A stretch of 64,000 nt of DNA. It comes from Bacteroidota bacterium (GTDB lineage Bacteria; Bacteroidota; Bacteroidia; Bacteroidales; VadinHA17). Numbering within the stretch: the first letter of the stretch is position 1; each line of letters starts with the position of its first letter. The DNA lies in NCBI GenBank assembly GCA_011050615.1, contig DRFJ01000014.1, positions 1 to 64,000 of the forward strand, in the 5' to 3' direction. Shown one piece after another: positions 1 to 64,000 of the stretch. The translations under genes and the position numbers were made by a program. A model generated the notes under the pieces. It was not told the DNA's origin. It worked only from the letters and a program-made list of their open reading frames with translations, and did no database searches.

Positions 1-23
1 AGTCTTTGAGGAGGAAAAGCAGC

Positions 24-55
24 TTCACCAGCAGGAGCGCGCTCCTGCTGGTGAA
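24..55. repeat. perfect 32-nt palindrome TTCACCAGCAGGAGCG/CGCTCCTGCTGGTGAA
   Basis: Read directly: the two 16-nt halves are exact reverse complements. Confidence 0.9.
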
Positions 56-577
56 TTACAAATAAAGAAAGAAAAAGAAATAACCGTGGCTTTATGATTT
101 TACAGAAAAAAAGTTGCACAACTAGGCTGGTAGATTTTTCATGTTGATATCCTTATAATTTTTGTGCATTTAAACATTAAAATTAATAAACCTTTTTAAA
201 TATATGTATTCCAGTTTACCATCAATCCATACTATCCGCCAGAGTATGGCACAGGTCCGGAACCGGGCAGGGCGAGTACCCCGAGTATTCGGGATATGAG
301 TCCTGTGAGCTCGACGGAGCCCCGCGACACAGGTATGGAGACCTGCGCCGGCGAAAGCGGGTAATTCATTATTCCAATGAATTCATTAGCTTTATACAAT
401 GAAACAAGCATGAATAAATTTAATCTCTTACTTCACAATAGAAGATGATTGAATTTTTCATGCGGGAGCGAACCGGGCACAGCGAGCTCACGAACATTTT
501 TACTGTGAGTAAGCGCTTGCTTTCGTTCTCAAATTTTTAATTAAGTTATATTCAATTAATTATAAAATTTTACACGA

Positions 578-2809
578 ATGAAAAACAATAAAACCAAGAT
601 CATGAAAGATTATAGAAAATTACTTATTGTTATATTTTCAATTTTGCTTTTTATTCCTGCACAGGCACAGAAGGAAAGATACCTGAGCCTGCGTGAGGCT
701 TTAATGTCTGCCGGGAACCTTAATACCGGAGGGGCCCCGTCAAATATAAACTGGATAGAAGAGGGTGAGAAATTCTCCTTCACACGTAATGACCAGTTCG
801 TACAGGAGATATGGATCAGGACAGTTAAAACGGGACAGGAGGAGAAGGTTTTTTCAAATGAGAACCTGAGGTTCCCGGGAACGGAACAAACATTCAGGTA
901 TGTTTCTTTTGCCTGGACGAAAGATTACAGGTATATTCTTTTCCAGTGTAACTTCAATCCTATATGGCGCTATTCGGGCAATTCTGATTATTACCTGTAT
1001 TCCCTCAAGGAGAAAACTCTTGAACTTATAGTGGAACAGGCTTTTTCCGCTGAGATTTCACCCGACGGGAAGAAGGTGGCTTATGGCAAGGATGGCAATC
1101 TTTACGAATATGTTCCTGAGACAGGTAAGCATATACAATTTACCGATGATGCACACGAACAGGTATACAACGGCCGGTTCGGATGGGCCCAGGAAGAGGA
1201 GTTCGGACTGGTGCAGGGATGGTCATGGTCGAATGACAGTAAATACATAGCATATTGGCAATCAGATGAAACTGAAGTCCCGATATATAAACTGACCGAT
1301 TTTTCCGGTCATCATCCCGAATATATGGAAGTTCCATACCCGAAAGTGGGAGATAATCCTCCACAGGTAAGAATTGGTGTAATTTCTACTGATGCCGGTA
1401 CAAAGGAGTGGCTTGACATTGACATGGAAGGCGGATATATCCCGCGACTATACTGGACAGCCAGACCAAATACCCTGGCAGTTATGTGGATGAACCGCAT
1501 ACAGAGCCATATGAAAATATGGTTCTATGACGTGACAGACGGTAGCAGGAAGCTTGTAATGGAAGAGAAATCGGATGCATGGATTGATATATTTGATTTT
1601 TTTGCCGGCAATCTTCACCTCATTTATTTCCCTGACGACATTGAAGAGTTCTTCTGGATATCGGAACGTGACGGCTGGGCGCATATCTACCGGTACGATT
1701 ACGAGGGCAATATTATCAACCGTGTAACTGAGGGCAAGTGGGAAGTTAAGGGCATAGAAGCCATTGATACGAAAAAAGGTGTCCTGTATTATGTATCAAC
1801 GGAGATTGCCCCCACGGAACAAAATCTTTTTGAAATAAAATTTGACGGATCAGGGAAGAAACGACTTACCACAACAACAGGTCATCACAGCGTAAATGTT
1901 TCCGACAATGGGAAATATTATTTTGATACATATTCAGATGTAAACACGCCTTCCGCGACTGTCCTTATGAGCTCAAAAGGCAAGGTAATAGAAAAATTTT
2001 CTGACGACACCAGGGTAAAAGCTTTCCTTGAATCCCATGTATACGCACCTAAGGAGATGTTCAGCTTCACCACCTCTGACGGACAGAAGCTGGATGCTTA
2101 CCTTATTAAACCGGTTGATTTTGACGAGAACAGGAAATATCCATTATTACTCGATATTTACGGAGGTCCCGGTTCACAGGGAGTTTTTAATTCTTTCGGA
2201 ACAAATGGCTGGCACCAGTGGCTGGCACAGGAGGGTTTTATTATTGCTTCAGTCAATAACAGGGGTAATGGAGGCTACGGATATGATTTTGAAAAGGTAG
2301 TGCACAGGCAACTGGGCAGGTGGGAATCAAATGATTTTGTTGAGACGGCAAAATACCTTGCATCCAAGCCATGGGTCGACGGTGATAATATGGCCATAAG
2401 AGGTCATAGTTACGGAGGCTACACTTCAAGTTATACGATGCTTACCCATCCCGGGGTCTTCAAGGTTGCACTGGTGGCTGCGCCCGTTACCGATCACATC
2501 CTGTATGATTGCATACTTACTGAAAGGTATATGGGGCTTATGGATGACAATGCTGAAGGCTACAGGCAATCGGCGGTAACAACTCACGCCGCAAACCTCG
2601 ATGGTTACCTTTTACTGGCTCATTCCCTGCTGGATGATAATGTACATCCGCAGAATACCTTCCATCTGGTGAATGCCTTCAATATGGCAGGTAAGAATAT
2701 CGACCTGAAAATATATCCACCCGGAGCACATGGGATAGCAACGGATATGACAACCTATCTCTTGCTGATGCACCAGTATACCGATTATTTGGAGAAACAC
2801 CTCAAATAA
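578..2809 (+). CDS. S9 family dipeptidyl peptidase IV-like peptidase
   Basis: Signal peptide, beta-propeller region, GHSYGGYTSSY nucleophile motif, DDNVHPQNT and GAHG near the C-terminus. Confidence 0.92.
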   Translation: MKNNKTKIMKDYRKLLIVIFSILLFIPAQAQKERYLSLREALMSAGNLNTGGAPSNINWIEEGEKFSFTRNDQFVQEIWIRTVKTGQEEKVFSNENLRFPGTEQTFRYVSFAWTKDYRYILFQCNFNPIWRYSGNSDYYLYSLKEKTLELIVEQAFSAEISPDGKKVAYGKDGNLYEYVPETGKHIQFTDDAHEQVYNGRFGWAQEEEFGLVQGWSWSNDSKYIAYWQSDETEVPIYKLTDFSGHHPEYMEVPYPKVGDNPPQVRIGVISTDAGTKEWLDIDMEGGYIPRLYWTARPNTLAVMWMNRIQSHMKIWFYDVTDGSRKLVMEEKSDAWIDIFDFFAGNLHLIYFPDDIEEFFWISERDGWAHIYRYDYEGNIINRVTEGKWEVKGIEAIDTKKGVLYYVSTEIAPTEQNLFEIKFDGSGKKRLTTTTGHHSVNVSDNGKYYFDTYSDVNTPSATVLMSSKGKVIEKFSDDTRVKAFLESHVYAPKEMFSFTTSDGQKLDAYLIKPVDFDENRKYPLLLDIYGGPGSQGVFNSFGTNGWHQWLAQEGFIIASVNNRGNGGYGYDFEKVVHRQLGRWESNDFVETAKYLASKPWVDGDNMAIRGHSYGGYTSSYTMLTHPGVFKVALVAAPVTDHILYDCILTERYMGLMDDNAEGYRQSAVTTHAANLDGYLLLAHSLLDDNVHPQNTFHLVNAFNMAGKNIDLKIYPPGAHGIATDMTTYLLLMHQYTDYLEKHLK

Positions 2810-2841
2810 GAAAAGAAGCGCAACATGCGCTTCTTTTCTTA
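2807..2841. terminator. bidirectional hairpin between convergent genes
   Basis: 15-bp perfect stem TAAGAAAAGAAGCGC / GCGCTTCTTTTCTTA with 5-nt loop. Confidence 0.85.
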
Positions 2842-2860
2842 TGTTCAACTGTTTAACTGT

Positions 2861-4759
2861 TCAATCCTTAATCTTATTGTGCATTTCTTTAAGGGTATCG
2901 TATATCCCATCGGTATCAAAACCGCACTCCTTCTTCAGTTCAATCTGGGTGCCCTGTTCGATGAAGTAGTTGGGTACGCCAAGTCTTTTGACCATGACAT
3001 TATAGTTATTATCGGCCATGAATTCAAGTACTGCTGAACCGAAGCCTCCCTTGAGCATTCCATCTTCGACGGTTATAACGGTTTCATGATTTTTAAATAC
3101 CTCGTGCAATACTTCTTCATCCAATGGCTGCACAAAGCGCATATCATAGTGAGTGATCATTATTTTTTCGGCGGCCAGCTTTTTCACTGCCCGGGCTGCA
3201 CTGTTTCCGGGGTGACCAATCGTCAGTACAGCAACTTTTTTTCCTGATGCCAGCTTTCGTGCCTTGCCAACGGGAAGCTCTTCAAAAGGCTTCTGCCAGT
3301 CGAGATTCAGTCCCACTCCCCTTGGATAGCGTATGCTGAAAGGACCTGCATTTTTCTCAAGCTGTGCCGTATACATCAGGTTGCGCAGTTCTATTTCGTC
3401 CATGGGTGCTGAAACCACCATATTAGGCAGCACACGCATATATGAAAGGTCGAAAAAGCCATGGTGTGTTGCCCCGTCGTCACCAACGAGTCCTCCCCGG
3501 TCGAGGCAAAATACTACATGCAGGTTCTGCAGGGCCACATCATGTATAACCTGGTCATAGGCTCTTTGCATAAATGTTGAGTAGATATTACAGAAGGGGA
3601 TCATCCCTTCAGAGGCCATACCTGCAGAAAAGGTAACCGCATGCTGCTCGGCTATCCCCACGTCAAAAGCCCTGTGAGGCATTTCCTTCATCATTATATT
3701 TAGTGAGCATCCGGTGGGCATAGCCGGTGTTACACCCACAATTTTATCATTCTGCCTGGCCAGTTCAAGGATGGTATGCCCGAAGACATCCTGGAAGCGG
3801 GGTGGTTTTTTTGTTTCGTCGGGCCGGGTGAGTTCTCCGGTAACCTTATCGAATAAGCCGGGGGCATGGAATTTTGTCTGGTTGATTTCAGCCTGGGGGA
3901 AGCCCTTACCTTTTTTTGTGATACAATGCAAAAGTTTTGGCCCCGGTATCCTTTTCATGTCTTCAAGTATCCTGATGAGATGAAGTATGTCATGGCCGTC
4001 GATAGGCCCGAAATACCTGAAGTTCATTGCCTCAAAAAGGTTTGAATGCCTCAGTATTGTGCTTTTTATGCCGGTTTCAAGTTTGCTGGCAAGAGTCTGG
4101 GCATTGGGTCCCAGCTTGCTTATCATGCCCAGCACATTCCAGACCTCGTCTTTGAATTTATTATAAGTCTTACTTGTTGTGACATCAAGGAGATACTCCT
4201 TCAATGCACCCACATTAGGATCGATGGCTATATTATTATCGTTAAGTATGACGAGGATATCAGATTTCTCAATACCTGCATTATTAAGACCTTCGAAGGC
4301 AAGACCTGCAGTCATTGCACCATCGCCGATAACAGCTATGACACGTCTTTTTTCGCCTTTTTGTTTTGCGGCCTTTGCCATTCCCAGGGCTGCAGAAATG
4401 GATGTTGATGAATGACCCACGCCGAAGGAATCAAATTCACTTTCTTCACGTTTTGGGAATCCGCTTATGCCCTTGTATTTACGGTTTGTATGGAAGTTTT
4501 CACGCCTGCCGGTAAGTATTTTATGTCCGTATGCCTGGTGACCCACATCCCATACTATCCTGTCATGGGGTGTATTATATACATAATGAAGTGCTATGGT
4601 TAGCTCAACAACTCCCAGGCTTGCCCCGAAATGACCGGGATTACAGCTTACAACGTCTATAATAAACTGCCTCAGTTCCCTGCTAAGAACAATCAGTTCC
4701 TCAGGCTTGAGTTTTTTCAGGTCGTCAGGTGAAGAAATCGTGTTAAGCAGGTCGTACAT
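2861..4759 (-). CDS. dxs: 1-deoxy-D-xylulose-5-phosphate synthase
   Basis: 632 aa; VWDVGHQAYGHKILTGR, GDGAMTAGLAFEGLNNAG, DRGGLVGDDGATHHG. Confidence 0.97.
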   Translation of the reverse strand: MYDLLNTISSPDDLKKLKPEELIVLSRELRQFIIDVVSCNPGHFGASLGVVELTIALHYVYNTPHDRIVWDVGHQAYGHKILTGRRENFHTNRKYKGISGFPKREESEFDSFGVGHSSTSISAALGMAKAAKQKGEKRRVIAVIGDGAMTAGLAFEGLNNAGIEKSDILVILNDNNIAIDPNVGALKEYLLDVTTSKTYNKFKDEVWNVLGMISKLGPNAQTLASKLETGIKSTILRHSNLFEAMNFRYFGPIDGHDILHLIRILEDMKRIPGPKLLHCITKKGKGFPQAEINQTKFHAPGLFDKVTGELTRPDETKKPPRFQDVFGHTILELARQNDKIVGVTPAMPTGCSLNIMMKEMPHRAFDVGIAEQHAVTFSAGMASEGMIPFCNIYSTFMQRAYDQVIHDVALQNLHVVFCLDRGGLVGDDGATHHGFFDLSYMRVLPNMVVSAPMDEIELRNLMYTAQLEKNAGPFSIRYPRGVGLNLDWQKPFEELPVGKARKLASGKKVAVLTIGHPGNSAARAVKKLAAEKIMITHYDMRFVQPLDEEVLHEVFKNHETVITVEDGMLKGGFGSAVLEFMADNNYNVMVKRLGVPNYFIEQGTQIELKKECGFDTDGIYDTLKEMHNKIKD

Positions 4760-4789
4760 GCTCTATTTAAAATATTTAGTACGGTGATG

Positions 4790-4797
4790 CAAAGATA
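4790..4797 (-). promoter_or_regulatory. candidate Bacteroidetes -7 box (TATCTTTG) upstream of dxs
   Basis: TAnnTTTG match; no clear -33 TTTG. Confidence 0.4.
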
Positions 4798-4893
4798 AAA
4801 ATATTATTACTATATGCTTTGTATGAAGGAACATGGAATTTACTATTTTTGCATGTAAACGCAATATTCGGGTAGTTTTTTAAAAATCGAGTT

Positions 4894-5907
4894 ATGATTA
4901 AAATGAAGTTATATTTAATAATTTGTATATCAACTATATTAGCTCTTGGTTCCTGTATCCCGGGAGGAAGGTACAGAACCCTGCATGACAAGAGTGTGCA
5001 ATATATGAACGAAAGGGATGCCTTTAAAACGGAGAACCTTGACCTTTCGATGAGAAACAGGGAGATGGCTGCCAGGCTCGGGTCAATTGAGGAAGAACTT
5101 GCCGGCCTTGAAGAGGAAAAAGAAAACCTGACGCAGGAACTTGCCCAGGCCAGGGCTGAATACAGCAATCTCAATAACCGCTATACCGAGCTGCAAAATG
5201 CCCAGGAGGATCTGATCAGGGGTAATGTTACTGAGACCAGGCGTTTGCTGAGAGAATTGCAGGAAGCACAGGAAAACATTCAGAACAAGGAGGACCTGAT
5301 GCGGCAACTGGAGATGAATATGGAAGCCAGGAGGGCTGAACTCGACCAGTTGTCATATGAACTAGAACAGAGGGATGTCAGGCTAAGCGAGTTGGAACAG
5401 ATACTGGAGGATCAGACAAGGATAGTAAAGGATTTGAAAAACAAGGTCTCAGATGCATTATATGGCTTTGAAGGAGATGGACTCACAGTCTCGGTGAGGA
5501 ATGGCAAGGTCTATGTTTCACTTGAAGAAAAGTTACTCTTCCGCACAGGTAGTTATAATATCGATGCCAATGGCCGCAACGCTTTGAGGAAGCTTGCCGC
5601 CGTATTGAAAAATAATCCTGATATACAGGTTACAATTGAGGGACATACCGATGATGTTCCTTATATTTCATCCGGAGGTCCCATACAGGATAACTGGGAT
5701 CTCAGTGTAAAGAGGGCAACTACGGTTGTAAGGGTATTGCTGGATGGCACCGGTATTGATCCCAGGAGGCTTACTGCAGCAGGAAGGGGAGAATACCTGC
5801 CCGTGGATAATGCAAAAACTGCAGAAGCAAGGAGAAAAAACAGGCGTACGGAGATTATTTTAACACCAGATCTCAGCGAGCTCAACAGGATTATTGAGAG
5901 TTATTAG
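4894..5907 (+). CDS. OmpA-family lipoprotein with coiled-coil region
   Basis: N-terminal lipobox (ILALGSC), long Glu/Arg-rich coiled coil, C-terminal OmpA domain (IEGHTDDVPY, LSVKRATTVVRVL, GRGEYLPVDN). Confidence 0.85.
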   Translation: MIKMKLYLIICISTILALGSCIPGGRYRTLHDKSVQYMNERDAFKTENLDLSMRNREMAARLGSIEEELAGLEEEKENLTQELAQARAEYSNLNNRYTELQNAQEDLIRGNVTETRRLLRELQEAQENIQNKEDLMRQLEMNMEARRAELDQLSYELEQRDVRLSELEQILEDQTRIVKDLKNKVSDALYGFEGDGLTVSVRNGKVYVSLEEKLLFRTGSYNIDANGRNALRKLAAVLKNNPDIQVTIEGHTDDVPYISSGGPIQDNWDLSVKRATTVVRVLLDGTGIDPRRLTAAGRGEYLPVDNAKTAEARRKNRRTEIILTPDLSELNRIIESY

Positions 5908-7462
5908 TTTTATATTCGTCCAGGCGGGCATTTATCCTGGACAGGGCTTCCTTGATGCTTTCTTCCGGGCCGACATAATTATCAGTTCCCCAGAACTGAC
6001 GGTCGTAGCTGCTAATAGTCTCGGAGAAAATTGAATGCAGGGGGGCACGTTCTTCCCGGGCAAATCGGTGTACATTTACCGTATCAATATCTGTGACAGC
6101 CATTTCGAAAAAGATCGTATAGGTATTGCCAAACAACCTGTTATTCTTTCTTGCATAAAACTCAAGATCACCCCTCACATGGTTAAGGTAATACCTCTTA
6201 TTGATATAACGGTAATTGACACGGTATTTTGCCGACCTTATCTTAACATTAAATCCCTTTGCAGCCTGCTGGATATATGATCTTTCAAGTTTATCAATAT
6301 AATCATCGTTAATCTCAAAATCAACGGCATGTATACCATAGTTGCTTGTGTTTATATAGATTGAACCTTTGGGCAGGGCAATATCATCAAGGTGCTCTTT
6401 CTGTTCAAATTCAATAACGAAGGCAGCCTCTTCGCCAATATTTATTATATCGGTCATCCGGTAATCATAATCGGAAAAACTTTCGGCACTGAGAAAATCA
6501 AAGGTGTTTTTAACCCCGTCGAGGAAAAGGCAGCCATCCATGCCTGATCTTAGTTTGAAAGTAAGGGTGTCTGAGGGTTCAAGGTTATTTATTTTCCGGC
6601 TCTTGTAGATCTTTATCTGGTCATTGAAAAGGGTGGCCGTGTAAGAGCTTTTATACATATTAAGCACAGCTTCCGAATATGTCAGCAATTTATTTCTCTT
6701 TGCAACGGATTCACGGTAGAAAGCAGTCATCTGGACAGGCGTGCTTCCATAATTCCCGGGAATATTTTCCTTTACCTTCCATATCAGTTCCATGGGCTCC
6801 CTGTTTCTTATCAGTACTTCGGGGATAGGGACATACATCCTGGTGAGTGAAATATTGAAGTGGCTGTTTACAGCCTGGCTGACAGGTATTTTCCTGTTGT
6901 AGAAACCAAGGTACGACACTACAAGGGTATCATCAAGGTAGTCTTTTGCCAGCTTAAGGGTATACTCACCCTCGTAATTTGATATGGTACCCTTGCCACG
7001 GTACTCAACGCTCACAGAAGCATAGGGGAGGGGCTGTCCATTTTCCGCATCTGTTACTTTACCTGTAAGGATATATACAGGTTCCCTTCCTTCTTCCCTG
7101 AGCAGGGGTGTTGAATCATTTACAGAACGGTAAATTATTATATGGTTGTCAATCACTGAATAATTCAGCACTTTATCCTGGAAGATGGTATCAAGAATAC
7201 TTTTCAGGGGAAGTTTTTCAGTTTTTACGCTTGTAAGATTTTCAGGCTCTACCAGGTCTGTGTCATAAGTGAAATAATAGCCTGTTTTCCGTGACAGGGA
7301 TTTCAGAACCGTTGATATGCTTGCCTCATTGATTCTTAGTGAGAGTCGGGAATCAAGTATGTTTTCCTGGGCATGTAAAAAAGAAGAACCTGTTATAAAG
7401 AGAATCATTATAACAAGACTTCTGGTCACTATATTTTTTCCGGCATAAGCTAGTACATCCAT
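5891..7462 (-). CDS. STN domain + carboxypeptidase-regulatory-like domain outer-membrane-type protein
   Basis: Signal peptide; STN-like LRINEASISTVLKSLSRKTGYYFTYD; LTGKVTDAENGQPLPYASVSV; C-terminal half paralogous to 8967..10304. Confidence 0.75.
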   Translation of the reverse strand: MDVLAYAGKNIVTRSLVIMILFITGSSFLHAQENILDSRLSLRINEASISTVLKSLSRKTGYYFTYDTDLVEPENLTSVKTEKLPLKSILDTIFQDKVLNYSVIDNHIIIYRSVNDSTPLLREEGREPVYILTGKVTDAENGQPLPYASVSVEYRGKGTISNYEGEYTLKLAKDYLDDTLVVSYLGFYNRKIPVSQAVNSHFNISLTRMYVPIPEVLIRNREPMELIWKVKENIPGNYGSTPVQMTAFYRESVAKRNKLLTYSEAVLNMYKSSYTATLFNDQIKIYKSRKINNLEPSDTLTFKLRSGMDGCLFLDGVKNTFDFLSAESFSDYDYRMTDIINIGEEAAFVIEFEQKEHLDDIALPKGSIYINTSNYGIHAVDFEINDDYIDKLERSYIQQAAKGFNVKIRSAKYRVNYRYINKRYYLNHVRGDLEFYARKNNRLFGNTYTIFFEMAVTDIDTVNVHRFAREERAPLHSIFSETISSYDRQFWGTDNYVGPEESIKEALSRINARLDEYKTNNSQ

Positions 7463-7477
7463 TTAATGTTTTAACCT

Positions 7478-8422
7478 TTATTTTGTATCCAGGAAATATT
7501 TATCTCCCTCCTTATAATATTCAAGGTTAAAAGTAGTACAAATAATACGGATAATTGTTTCAGGTGATTGATTATCGAAAACTGAAGATACTCTCAGATT
7601 CCTGATTTCATCATTTTCTGTTTCTATGTTGATATTATGAACTCTTTTAAGGTCGGAGATCACTTTACCCAGGCTGTCGCCTTCAAATATTAACACATTG
7701 GTTTTCCATGATAAATAATTAGGATCATCGTTATGTGTTTTTAAAGCTGAGTTATCGGCTACCAGGCCGAAATCCCCCTGTTCCAGTGTTACGGACTCTT
7801 CTCCCCTGTTACTTTTCAGCATGACCTTTCCGGAAGTAACGAGGACTTCAACCCTGTTGTTCCCGGAATTTACATTAAAGGATGTTCCCAGCACTGTTAT
7901 ATTGGCTTCTCCTGCATCAACAGTAAATGGTCTGGAGGCATCATTACGGATATCAAAGTAAGCTTCTCCCTCCAGCTTCACGCTTCTTGTCCGACCCTCA
8001 AATTTACCGGGGTACCGGATACTTGAATTCCTGTTGAGGAATACGGTACTTCCATCCGGGAGTTCAACCCTGACATTTTTCTGGTTCATACCTGCAGTGG
8101 TAATATTATCGTTGCTTTTTTCAAATATGTTTGTGCCAATATAAAGGCCTGTGAAGGTCAGTCCGATAATAATAATTACAGAAGCGGCTATTCTGACGGC
8201 TGTGGTTCTGAATATATTCCTTCCCCGGATAAGCTTATCTGTTTTCAGTCTCTTATAAAGCTTATTCCATGCTTTATCGGTATCTACTTTTTCATTTTTT
8301 ACAGTTACATCCATTTCCATCCAGTATTTTTGAACAGCCTGCTTTTGTCCGGAAAGAAAGTCATCAAACATAATTCTCTCCTTATCTTCCATATTGTTAC
8401 TATATTTTTTTTCTTTTTTCAT
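7478..8422 (-). CDS. FecR-family anti-sigma factor
   Basis: Single TM, VELPDGSTVFLNRNSSIRYP, EGEAYFDI, C-terminal DUF4974-like region. Confidence 0.92.
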   Translation of the reverse strand: MKKEKKYSNNMEDKERIMFDDFLSGQKQAVQKYWMEMDVTVKNEKVDTDKAWNKLYKRLKTDKLIRGRNIFRTTAVRIAASVIIIIGLTFTGLYIGTNIFEKSNDNITTAGMNQKNVRVELPDGSTVFLNRNSSIRYPGKFEGRTRSVKLEGEAYFDIRNDASRPFTVDAGEANITVLGTSFNVNSGNNRVEVLVTSGKVMLKSNRGEESVTLEQGDFGLVADNSALKTHNDDPNYLSWKTNVLIFEGDSLGKVISDLKRVHNINIETENDEIRNLRVSSVFDNQSPETIIRIICTTFNLEYYKEGDKYFLDTK

Positions 8423-8429
8423 CTTGTAT

Positions 8430-8963
8430 CTATACTGACAATTCTTTTCTGAATTCTTTTAATGCTTTACCCATATTTGCTTCCACCGTTTTAACAGAGA
8501 TTGACAGTTCCCTGGCTATCTCCTCATATTTCATTCCTTCAAAGCGGCTCATGCAAAAAATTTTCGCCGCCCTTTCAGGCAGTTTTTCAATTATCCTTGT
8601 CATTTTATCATGCAGTTCCTTATAGTTCATTTCTTCTGCAGGGTCTTTGCCAGCCGTATCCATTCTGCCCCTGATTTCGTCTTCGTGTCTCATCACAACC
8701 TTTTTATGCTCAATATAGTGAAGGCAGCGGTTGTAAACAGCCCGGAAGATATAAGCGTTAACAGAGCTGTTTATCATAATCTTTTTCCTGTCGCGCCATA
8801 ATACATAAAAAAGTTCCTGTACTATTTCTTCCGATGTATCTGTATCCTTAAGAATCGTTCTTGCGTAATTAACCAGAGCATTATAGGAGGAACGGAACAG
8901 GCTCTCAAATTCCTTGATATCCCCGTTCCTTATCCTCCTGATAATATCTCTGTCTCTTACCAT
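8430..8963 (-). CDS. ECF RNA polymerase sigma-70 factor
   Basis: Sigma2 region (EEIVQELFYVLWRDR) and sigma4 (KYEEIARELSISVKTVEANMGKALKEFRK). Confidence 0.95.
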   Translation of the reverse strand: MVRDRDIIRRIRNGDIKEFESLFRSSYNALVNYARTILKDTDTSEEIVQELFYVLWRDRKKIMINSSVNAYIFRAVYNRCLHYIEHKKVVMRHEDEIRGRMDTAGKDPAEEMNYKELHDKMTRIIEKLPERAAKIFCMSRFEGMKYEEIARELSISVKTVEANMGKALKEFRKELSV

Positions 8964-8966
8964 ATA

Positions 8967-10271
8967 TTATTTATCGAATAGTTCATCCCACCTGAGCCTG
9001 CGGTTAAGTTTCCTTATAGCTGATTCTATGCTCTGGTCGGGTTCAATAACATTATACTCACCCCAGAAATCCGGATCAGCAAAAGCACTCAGCTGTTCGG
9101 TAAAGATATCACCTTTTTTAATTTTCTCTCTGGCTGTGAATTTTACGACTTCTTCTTCCGTCCTGTCAGTTATGGCTATTTCTGACATTGTTGTATAGGT
9201 TTTATTGAAAAGTTTTCTTTTCCAGTTGCATTTGAATTCCACTTCGGCACGTGCATAGGCGAAATAATATTTACCATCCTGTTCGCGGAATTTAACCCTG
9301 TAGCTGGCCATTTCGGGTGTCACTTTCATACCTAGTGGCTTCTTCCTGACGAAGATTGAGGCTGCCATGTCCTTGTCGTCAAGGTTAATACTGAATTCGG
9401 CCTCAGTTAAGGCATAACTTTCCATCTCTACAAATAATTTACCCAGGAACAAAGGTGCATCAACATTTTTACGCTGGTGAAATTCAATCACATAATGAGG
9501 TTTTTCATCAATAACCACAATATTGTCAAGAGTATATTCATATGATTTCATTATATCATATGTAAGGATCCCATATGAATTTTTGATAATATCAAGCTGC
9601 AGGGTAGTTACCGGTCCTCCCTGTAATCTGAACAGCACTGTATCTATTCTTGACTGATCAACGTTCTTACGGCCCTTGTAAACCTTGGTTGCATCAAACC
9701 TGAATTCGTTATTATAAGGAGCCTTAAAAACTTCTATCACAGCCTCTGCAATAGATACATAGTTCCTGTTTTTCTTTATTGTCTCCCGATAAAAACCGGT
9801 CATAAGGTTAGGTGCCTCAGCGTAGTTTTTGCCTATATTGCTTATTAAATTCTCAAGTATCTCTTCAGCTCTTACGGGCTTGATAACCACCTCCTGGATG
9901 GGTATTGTTGCCTGCCGGAGATCAATAATATTTTCTTCCTCGCCGGTTACAAGGTTTGCCAGGGGAATTTCTTTGTTCCTGTATCCTATATATGTTACTT
10001 CAATATAGGGATCAGTTACTTCAACGTCAATCTTGAGGATAAATTCCCCGTCAAGGTTCGACACCGTTGCCACATTTGTACCCTTGAGGGCAATGGTGGC
10101 AAAGATCAGAGGATTACCTGTTTCGTTATCCACAACTTTACCCCTGATAGTGATAAAAGGCTGCTGATCCTGGTAATCATTTTCAACATTGCCGGCTGCA
10201 CTTGCTGTAGCCAGCGCGATGATGGTGAAGAGGATCAGAGCTACCATTGTAATATCTATAACTCTTTTCAT
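8967..10271 (-). CDS. carboxypeptidase-regulatory-like domain outer-membrane-type protein (start probably MKRVIDITM, not the longer ORF to 10304)
   Basis: IRGKVVDNETGNPLIFATIALKGTNVATVSNLDGEF; paralog of 5891..7462 without STN. Confidence 0.75.
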   Translation of the reverse strand: MKRVIDITMVALILFTIIALATASAAGNVENDYQDQQPFITIRGKVVDNETGNPLIFATIALKGTNVATVSNLDGEFILKIDVEVTDPYIEVTYIGYRNKEIPLANLVTGEEENIIDLRQATIPIQEVVIKPVRAEEILENLISNIGKNYAEAPNLMTGFYRETIKKNRNYVSIAEAVIEVFKAPYNNEFRFDATKVYKGRKNVDQSRIDTVLFRLQGGPVTTLQLDIIKNSYGILTYDIMKSYEYTLDNIVVIDEKPHYVIEFHQRKNVDAPLFLGKLFVEMESYALTEAEFSINLDDKDMAASIFVRKKPLGMKVTPEMASYRVKFREQDGKYYFAYARAEVEFKCNWKRKLFNKTYTTMSEIAITDRTEEEVVKFTAREKIKKGDIFTEQLSAFADPDFWGEYNVIEPDQSIESAIRKLNRRLRWDELFDK

Positions 10272-10628
10272 GGCTTTTGATTTTAATTTTAAACTTTGGT
10301 GCATTGTTTTTTTCTTTTCTCACTTATAAGACCTGTAAATTCCCGGACACCCTATCCGTATTCATATTTTGCAGAAAATATTTTTTGCAGGCAATCTGGG
10401 ATACAGCCTTTTTTGAGACTATATACTTACTTCAAGTTAGGTCTTGCCCTGTCAGGTGCGGGGAGTACTCCTGCCGAACTATTTGTTTAGAGTTTGTCGA
10501 AGCAAGCCAGTGTGGGGTTTAGGTGGCGGGCCTGGCAAACAGTCCTTAAAGTTATGTTAATGCAAAGCCGCGGTATCAGGGGTGCTGTTCAGTCCTTTTA
10601 ATTGTACCGGTATTTTTTCAAGCAGGTA

Positions 10629-11192
10629 TCAGACAGTCATTATATCAGTTTCCCTGGCCTCTACTATTTCATCCACTTTCTTAACGTACTCGTCTGTGAG
10701 ATCCTGGACATTATCCTCGGCAATTTTTTCTGTATCTTCGGCAAGGCCTTCTTTCAGCAGTTTTTTAAGTTCATCATTGGCCCATTTACGTGAATTACGC
10801 ACACTAATCTTGGCCAGTTCACCTTCATTTTTTACCATTTTTACCAGTTGGGTCCTTCTTTCTTCTGTAAGAGGTGGCACATTGATCCTGATTAATTCCC
10901 CGTTATTTATGGGTGTGAGACCAATATTAGCGGCCATGATAGCTTTTTCTATGGGGCCGAGCATGGTTTTTTCCCAGGGTTGAACGATTATTGATTTTGC
11001 ATCAGGTGTGTTGATATTCGATACCTGGTTGAGTGGTGTGTTAACACCGTAGTAATCAACCTTTATACCATCCAGGAGGGCCGGTGTTGCCTTACCTGCT
11101 CTCAGTTTTGAAAGCTCGGTTTCGAGATGCCTGATGGCACCATTCATCCTGTCTGTGGTTTCTTCCATTATGATTTCTATCTCTTCATTCAT
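10629..11192 (-). CDS. frr: ribosome recycling factor
   Basis: LRAGKATPALLDGIKVDYYG, PLTEERRTQLVK; adjacent to pyrH. Confidence 0.96.
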   Translation of the reverse strand: MNEEIEIIMEETTDRMNGAIRHLETELSKLRAGKATPALLDGIKVDYYGVNTPLNQVSNINTPDAKSIIVQPWEKTMLGPIEKAIMAANIGLTPINNGELIRINVPPLTEERRTQLVKMVKNEGELAKISVRNSRKWANDELKKLLKEGLAEDTEKIAEDNVQDLTDEYVKKVDEIVEARETDIMTV

Positions 11193-11261
11193 ACCGGTAA
11201 TTTTAATATTATGACTGTTTGCCAGTTAACAAATTTAAAAAAAATCTGTAAAAACAGCATT

Positions 11262-11978
11262 TTACCCGTCGTATATGATTGTTCCCACATTTTCCCCCCT
11301 TACAACCTTCAAGAGATTTCCGGGGGTGTTCATATCAAAGACGATAATTGGCATTTTGTTTTCACGGCACATGGTGAAGGCTGTCTGGTCCATAACGGCA
11401 AGCTGTCTTGAAATCACTTCCTCAAAAGAGATATGCTCAAATTTTTCAGCTTTATCTGTCTTTTCCGGATCATCTGAATATACACCGTCAACCCGTGTTC
11501 CCTTGAGCAAGGCTTCACAGCCTGTTTCTACGGCCCTCAGGGCTGCTGCGGTATCGGTAGTAAAAAAAGGATTACCCGTGCCGCCTGCCAGGAGGCATAC
11601 AATTCCCTGCCTCATTGCCTCTGACACACGATCCCTTTTGTAAAGTTCTCCGACGGGCTCCATTCTTACCGATGTGAACAGCCTGGCATTGCAGCCTGCC
11701 GAGCGGAGTTCACTTTCCAGTGCAAGACTGTTAATAACTGTTGCGAGCATTCCCATCTGGTCTCCTTTCACCCTGTCGAAACCCGCCTTGATGCCTTGCA
11801 GGCCCCTGAATATGTTTCCTCCACCCATGACTATCCCTGTTTCAATTCCTGAATCAACCAGTTCCATTATCTGTTTACCGTAGTAAGCAAGCCTTTCAGG
11901 GTCGATGCTGCTGCTGCCGGCACCCTGGAGCGATTCTCCACTGAGCTTCAGTAATATTCTCTTATATTTATATTGCAT
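11262..11978 (-). CDS. pyrH: UMP kinase
   Basis: YKRILLKLSGESL, GGGNIFRG, AGGTGNPFFTTDTAAALRA. Confidence 0.97.
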   Translation of the reverse strand: MQYKYKRILLKLSGESLQGAGSSSIDPERLAYYGKQIMELVDSGIETGIVMGGGNIFRGLQGIKAGFDRVKGDQMGMLATVINSLALESELRSAGCNARLFTSVRMEPVGELYKRDRVSEAMRQGIVCLLAGGTGNPFFTTDTAAALRAVETGCEALLKGTRVDGVYSDDPEKTDKAEKFEHISFEEVISRQLAVMDQTAFTMCRENKMPIIVFDMNTPGNLLKVVRGENVGTIIYDG

Positions 11979-12196
11979 TTTATTATCCGGGTAGATTTTA
12001 GTATTTTAATAATTGCTTATTTCTTTGTGTTCTCAGCTCAAATGTTGCCAGAGGCAATTATCAAAAATAATAATTTTACTTATATAACGTGATTCATAAA
12101 TAATAGCTTAAAAGAGTGAGCCTAAAAATGAAAAAATGTATTTATTTGCAGATGGCTTAAAGGCTATTAAAATTTACGGGAAAATATTCATTATAG

Positions 12197-13606
12197 ATGA
12201 AAAACACTTATTTCAACCTGGTTGAACAAACTTTCTATTTTCCCCAGGAGGGATTTGATCTGATAGACGGGTATCTCACTTTTTACGGTGTGTCACTTAA
12301 ATATCTGATTGAAAAATACGGTACCCCTTTCAGGCTGATTTACCTGCCCAGAATTGGAGACCAGATAAAGAAATCCAGGAATTTGTTCAACAGGGCAATT
12401 AAGTCGACTGGGTATAAGGGGGCATATCATTTCTGCTATTGTACAAAATGCTGCCATTTTCATCATGTCGTGAGTGCGGCACTAAAGCACAATGTTAACC
12501 TTGAAACTTCATCATCTTTTGATATAGACCTCATCGAAAAATTATATAAGAAGGGAGAGATAGACAAGAAAAGGATTATTATACATAACGGCTACAAAAG
12601 TCCTGAATATATAGGAAAGATTCTTGAGTTGCAGAAAATCGGCTTTGTTAATTCAATTATTGTCCTTGACAGCGGGGAAGAGCTTGACCGCATATTGGAA
12701 CAGCCGGGGGATAACAGGGTGAAAGTAGGCATCCGTATGGCTATTGATGAGGAGCCGCAGTCGAGTTATTACACATCAAGACTGGGCTTGCCATATTCTG
12801 AAGTGATGGATTTTTATTTAAATAAGATAAAAGACAATCCCAGGATCGATTTCAGGATGCTGCATTTCTTTGTTGATTCAGGTATTAAGGACAGCCTGTA
12901 TTACTGGGGCGAATTCCAGAAGGCGCTCAAGTTGTACGTGGATTTAAAGGAGGAATCGGAATCACTTAATTCCCTTAACCTCGGGGGAGGCTTCCCTATA
13001 AGGAATCACCTTGGCTTTGAGTATGATTATGAATACATGATACTGGAGATTGTGCGCAACATAAAAGAAACGTGCACTAACGCAGGGATCAGTGACCCGG
13101 ATATTTATACCGAATTCGGCAAATATACAGTTGGTGAAAGCGGTGCAATAATTTTCAAAGTACTGGAACAAAAGCAGCAGAATGATAATGAATTATGGTA
13201 TATAGTGGATAACAGCCTCATGAATACCATCCCCGATGCATGGTCGATGCATGAAAAGTTTATACTCCTTCCGGTAAATAAGTGGTATAATGAGTATACC
13301 AGGGTAAACATTGGCGGCATAAGCTGTGACCACTCGGATTATTATAATTCAGAGGATTTTAACCAGCAGATTTTGCTGCCAAAATATTCAAATGAGGAAG
13401 GTGAACCCCTGTATATTGGTTTCTTCCACACAGGGGCCTACCAGGATTCGATCAGTGGGTACGGCGGAATCAAACACTGCCTGATACCGGCACCAAAGCA
13501 TGTTATTATTGACAGGGATGCCACCGGTAATTTTAAGGACTATGTTTACAGGAATGAACAAACGGTGGATGATATGCTCCATATACTTGGTTATCTCGGA
13601 AAATAA
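12197..13606 (+). CDS. speA: arginine decarboxylase, short Bacteroidetes form (fold III PLP decarboxylase)
   Basis: YHFCYCTKCCHFHHVVSAAL, LHFFVDSGI, NLGGGFPI, EFGKYTVGESGAI; followed by agmatinase. Confidence 0.82.
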   Translation: MKNTYFNLVEQTFYFPQEGFDLIDGYLTFYGVSLKYLIEKYGTPFRLIYLPRIGDQIKKSRNLFNRAIKSTGYKGAYHFCYCTKCCHFHHVVSAALKHNVNLETSSSFDIDLIEKLYKKGEIDKKRIIIHNGYKSPEYIGKILELQKIGFVNSIIVLDSGEELDRILEQPGDNRVKVGIRMAIDEEPQSSYYTSRLGLPYSEVMDFYLNKIKDNPRIDFRMLHFFVDSGIKDSLYYWGEFQKALKLYVDLKEESESLNSLNLGGGFPIRNHLGFEYDYEYMILEIVRNIKETCTNAGISDPDIYTEFGKYTVGESGAIIFKVLEQKQQNDNELWYIVDNSLMNTIPDAWSMHEKFILLPVNKWYNEYTRVNIGGISCDHSDYYNSEDFNQQILLPKYSNEEGEPLYIGFFHTGAYQDSISGYGGIKHCLIPAPKHVIIDRDATGNFKDYVYRNEQTVDDMLHILGYLGK

Positions 13607-14451
13607 TGAGAACATTTGGTAATATAGAGGAGAAATATGCTGTTTATAAAGATTCGGATATCCTGCTGCAGTCCTTTCCATATGATGGCACAAGCACATG
13701 GGGCAAGGGATCTGACAGTGCCTTTGACGCTTTCATCGAAGCATCGGACTATCTCGAACTATATGATATAGAAACTGACTCGGAGGTATTCAGGAAGGGG
13801 ATACACCTCTTACCTGAAATATCGCTGGAAGGTGATCCGGAAGAAGTATACATAAAGATATATGAGCGGACAAGAGAACTCCTGGAGAATGATAAACTAC
13901 TTACCTTCATAGGAGGTGAACATTCTGTGAGCATTGGGATAATAAAAGCCTTCGCTGAAAAATTCAATGATCTTACCGTCTTACATCTTGACGCACATAC
14001 CGATCTGAGACCGGAATACATGGGTTCCCCCTATAATCATGCCTGTGCCATGCATGAGGCATCAAAGAATACAGGGCTTGTACAGGTAGGCATCAGAAGT
14101 ATGGACAGCAGTGAGCTTGAGTTTTTTAACCGTTCAAAATGTATTTTTGCACGGGATATGCATGATAACGATGACTGGATAGGCAGGGTACTCCCGCTCC
14201 TGGGAAGGGATGTATATATAAGTGTTGATATGGATGTATTTGATCCTTCCATTATGCCGGCTACAGGTACTCCTGAGCCCGGTGGCATGACATGGTACCA
14301 GGCTCTTAAGCTTTTGAGGAGGGTTTTTGCAGGAAGCAATGTGAGGGGTTTTGACCTGGTTGAGCTGGCGCCCCTGGATCAGATGAAGGCACCTGCTTTC
14401 ATGATGGTAAAATTGTATTATAAAATGTTAAGCTATAAATATTATGGATAA
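13606..14451 (+). CDS. speB: agmatinase
   Basis: Ureohydrolase motifs GGEHSVSIG, LDAHTDLRPEY, SVDMDVFDPSIMPATGTPEPGG. Confidence 0.93.
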   Translation: MRTFGNIEEKYAVYKDSDILLQSFPYDGTSTWGKGSDSAFDAFIEASDYLELYDIETDSEVFRKGIHLLPEISLEGDPEEVYIKIYERTRELLENDKLLTFIGGEHSVSIGIIKAFAEKFNDLTVLHLDAHTDLRPEYMGSPYNHACAMHEASKNTGLVQVGIRSMDSSELEFFNRSKCIFARDMHDNDDWIGRVLPLLGRDVYISVDMDVFDPSIMPATGTPEPGGMTWYQALKLLRRVFAGSNVRGFDLVELAPLDQMKAPAFMMVKLYYKMLSYKYYG

Positions 14452-15415
14452 GGGAATAATCAGTGAATTTATAGAAGAACATTTCAGGCATTTCAATGCT
14501 GCCAGCCTGCTTGATGCCTCACGGGCATACAGGGAGCAGATTGATAAGGGTGCCAGGATGATGATTACTCTGGCAGGGGCCATGAGTACTGCGGAACTGG
14601 GTAAATCTCTCGCTGAAATGATCAGGCAGGACAAGGTTCATATAATTACCTGCACCGGGGCCAACCTGGAAGAGGATGTGTTCAACCTGGTGGCCCATAC
14701 TCATTATAAACGCATACCCGGATACAGGAGCCTGAGTGCCCGGGAGGAGGCCGAACTTCTGGAAAATCATTTCAACAGGGTGACCGATACATGTATCCCT
14801 GAAGAGGAAGCAATGAGGAGGATAGAGAAATTCCTGATGAAGGCCTGGGAAAAGGCAAACAATAGCGGGAAGCGCTATTTCCCCCATGAATATTTTTTCA
14901 GTATACTAAAAGGCGGTGATCTAAGGGATTATTACGAGATTGATCCATCCGATTCATGGCTGCTTGCGGCAGCTGAAAAAAACCTGCCTATTATAGTCCC
15001 GGGCTGGGAAGATTCGACATGTGGTAATTTTTTTGCTTCTCATTGCATAAGAGGCCTGTATAACACATCAATTGTCCGTTCAGGGATTGAATACATGATG
15101 ATGCTTGCCGGGTGGTACCGTGATAACTCGGCTGACGGGATAGGCTTTTTCCAGATCGGGGGCGGTATAGCGGGTGATTTCCCCATATGTGTCGTTCCGA
15201 TGCTGCACCAGGACCTCCGGCTTGATGATATCCCCGTGTGGTCATATTTTTGCCAGATAAGTGATTCAACCACAAGTTATGGATCCTATTCGGGTGCCGT
15301 ACCCAATGAGAAGATAACCTGGGGCAAGCTGGCTCCGGAAACACCAAAATTCATTATTGAGTCGGATGCAACGATTGTTGCACCACTGATGTTTGCCTAT
15401 ATAATGGGGTGGTAA
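14444..15415 (+). CDS. deoxyhypusine synthase-family protein (possible homospermidine/spermidine-forming enzyme)
   Basis: LAGAMSTAELG, ITCTGANLEEDV, PGWEDSTCGN, TWGK (position of the catalytic Lys in DHS). Confidence 0.85.
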   Translation: MDKGIISEFIEEHFRHFNAASLLDASRAYREQIDKGARMMITLAGAMSTAELGKSLAEMIRQDKVHIITCTGANLEEDVFNLVAHTHYKRIPGYRSLSAREEAELLENHFNRVTDTCIPEEEAMRRIEKFLMKAWEKANNSGKRYFPHEYFFSILKGGDLRDYYEIDPSDSWLLAAAEKNLPIIVPGWEDSTCGNFFASHCIRGLYNTSIVRSGIEYMMMLAGWYRDNSADGIGFFQIGGGIAGDFPICVVPMLHQDLRLDDIPVWSYFCQISDSTTSYGSYSGAVPNEKITWGKLAPETPKFIIESDATIVAPLMFAYIMGW

Positions 15416-15441
15416 TTCCGGCGAAAAGCAGGAATACTAAA

Positions 15442-15473
15442 AAAAGCCGTTAACCCTGAGGCTAACGGCTTTT
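15442..15473. terminator. bidirectional intrinsic terminator between the spe operon and tsf
   Basis: AAAAGCCGTTA ... TAACGGCTTTT. Confidence 0.88.
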
Positions 15474-15494
15474 ATATTGTATCTTTCTTGCAGA

Positions 15495-16325
15495 CTAATC
15501 GTTAAGGGTATATCTTTTGAATTCTGTAACGGTGAGTTCTTTATCCGCGGAATTAAGATATTGCCTGATAGTTTGTTTATTGTCTTTAACGAAGTCCTGG
15601 TTGAGCAGGGTATTTTCCTTGAAAAACTTGCCCAGTTTACCCATGGAAATTTTTTCGAGCAGGTCTTCAGGTTTTCCTTCACGTCTTGCCTGTTCCTTCC
15701 CGATTTCCAGTTCCCTGTCGATATCTTGCTGTTTGACGTCATTTTTATCAACAGCCAGGGGATTCATTGCAGCTATTTGCATGGCAACATCCTTATAAAC
15801 CTGCTGGTCCATTCCCTGCCTGTTAAAACCGGCAAGTGTGGCCAGTCTGTTACCGGGGTGAATATATGAATGGACATGCTCAGCCCTTATAAAATCATAG
15901 TATGATAATTCCAGTTTTTCACCTATGATACCTACCTGTTCAACTATCTTATCTGAAATTTTCACACCGTCGAGCTCGGCATTTTTCAGCTCCTCTATAT
16001 TTTCAGCTTTTTTATCAAGTGCTATATCCAGGATATCATTTGCAAGTTTTTCGAAGTCTGCATTTTTAGCGACAAAGTCAGTTTCACAGTTAAGCACTAT
16101 CATAGCACCGAATTTCCCATCATCGGTAGTGCGGGCAAGAACAACTCCCTCACCTGCTTCACGGTCGGCACGTTTACTGGCAACAGCCTGACCTTTTTTC
16201 CTGATTACTTCAACAGCTTTGTCAAAGTTGCCAGCAGCTTCCTGGAGGGCATTTTTACAGTCCATCATTCCTGCTCCTGTCATTCTTCTGAGTTTTGCTA
16301 CATCAGCAGCACTTATTGAGGCCAT
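15495..16325 (-). CDS. tsf: elongation factor Ts
   Basis: AKLRRMTGAGMMDCKNALQEAAGNFDKAVEVIRKKG. Confidence 0.97.
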   Translation of the reverse strand: MASISAADVAKLRRMTGAGMMDCKNALQEAAGNFDKAVEVIRKKGQAVASKRADREAGEGVVLARTTDDGKFGAMIVLNCETDFVAKNADFEKLANDILDIALDKKAENIEELKNAELDGVKISDKIVEQVGIIGEKLELSYYDFIRAEHVHSYIHPGNRLATLAGFNRQGMDQQVYKDVAMQIAAMNPLAVDKNDVKQQDIDRELEIGKEQARREGKPEDLLEKISMGKLGKFFKENTLLNQDFVKDNKQTIRQYLNSADKELTVTEFKRYTLND

Positions 16326-16356
16326 ATCTTATTTTTTTTTATTACTGATTAATATT

Positions 16357-17232
16357 TTATTCATCAAAATCGTTGCCGTACAATTCTTCGGTTTTTTTCT
16401 TTGAGTCGGATATTTTCACTTCTTCTTCTCCCTCCTCCTCCTCATCAATATCTTCTGCTTTTACTGATCTGATCTTTTTAGCCGAAGCTTTTGGATCCCT
16501 TGATGATCTTTTTTCCTTACCGTCTGATTCTTTTTCCCGTTCAGTTTTTCTTTCATTAAGTCCCTCCTCAACAGCTTTACACAAGATATCTACAATCAGT
16601 GCTATTGATTTTGAGGCGTCATCATTAGCCGGTATGGGAAAATCAACAGATTTGGGATCAGAATTGGTATCGACCATTGCAATTACGGGTATACCCAGTT
16701 TTTTTGCTTCCCTTACGGCAATATATTCCTTTGTTATATCCACCACGAAAAGTGCAGCGGGCAGCCTGGTAAGGTCGGCTATGCTGCCAAGCATTTTTTC
16801 GAGCTTGGCTCGCTGTCGTGTAATCTGAAGCTTTTCTCTTTTCGACATGTTATCAAAAGTGCCGTCTGTGGCCATTTTGTCGATAGACGACATTTTCTTG
16901 ACGGCCTTGCGTATAGTGGGGAAATTGGTAAGCATACCACCCGGCCAGCGTTCAGTAACATAAGGCATGTTTACCTGTTTTACCCTTTCGGCAACTATGT
17001 CCTTGGCCTGTTTTTTGGTTGCTACAAATAAAATTTTCTTACCTGATTTTGCTATCTGCTTCATTGCAGATGCCGCTTCTTCGAGTTTTCGTTCGGTCTT
17101 TTCAAGGTCGATGATATGAATCCCGTTGCGTTCCATGAAAATGTATGGAGACATTGCGGGGTTCCATTTTCTTTTAAGGTGCCCGAAATGAACACCTGCA
17201 TCTAGCAGATCGTTAAAATTTGTTCTTGACAT
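16357..17232 (-). CDS. rpsB: 30S ribosomal protein S2 with a charged C-terminal tail
   Basis: DLLDAGVHFGHLKRKWNPAMSPYI; VPYVTERWPGGMLTNF. Confidence 0.97.
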   Translation of the reverse strand: MSRTNFNDLLDAGVHFGHLKRKWNPAMSPYIFMERNGIHIIDLEKTERKLEEAASAMKQIAKSGKKILFVATKKQAKDIVAERVKQVNMPYVTERWPGGMLTNFPTIRKAVKKMSSIDKMATDGTFDNMSKREKLQITRQRAKLEKMLGSIADLTRLPAALFVVDITKEYIAVREAKKLGIPVIAMVDTNSDPKSVDFPIPANDDASKSIALIVDILCKAVEEGLNERKTEREKESDGKEKRSSRDPKASAKKIRSVKAEDIDEEEEGEEEVKISDSKKKTEELYGNDFDE

Positions 17233-17329
17233 TATGAATTTTTAAAGTTTACATTCTGTTTATCAATTGCATAGTAGTTCGGTGGACGAAGTCAATGCAA
17301 TTTAGATACTAAACATGCATCTATATTTA

Positions 17330-17716
17330 TTAGCGTTTGCTGAACTGGAATCTCTTGCGGGCTTTCGGTTGTCCGGGTTTTTTCCTTTCCACCTGCCTCG
17401 GATCCCTTGTCATAAATCCTTCTGCCTTAAGTGCCGGCTTGTGCTCTTCGTTGATCTTTACAAGAGCCCTTGAAATTCCAAGCCTCAATGCTTCAGCCTG
17501 CCCCATTGACCCTCCGCCGTTCAGGCTTACCCTGATGTCATATTTATCGGTTAGGTTAAGGAGATTAAGTGGTTGCATTACAATATACTGTAGTGTTTTG
17601 GCCGGGAAATATTCCTGATAATCCTTATTGTTGACAGTAATCTGCCCCTTGCCATCAGAAAGATATACCCTTGCTATGGCCGACTTCCTTCTTCCTATGG
17701 TATTGATAATTTCCAT
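17330..17716 (-). CDS. rpsI: 30S ribosomal protein S9
   Basis: GRRKSAIARVYL; C-terminal KPGQPKARKRFQFSKR. Confidence 0.98.
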   Translation of the reverse strand: MEIINTIGRRKSAIARVYLSDGKGQITVNNKDYQEYFPAKTLQYIVMQPLNLLNLTDKYDIRVSLNGGGSMGQAEALRLGISRALVKINEEHKPALKAEGFMTRDPRQVERKKPGQPKARKRFQFSKR

Positions 17717-18175
17717 TTATAATTTTATTTTATCTAATTCAATTTTTCTTGGCTTCTGAGCTTCCTGCTCGTGCTTGTCTCCGGTGTATACATACAGGTT
17801 CTTGAAGATAGTTCTTCCAAGCCTGTTTCTTGGCAGCATACCCCGAATGGCATTCTCAACAATCCTCTCGGGATGTTTTTTGTAAAGTTCTGCTGCCACA
17901 ACGGATTTCTGTCCGCCGGGATACCCCGTATGCCTTATATATTCCTTGTGGTCCCACTTACTTCCTGTCATCACTACCTTGTCAGCATTTATTATGATAA
18001 CATTATCACCACAATCAACATGGGGAGTAAAATCCGGTTTATGTTTTCCTCTGATAAGCTTTGCAACCTGTGATGCGAGACGACCCAGTATCTCTCCTTC
18101 AGCATCCACCAGGAGCCATTCCTTATTCACCGTCGCTTTATTAGCCGATATGGTCTTGTAGCTGTTGGTATTCAC
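17717..18175 (-). CDS. rplM: 50S ribosomal protein L13
   Basis: WLLVDAEGEILGRLASQVAKLIRGKHKPDFTPHVDCGD. Confidence 0.98.
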   Translation of the reverse strand: MNTNSYKTISANKATVNKEWLLVDAEGEILGRLASQVAKLIRGKHKPDFTPHVDCGDNVIIINADKVVMTGSKWDHKEYIRHTGYPGGQKSVVAAELYKKHPERIVENAIRGMLPRNRLGRTIFKNLYVYTGDKHEQEAQKPRKIELDKIKL

Positions 18176-18394
18176 GTTCTTTTGTTTTAATCCTTACTAT
18201 TATATTTTCCTAATATCCTGTATTTTCGGGTGTGCAAAAGTACAATAATATTTTGTAAAAAAGAATAATATGCGGATTAAATTAGCCTATATCCGGTTTA
18301 TTCACCAAAAAATTATTTCAGTAAGTGCCTGTTTTTTGGTTTTTTTTCTTTTTGATAAATTCTTAATCTTTGACCTGTAGAAAATACATACAAA

Positions 18395-18916
18395 ATGACA
18401 GACCATGTGAAGAGGTTAGGCAGGGATTTTTTTTCAGGGGATGTACTTCAGGTGGCTCCTGCTTTACCGGGAAAGTACCTGTGTGTGCCTGGCACTGATG
18501 GAGTTCCCTCCAGATATATGATAACCGAAGTTGAGGCCTATCGTGGCGAGGAAGACGAAGCCTGTCATGTAAGCAGGGGGCGTACCGCAAGGACCGAAAT
18601 AATGTATCACAGGGGAGGCTTTATCTACGTTTATTTTATTTATGGCATGTATTGGATGTTCAATATTGTTACTGCTGAAGAGGGAATTCCGCAGGCGGTT
18701 CTCCTGCGGGGCATCAGCGGTTTTTACGGACCGGGCAGGTTAACAAAGCACCTGAAAATTGATGGCTCATATTATGGGGAAGATATAGCCCATTCAGAAA
18801 GGATATGGCTGGAAGACCATGGAACAAAGGTGGATGTTGCGAAGGGCAGACGTATAGGGATTGATTATGCAGGGACATACTGGCGGGATATTGAATGGAG
18901 ATTTTATATCAGGTAA
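18395..18916 (+). CDS. 3-methyladenine DNA glycosylase (AAG/MPG family)
   Basis: ITEVEAYRGEEDEACHVSRGRTARTEIMYHRGGFIYVYFIYGMYWMFNIV. Confidence 0.93.
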   Translation: MTDHVKRLGRDFFSGDVLQVAPALPGKYLCVPGTDGVPSRYMITEVEAYRGEEDEACHVSRGRTARTEIMYHRGGFIYVYFIYGMYWMFNIVTAEEGIPQAVLLRGISGFYGPGRLTKHLKIDGSYYGEDIAHSERIWLEDHGTKVDVAKGRRIGIDYAGTYWRDIEWRFYIR

Positions 18917-18940
18917 AGGCATTTTCAATATATTTACATT

Positions 18941-21900
18941 TTGGTTATGAATAAGAATCATCCGCAGATGAGTGATAATAACTTCAATTTTAATAGAATA
19001 AACAATATTACAGGATGGATAATATTCCTGGTATCGCTGATAACCTACACCCTTACCCTTGAACCAACGGTAAGCTTCTGGGATTGCGGCGAATTTATCC
19101 TTTCAGCCTGGAAGCTGCAGGTTGGTCACCCTCCCGGGGCTCCTTTCTTTCTGCTGCTGGGCAGATTCTTCTCCCTGTTCAGCTATGGTGATGTGTCAAA
19201 GGTTGCCTTGACGATAAACTTTATGTCAGCACTGGCAAGTGCTTTTACAATAATGTTCCTTTTCTGGACAATCACTCACCTTGTAAGGAAGGTAAGCATG
19301 AATAAGGATAATATGTCCTTTGCAAATCTGGCTACTGTAATAGCAAGCGGAATAATCGGTGCATTAACCTATACATTTTCAGACACTTTCTGGTTTTCTG
19401 CAGTGGAGGGGGAGGTATATGCCACCTCATCATTGTTTACTGCCATGGTTTTCTGGGCTATTTTAAAGTGGGAGGATGAGGAGGAGGAAAACCTGAAAGG
19501 AAGATGGCTGGTCCTGATAGCTTACCTGATGGGCCTGTCCATAGGAGTACACCTGCTAAACCTTCTTGCCTTGCCGGCCATCGTTCTCGTATACTATTTT
19601 AACACATACAGGGTAAGCACAGGAGGGATAACTAAGGCCTTGCTTGCTGCCTTTGCCGTCCTTGGACTGATTGTGTTCATATTGCTTCCGTATTCAGTAA
19701 AAATAGCAGGATGGTTTGAACTTCTGTTCGTTAACGGCATGGGTCTTCCTTTTCATTCTGGGATGTATTTTTATTTAATACTCCTGGTAGCTCTTCTCGC
19801 CTGGAGCATAAACTATTCAATAAAACACAGGAAGGTTTTACTTAATTATATTCTTACTTTTGTCACGGTAATTCTACTTGGTTATTCTTCCTATGCTCTT
19901 ATACCAATAAGAGCCAATGCGCGACCTCCCATGAACCAGAATAACCCTTCAGATGTATTCTCAATGATATATTATATTAACAGGGAACAGTATGGAAACA
20001 CCCCCCTGGTTAAGGGCAACTATTATACAGCACCGGTAATTGACATCAAAAAGAAAAGAGGGGGGTATATTATGGAGAATGGACGGTATGTGCCCTATAC
20101 TAAAAATGAATATGTTTTTGATGACCGTTTTATGACACTCTTCCCGAGGATGTACAGCCCTGAAGAGAGGCATCATTCTGAATACGAATACTGGGGCCAG
20201 GTCAGTGGGAAAAAGGTAAGGCTGAATACATCAGGCGGCACCCGGGAATTCATTGTCCCCACCTTCGGTGAGAACCTGAGGTTCTTCTTCAGTTACCAGC
20301 TTGGCTATATGTATGGCAGGTATTTTATGTGGAATTTTGCCGGCAGGCAAAATGACATCCAGGGGAACGGGAATGTAGTACATGGCAACTGGATCAGTGG
20401 CATAAAGGCTATAGACAATTCAAGGCTTGGTGACCAGGATCTGTTGCCCGAAGAGTTGAAAAACAACCCGGCAAAGAATACCTATTTTTTCCTGCCCCTC
20501 ATCCTGGGGATATTAGGAATGGTATGGCAATACAGCAGGGACCGCAGGGGTTTCTGGGTCATATCGGTTCTTTTTATAATGACGGGAATAGCGATAGTGG
20601 TTTATCTGAACCAGAATCCCCTCCAGCCACGCGAAAGGGATTATGCCTATGCCGGCTCATTCTATGCCTTCTCCATATGGGTAGGACTTGGCCTGTGCTT
20701 CATAGTTGAAAAACTGGAGAAAATAATTTCTCCAAAAATAGCGGTACCCCTGGTATTTCTTGTCTGCCTTCTGGCAGTGCCTGGCTTGCTGGCAGTCCAG
20801 AACTGGGATGACCATGATCGCTCCGGGAGGTATACTGCAAGAGACATAGGCAGTAATTACCTTAACAGCTGTGATGAGAATGCTGTTATTTTTACCTATG
20901 GTGACAATGATTCCTTCCCTGTCTGGTATGTCCAGGACGTTGAAGGTATCAGGACCGATGTGAGGGTTGCCAACCTGAGTTATCTTTCTGCAGGGTGGTA
21001 TATCGATATGATGCGTCAGAAGGCGTATGAGTCAGAACCCGTGCAATTTACCCTGGGTCCGGAAAAATACCGGCCCGGGAAAAGGGAGCAACTCCCCGTA
21101 ACAGACAGGATAAACAGGCCTTACGATATTATTGAGCTGTTAGAATTTGCAGGCTCAGATGAAAGACAAAGCAAGATTGATTTCACCGGGCGGGGCGATT
21201 ATTATAACTATATCCCGTCAAATAAATTCCTTATACCTGTCGACTCGGCAAAGGTGATGGCCAATGGAACGGTGAAGGAATACCAAGCTGATCGTCTGCT
21301 TAATTATGTTATCTGGAATTACGAGGACAGGGAGATGTATAAAAACAATCTGGCCGTAATGGATATGATAGGTACAAATGACTGGGACCGCCCCTTCTAT
21401 TTCGCAAGCACCGTACCTCCTTCCAACTATATGGGACTGGAGGAGTATTTCCATCTTGAAGGACTGGCTTACAGGATTTCACCGCTGGATTCAACAGGTA
21501 CCAGCACACAGGATATAGGATATATTGATACCAGACAGATGTACAATAACGTGATGAACAGGTTCAAGTGGGGTAATGCCGCAGATCCCGATGTTTACCT
21601 TGATGAAAATAACAGGCGAATGTTCAGGAATTTCAGGAGGATGTTCGGACTGCTGGCCGGAGCACTTATTGAGGAAGGAGATACACTGAAGGCCAGGGAA
21701 GTATTATATAAATGCCTTGATGTAATCCCGGAATCCAAAATCCTGCATAATTACTATTCCCTTGACCTGGTAAAAGGATTCTATGCGGCAGGTGAGAAAG
21801 AGAAGGCCATGTCCATAGCCACAGGGATGATAAATAATGCCAGAGAATACCTTGAAATGGTAACCCGGCTGAATAAAGCAAGAAGGTATGACCTCGATTA

Positions 21901-22033
21901 TGTAATAAGCTTGAATATACAATCATTGATCAGCCTGTATAATATGTCAGCCTCAATGGGTATTGAAGAACTTATGGACCTGATAGAACAGGATCTTGAT
22001 CGCTACTATAATGAACTGTTTATGCAGCCTTAA
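18941..22033 (+). CDS. DUF2723 family multi-TM membrane protein
   Basis: EPTVSFWDCGEFILSAWKLQVGHPPGAP; multiple TM segments; large extracytoplasmic C-terminal region. Confidence 0.88.
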   Translation: MVMNKNHPQMSDNNFNFNRINNITGWIIFLVSLITYTLTLEPTVSFWDCGEFILSAWKLQVGHPPGAPFFLLLGRFFSLFSYGDVSKVALTINFMSALASAFTIMFLFWTITHLVRKVSMNKDNMSFANLATVIASGIIGALTYTFSDTFWFSAVEGEVYATSSLFTAMVFWAILKWEDEEEENLKGRWLVLIAYLMGLSIGVHLLNLLALPAIVLVYYFNTYRVSTGGITKALLAAFAVLGLIVFILLPYSVKIAGWFELLFVNGMGLPFHSGMYFYLILLVALLAWSINYSIKHRKVLLNYILTFVTVILLGYSSYALIPIRANARPPMNQNNPSDVFSMIYYINREQYGNTPLVKGNYYTAPVIDIKKKRGGYIMENGRYVPYTKNEYVFDDRFMTLFPRMYSPEERHHSEYEYWGQVSGKKVRLNTSGGTREFIVPTFGENLRFFFSYQLGYMYGRYFMWNFAGRQNDIQGNGNVVHGNWISGIKAIDNSRLGDQDLLPEELKNNPAKNTYFFLPLILGILGMVWQYSRDRRGFWVISVLFIMTGIAIVVYLNQNPLQPRERDYAYAGSFYAFSIWVGLGLCFIVEKLEKIISPKIAVPLVFLVCLLAVPGLLAVQNWDDHDRSGRYTARDIGSNYLNSCDENAVIFTYGDNDSFPVWYVQDVEGIRTDVRVANLSYLSAGWYIDMMRQKAYESEPVQFTLGPEKYRPGKREQLPVTDRINRPYDIIELLEFAGSDERQSKIDFTGRGDYYNYIPSNKFLIPVDSAKVMANGTVKEYQADRLLNYVIWNYEDREMYKNNLAVMDMIGTNDWDRPFYFASTVPPSNYMGLEEYFHLEGLAYRISPLDSTGTSTQDIGYIDTRQMYNNVMNRFKWGNAADPDVYLDENNRRMFRNFRRMFGLLAGALIEEGDTLKAREVLYKCLDVIPESKILHNYYSLDLVKGFYAAGEKEKAMSIATGMINNAREYLEMVTRLNKARRYDLDYVISLNIQSLISLYNMSASMGIEELMDLIEQDLDRYYNELFMQP

Positions 22034-22656
22034 TGATGACCGGGTTTTTCAGATTTCCCGGTTTTGCCCGGCTGCTGTACCGGGAGGCTGTCTTCAGGAT
22101 GCCCGGAGACCAAGGGAAGGTTTATATTACATTCGATGACGGACCCACGCCGGAGGGCACGGAAAAGATAATTGAAATCCTTAAAAAGAATGAGATCGGG
22201 AAAGCCGTATTTTTCTGTAATGGCTTAAATATCCTGAAATACCCCCGGCAGTCGCAAATGATAAGTGAGAATTCTTATTCAGTAGCAAATCATGGCTACC
22301 ATCATCTGGATGGATGGAAAAGCAGGCGAAGTGATTATATTTCCAACTGCATGAAGGGCTCAGCCCTGAGTGGTTCAGTTTTTTTCAGGCCTCCTTACGG
22401 TCACCTCTCCATCCCTCAGTATGTCATTCTTAAAAAATCTATGAAAATAGTTTTCTGGGATCTTCTCCTACATGATTATAATACCGGGTTAAAAATTGAT
22501 TATATAATGAGTAAGGCAGCTAAACTGATCCGGCCCGGATCGCTTATCGTTTTACATGATAAGGGAAATAAAAGCACCCCGGAGGTTCTCAAAAGATTAA
22601 TAGGTCTGTGCAGGTCAAGGGGATATGATTTCGGGGATATAACAAGCGATGCTTAA
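22033..22656 (+). CDS. polysaccharide deacetylase (NodB homology)
   Basis: YITFDDGPTPEGT, ANHGYHH, FFRPPYG, IVLHDKG. Confidence 0.92.
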   Translation: MMTGFFRFPGFARLLYREAVFRMPGDQGKVYITFDDGPTPEGTEKIIEILKKNEIGKAVFFCNGLNILKYPRQSQMISENSYSVANHGYHHLDGWKSRRSDYISNCMKGSALSGSVFFRPPYGHLSIPQYVILKKSMKIVFWDLLLHDYNTGLKIDYIMSKAAKLIRPGSLIVLHDKGNKSTPEVLKRLIGLCRSRGYDFGDITSDA

Positions 22657-22711
22657 GTCAGATGCATTTTTTTTTCATATATGGATATGCTATTTTTGAT
22701 AAATTTAAGCT

Positions 22712-23995
22712 ATGACGGATAATATTAATGTTCTTATTCTTGGATCAGGTGGCAGGGAGCATGCCCTTGCCTGGAAAATTGCACAAAGCAGCAGGATTAA
22801 AAAGGTATATATTGCCCCGGGGAATGCGGGTACAGCCATGGAAGGTGAAAATGTAAATCTTGATCCCGGTGATTTTGAGACGGTAGCTGAATTTGCATGT
22901 GAAAATGATATTGACATGGTGATTGTTGGTCCGGAAGCACCGCTGGTGAAAGGCATTCATGATTTTTTCCTTGGCAATGAGAAATACAGCCACATAGGAG
23001 TAGTAGGTCCCATAAAGGCGGGAGCCCTGCTGGAAGGAAGTAAGGATTTTGCCAAGGGATTTATGAAGAAATACGGTATACCAACCGCAGCATACAGGAG
23101 TTTTACGAGGGAAAATTACACTGATGCCTGTGAATTCCTGAAGGAAATGAAAAGGCCTTATGTACTGAAAGCCGATGGGCTGGCTGCAGGGAAGGGAGTA
23201 CTGATAATCAGTGATTATGACGAGGCGGTGGGGGAACTGGACAAGATGTTCTCAGGTAAATTTGGTAAAGCAGGAAAAACTGTTGTTATTGAAGAATTCC
23301 TGAAGGGAATAGAACTTTCTGCCTTTATAATAAGCGATGGAGAGGATTATAAAATCCTTCCCGAGGCAAAGGATTATAAGAGGATAGGGGAGAAAGATAC
23401 AGGCCTGAATACCGGTGGCATGGGAGCTGTATCACCGGTGCCCTTTGCCGATGACGTTTTTATCGCCAAAGTTGAAGAGAGGATAATAAAGCCAACCTTA
23501 TCAGGATTGAAGAATGAAGGTATAAGATATAAGGGCTTTATCTTCTTCGGCCTTATGAATGTGAATGGTGATCCCTATGTTATCGAGTATAATGTACGTA
23601 TGGGTGATCCGGAAGCCGAAGTAATAATACCGAGGATAAAGAGTGACCTGGTTGATTTATTGCTTGGAGTTACTGAAACCAATCTCAGGGACCGGAAAAT
23701 GGAAATATCAGGGGATACCGTTTCAACTGTCATGCTTGTGTCGGGTGGCTACCCCGGTTCTTATGAGAAGGGGAAAGAGATATTAAATATGGAAAAGACA
23801 TCCGGAAGTCTTATCTTCCATGCAGGTACCAGGAGGGAAGGAAGCAGGGTGGTGAGTTCGGGGGGAAGGGTTCTTGCAATAAGCTCTTTCGGATCCGATA
23901 TGGATGAGGCCCTCCGGAAATCATATGCCAATGCCGGAATAATTGATTTCCAGGGAAAATATTTCAGGAAAGACATAGGTTTTGACTTAGCTTAG
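22712..23995 (+). CDS. purD: phosphoribosylamine--glycine ligase
   Basis: LILGSGGREHALAWKIAQS, GPEAPLVKGI, NTGGMGAVSPVP, RMGDPEAEVI. Confidence 0.97.
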   Translation: MTDNINVLILGSGGREHALAWKIAQSSRIKKVYIAPGNAGTAMEGENVNLDPGDFETVAEFACENDIDMVIVGPEAPLVKGIHDFFLGNEKYSHIGVVGPIKAGALLEGSKDFAKGFMKKYGIPTAAYRSFTRENYTDACEFLKEMKRPYVLKADGLAAGKGVLIISDYDEAVGELDKMFSGKFGKAGKTVVIEEFLKGIELSAFIISDGEDYKILPEAKDYKRIGEKDTGLNTGGMGAVSPVPFADDVFIAKVEERIIKPTLSGLKNEGIRYKGFIFFGLMNVNGDPYVIEYNVRMGDPEAEVIIPRIKSDLVDLLLGVTETNLRDRKMEISGDTVSTVMLVSGGYPGSYEKGKEILNMEKTSGSLIFHAGTRREGSRVVSSGGRVLAISSFGSDMDEALRKSYANAGIIDFQGKYFRKDIGFDLA

Positions 23996-23997
23996 GT

Positions 23998-24993
23998 ATG
24001 CTTCTAAAAATCTACAGGGGGACAGGCCCGGGGACAATACTGCTTATAATGATAAGCCTTGTGATGGTATGGCTGCAGCCCCTGCTGAACCCGGTGGAAC
24101 CTTCACTTTACAATGATTATCCTGCACCTCTGTACGCCCTGGTATTAAACCTCCTTGAGGGGAGGCCGTATGCCGGTATAATTTTTTCCATGCTCTGTAT
24201 AATTGCTGTCGCCATATACCTGGTAAATTTCAATACACGTTTGTTTTTTATAAATGAACGAACTTTTCTTCCAGCTTCCCTTTATGTTCTTCTCAGTGGT
24301 TATTTAGCAAGCAACCAGGTGCTGAATCCTGTCCTCCCTGCCTCCTTTCTCCTTCTTCTTTCAATTGACAGGCTCATCGTTTCTTACAGGAAGCCGGGTA
24401 TAGCCTATAATCTTTTTGATGCATCAATGATAATAGGAATTGCAGCCCTGGTCTACACAAACATCATCTGGTTTTATGTATTGATAATTATAGGAATAAA
24501 CATTTTCAGATCATTTAATATCAGGGAATTGTCAATTTCCTTATTCGGTCTGCTTACACCTTTCATAATACTGTACTCCTTTTACTATCTTACCGGTCGT
24601 GATATAGCCTGGCTGAACAATTTACTGGTTGAGAGCATATTAAGAGATGTGCCGGAGTATTACTGGTCGCCCGTATTCATAATTATATCATCTGTCAACC
24701 TGCTTATTTTCCTGGTGGCCTTATTTCATATGTGGAGTATTTTTAATACCAAAAAAGTAAGGTCAAGGAAGATATTTTCACTGCTCACATGGATGATAGT
24801 CTTTACAGTGCTTATTTACTTTCTGGTGCCTGCCGTATCAGTCGGGCTGATGTATGTTTTACTTATACCACTGGTATATATCCTTACCCATTACCTAGTG
24901 ATGATGAGGAATAAAAAAATAGCAAATTATGTATTTGCTATTATATTTTTTTCAGTATTGTTTTTACAGGTGAACCGGGCAATTGTCATTTAA
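23998..24993 (+). CDS. multi-TM membrane protein of unknown function
   Basis: Hydrophobic throughout, ~9-10 predicted TM segments; abuts purD. Confidence 0.75.
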   Translation: MLLKIYRGTGPGTILLIMISLVMVWLQPLLNPVEPSLYNDYPAPLYALVLNLLEGRPYAGIIFSMLCIIAVAIYLVNFNTRLFFINERTFLPASLYVLLSGYLASNQVLNPVLPASFLLLLSIDRLIVSYRKPGIAYNLFDASMIIGIAALVYTNIIWFYVLIIIGINIFRSFNIRELSISLFGLLTPFIILYSFYYLTGRDIAWLNNLLVESILRDVPEYYWSPVFIIISSVNLLIFLVALFHMWSIFNTKKVRSRKIFSLLTWMIVFTVLIYFLVPAVSVGLMYVLLIPLVYILTHYLVMMRNKKIANYVFAIIFFSVLFLQVNRAIVI

Positions 24994-25420
24994 GGAGAGA
25001 TACGATACCCACACCCATGCCTTGATTCCCATCCTTGAATTTATACCAGATAGTGTAAAGCCCTGTTTTATTACAGGCAAACTCAACGGATGGGTAGCCT
25101 TCAGAGCTTTTTTGGCTCACCGAGCTGATAATCAGGTTGTTCTCATAGTATAACTCAATTATGAGTTGTCCTTCTGAGTCGTCAGCATTGCATTGAGTAA
25201 ACAGGTATTTTTGCTTCTTCATAAGATAAATATTCGCCTTATAAACAGGTATATCGCTCTGGCCGGATGCCTCAGGGAGCTTGATTACAAAATCTTTCAG
25301 GCAGGAGGTTTTACCGCCAATGCCAAGGGCGCAATTACTGACCAGATCCTGCTGGTCCCGGGCATTAAGGGTGAAGGCAGCAAGTAAGAGGCTTAGGTAT
25401 ACAATTATGGACTTTTTCAT
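24986..25420 (-). CDS. secreted hypothetical protein
   Basis: Signal peptide MKKSIIVYLSLLLAAFTLNA; no recognised domain. Confidence 0.65.
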   Translation of the reverse strand: MKKSIIVYLSLLLAAFTLNARDQQDLVSNCALGIGGKTSCLKDFVIKLPEASGQSDIPVYKANIYLMKKQKYLFTQCNADDSEGQLIIELYYENNLIISSVSQKSSEGYPSVEFACNKTGLYTIWYKFKDGNQGMGVGIVSLLK

Positions 25421-25428
25421 ATCTGGGT

Positions 25429-25944
25429 TTAAAGTGATATTATCTTATTTCTGATTTCTTCTGTTTTCTCAATTATCCTGTTCAGTACTTCATCACTGAA
25501 AACAACGGTACTTTCCTCCTTCTGTATAACTGTAAGCATGCCCTCTTTCTCAATTGTTTCAGGTTCTCCGGGAGTATATGTTATATTGACATCTGAATAT
25601 TCCCGCTTAAGAGCTTCAATATCATTATACAGTGCCCGGTATTCATCACCGTAGTGATTATAAGGACGTAATAGCATCAGGTGGTCATTGATAATAATTT
25701 TTTGCTCGCCTCTCCTGTTCTTCAGATCAATATGGGGGGAATCCTTAACCACCTTACAGACCAGGTATTGGGCTTCAAGCCATACTCCTGTTATCATCAA
25801 AGCCGACAGCTGACCGCGATTATTCTCACGAAGGTATGTATCTATTTCATTATATGAATGAACTGAGAGGAAAAGCAGCGAGTCTATATTCCTTCGGTTT
25901 ATTGCGAGACTTTTCAGAGTTTCAGAATCAAAGAACTGTCCCAC
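25429..25944 (-). CDS. conserved Bacteroidetes hypothetical protein; N-terminus probably truncated or frameshifted
   Basis: The same frame stays open upstream of the called GTG start (HEKTGNAIETLSIINKLAEGLRV) but has no ATG; an ATG-A6 lies one frame off at 26009. Confidence 0.6.
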   Translation of the reverse strand: MGQFFDSETLKSLAINRRNIDSLLFLSVHSYNEIDTYLRENNRGQLSALMITGVWLEAQYLVCKVVKDSPHIDLKNRRGEQKIIINDHLMLLRPYNHYGDEYRALYNDIEALKREYSDVNITYTPGEPETIEKEGMLTVIQKEESTVVFSDEVLNRIIEKTEEIRNKIISL

Positions 25945-26033
25945 ACGTAATCCTTCGGCAAGCTTGTTGATTATAGATAAGGTCTCAATTGCGTTACCTG
26001 TTTTTTCATGTTAGGTATTCTTGACTTTATATT

Positions 26034-26217
26034 ACAAAAGTAAAAAATGAGTTCTGAATGCCGTGAAGTCGTTGCCATGTGGGTCCCGGCAGATTGGATC
26101 ATAGTCTGCCTGGCTGATTGTTTTATTCATGTCATAAACCAGCCTGTCGTATTTATTGTCCTGGAACTGGGTTACCATCAGCGCTTTCAGGATTGCTTCA
26201 CTCATAGGAAATATTGC
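26034..26217 (-). pseudogene. small ORF/remnant MSEAILKALMVTQFQDNKYDRLVYDMNK...
   Basis: ORF read on the minus strand; only the first ~10 residues resemble the N-terminus of a Bacteroidetes family (from memory), the rest does not. Confidence 0.3.
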
Positions 26218-26320
26218 AAATTGCTACGAATCCTTAAAAATAATTAATAAATATTAGCGGCCAATAGTTTTATATTCTATTATGCAGTAAAATAATTCTT
26301 AATTAAGCACGGCCAAAATC

Positions 26321-29020
26321 TTACTTTTCCTTTGCCAGTTTTTCTTCCTCTTTCTTTTCGATGAATGTCCTGCCTTCTTTAATCCATTTTTCCGCCGGTT
26401 TGCCAAGCAGGTAGTGGTCAATGAACTGTTTTACTTTCAATGAATAGTCGACCATGTTTTCCTTTTTCCTGAGTCCATGGTTTTCTCCCTCATAAACGAG
26501 CAGGATAAATGGTTTTTGCATTCTTCTCATAGTGGTAAACATTTCAATACCCTGGTGCCAGTCAACAGCACCATCCTGGTTTCCAAAGGTAACCAGGAGG
26601 GGAGTTGTAATACTGGCAGCATTGAACATGGGGCTGTTGGCCATATATTCGTCCATTATTCCCCACCATGGCTCCCTCAGCCTGCCCTGGGAGGTTTCAA
26701 ATATTTGCTGGTTCGGGCCACCGGTGTTCCAGTATATTTCGTTGTACATACTTATCATATTAATCAATGGCGCTCCTGCAATAGCCGCTGCAAACAGGTC
26801 GGTCCGGGTAATAATAAAGCTTGTCTGGTAGGCGCCCCAGCTGTGACCCATCAATGCAATTTTATCCCTGTCAATCATCCCTGTTTCGATGACTTTTTCA
26901 ACGGCAGGCACCACGCAGTCGGCTGCCGACTCGCCCGGGTGATTGGTCTTATATACTATATCTGGCTGGAAAACAAAGAACCCATCTGTGGTATAATTTG
27001 TGATATTATAGGCACTTTCAGGGCTCGGGCTTATGTACCTGTGTACTGATGTGGACCTTATCTCGTATATATAAACTATCATGGGATACTGTTTGCCTTC
27101 CTGGTAATTGGCAGGATAATGGAGTGCCCCCTGCAATTCCCTGCCGTCTTTATTGGTGAAATTTATGAGTTCGCTTTTTCCCCAGTAATAGTCTGACTGC
27201 TGGGGATTGGTATTTGTTATCTGTTCCTGTTTCCTGAAATTGCCCGCTGTAAGGAAAAGATCAGGCGAATCGGTATAGCTTTCCAAACGGTATAAGAGTT
27301 TATCTTCTTCTTTGGCTTTCCTCAGGCCTGAGATAAAATAATCATCATAGATAAGTTCACGTATTTTCATATCCGGGCTTATACGGTAAAAACCACTCTT
27401 CTTTGTCTTGTCTCCCCTGGCCGACAGGTAAAGGTCATCCTCATGTTTAAAATAGTTCTCTTCATAGTCAAGCCTCAGGGTTCTGAAAATGGTTTTATCT
27501 TTCCTTCCGTCTGTCAGTTTTTCAGCTTTAGCTGTGACAGGTGATACCTTCCATATATCGTATTCATCATAGATAAGCATATGACTGTCATTTTCGTACC
27601 AGCCGCCGGAACCGAAAGGAGGTTTTATTTCCCTTGGACTGTCATCCCTGGTATCCCACAGCTCTGTGTCTATCGATAAACTTATCACCCTGTTTTCATC
27701 TTTTTCGATATCGTAAACCCACCAGTTCTTATCCTTGAAATAGGGTATGAACTTGCCATCGGGTGATGAATTACCCAGACGTGTAAAATTCTCAATAATA
27801 ACTTTCTGTTCACCGGTGGAAGCATTTACTAAATAATGGTCATAATGCCCGAGCCTGAATGCAGGGCGGTAGGGGAGATCAGTGCTGATAATCACATTGC
27901 GGCCGTCTGCAGTGATATTGTATTCCCTGAATTCTTCATTGCTGATACGGTGAATCTTATTATCGTCCAGGTTCCATGAGCACAGGTAAACAAAATCCTT
28001 ATCGCTCCTTTCGTACATTTTTTCCTGCGCCGGTTTGATGGGATCATCTTTCCAGTGCCAGATATCGACATCGGGTATCTTCTCATCCTTTTTATCCTTA
28101 TCCTTTTTCTCTTTGACATTCCAGTCATAAATACCGAAATACAATATCTTCATGTCTTTTGAGAACCTTGGAGAAAATGTTTCCCTTACTCTCATATTTT
28201 GAGGGATGGCATCTGCATCCAGGGGCTTTAATTTTCTTATTTCCGGCTGCGTGTATATGTTGCGCACGGCAAAAACAATATGATTTTTTTCAACATAGCC
28301 TGTATCTGAAAATGATTTAAGAAAACTGAAGGCCTTACCTTCTTTTTCCCAGGTAAGGTCGGAATAGGTACTTGTATCTGTATCTATCATCCTTATGGAG
28401 TAATCCTCAAGGTTGAACAATTCCACACCATTCCCTTTCATTCCTTCAGCATCAATTATGTAGGCAAGGCGGTCTCCTTCCTTGTTCAGTCCGTATTCAG
28501 ATACGTTACCTATATTTTTTAAGCTGCCATTACCGAGATCATAAATATACATGTCAAAACTTTTACTTTCATCCCCGGCATAAGCACTCATTATGAGGTG
28601 TCTGTTGTCTTTGCTCAGATAAAATTTCCGGATGTCGTCAAAGGTTCTTTTTTTGCCATTTTCGAGGTTAAGCAACACCACCTTATTCTTTATCTTCTTT
28701 TTCTGCTCTTTCATTTTCTCTGTTTCTTCCTCGCTGTAACCCTTGCTTGCAGCCAGCCACCGTGAGTCTTCTGTAAAGGCAGGAGAGGAGCAAAGTCCGA
28801 GCCTGTATACAGTTTTCTTATCTGATGATACTACAAAAAGGGTATCATTGCCTTTGACGGGTGATATGGTATAGGAGATCCAGTTACCATCATCAGAGAT
28901 TGCATAGGATCCCAGGTTTTGCCATTGGTCATAGTCTTCGCGTGTAAGGTTTTTCTTCTGTGCACTAAGCTGAATTGATGTGGCAACAATCAAGAGGCAC
29001 AGGATTATGGTCTTTTTCAT
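26321..29020 (-). CDS. S9 family prolyl oligopeptidase-like peptidase
   Basis: Signal peptide, propeller, GHSWGAYQTSFI, FGNQDGAVDWHQGIE, ENHGLRK. Confidence 0.9.
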   Translation of the reverse strand: MKKTIILCLLIVATSIQLSAQKKNLTREDYDQWQNLGSYAISDDGNWISYTISPVKGNDTLFVVSSDKKTVYRLGLCSSPAFTEDSRWLAASKGYSEEETEKMKEQKKKIKNKVVLLNLENGKKRTFDDIRKFYLSKDNRHLIMSAYAGDESKSFDMYIYDLGNGSLKNIGNVSEYGLNKEGDRLAYIIDAEGMKGNGVELFNLEDYSIRMIDTDTSTYSDLTWEKEGKAFSFLKSFSDTGYVEKNHIVFAVRNIYTQPEIRKLKPLDADAIPQNMRVRETFSPRFSKDMKILYFGIYDWNVKEKKDKDKKDEKIPDVDIWHWKDDPIKPAQEKMYERSDKDFVYLCSWNLDDNKIHRISNEEFREYNITADGRNVIISTDLPYRPAFRLGHYDHYLVNASTGEQKVIIENFTRLGNSSPDGKFIPYFKDKNWWVYDIEKDENRVISLSIDTELWDTRDDSPREIKPPFGSGGWYENDSHMLIYDEYDIWKVSPVTAKAEKLTDGRKDKTIFRTLRLDYEENYFKHEDDLYLSARGDKTKKSGFYRISPDMKIRELIYDDYFISGLRKAKEEDKLLYRLESYTDSPDLFLTAGNFRKQEQITNTNPQQSDYYWGKSELINFTNKDGRELQGALHYPANYQEGKQYPMIVYIYEIRSTSVHRYISPSPESAYNITNYTTDGFFVFQPDIVYKTNHPGESAADCVVPAVEKVIETGMIDRDKIALMGHSWGAYQTSFIITRTDLFAAAIAGAPLINMISMYNEIYWNTGGPNQQIFETSQGRLREPWWGIMDEYMANSPMFNAASITTPLLVTFGNQDGAVDWHQGIEMFTTMRRMQKPFILLVYEGENHGLRKKENMVDYSLKVKQFIDHYLLGKPAEKWIKEGRTFIEKKEEEKLAKEK

Positions 29021-29123
29021 AGCAGTTATGATTTGATTTTGTAATTAAGGCATAAATATACAGAATACTATTAATAGCCATTCCTGCTAACGCAGGAATC
29101 TGCCGCGCCTGTTCGAAAACATA

Positions 29124-29267
29124 TTACATTACCTCCAGAAACCCGGTCAACCGTATATCCGCGGACGAGGTACCCGGCATCAGATTGATCCTGTCTTTTT
29201 CCAGTACGAAGGCATGTTGATCATCGTCCCAGTAACGCAGTTCATCAGCAAGTAGATTTTTCTTTTT
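29124..29267 (-). pseudogene. C-terminal remnant of a GH3-type glycoside hydrolase (Fn3-like end)
   Basis: Open frame KKKNLLADELRYWDDDQHAFVLEKDRINLMPGTSSADIRLTGFLEVM* resembles the GH3 C-terminus; no start, stop codon just upstream. Confidence 0.65.
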
Positions 29268-29310
29268 TTAGACGCCCCAAATAAGCAAGCTCATTCGGGC
29301 GCCTCAAAAA
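29263..29310. terminator. imperfect GC-rich hairpin flanked by T and A tracts
   Basis: TTTTTTTAGACGCCCCAAATAAGC aa GCTCATTCGGGCGCCTCAAAAAA. Confidence 0.55.
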
Positions 29311-29311
29311 A

Positions 29312-29333
29312 CAAAAAACCCCCTGGCGGGGGT
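29312..29333 (-). terminator. intrinsic terminator downstream of tRNA-Ala
   Basis: On minus strand: ACCCCC gcca GGGGGTTTTTTGTTTTTT. Confidence 0.8.
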
Positions 29334-29366
29334 GATTGTTTTCCGCTTGATCCTTGATCCTGCGGA

Positions 29367-29442
<76 letters not shown>

Positions 29443-29453
29443 GAAAAACACTG

Positions 29454-29484
29454 CAAAAATATATTAAAAATTATTATCTGCAAA
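29454..29484 (-). promoter_or_regulatory. Bacteroidetes sigma-A promoter TTTG-N19-TATTTTTG for tRNA-Ala
   Basis: Consensus boxes with exact 19-nt spacer, ~11 nt upstream of the tRNA. Confidence 0.8.
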
Positions 29485-29652
29485 GTGTGTTTTACTACAG
29501 GGTTAATTTTAACATTTATAGTGAGAAAGACATTTTAGGACGGATACAATTGACAAAAAGAAAATAATTTCGTATATTAATGGTAGTATTTTGTTAATTT
29601 TTTGAAAATATTCATATTAATATTTATTTTTAGGCTCTCAAAATCTGAAAAA

Positions 29653-30342
29653 ATGGAAATTAAGAAAAACGACAATGTAAATCTGGAAAAGCGTAAGGGT
29701 ATCTTTTTGCAGCTGGGACTGGTAATTGTTCTGTCAGTTTGCCTTATTGCTTTTGAATGGACAACAGGGACGCGTAAGGATAATGTTTTTGATGCAGGTG
29801 TCGATGAAGCGATTGAGGAAGATATGATCCCTATTACCGAGATGGACGAAATGCAACCTGAAACACCGCCTGAAGTACCGAAGGTGACCGAGATATTTGA
29901 GATAGTTGACGATAACGTTGCTATCGAAAATGAAATATTATTCGAAGATGACGAGGCTGATTTCGATGACGAGATTCAGATGTACGATTTCGAAGTAACC
30001 GAAGAAGAGGAAGAAGAGGAAGAGGAAATTTTCGTTGTTGTTGAAGATATGCCTACTTTCAGGGGCGGCGATGTGAACAAGTTCCGTGAATGGGTGCAGC
30101 AGAGAATAAAATATCCTCAGATAGCAGCCGAAAACGGCATACAGGGTAAGGTATTCATAATGTTTGTTGTCGAACCCGACGGTTCGGTCAGTAATGTTAC
30201 AATATTGAGAGGCGTTGACCCTGCACTCGACAATGAAGCCAAGAGAGTGGTTGAAAACTCACCCAAATGGTCCCCCGGAAAACAGAGGGGAGCACCCGTG
30301 CGTGTACGCTTTTCAATTACAGTTAACTTCCAGTTGCAGTAA
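29653..30342 (+). CDS. energy transducer TonB with acidic linker
   Basis: N-terminal TM, acidic linker (EEEEEEEEE), C-terminal IQGKVFIMFVVEPDGSVSNVTILRGVDPALDNEAKRVV; start set at MEIKKN. Confidence 0.92.
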   Translation: MEIKKNDNVNLEKRKGIFLQLGLVIVLSVCLIAFEWTTGTRKDNVFDAGVDEAIEEDMIPITEMDEMQPETPPEVPKVTEIFEIVDDNVAIENEILFEDDEADFDDEIQMYDFEVTEEEEEEEEEIFVVVEDMPTFRGGDVNKFREWVQQRIKYPQIAAENGIQGKVFIMFVVEPDGSVSNVTILRGVDPALDNEAKRVVENSPKWSPGKQRGAPVRVRFSITVNFQLQ

Positions 30343-30362
30343 GCTCTCATTAAGGATCTGAT

Positions 30363-30396
30363 AAGGCCGCCCTGATAATTGAGGCGGCTTTTTTTT
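30363..30396 (+). terminator. intrinsic terminator after tonB
   Basis: GCCGCC ... GGCGGC followed by T8. Confidence 0.88.
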
Positions 30397-30450
30397 GAGG
30401 AAAATTATATTATCATATCTTTATCGCCTGTAAACCAATAAGTACTTAAT

Positions 30451-31623
30451 ATGAGAAAGGTAATTTTGTATTCCGTAATTATAACTGTCTTATTTGCATC
30501 CTGTTCCTCACCTAAGAAAAAGATGCAATCCGGCAATTATGACGCAGCTGTAACAAAGGCTGTTGAAAAAATCCGCAAAGACAGGAACGATACCAAAAAT
30601 ATTGACATCCTTGATCAGTCCTATAAAATAGTCCTCGAACAGGATAATGAAAGGATAAGATTACTGAAAATGGAAGGAAGACCCCAGAACTGGGATGAAA
30701 TATACCTGATTTATAAAAAAATGCACGACAGGCAATCCATGGTCAGGACAGTATTACCATTAAAATCGGGTAACCGTACAGTCGATTTTCCATATGTTGA
30801 TTATATGGATGAAATGATAACGGCAAAAAGCAAGGCAGCAGATTATTATTATGCCAATGGCCTGGAATTAATGAAGAACAAAACCAAAGAGTCATATCGC
30901 CAGGCAAATGCTGAATTCACAAGAGCAAAGGAATATGTAGGTGATTATGAGGGGATAGATCAGCTTATCGATGAGTCAAGATACCTCGGCATTAGCAGGG
31001 TTTTGGTTACTGTGGAAAACCGGTCAACGGTTAATTTCCCTCCTGAATTTGAGACCGACCTGCTTGCACTTGACCTGCCAAGACTCGATAATCCATGGGT
31101 TGAATACCATACAAGGCAGCTGGATGAAGAAACCGACTTTGATTATATCGTATCGGTTATTATAAAGTCAGTTGCAGTATCTCCCGATAATACCTTCCAG
31201 AAAGATACCCTGATAAAAAGGGAAATAGAGAATGGATTTCAATATGTCCTGGATGACAAGGGGAATGTGATGAAGGATACTCTCGGGAACGATATAAAAG
31301 TGAAAAAATACAAGAATGTGCAATGTGCCCTTATCGAAACAGTACAATCTAAAAAATGTATTATTGACGGTCAGGTTGAAATAGTAACGGTTAAGCCGGC
31401 AAAAGTATTAAAAAGCGATCCCCTGGTGGCGGATTCATTCTTTGAACATGTTTCAGCCAGGGCAATAGGTGACGAAGAAGCACTCGGCCCTGCCGAAATC
31501 GAAAAAATAAGAAGTGAACCAGTTCCCTTCCCTTCTGATATCGAAATGGTAATCCGATGCTCCGAGGCACTTAAAATGGGAATAAGAAGTGCGATGGAAC
31601 GAAACAGGAGGTTCATAATCTAA
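30451..31623 (+). CDS. conserved lipoprotein of unknown function
   Basis: Lipobox VLFASCSS; no recognised catalytic motif. Confidence 0.7.
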   Translation: MRKVILYSVIITVLFASCSSPKKKMQSGNYDAAVTKAVEKIRKDRNDTKNIDILDQSYKIVLEQDNERIRLLKMEGRPQNWDEIYLIYKKMHDRQSMVRTVLPLKSGNRTVDFPYVDYMDEMITAKSKAADYYYANGLELMKNKTKESYRQANAEFTRAKEYVGDYEGIDQLIDESRYLGISRVLVTVENRSTVNFPPEFETDLLALDLPRLDNPWVEYHTRQLDEETDFDYIVSVIIKSVAVSPDNTFQKDTLIKREIENGFQYVLDDKGNVMKDTLGNDIKVKKYKNVQCALIETVQSKKCIIDGQVEIVTVKPAKVLKSDPLVADSFFEHVSARAIGDEEALGPAEIEKIRSEPVPFPSDIEMVIRCSEALKMGIRSAMERNRRFII

Positions 31624-31679
31624 GAGATTATTGATCAATAATGTAACGCATTAATCTGCGGTCGTTTTGAATTGAATTT

Positions 31680-32882
31680 GTGAGTATGGGTAAAATGATT
31701 GAAACAGCAGGACAAACCGACCGTGCTATCCTTATTGGTGTAATACTTCCTCTGCAGAGTGAAGATGAGGTAGCTGATTACCTCGATGAACTGGCATTCC
31801 TGACCGATACAGCAGGAGCAGTGCCGGTGAAAACCTTTGTCCAGAAACTACCGGCACCCGATCCCAAAACTTTCGTAGGTTCAGGGAAAATACAAGAAAT
31901 TGAAACATTTGTCCGCGATAATGATATTAACCTGGCAATCTTCGATGAGGAACTGAGCCCTTCCCAGATGAGGAATATCGAAAAGGTCCTGAAGTGCAGG
32001 ATACTGGATCGCACTAATCTTATCCTCGATATATTTGCACGCAGGGCACGAACAGCGCATGCCAGGGTGCAGGTTGAACTGGCACAGTATGAATACCTGC
32101 TGCCGCGGCTTACAAGGATGTGGACACACCTTGAAAGACAGAAGGGCGGTATTGGTCTTAGAGGTCCCGGTGAAGCGGAAATAGAAACAGACCGGCGTAT
32201 AATACGCGATAAGATAACAAGGCTTAAACAACAGCTTCAAAAAATTGACAAACAGCGTACTGTCCAGCGGAAAAACAGATCGAAAATGGTTCAGGTGGCC
32301 CTTGTGGGATATACTAACGTTGGTAAGTCAACCATAATGAACATGCTGAGTAAGTCAGATGTTTTTGCTGAGAATAAACTGTTTGCCACCCTCGACACAA
32401 CAGTAAGGAAAGTGGTAATAAATAACCTCCCCTTCCTGCTGTCAGATACCGTAGGTTTTATAAGAAAACTGCCCCACGGGCTGATAGAGTCATTTAAATC
32501 AACACTCGATGAGGTGAGAGAAGCTGATATACTCTGTCATATTGTGGATATCTCACACCCCGGCTTTGAAGAACAGATCAGAATAGTAAATGAAACCCTG
32601 CATGAACTGAAAGCCGATAATAAGGATACAATTATTGTATTTAATAAAATAGATGCCTTCACTTATTCCAGGAAGGATGAGGATGACCTGACTGAAAGGG
32701 GAAGGGGGAATTATACCCTCGAAGAGCTGAGCCAGAGCTGGATGGCAGGGAATAAGGATGCCATTACAATATTTATTTCAGCAAAGGAAAAAACAAATAT
32801 CGAAGCCTTTAAGAATTTGCTGTACCAGGAAGTGAAAAAACTCCACGAGAAAATTTATCCGTACAATAATTTTTTGTATTAG
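31680..32882 (+). CDS. hflX: GTPase HflX
   Basis: GGIGLRGPGEAEIETDRR, GYTNVGKST, DTVGFIRKLPHGLIESFKSTLDE, NKID. Confidence 0.96.
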   Translation: MSMGKMIETAGQTDRAILIGVILPLQSEDEVADYLDELAFLTDTAGAVPVKTFVQKLPAPDPKTFVGSGKIQEIETFVRDNDINLAIFDEELSPSQMRNIEKVLKCRILDRTNLILDIFARRARTAHARVQVELAQYEYLLPRLTRMWTHLERQKGGIGLRGPGEAEIETDRRIIRDKITRLKQQLQKIDKQRTVQRKNRSKMVQVALVGYTNVGKSTIMNMLSKSDVFAENKLFATLDTTVRKVVINNLPFLLSDTVGFIRKLPHGLIESFKSTLDEVREADILCHIVDISHPGFEEQIRIVNETLHELKADNKDTIIVFNKIDAFTYSRKDEDDLTERGRGNYTLEELSQSWMAGNKDAITIFISAKEKTNIEAFKNLLYQEVKKLHEKIYPYNNFLY

Positions 32883-32884
32883 GT

Positions 32885-32922
32885 ATGGATAGAGACGCGA
32901 TATTAATCGCGTCTCTATCCAT
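32885..32922. repeat. 17-bp perfect hairpin ATGGATAGAGACGCGAT-ATTA-ATCGCGTCTCTATCCAT
   Basis: Read directly; fills the hflX/asd convergent spacer and overlaps the asd stop codon. Confidence 0.9.
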
Positions 32923-33895
32923 TAATAATTTCCGCTATCTGTACCGCATTCGTAGCCGCACCCTTGCGGATATTGTCAGTCACTATCCACATATTAAGTG
33001 CATTGTTGCAGGAATAATCTCTCCTGATGCGGCCGACAAAAACTTCATCTCTTCCCCTGACATCAACAGGCATTGGGTAAATATTTTGTCCGGGATCATC
33101 TCTCACAATCAGCCCCCTTGTTTGATTAAGCAGTTCCTTTACTTCAGTCAGGTCGAAATCTTTTTTGAATTCTGCATTAACCGATTCGGAATGACCTCCG
33201 GTGACAGGTACTCTTACCGCTGTTGCTGTTACCTGTATGCTGTTATCGCCGAGTATTTTCCTTGTCTCATTAAGCAGTTTCATCTCCTCCCGGGTGTAAG
33301 CGTTGTCAAGGAAGGTATCACAGTGCGGCAAACAATTCATGAATATGGGATGAGGGTAGGCCATATCCCCCTGTATGCCCCTTATCTCATTATCCAGCTG
33401 TTCAAGTGCTTTTTTCCCTGTTCCCGTGACCGACTGGTAAGTTGATATCACCATGCGCTTTATTCCGTAAGCCCGGTGCAGTGGCGCCATAACCATCAAC
33501 AATTGTATGGTGGAACAATTGGGATTAGCTATTATCCTGTGTTCCCTCCCTATGTCTCCGGTATTTATTTCAGGAACAATAAGCGGTACATCCTCATTCA
33601 TCCTCCAGGCAGAAGAATTGTCTATGACATGAGTGCCCTTTTTGGCAAACTCGGGAGCCCATTCAAGTGATAAAGCACTTCCTGCGGAAAAAAGTGCCAG
33701 ATCAGGGCTTTGCTTAAGCGCTTCAGTAATACTTATAATCTTATGCCTGCTGCCCCTGAAGATAATTTCTTTCCCGACAGATTTCCCAGATGCCACCGGT
33801 AAAAGTATTTCCACAGGAAAATTTCGCTCTTCCAGTATTTCAAGCATTGCCCTGCCAACCATCCCGCTTACACCAACAACGGCAACTTTCTTCAT
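32915..33895 (-). CDS. asd: aspartate-semialdehyde dehydrogenase
   Basis: VGVSGMVGRAMLEILEERNFP, IANPNCSTIQ, VPVTGGHSESV. Confidence 0.96.
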   Translation of the reverse strand: MKKVAVVGVSGMVGRAMLEILEERNFPVEILLPVASGKSVGKEIIFRGSRHKIISITEALKQSPDLALFSAGSALSLEWAPEFAKKGTHVIDNSSAWRMNEDVPLIVPEINTGDIGREHRIIANPNCSTIQLLMVMAPLHRAYGIKRMVISTYQSVTGTGKKALEQLDNEIRGIQGDMAYPHPIFMNCLPHCDTFLDNAYTREEMKLLNETRKILGDNSIQVTATAVRVPVTGGHSESVNAEFKKDFDLTEVKELLNQTRGLIVRDDPGQNIYPMPVDVRGRDEVFVGRIRRDYSCNNALNMWIVTDNIRKGAATNAVQIAEIING

Positions 33896-33986
33896 AAACT
33901 TTTTTGTTTTTTTGAGATTTATTACAGAAATTTATAAGACTAATGTTGTAAAGATAGTTTTTTAGCCACTATCATCAATTCGCTGC

Positions 33987-36611
33987 ATGAGAAAAGTTTT
34001 ATTGTTGTTTTTGCTTGTACCGGGTATGGTATGTGCCCAGGTTGTTTATGAGAATTTTGAATCGGGCCTAACAGGTGACTGGTTACTGACCGGAGGAGAC
34101 CGCTGGGAAGCTGATTCATTATTCGTAATAAACGGGAAATTATCTCTTCATCATTCCTTCGATAACAGTGATTCGGGATGCGATCAGATTGGTATCGGCA
34201 TAAATGGCCTTCAGCCTGCTTTTTCCGACACAAAGTGGAAATTTAAGATCAGACACGCTTATAATCCCTCTTCATCAAATAACTGGTCTTTCTTTCTTCT
34301 GTCTGATGAAGCTCCGCCGGGAATGATACCGGGCGGCACGGTATCAGGCTTTGCTCTGGGAGTTAACTTAAGCGGTTATGACGATACACTGCGCTTATGG
34401 AAGCTCACTGAAGGACGCGCATCGGTAGTGTTGTCAACCTCCCTGAACTGGCAGAATAATATAGGTATCGATTCTGTTCTTGCCCTTACCGTAAAGAGAA
34501 ATACTGACGGCCACTGGCAGGTTTTCATTGCTGACACACAGGACAACCAGGTATTAATCGGTGAAGGAAACGACAGTGATTTATATTACGCGGGATGGGC
34601 AGGGATAATGTTTGAATACTCATCGTCCCAGGATCGTAAGCTCTGGATTGATGATGTTATTATTGAAGGTCATATAGAGGCAGACACGCAGCCACCCATT
34701 GTTGATACAGCATATTTTTCAGGTAATAAAACTCTTATACTTGAATTTAATGAAAGCCTTGCTGACCCTCCCGGGAGGCAATGCTGCACACTGATGCCGG
34801 GGAATATGAACCCGGATGAAATAATCCGGGAAGGTGAATCATATCTTTTGAGATTTGAACAGTCTCTTGCCAATAAAACTTATTATGAGCTGCATATAAG
34901 TAATGTATGTGACCTGTGGTCTAACTGTTGTGATACCATAATTGACAGTATCCCGCTTGTTATACCCGGAAGAGACGATATAATAATCTCTGAGGTAATG
35001 TTCGACCCGGAGCCCCCTGCAGGATTGCCGGATGCCGAATATATTGAGCTGTATAATACCTCGGGTTTTGATCTTAATATTTCAGGATTAAAAATTATTA
35101 CCGGGACCGATGAATACCTGCTTCCGGCATTCCGCTTTGAGCAGGATACTTATGTCCTGATCACTAATGAAATTGATGCTGAATTATTTATGGGTTATGG
35201 CAGAACGATATACCCTGACCGCAGATTCAGCCTTAATAATACTGTTGATATGATTTTATTGAGGGATCAGGAGAGTGAATTTATTCATGGTCTTGAATAT
35301 AATATTAAGTGGTACAAAAACCAGCTTAAGCAATATGGAGGCTGGGCACTCGAGATGATCGATTATGACTATCCCCTTGCAGGAAGGTCAAACTGGACTG
35401 AATCAAAAGACAGGTCAGGGGGAACACCGGGAAGGATTAACTCTGTGAACTCCTTTAACCCCGACCTGGAGAATCCTGCATTGATCAATATCTACCCGGT
35501 CACGGACAGGCATGTGCACCTTGCATTTTCTGAGACCATGGACCCGGAAGCAATGGATCCCCGGAGTTGGTCAGTGCAGGATATTGGCCTGACAGAAGCC
35601 GAAAGCGCTGATCCATTGTTCAGAAGCATAAATATTGAGCTGGCAGACAGCCTGAAGAGGGGAATTATTTATGAGATAAACTCCCTGAATGATGTAAGTG
35701 ATGTGGCCGGTAACAGCCTTGTAATAAAAGATAATCGTTTTGGGCTGCCTCTTGTTACTGAAGCCCGGGATATACTTTTCAATGAAATAATGTTTGACCC
35801 TCTGCCCGGGGGTGCTGAGTTTATAGAGTTCTATAATAATTCCGGAAAGATAGCGGATATGTCAGATCTCTTTATTGTCACTTATGATGAAGAGAAATCA
35901 GACACCGGTACAATTTGCTGGCTGTCAGATGAGTGTCGTTGCCTCATGCCGGGGGATTATTATGTGATAACAGATGATCGTGAAGCTATTATTAATCAAT
36001 GCATCAATTGTGATGAGGACAGGATCTTTGAGCCGGGCTCCCTGCCTTCGTTACCTGATAAGGGAGGCAGCCTCCTTCTTTTTAACAGGAATCTTATTCT
36101 TATAGACAGAATGGATTATTCTGAGGAGATGCACTCTGCCATGTTGTCAGTAACCTGCGGTATCTCCCTTGAACGTATTTCAACAGATATTCCTGCTACG
36201 GACAGGAGTAACTGGAGATCGGCTTCGGGCAACTCCGGTTATGCTACTCCGGGAATAATAAACTCAGTTGCAGAAGGCCCGGAAGATATTGGGAGCAAGG
36301 GCGCCATGAGTTTGTCATCAGGAAAAATAAGCCCTGATAATGATGGATTTGAAGATTACCTGAGGATACTGGTCACTTCGGCCAGTGATCAGAATATTCT
36401 TACTGTGCTGGTCTTTAACGATATGGGTTACCCCGTCAGGACTCTGGCCGATAAGCTGGCATCGGGTTCCAGCTCATTAATAATCTGGGATGGATGTGAC
36501 GACAGGGGGAATCCTGTAAGGGAAGGCATTTACATTATCTGTTCAACCATAGTACCTGCCGGCAGGCTCCCGGTGCTTGTGAAAAAGGTATGTACTGTTG
36601 TGTACTACTGA
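33987..36611 (+). CDS. secreted protein with lamin-tail-like (LTD) domains and FlgD-Ig-like C-terminus
   Basis: Signal peptide; two LTD-like segments (IIISEVMFDPEP..EYIELYNTSG; ILFNEIMFDPLPGGAEFIEFYNNSG); ISPDNDGFEDYLRI..VFNDMGYPVRTL..WDGCDDRGNPVREGIYI. Confidence 0.8.
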   Translation: MRKVLLLFLLVPGMVCAQVVYENFESGLTGDWLLTGGDRWEADSLFVINGKLSLHHSFDNSDSGCDQIGIGINGLQPAFSDTKWKFKIRHAYNPSSSNNWSFFLLSDEAPPGMIPGGTVSGFALGVNLSGYDDTLRLWKLTEGRASVVLSTSLNWQNNIGIDSVLALTVKRNTDGHWQVFIADTQDNQVLIGEGNDSDLYYAGWAGIMFEYSSSQDRKLWIDDVIIEGHIEADTQPPIVDTAYFSGNKTLILEFNESLADPPGRQCCTLMPGNMNPDEIIREGESYLLRFEQSLANKTYYELHISNVCDLWSNCCDTIIDSIPLVIPGRDDIIISEVMFDPEPPAGLPDAEYIELYNTSGFDLNISGLKIITGTDEYLLPAFRFEQDTYVLITNEIDAELFMGYGRTIYPDRRFSLNNTVDMILLRDQESEFIHGLEYNIKWYKNQLKQYGGWALEMIDYDYPLAGRSNWTESKDRSGGTPGRINSVNSFNPDLENPALINIYPVTDRHVHLAFSETMDPEAMDPRSWSVQDIGLTEAESADPLFRSINIELADSLKRGIIYEINSLNDVSDVAGNSLVIKDNRFGLPLVTEARDILFNEIMFDPLPGGAEFIEFYNNSGKIADMSDLFIVTYDEEKSDTGTICWLSDECRCLMPGDYYVITDDREAIINQCINCDEDRIFEPGSLPSLPDKGGSLLLFNRNLILIDRMDYSEEMHSAMLSVTCGISLERISTDIPATDRSNWRSASGNSGYATPGIINSVAEGPEDIGSKGAMSLSSGKISPDNDGFEDYLRILVTSASDQNILTVLVFNDMGYPVRTLADKLASGSSSLIIWDGCDDRGNPVREGIYIICSTIVPAGRLPVLVKKVCTVVYY

Positions 36612-37792
36612 TCAGCTGCATTATTAAACTTCTTTTCAGGTACCATCATGGCAAATATGATTGAAGGGAAGGCCAGCAGTGCGGCTATTAAATATGTCTT
36701 GTCCATACCGATATGATCAGAAAAGGCTCCCACCCCGAGCGTCATGACCGCGTTGATAAAAAAGTTGATAGTCATGTATACCCCGTTAACAAAAGGAAGA
36801 TGTTTGGTATCGAGGTTATGTATTATTGCCAGGTTTACCGATTCAGGCCCTACCAGGAAGATACCCATGAAAACAAGTAATATGATACTGGCAATGCCTG
36901 AGGACTGCAGAAACAGTATCATCAGCACCGGGGATAATATTGTTACGATGACCAGTGTCGTTCGCCTGCCTATCCTGTCAGATATTGAACCAGAAATGAA
37001 GGTGCCTGCCGCAGCAGCCAGCTGTAGCACAGAGAGTGATATGCCAGCTCCCCACAGTTCCATTCCCTTGCCTGTAAGGTAGACAGGAAGATAAAGTGTC
37101 AGAGACGATTTCATTGCCCCCCTGAAAAATGTTATTCCGGCAAGGGTAAGAAAAACGGGAAGAAACCTCCGGAATATTCCCGGGTAATCAGGTTTTTCGG
37201 TTTTAATTTCCTCGCTTATAGATATTTTATGGAGCTTGATGTAAAGAATGAATGAGGCAATAATGCCAAAGGGTATTAGCCTGAGGGTACCATTCAGACC
37301 CCATTGTTCAACTGCAGCAACGACAACCAGGGGGCCAAGCGTCCGTGCCAGTTCACCCCCCAGCATATAGAAACTCATACCCATACCGGTTCGTTCCCCT
37401 GATATTTTTTTTACCATAACAGGGGCAGGGACATGAAAAAGTGTGGAGCTTACGCCACTTACGAAAATCAAGATTACCAGTATAATATATGTTGGTGCAA
37501 CACCAATAAAGCTCATGGCTACTGTAGTTACAGCAGGGGCAAATATTACGAAATATCTTACCTTCAGGTTTTCGGACAGTATGCCTATCAGGAAATTAAA
37601 CAGGGAAGGCACACGCTGCACAACCGCCAGCAAGCCTGAGAGAAAGAGTGATATATTCAGTTTCTGTATAAGCAGGGGCAGGATGGGTGCGAGGAAGGAA
37701 GTGTATACATCGTGAGTAAGATGAGCCAGAGAAATAAGTATTACATTAGCTGTCTGAAACCCGTTTTTTCTTACTTTCTCACTATTCTGCAT
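36605..37792 (-). CDS. MFS transporter
   Basis: ~12 TM segments; SISDRIGRRTTLVIV. Confidence 0.88.
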   Translation of the reverse strand: MQNSEKVRKNGFQTANVILISLAHLTHDVYTSFLAPILPLLIQKLNISLFLSGLLAVVQRVPSLFNFLIGILSENLKVRYFVIFAPAVTTVAMSFIGVAPTYIILVILIFVSGVSSTLFHVPAPVMVKKISGERTGMGMSFYMLGGELARTLGPLVVVAAVEQWGLNGTLRLIPFGIIASFILYIKLHKISISEEIKTEKPDYPGIFRRFLPVFLTLAGITFFRGAMKSSLTLYLPVYLTGKGMELWGAGISLSVLQLAAAAGTFISGSISDRIGRRTTLVIVTILSPVLMILFLQSSGIASIILLVFMGIFLVGPESVNLAIIHNLDTKHLPFVNGVYMTINFFINAVMTLGVGAFSDHIGMDKTYLIAALLAFPSIIFAMMVPEKKFNNAADQ

Positions 37793-37800
37793 TCCGTCTG

Positions 37801-38610
37801 TCAGATTTTATCTATCAGTTTTGTCATTATTGCCGTCATTTTGGATTCGCTTGCGGCTGCAGCCTGGCTTACCATTTCATGGGTGATATAATGTATTTTC
37901 CCTTCCACGCCCAGGTCACTGATGATGCTTACCGCAAAACAGGGGATACTCATATGCCTTGCAACAATCACCTCCGGCACGGTTGACATGCCCACAGCAT
38001 CTGCCCCTATATTCCTGAAATGCTTGTATTCGGCAGGAGTCTCAAAGGTGGGTCCTGTGGTGGCCAGGTATATGCCTTTCTTAACTTCAATATTCAGTTT
38101 CCGCGATACTTCGTCTGCTTTTGTTATGAGATCTTTGTCATAAGCCTCGCTCATATCCGGGAATCGCGGGCCAATCATGTTATTATTTGGTCCTATGAGT
38201 GGGTTTGGAAGGAAGTTGATGTGATCTGTTATGATCATAATGTCCCCGACGCTGAAATCAGGGTTTATTCCTCCGGCTGCATTCGAAAGGAACAGGTATT
38301 TTATGCCCAGGTATTTCATAACCCGCACCGGAAATACGAGCTGGGCCGTTGTATAGCCTTCGTAATAATGGAAACGGCCTTTCATGGCTACAATCTTTTT
38401 GGAGCCAAAATCACCGTAAATAAGCTTTCCCTCATGACCCTCAACGGTCGATACCGGGAAATTAGGTATTTCTGAGTAATCAACCTCATGTATGATTTTT
38501 ATCTTTGACACCAGTCCGCCAAGCCCGGTCCCCAGTACTACTCCGGCATCAGGTGCCGTAAATCCTTTTGATTTAAGAAAGGCTGCCGTTTCTTCTATTT
38601 TTTCCAGCAT
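37801..38610 (-). CDS. purine nucleoside phosphorylase
   Basis: VVLGTGLGGL, VEGHEGKLIYG, KGRFHYYEGY, LSNAAGGINPDF, GADAVGMSTVPEVIVARH. Confidence 0.95.
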   Translation of the reverse strand: MLEKIEETAAFLKSKGFTAPDAGVVLGTGLGGLVSKIKIIHEVDYSEIPNFPVSTVEGHEGKLIYGDFGSKKIVAMKGRFHYYEGYTTAQLVFPVRVMKYLGIKYLFLSNAAGGINPDFSVGDIMIITDHINFLPNPLIGPNNNMIGPRFPDMSEAYDKDLITKADEVSRKLNIEVKKGIYLATTGPTFETPAEYKHFRNIGADAVGMSTVPEVIVARHMSIPCFAVSIISDLGVEGKIHYITHEMVSQAAAASESKMTAIMTKLIDKI

Positions 38611-39667
38611 AGTCTATAATTAGTTTATCAAATTTGCTCTTATCTTCATCACGGAAAATAACATTGATCCCGAGATAAAACAGTTTATCATCGGGGAAAT
38701 CTTCCTCAACGAGGATTTCCCTTAGCCGTATAGCATCTTTTTCCGTTGTGATTAAACACCTTTGCCCTTCGGGCATTGACATATATTTTTCTCTGATCAG
38801 CCTGCGGTCCCTGTTGTTAAAGGAATGATGATCAGGGTATTTAAGATGCTTTATATTAAGCTTATATTCATTAAGATAACTCACCAGAGGCCCCGGGTCA
38901 GCTATTCCGCTTACCAGAAGAACATTTTTCAGGTCCTCAGCTATCTGATTCATTTTTATTCCGGGATTCTCCCCTGTGAAAATATTGACCGGCCGATCGT
39001 ATGACAATCCCGTAAAGAATACCTGCTGTGCTGAAGACAGAGGGATTTCCTTTATCTTCTCCTCTGTCTCACCCGGTCCCTGCCGGGCAGGTGATTTTGT
39101 CACCAGGACTATGTCGGCCCTTTTTGCTGAAGACCCGGGTTCCCTTAACCTTCCGGCAGGAAAGAGGCAGTCTTTTGTCAAAGGCCTGTTAAAATCTATA
39201 AGCAATATGCTGAGGCCGGCTCTTACATACCTGTGCTGGTAGGCGTCGTCAAGGATTACCAGGTCGACATCAGGTTCCTTTGCGAGGATTTCGTTAATGC
39301 CGTGAACCCTCTTCCTGTCAACAGCTACTGTTATACCTGGATATTTGCATTTTATCTGCAGGGCTTCGTCACCCGAGGTACTAACACTGGAACTGGCTGT
39401 AACAATATTGAAATTGCGTGTCTTTCTTTTGTAGCCCCTGCTAAGCACGGCAATATTGTGCTCGTCCTTAAGTAGTTTTACAAGGTATTCTACGTGAGGT
39501 GTCTTACCTGTTCCTCCCACAGTAATATTTCCAACTGTTATGACAGGGAGATCAAAGCCGGTGGAATTCAGAATATTTTTATCGAAGAGCCAGTTACGCA
39601 GCCTTATTACCATGCCATAAAACAGGGAGAAGGGGAAGAGCAATATTTTTTGCAGGTTCTTCAGCAT
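38573..39667 (-). CDS. lpxK: tetraacyldisaccharide 4'-kinase
   Basis: VITVGNITVGGTGKTPHVEYLV, LSRGYKR, DEALQIKCK, DDAYQHRYV. Confidence 0.96.
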   Translation of the reverse strand: MLKNLQKILLFPFSLFYGMVIRLRNWLFDKNILNSTGFDLPVITVGNITVGGTGKTPHVEYLVKLLKDEHNIAVLSRGYKRKTRNFNIVTASSSVSTSGDEALQIKCKYPGITVAVDRKRVHGINEILAKEPDVDLVILDDAYQHRYVRAGLSILLIDFNRPLTKDCLFPAGRLREPGSSAKRADIVLVTKSPARQGPGETEEKIKEIPLSSAQQVFFTGLSYDRPVNIFTGENPGIKMNQIAEDLKNVLLVSGIADPGPLVSYLNEYKLNIKHLKYPDHHSFNNRDRRLIREKYMSMPEGQRCLITTEKDAIRLREILVEEDFPDDKLFYLGINVIFRDEDKSKFDKLIIDYAGKNRRNGSLS

Positions 39668-41433
39668 TACCTGATTTCAATGATATATGGCAGGCGCGCC
39701 TGGACACCTGTAAGTGTTCGCAACTCATTGATACTCTCATAATATTTTGACAGCTCACCGAGCTCCTTCTTTATTAATTTAGCCTTTATATCACCGGTAA
39801 GGCTTTTCATCAGTTTTGTGTATATATCTTCAGCTTCGGGGTATTCCTTTATATCGTAATCTTCCAGAGATGCCAGCGTCGCAGCTTCTTCGATTGCATC
39901 ACGGAGTCCCCCGATATTGTCCACAAGGTTCAGGCCAAGAGCATCTTTCCCGGTATATACCTGTCCCTGTCCCATTGAATCAACTTTTTCTTCGTTGATA
40001 TCCCTGCCCTCCGAGACCCTTTTGACAAATACTTCATAGGTCTTGTCAACATGTTGCTGGTATATCATTTCCTCCTGGCTGGTCATACCCCTGAATATAG
40101 ACAGCATATCCGAGTTTTTATTCGTTTTAACCACATCCCGTGTTATGCCCAGCTTTTCTTCCATGAGGGCACTCGCTTCCGGGTAAATCCCGAAGACCCC
40201 GATGGATCCTGTCAATGTAGTGGGCTGGGCAAATATTTTTGTGGCCGGGACGGACATGTAATAACCTCCTGAAGCAGCATAGTTGCTCATTGATACAACA
40301 ACGGGTATTTCCCTGTTTGTGAGCTCAATCTCCCTCCACATATTATCAGAAGCCATGGCATTGCCTCCCGGGGAATTAACCCTTATTACCACAGCTTTAT
40401 AATCATCTGATTCCCTTATTTTTCGCATCATTGCAGAGAAAGAATCGCCTCCAATATTGCCTGTCTGGCCATGGCCCATATTTATTGTCCCCTCGGCATA
40501 TACAACTGCTATTGATGATTCGGCTTTCTCCTTTTTGTCAATCACAGCCTTACTGTATTTGGACATGCTAACCTGCTCGGGCTTTTTATCATCTTCCGTC
40601 CCGGTGAGGCTTTTTATTTCTTCAAGGAGTTCATCCCTGTACTTCATCCCATCAATCAGGCCTGCCTCGAGAGCTTTTTCCAAGTCAAAAACCACCAGGT
40701 CATCAGCCAGCCTGTTCAGTTCTTCTGTACTTATTTGACGCGATTCAGATATATTGTTTACCAGGTGGCCCCAGATACTTGTTATATATCTTTCTATCTG
40801 CTCACGGTTGGCATCACTAAGGCCGCTCAGCATGTATTTTTCGACTGCTCCCTTGTATTTGCCATGCCTTATAACCTGGACGTTAACGCCCAGTTTTTCA
40901 AGCGCATTCTTATAAAATATCACCTCTGATGCAAGTCCCTTGAACTCCATTATGGCATTGGGATTAACATATATTTTGTCGGCAACACTTGAAATATAAT
41001 ATGCTTCCTGGCTCAGGATATAGTCGGTATATGATATAATGAATTTACCTGATTCCCTGAACCGGAGAAGGGCATTTCTTATTTCTTCCGCCTTCCCCCA
41101 TCCGTTGACCATCATTCCGTTTGTAATCAGCAATCCCTTTATCCTGTCATCCGTGGCTGCCTTTTCCAGGTTTGAAAGAATATCATTTATGCCGGGGGCA
41201 GGTCTAAAGGTAAATTCGATGGGATCAAATGAACTCCATGGATCATTCATCCCCTGTTCCGGAATTATCAGTCCTGTATTCAGTACAAGGATTGAATTTG
41301 ATTTTATGCTAACGGGCTTTTCTGCCGAAGCAATCATAAGACTGAAACTGGCCAGGCTGATAAAAAAGAATAATAATCCTGCAATAAGCAGGCCTGTAAT
41401 GGTTGCAAGTGTGTATTTCAGAAAACTTTTCAT
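39667..41433 (-). CDS. sppA: signal peptide peptidase SppA, 67K type
   Basis: VVIRVNSPGGNAMASDNMWREI, VSMSNYAASGGYYMS, TLTGSIGVFG. Confidence 0.95.
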   Translation of the reverse strand: MKSFLKYTLATITGLLIAGLLFFFISLASFSLMIASAEKPVSIKSNSILVLNTGLIIPEQGMNDPWSSFDPIEFTFRPAPGINDILSNLEKAATDDRIKGLLITNGMMVNGWGKAEEIRNALLRFRESGKFIISYTDYILSQEAYYISSVADKIYVNPNAIMEFKGLASEVIFYKNALEKLGVNVQVIRHGKYKGAVEKYMLSGLSDANREQIERYITSIWGHLVNNISESRQISTEELNRLADDLVVFDLEKALEAGLIDGMKYRDELLEEIKSLTGTEDDKKPEQVSMSKYSKAVIDKKEKAESSIAVVYAEGTINMGHGQTGNIGGDSFSAMMRKIRESDDYKAVVIRVNSPGGNAMASDNMWREIELTNREIPVVVSMSNYAASGGYYMSVPATKIFAQPTTLTGSIGVFGIYPEASALMEEKLGITRDVVKTNKNSDMLSIFRGMTSQEEMIYQQHVDKTYEVFVKRVSEGRDINEEKVDSMGQGQVYTGKDALGLNLVDNIGGLRDAIEEAATLASLEDYDIKEYPEAEDIYTKLMKSLTGDIKAKLIKKELGELSKYYESINELRTLTGVQARLPYIIEIR

Positions 41434-41545
41434 GATGTGTATTTTACAGCTTAAATTAAGACTTCAAATATATAAAAAACAAGGACAGGGTAGTTTGGTT
41501 CGAAATGAATTAATAATTTTGAAGCCTGGTGAAAACGTTTTGAAA

Positions 41546-42031
41546 ATGATTACAGCCTACCTGGGTCTGGGTACAAATATGGGCGACAGGGCCGGAAATC
41601 TTGCGGATGCAAGAAAACTTCTGGATGGGAACCTGATGGATATTATGTCGGTGTCGCATGTTTATGTTTCAGAACCATGGGGCTTTGACAGTGATCATGA
41701 TTTTTTAAACCAGGTTATAGAGGTCAGGACAAAGACAGATGCCTTTGATTTACTTGATATTGTACAGGAGGCAGAAAATAAAATGGGCCGGACAAGGATG
41801 CTGACAGCTTATTCAGACCGGGTAATAGATATTGATATACTGTTTTACGGAGATGAGATCATAAGCAGTAAACCACTGATCATTCCCCATCCTCTTCTCC
41901 ATAAGCGTATGTTTGTATTGCAGCCCATGGCAGATCTGGCTCCCGGCTTTGTGCATCCTGTTTTCAACAGGACTATAGCCGAGTTAATGGAAGAATGTAA
42001 AGATCCCCCTCTGACCCGGTTTCCCCTTTAA
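41546..42031 (+). CDS. folK: 2-amino-4-hydroxy-6-hydroxymethyldihydropteridine pyrophosphokinase (start reset from 41039)
   Basis: AYLGLGTNMGDRAGNL, VSEPWGF, DRVIDIDILFYGDEI, PHPLLHKRMFVLQPMADLAP. Confidence 0.95.
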   Translation: MITAYLGLGTNMGDRAGNLADARKLLDGNLMDIMSVSHVYVSEPWGFDSDHDFLNQVIEVRTKTDAFDLLDIVQEAENKMGRTRMLTAYSDRVIDIDILFYGDEIISSKPLIIPHPLLHKRMFVLQPMADLAPGFVHPVFNRTIAELMEECKDPPLTRFPL

Positions 42032-42076
42032 ACCTGGGCGAAGCGGTCCTCGTCGGAGCCGGCGGGGACAGGGGGA

Positions 42077-42760
42077 TCACAGTGTTCCGTTGTCAGCATA
42101 GCTGTAATACCCGTTATCGGTAACAATAACATGGTCGAGGAGACTGATATCAAAGCAGGAAGCGGCTTCCCTGATTTTCATGGTTATGCGTGTGTCGGCT
42201 TCGCTGGGATCGAGGTTGCCCGAGGGATGATTGTGGCATATGATAATTGAAGAGGCCAGCAGTTCAAGGGCTTTTTTAATAATTAAGCGCACGTCGGTGA
42301 TGGTGCCGCTTATACCGCCCTGGCTGAGTTTATGCCTGCTCAGTATCTTATTTGACCTGTTCAGGTAGAGCAGCCAGAATTCCTCATGGGTGAGGTCGGC
42401 AAGCAGTGGATTGAAGATTGTATACACATCATTGCTTGATCTTATTTTTGCAGCTTCAATAATCTCTGCGGATTTTCGTCTGCGGCCAAGCTCAAGGGCA
42501 GCCATGATATTAATGGCTTTGGCTGTACCTATACCTTTCAGTTTAACAAGATCATGTACATCCAGCTTACCCAGGCGATTCAGGTTGTTGGAGGCAAGCT
42601 TCAGTATTTCCCGTGCCAGGTCGACTGCCGATTTATCATTGCTTCCCGATCCTATCAGGATAGCCAGCAATTCAGCATCACTGAGACTTGATATACCTTT
42701 GTAGAGGAGTTTCTCCCGGGGCCTGTCCTCAAGGGCCCAGTCTTTGATTTTAAGTGACAT
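42077..42760 (-). CDS. radC: RadC/JAB-domain protein
   Basis: DRPREKLLYKG, IICHNHPSGNLDPSEADTRIT, LDHVIV. Confidence 0.95.
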   Translation of the reverse strand: MSLKIKDWALEDRPREKLLYKGISSLSDAELLAILIGSGSNDKSAVDLAREILKLASNNLNRLGKLDVHDLVKLKGIGTAKAINIMAALELGRRRKSAEIIEAAKIRSSNDVYTIFNPLLADLTHEEFWLLYLNRSNKILSRHKLSQGGISGTITDVRLIIKKALELLASSIIICHNHPSGNLDPSEADTRITMKIREAASCFDISLLDHVIVTDNGYYSYADNGTL

Positions 42761-42810
42761 ACAGCAAGATTTTTATTCTGCTGCAATTTACATAAAGGGA
42801 ATGAAAAATT

Positions 42811-42843
42811 AAAAAAAAAGGCTGCCCGGGGAAGGACAGCCTT
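42811..42843 (-). terminator. intrinsic terminator after rpsT
   Basis: On minus strand: AAGGCTGTCC ttcccc GGGCAGCCTTTTTTTTT. Confidence 0.88.
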
Positions 42844-42861
42844 AATTAAAATTATAATCTC

Positions 42862-43113
42862 TTACAGGTTATTTACATGTTTTGTCAGCGATGACTTCAG
42901 GTTTGCGGCTTTATTCCTATGAATAACATTTTTATTTACCAGTCTGTCAAGCATGGATGATACTTTAGGATAAAGCTCCTTTGCTTCTTCCTTATCAGAT
43001 GTTGCCCGAAGTTTTTTCAGGCTGTTACGCATGGTCTTTACAAAATACTTGTTATGCAGCCTGCGTTTCTCGCTCTGCCTGTTTCTCTTTTCCGCTGATT
43101 TGTGATTAGCCAT
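42862..43113 (-). CDS. rpsT: 30S ribosomal protein S20
   Basis: MANHKSAEKRNRQSEKRRLHNKYFVKTMRN. Confidence 0.97.
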   Translation of the reverse strand: MANHKSAEKRNRQSEKRRLHNKYFVKTMRNSLKKLRATSDKEEAKELYPKVSSMLDRLVNKNVIHRNKAANLKSSLTKHVNNL

Positions 43114-43144
43114 CTTAATAATCTCCTCTGATTCGTAAAATTTG

Positions 43145-43216
43145 TACTCCGTAGGGGAATCGAACCCCTGCTACAAGGATGAAAACCTTGCGTCCTAACC
43201 ACTAGACGAACGGAGC
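43145..43216 (-). tRNA. tRNA-Glu (TTC)
   Basis: GCTCCGT...ACGGAGT acceptor, anticodon loop TTTTCAT, T-arm AGGGGTTCGATTCCCCT; immediately upstream of rpsT. Confidence 0.96.
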
Positions 43217-43316
43217 AAAGAACTCTCTTTTATAGAAAGCGGATGCAAAGAAAATACCTTTTTTTCAATAAAGCAAATCTAATATTGAAAAAGGCCGGGA
43301 TACAGGTGGTCCTGGA

Positions 43317-43781
43317 TTAAAAGACATACCTGACCGATAATCCCCCGTGGATACCTCCCCAGCCGGTATATCCTATGAGGTTAACACTGGGCATAATATC
43401 AAGGGCAAGGTTTAGCGGGATATCATCGAAGGTATATTCAAGACCAAGGGTAAAATCTGCACCCAGAACTGAGCCAACGTTAATATCATCTATGTACCTG
43501 TTATTATTCCAGAAACCTATGTGGGCGCCAAAACCCCAGTACCAGTTAAGGCCGGGATATTCACCCGTCCAGTGCTCATTCTCATAAAGTCCGGTAATAA
43601 CAAATCCACCCCAGCTACTGGCCAGTATGCCTTCAAGAGCATTTGTCCTGTTGTGAAAATGTTTAACTGTAATGCCATAGGGGAAGCCCGCCCTGAGGCC
43701 AAGACTGGTTTTGTAATCCTGGGCACTGACAGTGAAACCGAGGAAAAAAATTGTTATCAGGACTAATACGCTTTTCTTCAT
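43317..43781 (-). CDS. small outer-membrane beta-barrel-like protein (start at MKKSVLV)
   Basis: Signal peptide; alternating aromatic/Gly strands, terminal VRYVF. Confidence 0.7.
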   Translation of the reverse strand: MKKSVLVLITIFFLGFTVSAQDYKTSLGLRAGFPYGITVKHFHNRTNALEGILASSWGGFVITGLYENEHWTGEYPGLNWYWGFGAHIGFWNNNRYIDDINVGSVLGADFTLGLEYTFDDIPLNLALDIMPSVNLIGYTGWGGIHGGLSVRYVF

Positions 43782-43863
43782 TTTATAGTAATTTTTTAGT
43801 TGTTTTTTCAGAAACGGCAATTATAGCTAAATAAAATTTCTTCTCAAAAAACAATTATCATTA

Positions 43864-44664
43864 TCAGATAATCAACAGACTGAATGCCATGACTGCCATT
43901 CCTGCCAGCAGGCCGTATATTGATAAATGGTGTTCCCCGTATTCCCTTGCTGCCGGAAGCAATTCATCCAGGGAGATAAATACCATTATCCCTGCCACTG
44001 CTGCAAAAAGCAGACCAAATAACTGGTCGTTCATGAAGGGCATGAGTATGGCAAATCCTATCAGGGCACCAATAGGTTCGGACAATCCGCTCAGGAAGGA
44101 AAGGGTGAATGCCTTCCTGCGGCTTCCTGTGGCGTAATATACCGGTACCGATACGGCTATACCTTCAGGGATATTATGGATTGCTATAGCTATTGCTATT
44201 GCGAGACCCAGTTCCGGGTCATCCAGAGCGGCAGTGAATGTTGCAAGCCCTTCCGGGAAATTATGAATACCTATTGCGAGGGCAGTGAACATTCCCATCC
44301 GCATAAGCTTTGTTTTTGACGGTTTCCTGTCCATATCCTCAATAAGCCTGACCTCGTGGGGGTTTTCAACGACAGGGATGAACCTGTCAATAATAGCGAT
44401 GAAAAGTATGCCTGCGAAAAACGCTGCAACAGTAAACCACCATCCTTTGTCCTCCCCGTAAACAAGGGTTAGTGATTCGCTGGCTTTAAAAAGTATTTCA
44501 ACAAATGATACGTATATCATTACTCCTGCTGAAAAGCCCAGGCTGACTGACAGAAAGCGTGTATTGGTCTTCTTGGTAAAGAAAGCAAGTGCCGAGCCAA
44601 TACCGGTTGACAGTCCGGCAAAGAGTGTCAGTAAAAATGCGTTCAGAACAACCTGAAATTCCAT
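43864..44664 (-). CDS. zupT: ZIP-family metal transporter
   Basis: [51 protein letters not shown]. Confidence 0.93.
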
Positions 44665-44681
44665 AGCTCAAATATTTTTAA

Positions 44682-46043
44682 TCAATACCGGATCAGGTCG
44701 CGGGCAAATGAAACAAGATCATACCCGTTAAAGTCGCCTGAACTCATAAACAAATAAACAGTATCGGGACCTGTCTCTTCCTTAATTTTATAAAATAACT
44801 CATCCGAATCATTTATAACAATAAGATTATCATTCCCGAATGAATGTTTTACCTTCTCCTTATCCAGCATTTTCATCCTCTTCACTTCCAGCGCATGTGG
44901 ATTATAATAAACAAAAGAACTGTCGGCTTCGTCAAGGCTGTTTTTATAATTTCTTAAAAAGTCTTCATTAAGGCTGCTGTAGGTATGTAATTCAAGGCAG
45001 GCTACAAGCCTGTGTCGCGGATACCTTTCTGCCACAGCATCAACACTTGCTTTTACCTTTGACGGAGCGTGGGCAAAGTCGAGGTAAACAGCACAGGTTT
45101 CACCCCGGCTCAATAATTCCAGTCGTTTACAGGAACCTTTGAAACTGCCTGCTGCATGGTAGAATACATCTTCGTTTATTCCCAGCTCACGGCACACCGC
45201 CAGGGCTGCACTCAGATTCTGCATATTGTGCTCCCCAAAGATTTCCATCTTCTGAACCCTGTTGTGAGTGGCGGCAAAAAAACCCTTCCTGTTCTGAAAA
45301 TAGCCATGAACAGAATATGGTAGCCTTATTATGTCTTCCCGTGCTCCTTCAGCGATATTGTTAACAAGTGCATCATCGCTGAAATAAACCAGTTTACCAT
45401 TTTCACTTATGGTATCGGCAAATACCCTGAATTGCTCCAGGTAAGTATTGAAATCAGGGAAGACATTGATATGATCCCAGGAAATACCGTTAATTACAGC
45501 AATATCTGCCTTGTAAACATGAAATTTTGGTCGCCGGTCAAGAGCCGAGCTGAGATATTCATCTCCTTCGAAAACAGCAATTTCTGAATCCTCTGACAGG
45601 TTTACCATGGTATCAAAACCATCAACCTTTGATCCTACCATGTAATCAAATTTCTTGTTGCATGACTTCAAAACATGCATAATCATCGAGGTAATTGTAG
45701 TCTTGCCATGGCTGCCTCCTATCACCACCCGCTTCTTGTTTCTGGCCTGGTTATAAAGATATTCCGGGAATGATTTAACAGTTAATCCCAGATCCTGTGC
45801 TTTCATTAATTCAGGATTATCATTTCGCGCATGCATACCAAGTATTACTGTATCAATGTCAGTGCTGATCTTCCCGGGATACCAGCCCTTCTCGGGAGGA
45901 AGCAGGCCATACCTGTCCAGATCTGAGGCTGAGGGCTCAAATATTTCATCATCTGAACCACTGACATCATGCCCATTCTTATGCAATGCAATGGCCAGGT
46001 TATGCATCACCGCCCCGCCGATGGCAATAAAATGTATCCTCAT
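44682..46043 (-). CDS. mpl: Mpl-type UDP-N-acetylmuramate:peptide ligase (start reset to MRIHFIAIGG)
   Basis: MRIHFIAIGGAVMHNLAIAL, VIGGSHGKTTITSMI, YLDFAHAPSKVKASVDA. Confidence 0.93.
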   Translation of the reverse strand: MRIHFIAIGGAVMHNLAIALHKNGHDVSGSDDEIFEPSASDLDRYGLLPPEKGWYPGKISTDIDTVILGMHARNDNPELMKAQDLGLTVKSFPEYLYNQARNKKRVVIGGSHGKTTITSMIMHVLKSCNKKFDYMVGSKVDGFDTMVNLSEDSEIAVFEGDEYLSSALDRRPKFHVYKADIAVINGISWDHINVFPDFNTYLEQFRVFADTISENGKLVYFSDDALVNNIAEGAREDIIRLPYSVHGYFQNRKGFFAATHNRVQKMEIFGEHNMQNLSAALAVCRELGINEDVFYHAAGSFKGSCKRLELLSRGETCAVYLDFAHAPSKVKASVDAVAERYPRHRLVACLELHTYSSLNEDFLRNYKNSLDEADSSFVYYNPHALEVKRMKMLDKEKVKHSFGNDNLIVINDSDELFYKIKEETGPDTVYLFMSSGDFNGYDLVSFARDLIRY

Positions 46044-46216
46044 AATAAAACTTTGTGCAAAATTACCCATTAAAATGATTAAACAATTGTTCTCTCCCAA
46101 AATCTTCAGTCAAAACAGGCTCGCGAGCTCGTCCCGGTTACTCGATGCCCGGTTCAACAACAAATTACTTTTTATCTCTGTTAAAGCACTGTATATTTGT
46201 GAAAATTTTTTTCACC

Positions 46217-47056
46217 ATGAAATTGTCACCCGTACATATTACAAATTTTAAAATTGACGGAGGTGCTATGTTCGGTGTAGTGCCTAAAGTTTTATGGAAT
46301 AAACGATACCCTGCCGATGAAGATAACCTGATAAACCTGGCACTTCGTTCGCTCGTGGTGGATAACGGTGAGAATGTGATATTAATCGATAATGGCTGGG
46401 GAGATAAGCAGGGTAAAAAATTTTTCAGTCATATTCACCTGAACGGAGGGGACGGTCTTGAAGGAGGGTTGAAAAAAGCAGGATACAGTCTGGATGATAT
46501 TACCGATGTGGTACTTACCCATCTTCATGCAGATCATTGCGGAGGTGGTGTCAGGAAAGTTGCCGGGAGTAAGGCTTATGAGATGGTTTTTCCCAGTGCA
46601 AAGTACTGGGTTAGCAGGCAGCAGTGGGACTGGGCCGTTAACCCCAATCCACGTGAGGCCGATAGTTTTCTCGAAGAAAACCTCCTTCCAATGTTGGGTC
46701 ATGGTAAATTGCATATGGTAGAAAAGGCCGGTAAGTTATTTGAAGGGTTTGAGGTGAGGATAGTAAACGGGCATACTCCGGGACAATTATTGCCCGTAAT
46801 AGACTACAGGGGAACAAAGATTGTTTTTGCCGCAGACCTCATACCCACAGTGGCACATATACCACTGCTATGGAATATGAGTTATGATCTTGACCAGCTG
46901 GCAACAATTAAAGAGAAACGGGATATTCTTGAGGAAGCCCTTACAAATAAATATATTCTGTTCTTCGAGCATGACGTATTCACGGAATGTTGCACGGTGA
47001 AAGACACTACCAGGGGGATCAGGGAAGACAGGCTTATGAACTTCAGTGAAATATAG
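46217..47056 (+). CDS. MBL-fold metallohydrolase
   Basis: VLTHLHADHCGG, NGHTPGQLLP, FAADLIPT; start set at MKLSPVHITN. Confidence 0.92.
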   Translation: MKLSPVHITNFKIDGGAMFGVVPKVLWNKRYPADEDNLINLALRSLVVDNGENVILIDNGWGDKQGKKFFSHIHLNGGDGLEGGLKKAGYSLDDITDVVLTHLHADHCGGGVRKVAGSKAYEMVFPSAKYWVSRQQWDWAVNPNPREADSFLEENLLPMLGHGKLHMVEKAGKLFEGFEVRIVNGHTPGQLLPVIDYRGTKIVFAADLIPTVAHIPLLWNMSYDLDQLATIKEKRDILEEALTNKYILFFEHDVFTECCTVKDTTRGIREDRLMNFSEI

Positions 47057-48524
47057 CCGGATCCTTGATAAGGGTTCTGGTATCTCGTTCCGGACTCTCA
47101 GCGCCTGTATTCTCTTCGATAGCCCTGATCTCAAATATCACGTGCCTGTCAAGGTTCTTCCAGTATAAAATTGCTTTCTGCCGCACCAGTTCCCAGTAGA
47201 TATTGCTGTCGAGGCCATGGATGAAATTGATTTCCTTCAGTTCCTTCCTGATTTCGTTAGCTATATCATTCCTGAGGCTCAATTTGATGGTCATATCCAT
47301 ATAGGTAAAGGTGGCTTCGGGGATACCGTCATCATTCACCACTTTCAAAAGCCCGTGGCCCGCGGTGGCACCCGTGCTGACCTGGAGGCCGTCATTCATA
47401 CAGCTTACCGGGGTTACCTCGCCGGCATATGATATAACCTTCATTTCATCAACACCTATATGAAAATATTCCCTTGCCCTGATCCCCATCTTAACACCTA
47501 TTGTTGCATAAATCCCAAAATGCCTGTGCAATTCATTGGTCAATACACCGGCATCAAATTCTTCCTTGCCATGCCGTTTAATAATATCTGGGATATATTC
47601 CTGCAGGTCGGCGAAATAAAAGGATGTATCAACGGGGATGTCCTTGAAGACCTGGTTCCTGTTAACCGTATTGCCGGAAAGAATATCACATATCAAATCG
47701 TCACTGAACTTTTCGATGCCAGGGCTGTAGAAAGAGACCTTATCAAGGGAGTCGGCAATAAAAAGTCCGGGATAATGAAGGTAGATAGGTATCATATCGT
47801 CTACAAGCCCAAGGATAAAATCGTGATCTTCACCTGATCTGAAAAGCTCAGCCGTTCTCCTGGCATAGGGGTTATTTATAGTTTCAATTTTATCAAGCAG
47901 TGTACTGGTATAAAACTCCATAAAATAATACCCCACAACTTTCAGTGGTGTTTCATTTTCAAGCATTTTCCCAGCCGAGGCGGTGTCAAGCTCATAATTG
48001 AATCCTTCAAGCGGTTTAATACCATCATTGCTCCAGATAATTTCCTTTACCTGACTGAACAGTCCGGGCTTATTTTCAGAAAATCTGTAAACTGTATTAA
48101 GACTGGCGAGGGAAATGAAACTGACCGGCGTTTTTTCATATTTCAGCACATAAGTCAGCACCTCAATAAAATTTGCAGCATTATCTGAGCTTACACCCGT
48201 GTCATCAGCCCAGGCATAGTTCATTGGGACAGGCATCTCCCTGGCGGCAGGGTTCCTGTTTATTCCAACCATTAATCCCTGGTGGTGATAGCTGTCAAGA
48301 AGGCTTCTGATTTTCACATAGGCTTCACCGGCAGGCATTACGCCTCCCGAGGCTATGATTGCCAGTACCCTCACATCGGGTGAGGCAAGCAGCATATTTA
48401 TTGCCTTCAGGTCATCCATTCCCCCGTCAGTGTCGATTATAACATAATGTGAAGGTTTCCATGGGTGAGACAGCAGAACCTGTGTACAGAGAATAAATAT
48501 CAGGGCACTTATAATCTTCTTCAT
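47043..48524 (-). CDS. exported nucleoside hydrolase-fold protein with C-terminal FmdE-like domain
   Basis: Signal peptide; DTDGGMDDLKAINMLLASP; C-terminus HRHFGIYATIGVKMG..CMNDGLQVSTGATAGHG..EATFTYMDMTIKL resembles FmdE. Confidence 0.72.
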   Translation of the reverse strand: MKKIISALIFILCTQVLLSHPWKPSHYVIIDTDGGMDDLKAINMLLASPDVRVLAIIASGGVMPAGEAYVKIRSLLDSYHHQGLMVGINRNPAAREMPVPMNYAWADDTGVSSDNAANFIEVLTYVLKYEKTPVSFISLASLNTVYRFSENKPGLFSQVKEIIWSNDGIKPLEGFNYELDTASAGKMLENETPLKVVGYYFMEFYTSTLLDKIETINNPYARRTAELFRSGEDHDFILGLVDDMIPIYLHYPGLFIADSLDKVSFYSPGIEKFSDDLICDILSGNTVNRNQVFKDIPVDTSFYFADLQEYIPDIIKRHGKEEFDAGVLTNELHRHFGIYATIGVKMGIRAREYFHIGVDEMKVISYAGEVTPVSCMNDGLQVSTGATAGHGLLKVVNDDGIPEATFTYMDMTIKLSLRNDIANEIRKELKEINFIHGLDSNIYWELVRQKAILYWKNLDRHVIFEIRAIEENTGAESPERDTRTLIKDPAIFH

Positions 48525-48627
48525 AATTTCCGGGATAATTTTTTATGCCTGTAAAAATAATCAAACATCGTGCCCATATGAAAAAGTTTTTTTTATATTG
48601 AGCGATTATTCTTTCCAATAATAATAC

Positions 48628-50181
48628 ATGAAGAAATTCTGGATCATTTTCATCCCCGGTATAATTCTTGGTATGCTCCTGGTCATTGGAGGGGACAAGG
48701 CCATAAAGGTGACATCCGGGAATGATTTCTGTGCCAGCTGTCATATTCATCCCCAGGCCACCACATCGTGGAAGCAATCGCCACACTATATTACAAGGTC
48801 GGGTGATAAAACGGGATGTGTTGAATGTCACCTCCCCCCTAAAGGACAGGGTCATATCCCGGCCAAGGCAAGGACGGGCGTCAGGGATCTTTGGGGGCAG
48901 TTGTTCAGGGATCATGAAAGCTTCGACTGGGAAGAAAAATCCAGGCTCGAGAATGCAAGGAAACATGTTCCTGAAAGCAGTTGCCTGCATTGCCATGAAA
49001 CACTTTTCACCACGGAATTATCAAGGGAAGGAGAGGAGGCCCACCTGTATTATGACCAGGCTGAGAAAACGAATGATCTTCATTGCATAAACTGCCACCT
49101 GAATGCAGGTCATTACATTGAAGGGTATACTCACGGGGGGAATGAATCATTCGGAAAGCCGGAGAAGGAACCTGATACTTTATATAATGAGCCTGCACAT
49201 GTTGTGTCTTTTACCTCTTACACTGAATATATTCCTGGTTCTTCAGTATCTTTTGACATGGTAGCGGTACCCGGGGGCGATTTTATGATGGGCAGCCCTG
49301 AAGACGAGCCTTTCAGGGATACTGATGAGGGGCCGCGTGTTAAAGTGAAAATCAGTCCCTTCTTCATGGCTGAGGTTGAGGTAAGCTGGGATGAATACCT
49401 GGCCTTTTATGCACAGACCTCAGCGGAAGGTCGCAGCACAGATACCGAAGGTGCCAGGACCGGACCTGATGCAGATGCCATAACAGGAGCCACTCCTCCA
49501 TACGGACAGCCCGACCAGAACTGGGGCATGGGCAGGAGACCGGTTATTTCAGTTACCCACCATGCTGCCCAAACATACTGCGAATGGTTGAGCAGGGTGA
49601 CAGGAAAAACCTACCGCCTTCCTACGGAAGCAGAGTGGGAATATGCATGCAGGGCAGGAACACAATCACCGTATTTCTTTGAAGGCGATCCCGGGGATTT
49701 TCAGCGCAGAGGAATTTTAGCAGGAATAAGGAAAAATGATACCACAAAAATTAATACATTTGTGATATACCAGGCTAACAGTCCGGGAAAAACTCAGGAG
49801 CCGTCAACGGTTAAGCCAAACCCTTTCGGTCTTAAGAACATGCCCGGGAACGTGGCGGAATTTTGTTCCGACTGGTATTCTGAAGCTACCTATTCAATGT
49901 ATCCTGAATCGGGAGTGACTGATCCTGAAGGCCCGCCGTCAGGAGATGAGAGAGTAATAAGGGGAGGATCTTTCAGGGATCAGGCAGGCATGCTGAGATC
50001 AGCTGCGCGTGATCATACGAAGACTGATCAATGGCTCAGGACTGATCCTCAGATACCTAAGAGCAGATGGTGGTATTCTGATTGTTTTCACGTAGGCTTC
50101 AGGGTGGTTTGTGAATATGATGAAAAAACCGGAAACAGGAAGCCTGAACCGAGCCCCGAGTTCGGGGCGGGCTCGCCGTAA
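48628..50181 (+). CDS. NrfH/NapC-like tetraheme cytochrome c fused to a SUMF1/FGE-like domain
   Basis: N-terminal TM; CASCH, CVECH, CLHCH, CINCH; then VAVPGGDFMMGSPEDEPFRDTDEGPRVKVKISPFFMAEVEVSWDEYLAF, YRLPTEAEWEYACRAG, VIRGGSFRD. Confidence 0.9.
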   Translation: MKKFWIIFIPGIILGMLLVIGGDKAIKVTSGNDFCASCHIHPQATTSWKQSPHYITRSGDKTGCVECHLPPKGQGHIPAKARTGVRDLWGQLFRDHESFDWEEKSRLENARKHVPESSCLHCHETLFTTELSREGEEAHLYYDQAEKTNDLHCINCHLNAGHYIEGYTHGGNESFGKPEKEPDTLYNEPAHVVSFTSYTEYIPGSSVSFDMVAVPGGDFMMGSPEDEPFRDTDEGPRVKVKISPFFMAEVEVSWDEYLAFYAQTSAEGRSTDTEGARTGPDADAITGATPPYGQPDQNWGMGRRPVISVTHHAAQTYCEWLSRVTGKTYRLPTEAEWEYACRAGTQSPYFFEGDPGDFQRRGILAGIRKNDTTKINTFVIYQANSPGKTQEPSTVKPNPFGLKNMPGNVAEFCSDWYSEATYSMYPESGVTDPEGPPSGDERVIRGGSFRDQAGMLRSAARDHTKTDQWLRTDPQIPKSRWWYSDCFHVGFRVVCEYDEKTGNRKPEPSPEFGAGSP

Positions 50182-50235
50182 GGCAAACTTGAAACTGATG
50201 ACTCATAACTATCTAATATCTAATAATTATTTATC

Positions 50236-51576
50236 ATGAAAAATTCTATATCACGCCGAAACTTCTTGGGCAAAGCTGCTGCAGCAGGTGCTGCAGGGGC
50301 AGTGATGCCTTCCCTTCTGAACTCATGTGCCCCCGATGGCCGGATAAAAGATGTTATATTGCCCGAATTCCTTGATCAGGCACCCGACGGCCCGGAGTTA
50401 AAAGCAGGGCTTATAGGCTGTGGCGGCCGTGGTACCGGCGCTGCAACAGATTTCCTGTCTGCCGGTCCCAATCTTAAAGTCACCGCCCTCGGTGATGTAT
50501 TCCCTGACCGGCTTAATTCATGCAGGGAAAGACTGATGGAGCAAAAAAACAATGAAGTAGCAGATGAAAATTGCTTTATTGGCTTTGATGCATTTCAGAA
50601 AGTAATTGATTCAGGTGTGGATGTAATAATCCTTGCAACACCGCCATTTTTCAGGCCCGAACATTTTGCGGCTGCTGTCGATGCACGCAAACATGTTTTC
50701 ATGGAAAAACCTGTAGCTGTTGATCCTGAGGGAGCCAGGTCAATTATGGCCTCTGCAAAAAAGGCCGAAAGTATGGGACTCAGTGTGGTAACAGGAACAC
50801 AACGCAGGCACCAGAGGGACTATGCCAGCACATATGCGCAGGTTGCAGCAGGTACAATAGGCGAAATAGTCAGTGCAAACTGTTACTGGAATCAGAGTAA
50901 ACTATGGCACCGTGACCCGAATGCTGAATGGACAGAAATGGAATATATGATAAGAGACTGGGTAAACTGGTGCTGGCTTTCTGGTGATCATATAGTTGAA
51001 CAACATGTCCATAACCTTGACGTTATAAACTGGTTTACTGGAAAATATCCTGTACAGGCTGTTGGATTTGGATCACGCCAAAGGAGGCTGACAGGTGATC
51101 AGTTCGATAATTTCAGTGTTGACTATGTTCTTGACAACGGGGTTCATATTCACAGCATGTGCCGCCAGATTGACGGGTGTGAAAACAATGTGTCAGAAAG
51201 AATACAGGGAAGCAGGGGATCAACAAACTGCCGGAATGCAATCTATGATCTGGAAGGAAGGGAAATATGGAAATATAAATACCCCCTTGATGAAGAAGGA
51301 AATGAGACCGGGAATGTAAAGGTAAGCCCCTATGTCCAGGAGCATATTGACCTTGTGACAGCCATCAGAACAGATAAACCTTTCAACGAAGCAGAAAATA
51401 CGGCTATTTCTACAATGGTCGGGATAATGGGACGAATATCATCATATACGGGCAGGCTGGTGACCTGGGATGAGATGATGAATTCAGACCTGAAGCTGGG
51501 GCCTGAAGTTTTTGAATTCGGCCCTGTCGATATTCCAAAGGAAGTGCCGGTACCTGGTGAGGCATATAAAGGCTGA
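50236..51576 (+). CDS. Tat-exported Gfo/Idh/MocA family oxidoreductase
   Basis: SRRNFLGKAAAAGAAGA twin-arginine signal; GLIGCGGRGTGAA; VFMEKPVAVDPEGAR. Confidence 0.92.
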   Translation: MKNSISRRNFLGKAAAAGAAGAVMPSLLNSCAPDGRIKDVILPEFLDQAPDGPELKAGLIGCGGRGTGAATDFLSAGPNLKVTALGDVFPDRLNSCRERLMEQKNNEVADENCFIGFDAFQKVIDSGVDVIILATPPFFRPEHFAAAVDARKHVFMEKPVAVDPEGARSIMASAKKAESMGLSVVTGTQRRHQRDYASTYAQVAAGTIGEIVSANCYWNQSKLWHRDPNAEWTEMEYMIRDWVNWCWLSGDHIVEQHVHNLDVINWFTGKYPVQAVGFGSRQRRLTGDQFDNFSVDYVLDNGVHIHSMCRQIDGCENNVSERIQGSRGSTNCRNAIYDLEGREIWKYKYPLDEEGNETGNVKVSPYVQEHIDLVTAIRTDKPFNEAENTAISTMVGIMGRISSYTGRLVTWDEMMNSDLKLGPEVFEFGPVDIPKEVPVPGEAYKG

Positions 51577-51820
51577 TGAAAAAATTCTCTTTCTTGCATT
51601 TGTCGCTTTAGCTTTTTATTCCTGCTCATATAATGAGCTTTTCAGAAATAATATCCGGTGGGAGGAGATAAGCGAACTGCCGCCTGCCCCCGGTCTGGAT
51701 GTTCAGCATGGTCTTGCATGTCATTATGCTGGAGTATCGGGTGATGTAATAATAGTGGCGGGAGGGGCCAATTTCCCTGATAAAGCTGTTTATGAAGACG
51801 GGTCGCTGACATATTCACTA
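51576..51820 (+). pseudogene. N-terminal remnant of a NanM-like cyclically permuted mutarotase
   Basis: ILFLAFVALAFYSCSYNELFRNNIRWEEISELPPAPGLDVQHGLACHYAGVSGDVIIVAGGANFPDKAVYEDG, then homology ends; ATG-A6 start is one frame off. Confidence 0.7.
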
Positions 51821-51865
51821 CAAGTGATGAAAAGCAGGCAGCTAAAAGTATATGGATGCACGGTG

Positions 51866-51979
51866 TTTTTCAATATAAATTCTATATCAACGGCCTTTGT
51901 GACTGATTTCTACAGGAAGATAGCTCCCGGTAAATCTGATAAGACTAACCTTGGATACATCAGGATCCTGAAATTATAA
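51866..51979 (+). pseudogene. remnant resembling a sodium:solute symporter segment
   Basis: NINSISTAFVTDFYRKIAPGKSDKTNLGYIRI resembles the SSS-family motif around ..STAFVTDFYR.. Confidence 0.5.
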
Positions 51980-52150
51980 ATAACTACGTAAAGATTTACA
52001 GGGAAGGGCTCCTTGAAGATATAATGCCTTTCTGGTTAAAACACAGTATCGACAGGGAGTATGGAGGATGTATGTTTTGCCTGAATCGCGATGGATCACT
52101 TTGACGGGAGGTTACTTGATCCGGGCCATGCCATTGGGGCTGCCTGGTGA
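51979..52150 (+). pseudogene. two abutting fragments of an N-acylglucosamine 2-epimerase (AGE) gene
   Basis: NNYVKIYREGLLEDIMPFWLKHSIDREYGGCMFCLNRDGSL* (51979-52104), then frame-shifted DGRLLDPGHAIGAAW* (52103-52150). Confidence 0.7.
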
Positions 52151-52674
52151 AATACCTCGCGGTTGACAAGCCTTATCGATTCAATGGTATACAGAGCACG
52201 TGGGTTATAGTTATTTATTATTTCCAGCACAGGCTTCACCATGCTCCTTTTTACAATTATGTATAAAACTCCCACTTCTCCTTCCACACCGGTGGCTTTT
52301 ATGGATGTTACACCAAAGCCCGAATCCTTAAGTTCTGAGACTAGCTCACCTGCCTCACTTTTTGTTATTACCCTTATCATCTCATGGCCGATGGCCAGAC
52401 GCTCTTCAAGCAACATACCTATATAATTCCCGGCGGCAAAACCACCGGCATAGGCAAGATATGCAACCCAGTTGTCAAGGTCCTGGAAGATGCGGCTTAT
52501 TGCCAGGAGCCAGATCAGTATCTCAAAAAAGCCAATGAAGGGAGCCACGTTCTTCATCCCCTTGGACACAAAAATAATCCTGATGGTCCCCAGTGAAACA
52601 TCCGCAATTCGTGCCAGGAAAATCAGGAGGGGAAGTATGAGATAGGAAAAAATACCGGTATCCAGAAAGTTCAT
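52096..52674 (-). CDS. DUF2179/UPF0316-type membrane protein
   Basis: IFLARIADVSLGTIRIIFVSKG; C-terminal YIIVKRSMVKPVLEIINNYNPRALYTIESIR; last ~17 codons antisense to the AGE remnant. Confidence 0.88.
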   Translation of the reverse strand: MNFLDTGIFSYLILPLLIFLARIADVSLGTIRIIFVSKGMKNVAPFIGFFEILIWLLAISRIFQDLDNWVAYLAYAGGFAAGNYIGMLLEERLAIGHEMIRVITKSEAGELVSELKDSGFGVTSIKATGVEGEVGVLYIIVKRSMVKPVLEIINNYNPRALYTIESIRLVNREVFHQAAPMAWPGSSNLPSK

Positions 52675-52735
52675 TCTAAAAGGGATTATAAAAATTAATA
52701 AACATGTTTTTCAAGTAGCAAAAGTAGAGGATTTT

Positions 52736-54100
52736 TTAAAAAAATGCTTTTCTGAGAGCCTCCGTTGCAGTGTAGTATTTTACGATCATATTGGGTACTT
52801 CCCATTCAGGCATGTTCCCTTTATTGACATATTCAAGATATTTTTCCATTACCTGTCCGAAATGAGCCTCATGACCCAGCCTGTATCTTTCAGGAATGAT
52901 AAATTTCCAGGTATTTTCATTCAGCCGTGTATAGCCGATTCCTTCCCATGGCAACTCATCGAGTGCCTGGTCCAGCATTGGATTAAGGCTGTCTGTGGCT
53001 TCCTTCAATTCAAGGTATAATTCAGGTTTATATAATTCTTCTTCCCCCTGCCTGATTACCAGGTTTGACTTTGTACCTTTCATAACTGAATAATGAGTGT
53101 CTCCTGTCCCTTCCCCTGCCCGGAATTTCCATTCAACAACCACCCTGGCGTAGGTGTCTTTTATCTTATATATTATTTCTCCGTTGGCATACACGTGCAA
53201 TTTACCATCAATAATATCCTTATCGAGGAATGACGGAAAGCTATCCATGCCGCTTACTTCACTGAATTCTTCAGCACTCAGGATGCCTGGCCATCTGCGG
53301 GCTTTTATTATTTCAATATCACTTTTGTCAAGGACTACTCCGGGATAACATTCCCACTGGATAAGGTCAATCAGGTGAGTTGTTACATCAACTATGCCTT
53401 CCCCCTGTTGCCGGGTGTCGAAATACCATGCCGGTCTTTGGAGGGCATGGCCCGAGACGTATTTAAAAAAGTGATGCACACTTTCTTTTGTAACAGCAGG
53501 TTGATCAGCACTGCCAGCCCTTAGCTCGCCGAAGATTTCCTTGTTTTGTGACAGTGCTTTCTGCAGCATGGTTGTGATCTCGTATCGTTCGGTCATAATA
53601 TCGTAGAGGAGCACATTATTCTCTTCAGCTACTCTGAAAGCCTCTTCAAGCATCGGGAATTTATCCGGTGTTATGACCATTGGTTTGTCGGCCAGTACAT
53701 TTAAGCCGGCTTTTACCGATTCAAGTATATAATCGGTCTTCTTATTATTATTACCTGACAGGATTACTACATTGCCCGGCCGGGTTTCAAGCATGCGCTC
53801 AAAAAAACCGGCACCTGCATAAACTTTTACTTCCCAGCTGGTGGGATTATCTTCCCTGTTATTATATAAACTGATCCTTTCAAGGTGTTGAGAGAGCTCA
53901 TCACCTTGCGGGGCAAAAACATAGGCCCGGGGAGCTACTTCATCATACATATTCTTCTGCACCAGAGCCGCATGAAAATGCCCGGGATCAAGCGTCATAA
54001 GTTTTATATTGACCATCTCTTTCGTTTTTTCATTTTCCCCCCTTCCGCATGCTGCGGATGTTAAAATTAAAATAAGGGATGGGTATTTTAAAAGTTTCAT
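52736..54100 (-). CDS. lipoprotein Gfo/Idh/MocA-type oxidoreductase with C-terminal oxidoreductase domain
   Basis: Lipobox LTSAACG; VKAGLNVLADKPMVITPDKFPML; DTRQQGEGIVDVTTHLIDLIQWE. Confidence 0.85.
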   Translation of the reverse strand: MKLLKYPSLILILTSAACGRGENEKTKEMVNIKLMTLDPGHFHAALVQKNMYDEVAPRAYVFAPQGDELSQHLERISLYNNREDNPTSWEVKVYAGAGFFERMLETRPGNVVILSGNNNKKTDYILESVKAGLNVLADKPMVITPDKFPMLEEAFRVAEENNVLLYDIMTERYEITTMLQKALSQNKEIFGELRAGSADQPAVTKESVHHFFKYVSGHALQRPAWYFDTRQQGEGIVDVTTHLIDLIQWECYPGVVLDKSDIEIIKARRWPGILSAEEFSEVSGMDSFPSFLDKDIIDGKLHVYANGEIIYKIKDTYARVVVEWKFRAGEGTGDTHYSVMKGTKSNLVIRQGEEELYKPELYLELKEATDSLNPMLDQALDELPWEGIGYTRLNENTWKFIIPERYRLGHEAHFGQVMEKYLEYVNKGNMPEWEVPNMIVKYYTATEALRKAFF

Positions 54101-54215
54101 ATTACAGTAAAATTTCCAAGAGAAAATTACTCATTACTTTTATTTAATCCTATATCTTCATAACTTTGATTAAAGTGTATATCTCTGAAATAATACTAAC
54201 CAAATAATTCATACC

Positions 54216-55826
54216 ATGGCCGATTTTATATACGAAAAACCTTTCCAGATAAGAAAAGACAAAACTGAATACCGTCTGATCACCTCGGATCATGTAAAAC
54301 TAATAAAACAGGATGGGCGTGAAGTCCTGAAAGTTGATCCCGAAGGACTGGAATTGCTTGCCAGGGAAGCAATAAATGATGTCTCTTTCCTGATGCGCAG
54401 CTCTCACCTCGAGAAACTCAGGAAAATCCTTGATGATCCTGAAGCAACAGATAATGACAAATTTGTTGCTTACGTAATGTTGAAGAACCAGGTTATTGCC
54501 GTCCATGGAGAGTTGCCTTCCTGCCAGGATACGGGAACAGCCATTGTAATTGGCAAAAAAGGGGAGGATGTTTACACAGGAGCAGATGATGCGGAATTCA
54601 TCTCAAGGGGGGTTTATGATATTTATAAAAATAAAAACCTGAGATATTCCCAGATAATCCCCTATTCGATGTTCGAGGAGAAGAATTCAGGCAGTAATCT
54701 ACCTGCACAAATAGACATTTATTCGAAACCAGGCAGGGAATATGAATTCCTGTTTATTACAAAGGGTGGTGGATCGGCCAATAAAACATTCCTCTACCAG
54801 ATGACAAAATCGCTCCTGAACGAGGAGAATCTTACCAGGTTTGTAAAGGAAAAGATCAGGGAACTGGGAACGGCAGCATGCCCGCCCTATCACCTGGCAC
54901 TGGTGATCGGGGGAACATCTGCAGAGGCAACTCTTAAAACCGTTAAGGAAGCATCAGCAGGCTACCTTGATCACCTGCCTGTGGAGGGTAATACCAGTGG
55001 AAGGGCCTTCCGTGATCTTGAATGGGAGAAGAAAATTGAGAAAATATGCCAGGAATATGGTGTGGGAGCTCAGTTTGGAGGAAAATATTTTGTGCATGAC
55101 GTGAGGGTTATACGAATGCCGAGACATGCTGCCTCCTGTCCGGTTGGAATGGGAGTAAGCTGCAGCGCCGACAGGAATATAAAAGCCAGGATAACCGAAA
55201 AGGGTATTTTCCTGGAGAAGCTGGAAAGGAAGCCGGAGCGCTTTATGCCGGAAAAAGCACCGGCACTGGAGGAACCCGTTGAGATTGATATTGACAGGCC
55301 TATGGATGAGGTGCTGGCGGACCTTGACAAATATCCTGTGAAAACCAGGCTGAGCCTGACAGGCACCCTTGTTGTTGCCAGGGATATGGCCCATGCACGA
55401 ATCAAGACAATGCTCGACGAAGGCAAGCCCATGCCCGATTATTTTAAGAACCACCCGGTATATTATGCCGGCCCGGCCAAAACCCCGAAGGGTATGGCAT
55501 CAGGAAGTTTCGGACCCACCACGGCAGGGAGGATGGATCCCTATGTCGACCTCTTCCAGAGCCACAGGGGGTCAATGATAATGCTGGCCAAAGGTAACCG
55601 CTCAAGACAGGTGATAGATGCATGTAAGAAACACGGCGGATTTTATCTTGGCACTATAGGCGGACCGGCAGCTGTATTGGCCGAGGAAAATATCAAATCG
55701 GTTGAGGTAGTCGATTTTGAAGAGCTGGGAATGGAGGCGGTGAGGAAGATAAGGGTTGAAAAACTGGCAGCCTTCATCCTTACCGATGATAAGGGGAATG
55801 ATTTTTTTGATGAATATAATAGATAG
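54216..55826 (+). CDS. fumarate hydratase, class I
   Basis: [63 protein letters not shown]. Confidence 0.96.
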
Positions 55827-55879
55827 ATTGAGGCTAAGGAGGGAGCAGGGTTTATACCAGTGGTTCCCGGATCACCGGG

Positions 55880-56006
55880 TGCCGGGTATCCGGGGCTTGC
55901 AGGTGTGCTTTTTATAGTAAAGAAACCAGACTTCTTTTTCCCTGTTGTGGTTCTTTTCCAACCAGGTGCGCTATTCATCGCGGGTGATTACATGACGAGT
56001 TTTCAT
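55880..56006 (-). pseudogene. remnant of a YdeI/OmpD-associated-like gene
   Basis: MKTRHVITRDE*RTWLEKNHNREKEVWFLYYKKHTCKPRIP: in-frame TAG where the family has Trp, then truncation. Confidence 0.68.
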
Positions 56007-56184
56007 GGCTTATTTAAAAGATAAAGGTAAAAGGACAAAAGCCCAGGACAGAATTATTATCATCCGCCATACCCTTTCAATCTCACTTTATAAACTTTAA
56101 AAACCTTATAAACCCTGTCAACTTAAATATTTATCATTAGCTTTGGCGCCGAAATTCAGTATGTTTTAGATAATATCTGGTTAA

Positions 56185-57084
56185 TTGGCGAAGTGGACCG
56201 AAGATAATATTCCCCGTCTTGACAACAGAAATGTTATTGTAACAGGTGCCAACAGCGGTATTGGTTTTCAGGCTGCGAAAAAGCTTGCCCTGAAAGGTGC
56301 AAAAGTCATCATGGCATGCCGTAATACTGAGAAAGCAACCCGGGCAGTTGACATGATACTAAAGAAAGATAAAGGGGCCGACCTGGAATTTATGCATCTT
56401 GACCTTTCCAGCCTGGATTCGGTTAAGGGATTTGCAGATATATACAAAGGCAGGTATAAGAAACTTGATATCCTTATCAATAATGCCGGGGTAATGGCTA
56501 CTCCCTTCAGAAAGACCAGGGATGGTTTCGAATGGCAATTTGGGATAAACCACCTTGGGCATTTCGTACTAACCGGACACCTGCTGGAAAGTCTTACCTC
56601 AACACCGGGAAGCAGGATTGTTACCGTTACAAGCATTGCCCATTTCAAAGGCAGGATACACTTCGGAGATTTATCGGGCGGGTCCTGGTATCGCAGGATG
56701 GAAGCCTACCGCCAGTCTAAACTCGCAAACCTGCTTTTCGCATATGAATTGCAAAAAAGACTGGGCCTCGCGGGATCATCAACCGTTTCGGTGGCAGCGC
56801 ACCCCGGGATAAGTGCAACCAGTATTGTATGGCTTCCCTTTCCTGTGAATAAGCTTAAGGACCTTGTCCTTATGAGCGCTTCCAAAGGGGTTCTGCCAGT
56901 TATTATGGCAGCAACGGATGCCGGTATCAAAGGGGGGGAATATATAGGTCCGGGGGGAATATGGCAGTCTTTCGGCTATCCTGCGGTTCTGAAATCTTCA
57001 GATCAGTCACATGTTGAAGGACTAGGGGAAAAGCTATGGAAGATTTCTGAGGAAATGACGGGATTGAAATACCTCGATTATTAA
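56185..57084 (+). CDS. short-chain dehydrogenase/reductase (TTG start)
   Basis: VIVTGANSGIGFQAAKKLA, NNAGVMATP, YRQSKLANLLFAYEL. Confidence 0.93.
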   Translation: MAKWTEDNIPRLDNRNVIVTGANSGIGFQAAKKLALKGAKVIMACRNTEKATRAVDMILKKDKGADLEFMHLDLSSLDSVKGFADIYKGRYKKLDILINNAGVMATPFRKTRDGFEWQFGINHLGHFVLTGHLLESLTSTPGSRIVTVTSIAHFKGRIHFGDLSGGSWYRRMEAYRQSKLANLLFAYELQKRLGLAGSSTVSVAAHPGISATSIVWLPFPVNKLKDLVLMSASKGVLPVIMAATDAGIKGGEYIGPGGIWQSFGYPAVLKSSDQSHVEGLGEKLWKISEEMTGLKYLDY

Positions 57085-57117
57085 GTGCAATCGAATAATC
57101 CGATTTACTATAATTCT

Positions 57118-57151
57118 AAAAAAAAGGCTGCCTCCCGGGCAGCCTTTTTTT
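57118..57151. terminator. bidirectional intrinsic terminator
   Basis: A8 GGCTGCC tcccg GGCAGCC T7. Confidence 0.9.
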
Positions 57152-57172
57152 ACTTTCTAATATGCATAACTA

Positions 57173-58129
57173 TTATTCGTATGCGTATTCCTTAATATTG
57201 TCAGTAGTCCAGTTTGACTTCGGAAGGTCACCATGGAACATGCTGTTTGCACCAAACTTAAGTGACTTGGCATCATAACCTAGAGTGCCCAGGTAGGCAG
57301 TAATGAAGGCACTTGTCTGACCAGTATAACAATAAACAACAATGGTTTTATCGGTTGGCAGCGTTTTCAGGTCGGTCGCCAGGGTTAATGACTGTCCCGG
57401 AACATAGTTATATGCACCCGGAATATGGCCAGGGTTGAGATATTCGCTGTTTGGCCAGTAGTTAACTATGTAATAGTTATCAGGATTATCGGTAACCATT
57501 GTGGCATTAATTGCATAAGCCCCAAAACCAGCAGCAATCATCCCGTCTATACGTGAATCAAGAATATCCTCACCGTTTTCAAAACCTGTATTTATTTCGG
57601 GGAGTTCACCTTCTTCAGGTTTAGTGTTTTCAGTATTTTCCAGGAAGGAGGCATAATAGGTGCTTACGTTACCTGACCAGCTGTCAAAATCTGAATGCCA
57701 TGATGTCATTCCGAAGAGGAGGGATTTGGCGTTAGTATAGCCTGCCAGTTTAAGCAGTGAAGTACAGTAAGCTGCACTCTGTCCGCTATAACACACCACC
57801 ACGATATTGTCCCCCATGTTACTGATATTGGTTTCGACATGTGTCAGGATATCAGCTGCTCCAACGTTAACAGCACCGGGTATATGGCCTTGGCCATAGT
57901 GTGTTGCTTGCCTTATGTCAATAATGTAAGGTGCATTACCACCATTAATTGCGGTTAATAAATCCTGTGCACTAATGTAAGACGGTAAACTTCCGACACT
58001 TACAACTGATTCTACATAATTAACCAGCACATCGGATTCAACAACCGGATCTTCCTTGGTACATGAAGAAACGATTAATAATGAGAATATCACACTGTAA
58101 AAGAAAAATTTTGTCTTTTTCATAATCAA
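57173..58129 (-). CDS. lipoprotein with two rhodanese domains
   Basis: Lipobox LLIVSSC; active-site loops CYSGQS and CYTGQT. Confidence 0.88.
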   Translation of the reverse strand: MIMKKTKFFFYSVIFSLLIVSSCTKEDPVVESDVLVNYVESVVSVGSLPSYISAQDLLTAINGGNAPYIIDIRQATHYGQGHIPGAVNVGAADILTHVETNISNMGDNIVVVCYSGQSAAYCTSLLKLAGYTNAKSLLFGMTSWHSDFDSWSGNVSTYYASFLENTENTKPEEGELPEINTGFENGEDILDSRIDGMIAAGFGAYAINATMVTDNPDNYYIVNYWPNSEYLNPGHIPGAYNYVPGQSLTLATDLKTLPTDKTIVVYCYTGQTSAFITAYLGTLGYDAKSLKFGANSMFHGDLPKSNWTTDNIKEYAYE

Positions 58130-58191
58130 TAATTTATTGGTTTCTGTTCATTAATAAAACTAAAAATTTGCTCAATACTATCAATTTCTTT

Positions 58192-59535
58192 TTATTTGGT
58201 CCATATTGCCGGGAGGGCATTATCAACCGTAATTTTGCCAGTGGCCTCTGCCTCCCATTCCAGAAGGTCATCCATAAACAGGTATAATTCCTTGTTTATC
58301 AAATCACCACCCTCATTCCTGATATGGCAGTTAACATAGCATGCCCCATCTGTCTGGGTCCGGCTGGTCCATCTGAGAATATTATGGGGAGTGGTATAAT
58401 TGTATGTCGGGAAGGCCTCAAGGCTGGCATATTCATCTACACCATAAACCTCCCAGTTATCGGGTGCGGCCAGTGTTCTTCTGACGAGTGTCATTTTATA
58501 ACCTGGTTTCGTTTCAGGTATCGGGTTAAGGGCGATTTTAAAATCCTGGTATGAAGGTATTCGTGCACCGTCGCCATGAACGTGGCATTCGCCACAGTTA
58601 TTGTAATCCTGGGAATGGCATACGTGGCAGTTGAAATCGTTATAATGCATATCATGATACATATTATCTGCCCTGTCATGGCAGTCATCACACTCAGGCA
58701 GATCAGAATATTCATACCTGTGATCAACGGGCATACCGTTACCATGAAGCTCGGTGCCGGTGTGGCAGTCAATACAATGATAACCTGCTTCTGTAAGATG
58801 AACATCAGGTTCTGTCCCCGAGGCTAATCCAAGATATGCATGTCCGCCCCTCGAACTATGGCATTTAATGCAAGTATTCAGCATACTGGGGCTTTTAATG
58901 AAGTTATGTCCGTCGACCAGTCCTCCACCCGCCAGGGGAGGTCTTACAACATGACAATTCCCGCATGTTCCATGGCAGGTAGCACAGTTGGCATTATACC
59001 CTTCGATCTGGTGTTGTGGCAGCTGACTGAAATCTTCGGGTCCGCTCAGTCCGCTTCTCATGGTGACTTTTCTTTTCTGGCCTGTCCCGTGGTGGAGGCT
59101 GGTGGAGAAATCACCCACTATATCATCATGGCAATCACCGCATTTCTCAACGTATTGTTCCGATGGGTGCCTCAGGAAATCACCTGAATGAGCCAGGTCT
59201 TTATCCGATGTCTTGTCCACACCGTTATGGCAATCGGTACATTTAAGCAGGTCATGTGTAGACGATTTGAAGGCCTCATAACCACCACCTTCCATAATAA
59301 CCCTGTCATAAGGTTCAAAGTGTGGCGCGGTACCTCCACATCCTCCTGCCGGGGCGGCAGTGTCAGGAGAATACACAAGCTGCAGATGATCATAGTCTGT
59401 ATGACAACCCTCGCAGGTACCATAGGGCAGAGTATCCTTGTCCTTGTTCGTTACTTTTGCACAACCGAAGATAAGAAGTGCAGGGAACAAAAAGATAAAC
59501 AGAGGCTTCAACTTGCTGAATATTATTGTGTTCAT
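58192..59535 (-). CDS. multiheme c-type cytochrome (10 CXXCH plus one CX3CH)
   Basis: CEGCH, CTDCH, CGDCH, CATCH, CGNCH, CIKCH, CIDCH, CDDCH, CHVCH, CGECH, CYVNCH; lipobox IFGCAK. Confidence 0.9.
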   Translation of the reverse strand: MNTIIFSKLKPLFIFLFPALLIFGCAKVTNKDKDTLPYGTCEGCHTDYDHLQLVYSPDTAAPAGGCGGTAPHFEPYDRVIMEGGGYEAFKSSTHDLLKCTDCHNGVDKTSDKDLAHSGDFLRHPSEQYVEKCGDCHDDIVGDFSTSLHHGTGQKRKVTMRSGLSGPEDFSQLPQHQIEGYNANCATCHGTCGNCHVVRPPLAGGGLVDGHNFIKSPSMLNTCIKCHSSRGGHAYLGLASGTEPDVHLTEAGYHCIDCHTGTELHGNGMPVDHRYEYSDLPECDDCHDRADNMYHDMHYNDFNCHVCHSQDYNNCGECHVHGDGARIPSYQDFKIALNPIPETKPGYKMTLVRRTLAAPDNWEVYGVDEYASLEAFPTYNYTTPHNILRWTSRTQTDGACYVNCHIRNEGGDLINKELYLFMDDLLEWEAEATGKITVDNALPAIWTK

Positions 59536-59634
59536 AATTTTATTATTGTGAAATAATTAACAATTACTGTAAAACGCCTTGCAATGTGTAAAAATTGCTG
59601 TTTTCCGCCTATTTGCCAATATGATTATGTATGA

Positions 59635-59691
59635 GATCAGTATCATATTCTATTGCTCTGCGATGGCAAAAAAACTGATCTGTGTCATATT
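59635..59691. promoter_or_regulatory. two direct repeats GATCwGTrTCATATT spaced 42 bp
   Basis: GATCAGTATCATATT (59635-59649) and GATCTGTGTCATATT (59677-59691); the second contains TGA-N6-TCA. Confidence 0.5.
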
Positions 59692-59712
59692 TATCTATAG
59701 TTTTTCATATAT

Positions 59713-60432
59713 TTGAAACAGATAAAATTAAAACGGATGGATGAAACAATAAGGTATACTGCATGCACAATAAGTTCACATTGGGGGAGGTGTTTTGATA
59801 GATTAACGGAGGAAGAGAAGGATTATCTTGATAAACAGTCAGTTGCTATAAGGTATAAGAAGGGGGAGATAATTTGCAAGCAGGGAAGTTTTGTTTCCCA
59901 GGTGATGTATGTTAAAAAGGGACTTGTCAAGGTATATCTTGACAGCGGGAATAATTCACTGGTTCTAAAAATAATACCTGAAGGAAATTTACTCGGCCTT
60001 GCAGCTGTTTCACAGGAGTATAATACCTACCAGTATTCGGCCATGACTTATATAGATTCTGAGATACAACAGATCGACATAAATGTATTCAGGGAATTAT
60101 TGAATAAGAATCCTGAATTTTCCAGGGAGGTTATAGACATACTGAGTTCAAACAGTGTGCAGATCTACGGCAGGTTCTTTTGTCTGACCCACAAGCAGGC
60201 ATTTGGAAGGCTTGCCGACATTATCCTGTGTCTCTCGGAGCGTATTTTCAAAAAGAAGGAATTTGAACTGCCGCTTTCCAGGAAAGACCTGGCCGAGTTA
60301 TCGGGGATGAGTTCAGAGACAGTTATCAGGATACTGAAAAAGTTTCACGAGGAAGGACTTATCAGCATAAACGGCAAAAATTTCATTGTTCATGATTATG
60401 AACGTCTTCAGCAGATAAGTGACAAGGGCTGA
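59713..60432 (+). CDS. Crp/Fnr family transcriptional regulator
   Basis: cNMP-like domain (YKKGEIICKQGSFVSQVMYVKKGLVKVYL); HTH LSRKDLAELSGMSSETVIRILKKFHEEGLI. Confidence 0.95.
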   Translation: MKQIKLKRMDETIRYTACTISSHWGRCFDRLTEEEKDYLDKQSVAIRYKKGEIICKQGSFVSQVMYVKKGLVKVYLDSGNNSLVLKIIPEGNLLGLAAVSQEYNTYQYSAMTYIDSEIQQIDINVFRELLNKNPEFSREVIDILSSNSVQIYGRFFCLTHKQAFGRLADIILCLSERIFKKKEFELPLSRKDLAELSGMSSETVIRILKKFHEEGLISINGKNFIVHDYERLQQISDKG

Positions 60433-60452
60433 TAAATAAATTTGGCCATAGT

Positions 60453-60484
60453 TTTGCACAGTCGTATAAACTGTGTTATATTTG
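60453..60484 (+). promoter_or_regulatory. Bacteroidetes promoter TTTG-N20-TATATTTG for tRNA-fMet
   Basis: Both consensus boxes, 9 nt upstream of the tRNA. Confidence 0.78.
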
Positions 60485-60493
60485 CATCCACAT

Positions 60494-60565
60494 TGCGGGG
60501 TGGAGCAGTGGCAGCTCGTTGGGCTCATAACCCAAAGGTCAGAGGTTCGAATCCTCTCCCCGCTA
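60494..60565 (+). tRNA. initiator tRNA-Met (CAT)
   Basis: TGCGGGG...CCCCGCTA, 1:72 mismatch, GGG/CCC anticodon stem, loop CTCATAA; CCA not encoded. Confidence 0.93.
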
Positions 60566-60567
60566 CT

Positions 60568-60610
60568 AAGAAAAATCCCTTGCCGTGAAGCGGTGAGGGA
60601 TTTTTCTTTT
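60568..60610 (+). terminator. intrinsic terminator after tRNA-fMet
   Basis: AAGAAAAATCCCT ... AGGGATTTTTCTT, 13-bp stem. Confidence 0.85.
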
Positions 60611-60895
60611 CTGACCGAGGCCCGCTTGCGAGGCTGAGGAATGAAAACAAAAAAACCTCAGTCGCACCGCAGGCGAGACAAGGGATTTTTCCTTGTTAAG
60701 CCTCCCTCAAGGATCATGATCGAAGCGAATAATCTCTCCCTATCCTTCGAATGCTTGCTTTTGTAAGGAGGTAATCCTCAGTTTTCAATCCTGCCCCCCC
60801 CGTGAAACAACGGACTTCAATATGAGGAAATTAATTTGTAATTTTGCAGTTCATAACAGGTCAAAGTATAGTATAATCTTTAAAACAAGGATATC

Positions 60896-61279
60896 ATGCC
60901 ACGCGTATTCAAAGCAACAAATATTGAAGAAGAGGAAAAGGAGGTAAAGAAGGATTACCTCGACAGGCATATGCCTCATGTTATATGTGAAGATAAGGTT
61001 AAAAAGGGTGGGCTTTTCAAAGTAAAAGTCAGGATGGGAGAGAATTACGCTCATCCTGATGATCATGATCATTACATCAGCACTATACAGTTATGGAACA
61101 GGGAAACTCTTCTTGCCGAAACCAGGTATTCATCGGGAGCATACAGCAATAAACCTGCCCACGCGGAAGTTGATTTTTTTATCAATGCCCCCGGGGTATC
61201 AATGAATTTATCGGCAATGGCTGTGTGTACAAAGCATGGGTTATGGCAGAGTGAGGATAAAGCTGTAAAGGTTATTTAA
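60896..61279 (+). CDS. superoxide reductase (desulfoferrodoxin/neelaredoxin family)
   Basis: DRHMPHV, HPDDHDHYI, CTKHGLW metal-ligand motifs. Confidence 0.88.
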   Translation: MPRVFKATNIEEEEKEVKKDYLDRHMPHVICEDKVKKGGLFKVKVRMGENYAHPDDHDHYISTIQLWNRETLLAETRYSSGAYSNKPAHAEVDFFINAPGVSMNLSAMAVCTKHGLWQSEDKAVKVI

Positions 61280-61281
61280 TT

Positions 61282-62145
61282 ATGGCAAAGACTGAAACCA
61301 GGAAAAGAAACTGGAGAGACAAGTACCGTTTTTCCATTTACAATGACAAAACATTTGAAGAGGTCTGGCATGTGCGTATGACAAGGTATAACGGTTTTCT
61401 GTTGCTTGTCTTTCTTATCCTTTTCGTTGTTGGCCTGACAACTGTTCTTATAGCATTTACCAACCTCAGGGAGTTGATTCCGGGTTACCCTGATGGTAAC
61501 ACCAGGCGTAATATTAGAATGAATGCCATTCGACTTGATTCGCTCGAATATGAACTTGAACTCAGGGATCAGTATTTTGCCAACCTGAATGCAATAATAT
61601 CTGGCAGAGAGCCCGTAGACAGGGTAGCCGGTCAGGATACAATGGAAAATTATGCAGAGATAACATTTAATAATTCCGAGGAGGATTCTTTACTGAGATT
61701 GCAGGTTGAAAGGGAAGAGCAGTATAATTTAACCTTCCTGGCAGATCAGGCGGGACGTAATATTAACCTTTCGAGTGTTCATTTTTTCCCCCCGGTAAAA
61801 GGTATAGTAACCGGGCATTTTAATCCGCGCACCAGGCATTACGGGACTGACATTGTTACTTCACCCAAGGCTGTTGTCTCAGCAACACTCGACGGTACGG
61901 TTATGTTTACCGGCTGGACAATGGAGACAGGCTGGGTTATACAGATCCAACACTCAAATAACCTCATTTCTGTTTATAAGCATAATGCCACACTGCTTAA
62001 GGAAGCGGGTGACGGGGTGCATGCAGGCGAAGGAATTGCCGTGGTAGGAGATTCAGGTGAATTGTATACCTCGGGTCCGCATTTGCATTTCGAAATATGG
62101 CATAACGGGGAAGCTGTAAATCCTGAAGATTACTTACTTTTCTAA
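61282..62145 (+). CDS. M23 family metallopeptidase
   Basis: HYGTDIVTSPKAVVSATLDGTV, VIQIQHSNNLISVYKHN, GPHLHFEIWHNGEAVNPEDYL. Confidence 0.93.
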   Translation: MAKTETRKRNWRDKYRFSIYNDKTFEEVWHVRMTRYNGFLLLVFLILFVVGLTTVLIAFTNLRELIPGYPDGNTRRNIRMNAIRLDSLEYELELRDQYFANLNAIISGREPVDRVAGQDTMENYAEITFNNSEEDSLLRLQVEREEQYNLTFLADQAGRNINLSSVHFFPPVKGIVTGHFNPRTRHYGTDIVTSPKAVVSATLDGTVMFTGWTMETGWVIQIQHSNNLISVYKHNATLLKEAGDGVHAGEGIAVVGDSGELYTSGPHLHFEIWHNGEAVNPEDYLLF

Positions 62146-62164
62146 ATTATAAAGGAGATAAAGC

Positions 62165-63328
62165 GTGAAGCGGCTGGCTGTTCTGGGTTCTACGGGTTCA
62201 ATAGGCACACAAACGCTGGATGTTATTGAGAGTCATCCTGATGACTTTACTGTTGAGTTGCTAACGGCATACAATAATGTTGACCGGCTGATAGCTCAGG
62301 CCAAAAAGCACAGACCTGATACAGTCGTAATAGTAAATGAAGATCACTATAAAATATTAAAAGACAAGCTTTCCGGGCTACCCATAAAAGTGTATGCTGG
62401 CTTAAGTGCTGTGGAGCAGCTTATTGCCATGCCGGGTATTGATATGGTAGTGGCTGCCATGGTTGGTTTTTCAGGGCTCAGACCTGTAATAAAGGCTATC
62501 GAATCAGGTAAGGATATTGCACTGGCGAATAAGGAGACCCTGGTAGTAGCCGGCGGGATTATCAACGGGCTGGTGATGGAACATGGTGTAAAAATTATAC
62601 CTGTCGATTCGGAACATTCAGCCATACTGCAGTGTCTTACCGGAGAATCGGACAATCCTGTTGAAAAAATCACCCTGACCGCCTCAGGGGGTCCATTCAG
62701 GAATTATTCAATTGACAGGCTCTGCAATGTGAGGCCAGAGGAAGCTTTAAAACACCCAAACTGGGCAATGGGAAACAAAATAACCATTGATTCGGCTTCA
62801 ATGATGAATAAAGGACTTGAAGTTATAGAGGCCAAATGGTTTTTTGACATACGCCCTGACCAGATAGAGGTAATAATTCATCCACAGTCAATAATTCATT
62901 CCTTTGTTCATTTTTCTGATGGCTCAATTAAAGCACAGCTTGGCCTGCCCGATATGCGTTTGCCAATAATATATGCCCTAAGCTACCCGAACCGCATGAG
63001 TACTGATCTTCCAAGGTTTGATTTCAGGCAGTTCAATAAGCTTACTTTCGAGGAGGTCGATACAAAAAAATTTCGTAATCTTGCACTCGCTTATAAAGCC
63101 CTTGAAAAAGGAGGAAATTTACCCTGTGCAATGAATGCTGCTAACGAAATTGCCGTGGAGGCTTTCCTGGATGAGAGAATAGGTTTTATGCAAATGACCG
63201 GGGTGATTGAAAAAATTATGGATGGTATGAAATATATACAGAACCCGGGCATTGAAGACCTTGAGGAAACAGACAGGTTTAGCAGGATAGCTGCCGGGGA
63301 GTATATTCAAAAAATAGTTGTGAAATGA
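62165..63328 (+). CDS. dxr: 1-deoxy-D-xylulose 5-phosphate reductoisomerase
   Basis: LGSTGSIGTQTLDVI, LANKETLVVAGG, PVDSEHSAI, MMNKGLEVIEAKWFF; GTG start. Confidence 0.97.
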   Translation: MKRLAVLGSTGSIGTQTLDVIESHPDDFTVELLTAYNNVDRLIAQAKKHRPDTVVIVNEDHYKILKDKLSGLPIKVYAGLSAVEQLIAMPGIDMVVAAMVGFSGLRPVIKAIESGKDIALANKETLVVAGGIINGLVMEHGVKIIPVDSEHSAILQCLTGESDNPVEKITLTASGGPFRNYSIDRLCNVRPEEALKHPNWAMGNKITIDSASMMNKGLEVIEAKWFFDIRPDQIEVIIHPQSIIHSFVHFSDGSIKAQLGLPDMRLPIIYALSYPNRMSTDLPRFDFRQFNKLTFEEVDTKKFRNLALAYKALEKGGNLPCAMNAANEIAVEAFLDERIGFMQMTGVIEKIMDGMKYIQNPGIEDLEETDRFSRIAAGEYIQKIVVK

Positions 63329-64000
63329 CGGTCCTGATAAAAATAATGCAATTTATACTGAGCCTTTCCGTGATAGTTATTATCCACGAAATGGGTCATT
63401 TTCTTTTTGCCAAGTTGTTTAAAACGAGGGTGGAGAAATTTTATCTTTTCTTTGACCCCTGGTTCTCCCTGTTCAAATTCAAAAAGGGTGAAACTGAATA
63501 TGGTATAGGGTGGCTGCCCCTGGGGGGATATGTGAAAATAGCAGGAATGATCGACGAATCAATGGACCGTGAACAGATGAAGAAAGCTCCCCAGCCATAT
63601 GAATTCAGGTCCAAGCCATCGTGGCAGAGACTTATAATTATGCTGGGAGGTGTATTTTTCAATTTTATCCTTGCAATGGTGCTGTACGTAATAGTGCTCT
63701 TTTCATGGGGTGAAACATACCTGCCGACAGAAAATGTGAAATATGGCATAGTCACTGATTCTGTCGGGCATGAGATGGGCTTGAGGGATGGTGATAAAAT
63801 AGTGTCTGTTGATGGTAAGTATATTGAAAATTTCTACGAAATAATTCCTGATATAATACTTAACGAGCGGGAACAGATTACAGTGGAGAGAGACGGGCAA
63901 CTGGTGGAAATAGATATTGACAGGAAATTTATTCCTGCTATCATAAAAGGACAGGGAAGAATTGATGCCCGCATGCCCTTTATGCCCTTTGTGGTTTCAG
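63325..64000 (+). CDS. rseP: RIP-type site-2 zinc metalloprotease, truncated by the window edge
   Basis: VIIHEMGHFLFAKLF, PLGGYVKIAGM, PDZ region; ATGA overlap with dxr; no stop before 64000. Confidence 0.93.
   Translation, partial: MTVLIKIMQFILSLSVIVIIHEMGHFLFAKLFKTRVEKFYLFFDPWFSLFKFKKGETEYGIGWLPLGGYVKIAGMIDESMDREQMKKAPQPYEFRSKPSWQRLIIMLGGVFFNFILAMVLYVIVLFSWGETYLPTENVKYGIVTDSVGHEMGLRDGDKIVSVDGKYIENFYEIIPDIILNEREQITVERDGQLVEIDIDRKFIPAIIKGQGRIDARMPFMPFVVS

Follow-up and report, generated by a model that had tools for sequence, protein, structure and literature searches.

A widely conserved fusion of a NapC/NrfH-like tetraheme cytochrome with a SUMF1-like domain in Bacteroidales, and its near-constant Gfo/Idh/MocA partner

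Cytochromes of the NapC/NirT/NrfH family usually run electrons from quinol outward. In the related TorC/DorC pentaheme cytochromes, the C-terminal domain meets the partner enzyme. Bacteroidota also carry many Tat-exported Gfo/Idh/MocA oxidoreductases, and we know of no explanation for how those with a captive NAD can turn over where the compartment offers no free NAD. Here we analyzed a Bacteroidales gene that joins a NapC-like cytochrome to a second domain, within a stretch of 64,000 nucleotides (the window).

The gene lies at 48628-50181 on the + strand, as do all its features given below. It is a single open frame with an ATG start and without frameshift, and encodes a membrane-anchored fusion of 517 aa. 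The original prediction described one ORF combining an N-terminal anchor, four CXXCH motifs and a SUMF1-like domain, and proposed a domain search; the search agreed with this description, placing PF03264 (NapC/NirT cytochrome) at residues 4-163 (E 7.5e-27, 94.6 bits against a gathering score of 24.1) and PF03781 (FGE-sulfatase) at residues 210-464 (E 1.1e-42, 146.9 bits against a cut-off of 23.3), both well above threshold. The anchor is a helix at residues 2-29 (48631-48714), found in the sequence and in both AlphaFold models, of which the first was weak (pLDDT 66) and the second, from a deeper alignment, reached 75. The heme motifs are CASCH (residues 35-39, 48730-48744), CVECH (64-68, 48817-48831), CLHCH (119-123, 48982-48996) and CINCH (153-157, 49084-49098), the last three being invariant in the alignment.

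Among solved structures, only Desulfovibrio vulgaris NrfH (2j7a) matched the N-terminal part. In the alignment to its chain, the quinol-site Lys and Asp, which we take to be K82 and D89 of NrfH, pair with K80 and D87 of the fusion (48865-48888), while the Met after the first CXXCH of NrfH pairs with His41. H41, K80 and D87 were all invariant across 71 homologues. The fusion stayed below the NrfH equivalog TIGR03153 (68.8 against a cut-off of 134.2 bits) and below the TorC model (72.6 against 478.2 bits).

About 80 contigs from other Bacteroidales genomes carry the full-length fusion, with 53-84% identity. With fragments counted, the fusion was present in 73 of 147 related genomes, about half, some of them holding two copies, and Parabacteroides distasonis carries a 51% relative. 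Among 297 genomes spread evenly over the phylum, the window's own was the sole full-length fusion past E 1e-60. Mean identity of aligned homologues to the window protein was 0.60 for the NapC part and 0.68 for the SUMF1 part, and lowest (0.41) for the variable linker between them (residues 176-205, 49153-49242). This similar conservation of both domains implies that the second domain is under selection. A joining artefact, such as the frameshift that the original prediction had named as its possible undoing, was ruled out by intact fusions in dozens of independent assemblies. It had also named a common fusion with an assigned function; the fusion did prove common, but an assigned function was not found. 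We conclude that the fusion is a genuine, widely conserved bacterial protein.

The SUMF1/FGE-like domain spans residues 206-496 (49243-50115). Its region of the FGE catalytic cysteines reads RGGSFRDQAGMLR (49960-49998), and none of 53 aligned homologues has a Cys at the columns equivalent to these cysteines (451 and 456). Formylglycine generation, already considered unlikely in the original prediction, was therefore ruled out. In Foldseek, the nearest PDB fold was PvdO (5hha, TM by target length 0.70-0.74), followed by FGEs. PvdO was also the second NCBIfam match, so the domain might itself be a catalyst that oxidizes some small molecule, in the way PvdO acts on dihydropyoverdine, with the cytochrome as acceptor. 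We consider this quite improbable, as the fusion's 103.6 bits fall short of the 500 required by the PvdO equivalog (NF051459), and such a catalyst would leave the Gfo linkage described below unexplained.

Directly downstream, 54 bp after the fusion ORF, starts the Tat-signal Gfo/Idh/MocA gene noticed in the original prediction (50236-51576, +; 446 aa). The product has a PF01408 Rossmann domain with an intact glycine (NAD) motif, the catalytic EKP lysine (Lys158) and the HxxD residues His259 and Asp262, and these motifs were kept in 57 of 57 aligned sequences. Judging from this conservation, the partner should be an active dehydrogenase. Matches in genus g10 contain in-frame stops, and the called ORFs there are about 442 aa long, so these stops are probably the natural C-terminus just short of the query's end. 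The window also holds a short ORF at 51512-51979 (+) with a partial match to an N-acetylneuraminate epimerase propeller, below the Pfam cut-off, which looks like a gene remnant.

The original prediction treated the Gfo gene as a mere neighbor. Co-occurrence and adjacency both indicate more than that. Across the 147 genomes, 72 had both fusion and Gfo, one the fusion only, four Gfo only, and 70 neither (Fisher p 8e-36, without phylogenetic correction). Presence of the two agreed in all eight fusion-bearing families of the same order outside the window's own family, as well as within genera g9 and g12, both of which hold mixed states. Contig ends break the locus in the fusion-only genome and in three of the four Gfo-only genomes; the fourth (G005), a single contig, has one Gfo without an adjoining fusion and another beside an assembly gap. 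Of 91 full-length fusions, 76 are followed by Gfo within 600 bp, at a median gap of 81 bp; in another five it lies 9-11 kb downstream, behind SusC/SusD. At loci L139, L140 and L141, SusC/SusD and two opposite-strand genes sit between fusion and Gfo. When the locus in the window was compared with 80 others, Gfo followed the fusion at 60 of these 81, and all 20 additional loci, mostly of second paralogues, have it too. Gfo is a near-constant partner of the fusion.

We also considered whether quinol electrons pass through the fusion to a reductase of periplasmic repair or respiration, such as NrfA or an exported MsrAB. The original prediction had seen no NrfA-type partner nearby, and this held beyond the window: 30 of the 147 genomes had both NrfA and the fusion, 43 the fusion only, 26 NrfA only and 48 neither (Fisher p=0.50). 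NrfA was also not found in the source genome, which is 85% complete. NrfA as a hidden partner was ruled out by this lack of association. As for MsrAB, quinol-driven repair of the MsrPQ kind exists, and at locus L118 an exported MsrA-MsrB fusion of about 310 aa (6626-7555) lies directly upstream of the cytochrome fusion. Genes of the same size occupy this position at many second-paralogue loci (L113-L127). However, no MsrAB-like gene was seen at the primary loci, the window included; MsrAB was rejected as a general partner, being confined to the second-paralogue loci, and we judge the reductase-feeding role as a whole very improbable.

The pairing with Gfo extends beyond the cytochrome fusion. 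In a more distant genome (G357), a stand-alone SUMF1 protein lies next to a Gfo of the same type, with 39% identity over the full length. This genome belongs to a different order of the phylum; of 117 genomes of that order, 33 had both this SUMF1 and Gfo, none SUMF1 only, three Gfo only, and 81 neither. Stand-alone SUMF1 clusters further contain a gene for the flavin transferase ApbE (PF02424, E ~1e-70). A dedicated ApbE subtype followed stand-alone SUMF1 closely in the same 117 genomes (30 with both, three with each one alone, 81 with neither), and 26 of its 36 copies lay within 8 kb of SUMF1 or Gfo. Stand-alone SUMF1 proteins of the same subfamily also occur in more distant members of the class (L158, 8059-16361; L160, 7698-15647), clustered with YceI, a PSCyt1/PSD1 cytochrome and DUF1501, and at L160 with ApbE too. 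These clusters are another link of the SUMF1 subfamily to cytochromes.

ApbE puts FMN on the last residue of D-x-x-[S/T]-G-A-[S/T] (PMC12052999), and D283-A-I-T-G-A-T289 of the window protein (49474-49494) matches this exactly, which makes it a candidate flavinylation sequon. The pattern D..[ST]G[AS][TS] occurred once each in 48 of 80 fusions, against five of 846 other ORFs, and most remaining fusions have a GP variant. D283, G287, T289, P290 and P291 were invariant in 100 fusions, with Ala at position 288 in 66 and Pro in 34; the stand-alone relatives have D-x-[IV]-[ST]-x-P-[S/T]. The loop was missing from nine generic SUMF1 proteins compared. In the better AlphaFold model, residues 267-300, including this loop (pLDDT mostly below 50), are of low confidence, consistent with a segment that is probably exposed; neither model placed the loop confidently, so no geometry can be claimed for it.

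No ApbE gene adjoins the Bacteroidales fusions. The source genome encodes two, one of them in an Nqr operon, along with TatC and cytochrome c assembly genes. The other is genus-restricted and heads a cluster on contig C4 (L195, 6128-11256), followed by a Tat Gfo, a 3-keto-disaccharide hydrolase and another Tat Gfo. We ruled it out as the dedicated transferase for all fusions, since its strong matches stay within the genus.

Could the SUMF1 domain instead have no redox role and keep Gfo at the membrane as a module for docking or substrate binding? Electrons from the hemes would then pass to some unrelated reductase, or would reach the hemes from Gfo without a flavin. FGE-like folds are structural in GldK/PorK, and the sequon is imperfect in many members, in line with such a role. 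Yet a docking module leaves both the invariant D-x-x-x-G-x-T-P-P loop and the co-occurrence with ApbE unexplained, and direct transfer from NADH to heme without a flavin would be chemically unfavorable. On balance, we consider a docking module unlikely.

The neighboring genes give a carbohydrate context. A TIM-barrel protein of the AP_endonuc_2 family is present at 34 of 81 loci, and sometimes a lactonase and glycerol genes. The second-paralogue operons carry an extra Tat Gfo and a ThuA protein, and locus L123 combines two PF06439 3-keto-disaccharide hydrolases with a TIM-barrel protein. In Caulobacter, genetics ties a DUF1080 protein to lactose use together with the LacABC 3-dehydrogenase (PMC9007349). 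This neighborhood evidence, with its Gfo enzymes, DUF1080 proteins, ThuA and Tat TIM-barrel proteins, points to 3-keto-glycoside-type chemistry. Upstream in the window, and divergent from the fusion gene, lies a gene (47043-48524, -) whose exported product joins a nucleoside-hydrolase-like domain to an FmdE domain, with family members at 37 of 81 loci.

Taking these observations into account, we propose, at just short of even confidence, that the fusion acts at the membrane as electron-transfer partner to the adjoining Tat-exported periplasmic Gfo, with electrons passing from sugar to NAD(H) on Gfo, to FMN on T289, to the four hemes and to menaquinone. Gfo would oxidize a hydroxyl of a sugar or glycoside with its captive NAD, probably giving a keto-glycoside. 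The SUMF1-like domain would dock on Gfo and accept the hydride via an FMN that ApbE may attach to Thr289 in the DAITGAT loop. The FMN would hand single electrons to the four hemes, from which the NapC part would deliver them to menaquinone. Such a flavin would bridge the hydride donor and the one-electron hemes, and so solve the transfer problem between them.

In favor of this proposal we count the co-occurrence and adjacency of Gfo, the pairing of stand-alone SUMF1 with Gfo, the ApbE linkage, the sequon, ThuA and PF06439 beside the paralogues, K80/D87, and the Tat and cytochrome c assembly genes. Against it stand the roughly one third of fusions with GP rather than GA in the sequon, the xP of the stand-alone relatives, the Bacteroidales fusions without an adjoining ApbE, the G005 Gfo without a fusion beside it, and the outward direction usual for NapC-family proteins.

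The last point bears on the direction of flow. With the same pair of proteins, electrons might instead run from menaquinol through the hemes and the SUMF1 domain to Gfo, reducing a keto sugar or keeping the captive cofactor reduced. Quinol-outward flow is the rule for NapC, NrfH and CymA, and the linkage of fusion and Gfo is equally expected under it. However, at textbook potentials menaquinol would have to reduce NAD against a step of roughly 0.2 V, and the adjoining hydrolases and ThuA better suit oxidation followed by cleavage. ImoA, a proposed quinone reducer, oxidized quinol when tested (PMC9600427), which favors the reversed flow. We hold the reversed direction to be unlikely; because of the textbook midpoint potentials, flow from sugar into the quinone pool is the more likely one. 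The quinol-linked periplasmic redox module of the original prediction is thus well supported by the retention of K80/D87 and the absence of the FGE cysteines, but the outward flow that its wording implied is judged less likely.

More broadly, and more tentatively, at less than even confidence, we suggest that a SUMF1/FGE fold has become an electron-transfer domain with covalently bound flavin, which would serve as a quinone-pool outlet for NAD-bound periplasmic Gfo enzymes. In many Bacteroidales this domain would be fused to NapC; elsewhere in the phylum it would stand apart, as a lipoprotein or exported protein served by an ApbE of its own. Such a module, a quinone-linked partner dedicated to Gfo, offers a concrete answer to how captive NAD turns over. 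Should the flavin prediction hold, the ApbE substrates would gain a new fold, and a role would fall to a subfamily that so far bears just the annotation "SUMF1/EgtB/PvdO family nonheme iron enzyme" and is also present in the gut bacterium Parabacteroides distasonis. The two flavinylation surveys searched do not mention SUMF1 or formylglycine among ApbE substrates, and we found no description of a NapC-SUMF1 fusion or of the fusion-Gfo pair in the open-access literature.

Compared with the NapC/NirT/NrfH family (NrfH 2j7a, CymA, NapC, ImoA), the fusion is alike in its N-terminal anchor, four CXXCH motifs and quinol-site Lys/Asp, but differs by its C-terminal SUMF1 domain and by having a Gfo/Idh/MocA partner gene and no known reductase. 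It falls outside NrfH proper, as it misses the TIGR03153 cut-off, has His41 in place of the Met of the heme-1 CXXCHxM and lacks an NrfA partner. With TorC/DorC it shares the arrangement of a NapC-like tetraheme part followed by a C-terminal domain, but this domain has no heme motif and an unrelated fold. FGE/SUMF1, PvdO, GldK and EgtB have its fold and PF03781, whereas the fusion lacks the catalytic Cys pair and carries a conserved DxxSG(A/P)TPP loop absent from generic SUMF1 proteins. Like the ApbE-flavinylated extracytosolic proteins (NqrC, RnfG, NosR, DUF2271, DUF3570), it is exported, has the sequon D-x-x-[S/T]-G-A-[S/T] and has stand-alone relatives linked to ApbE; its flavin is predicted from the sequon, and its SUMF1 fold is not among the substrates named in the flavinylation surveys searched. 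The LacABC-type periplasmic 3-dehydrogenases with DUF1080 hydrolases of Caulobacter and Pedobacter (PMC9007349) resemble this system in membrane-linked periplasmic sugar oxidation near DUF1080 genes, but the putative dehydrogenase here is a Tat-exported NAD-type Gfo/Idh/MocA enzyme, and no LacABC-like gene was recognized at the loci. We regard the fusion as a quinone oxidoreductase of the NapC family whose second domain and partner are of a new kind.
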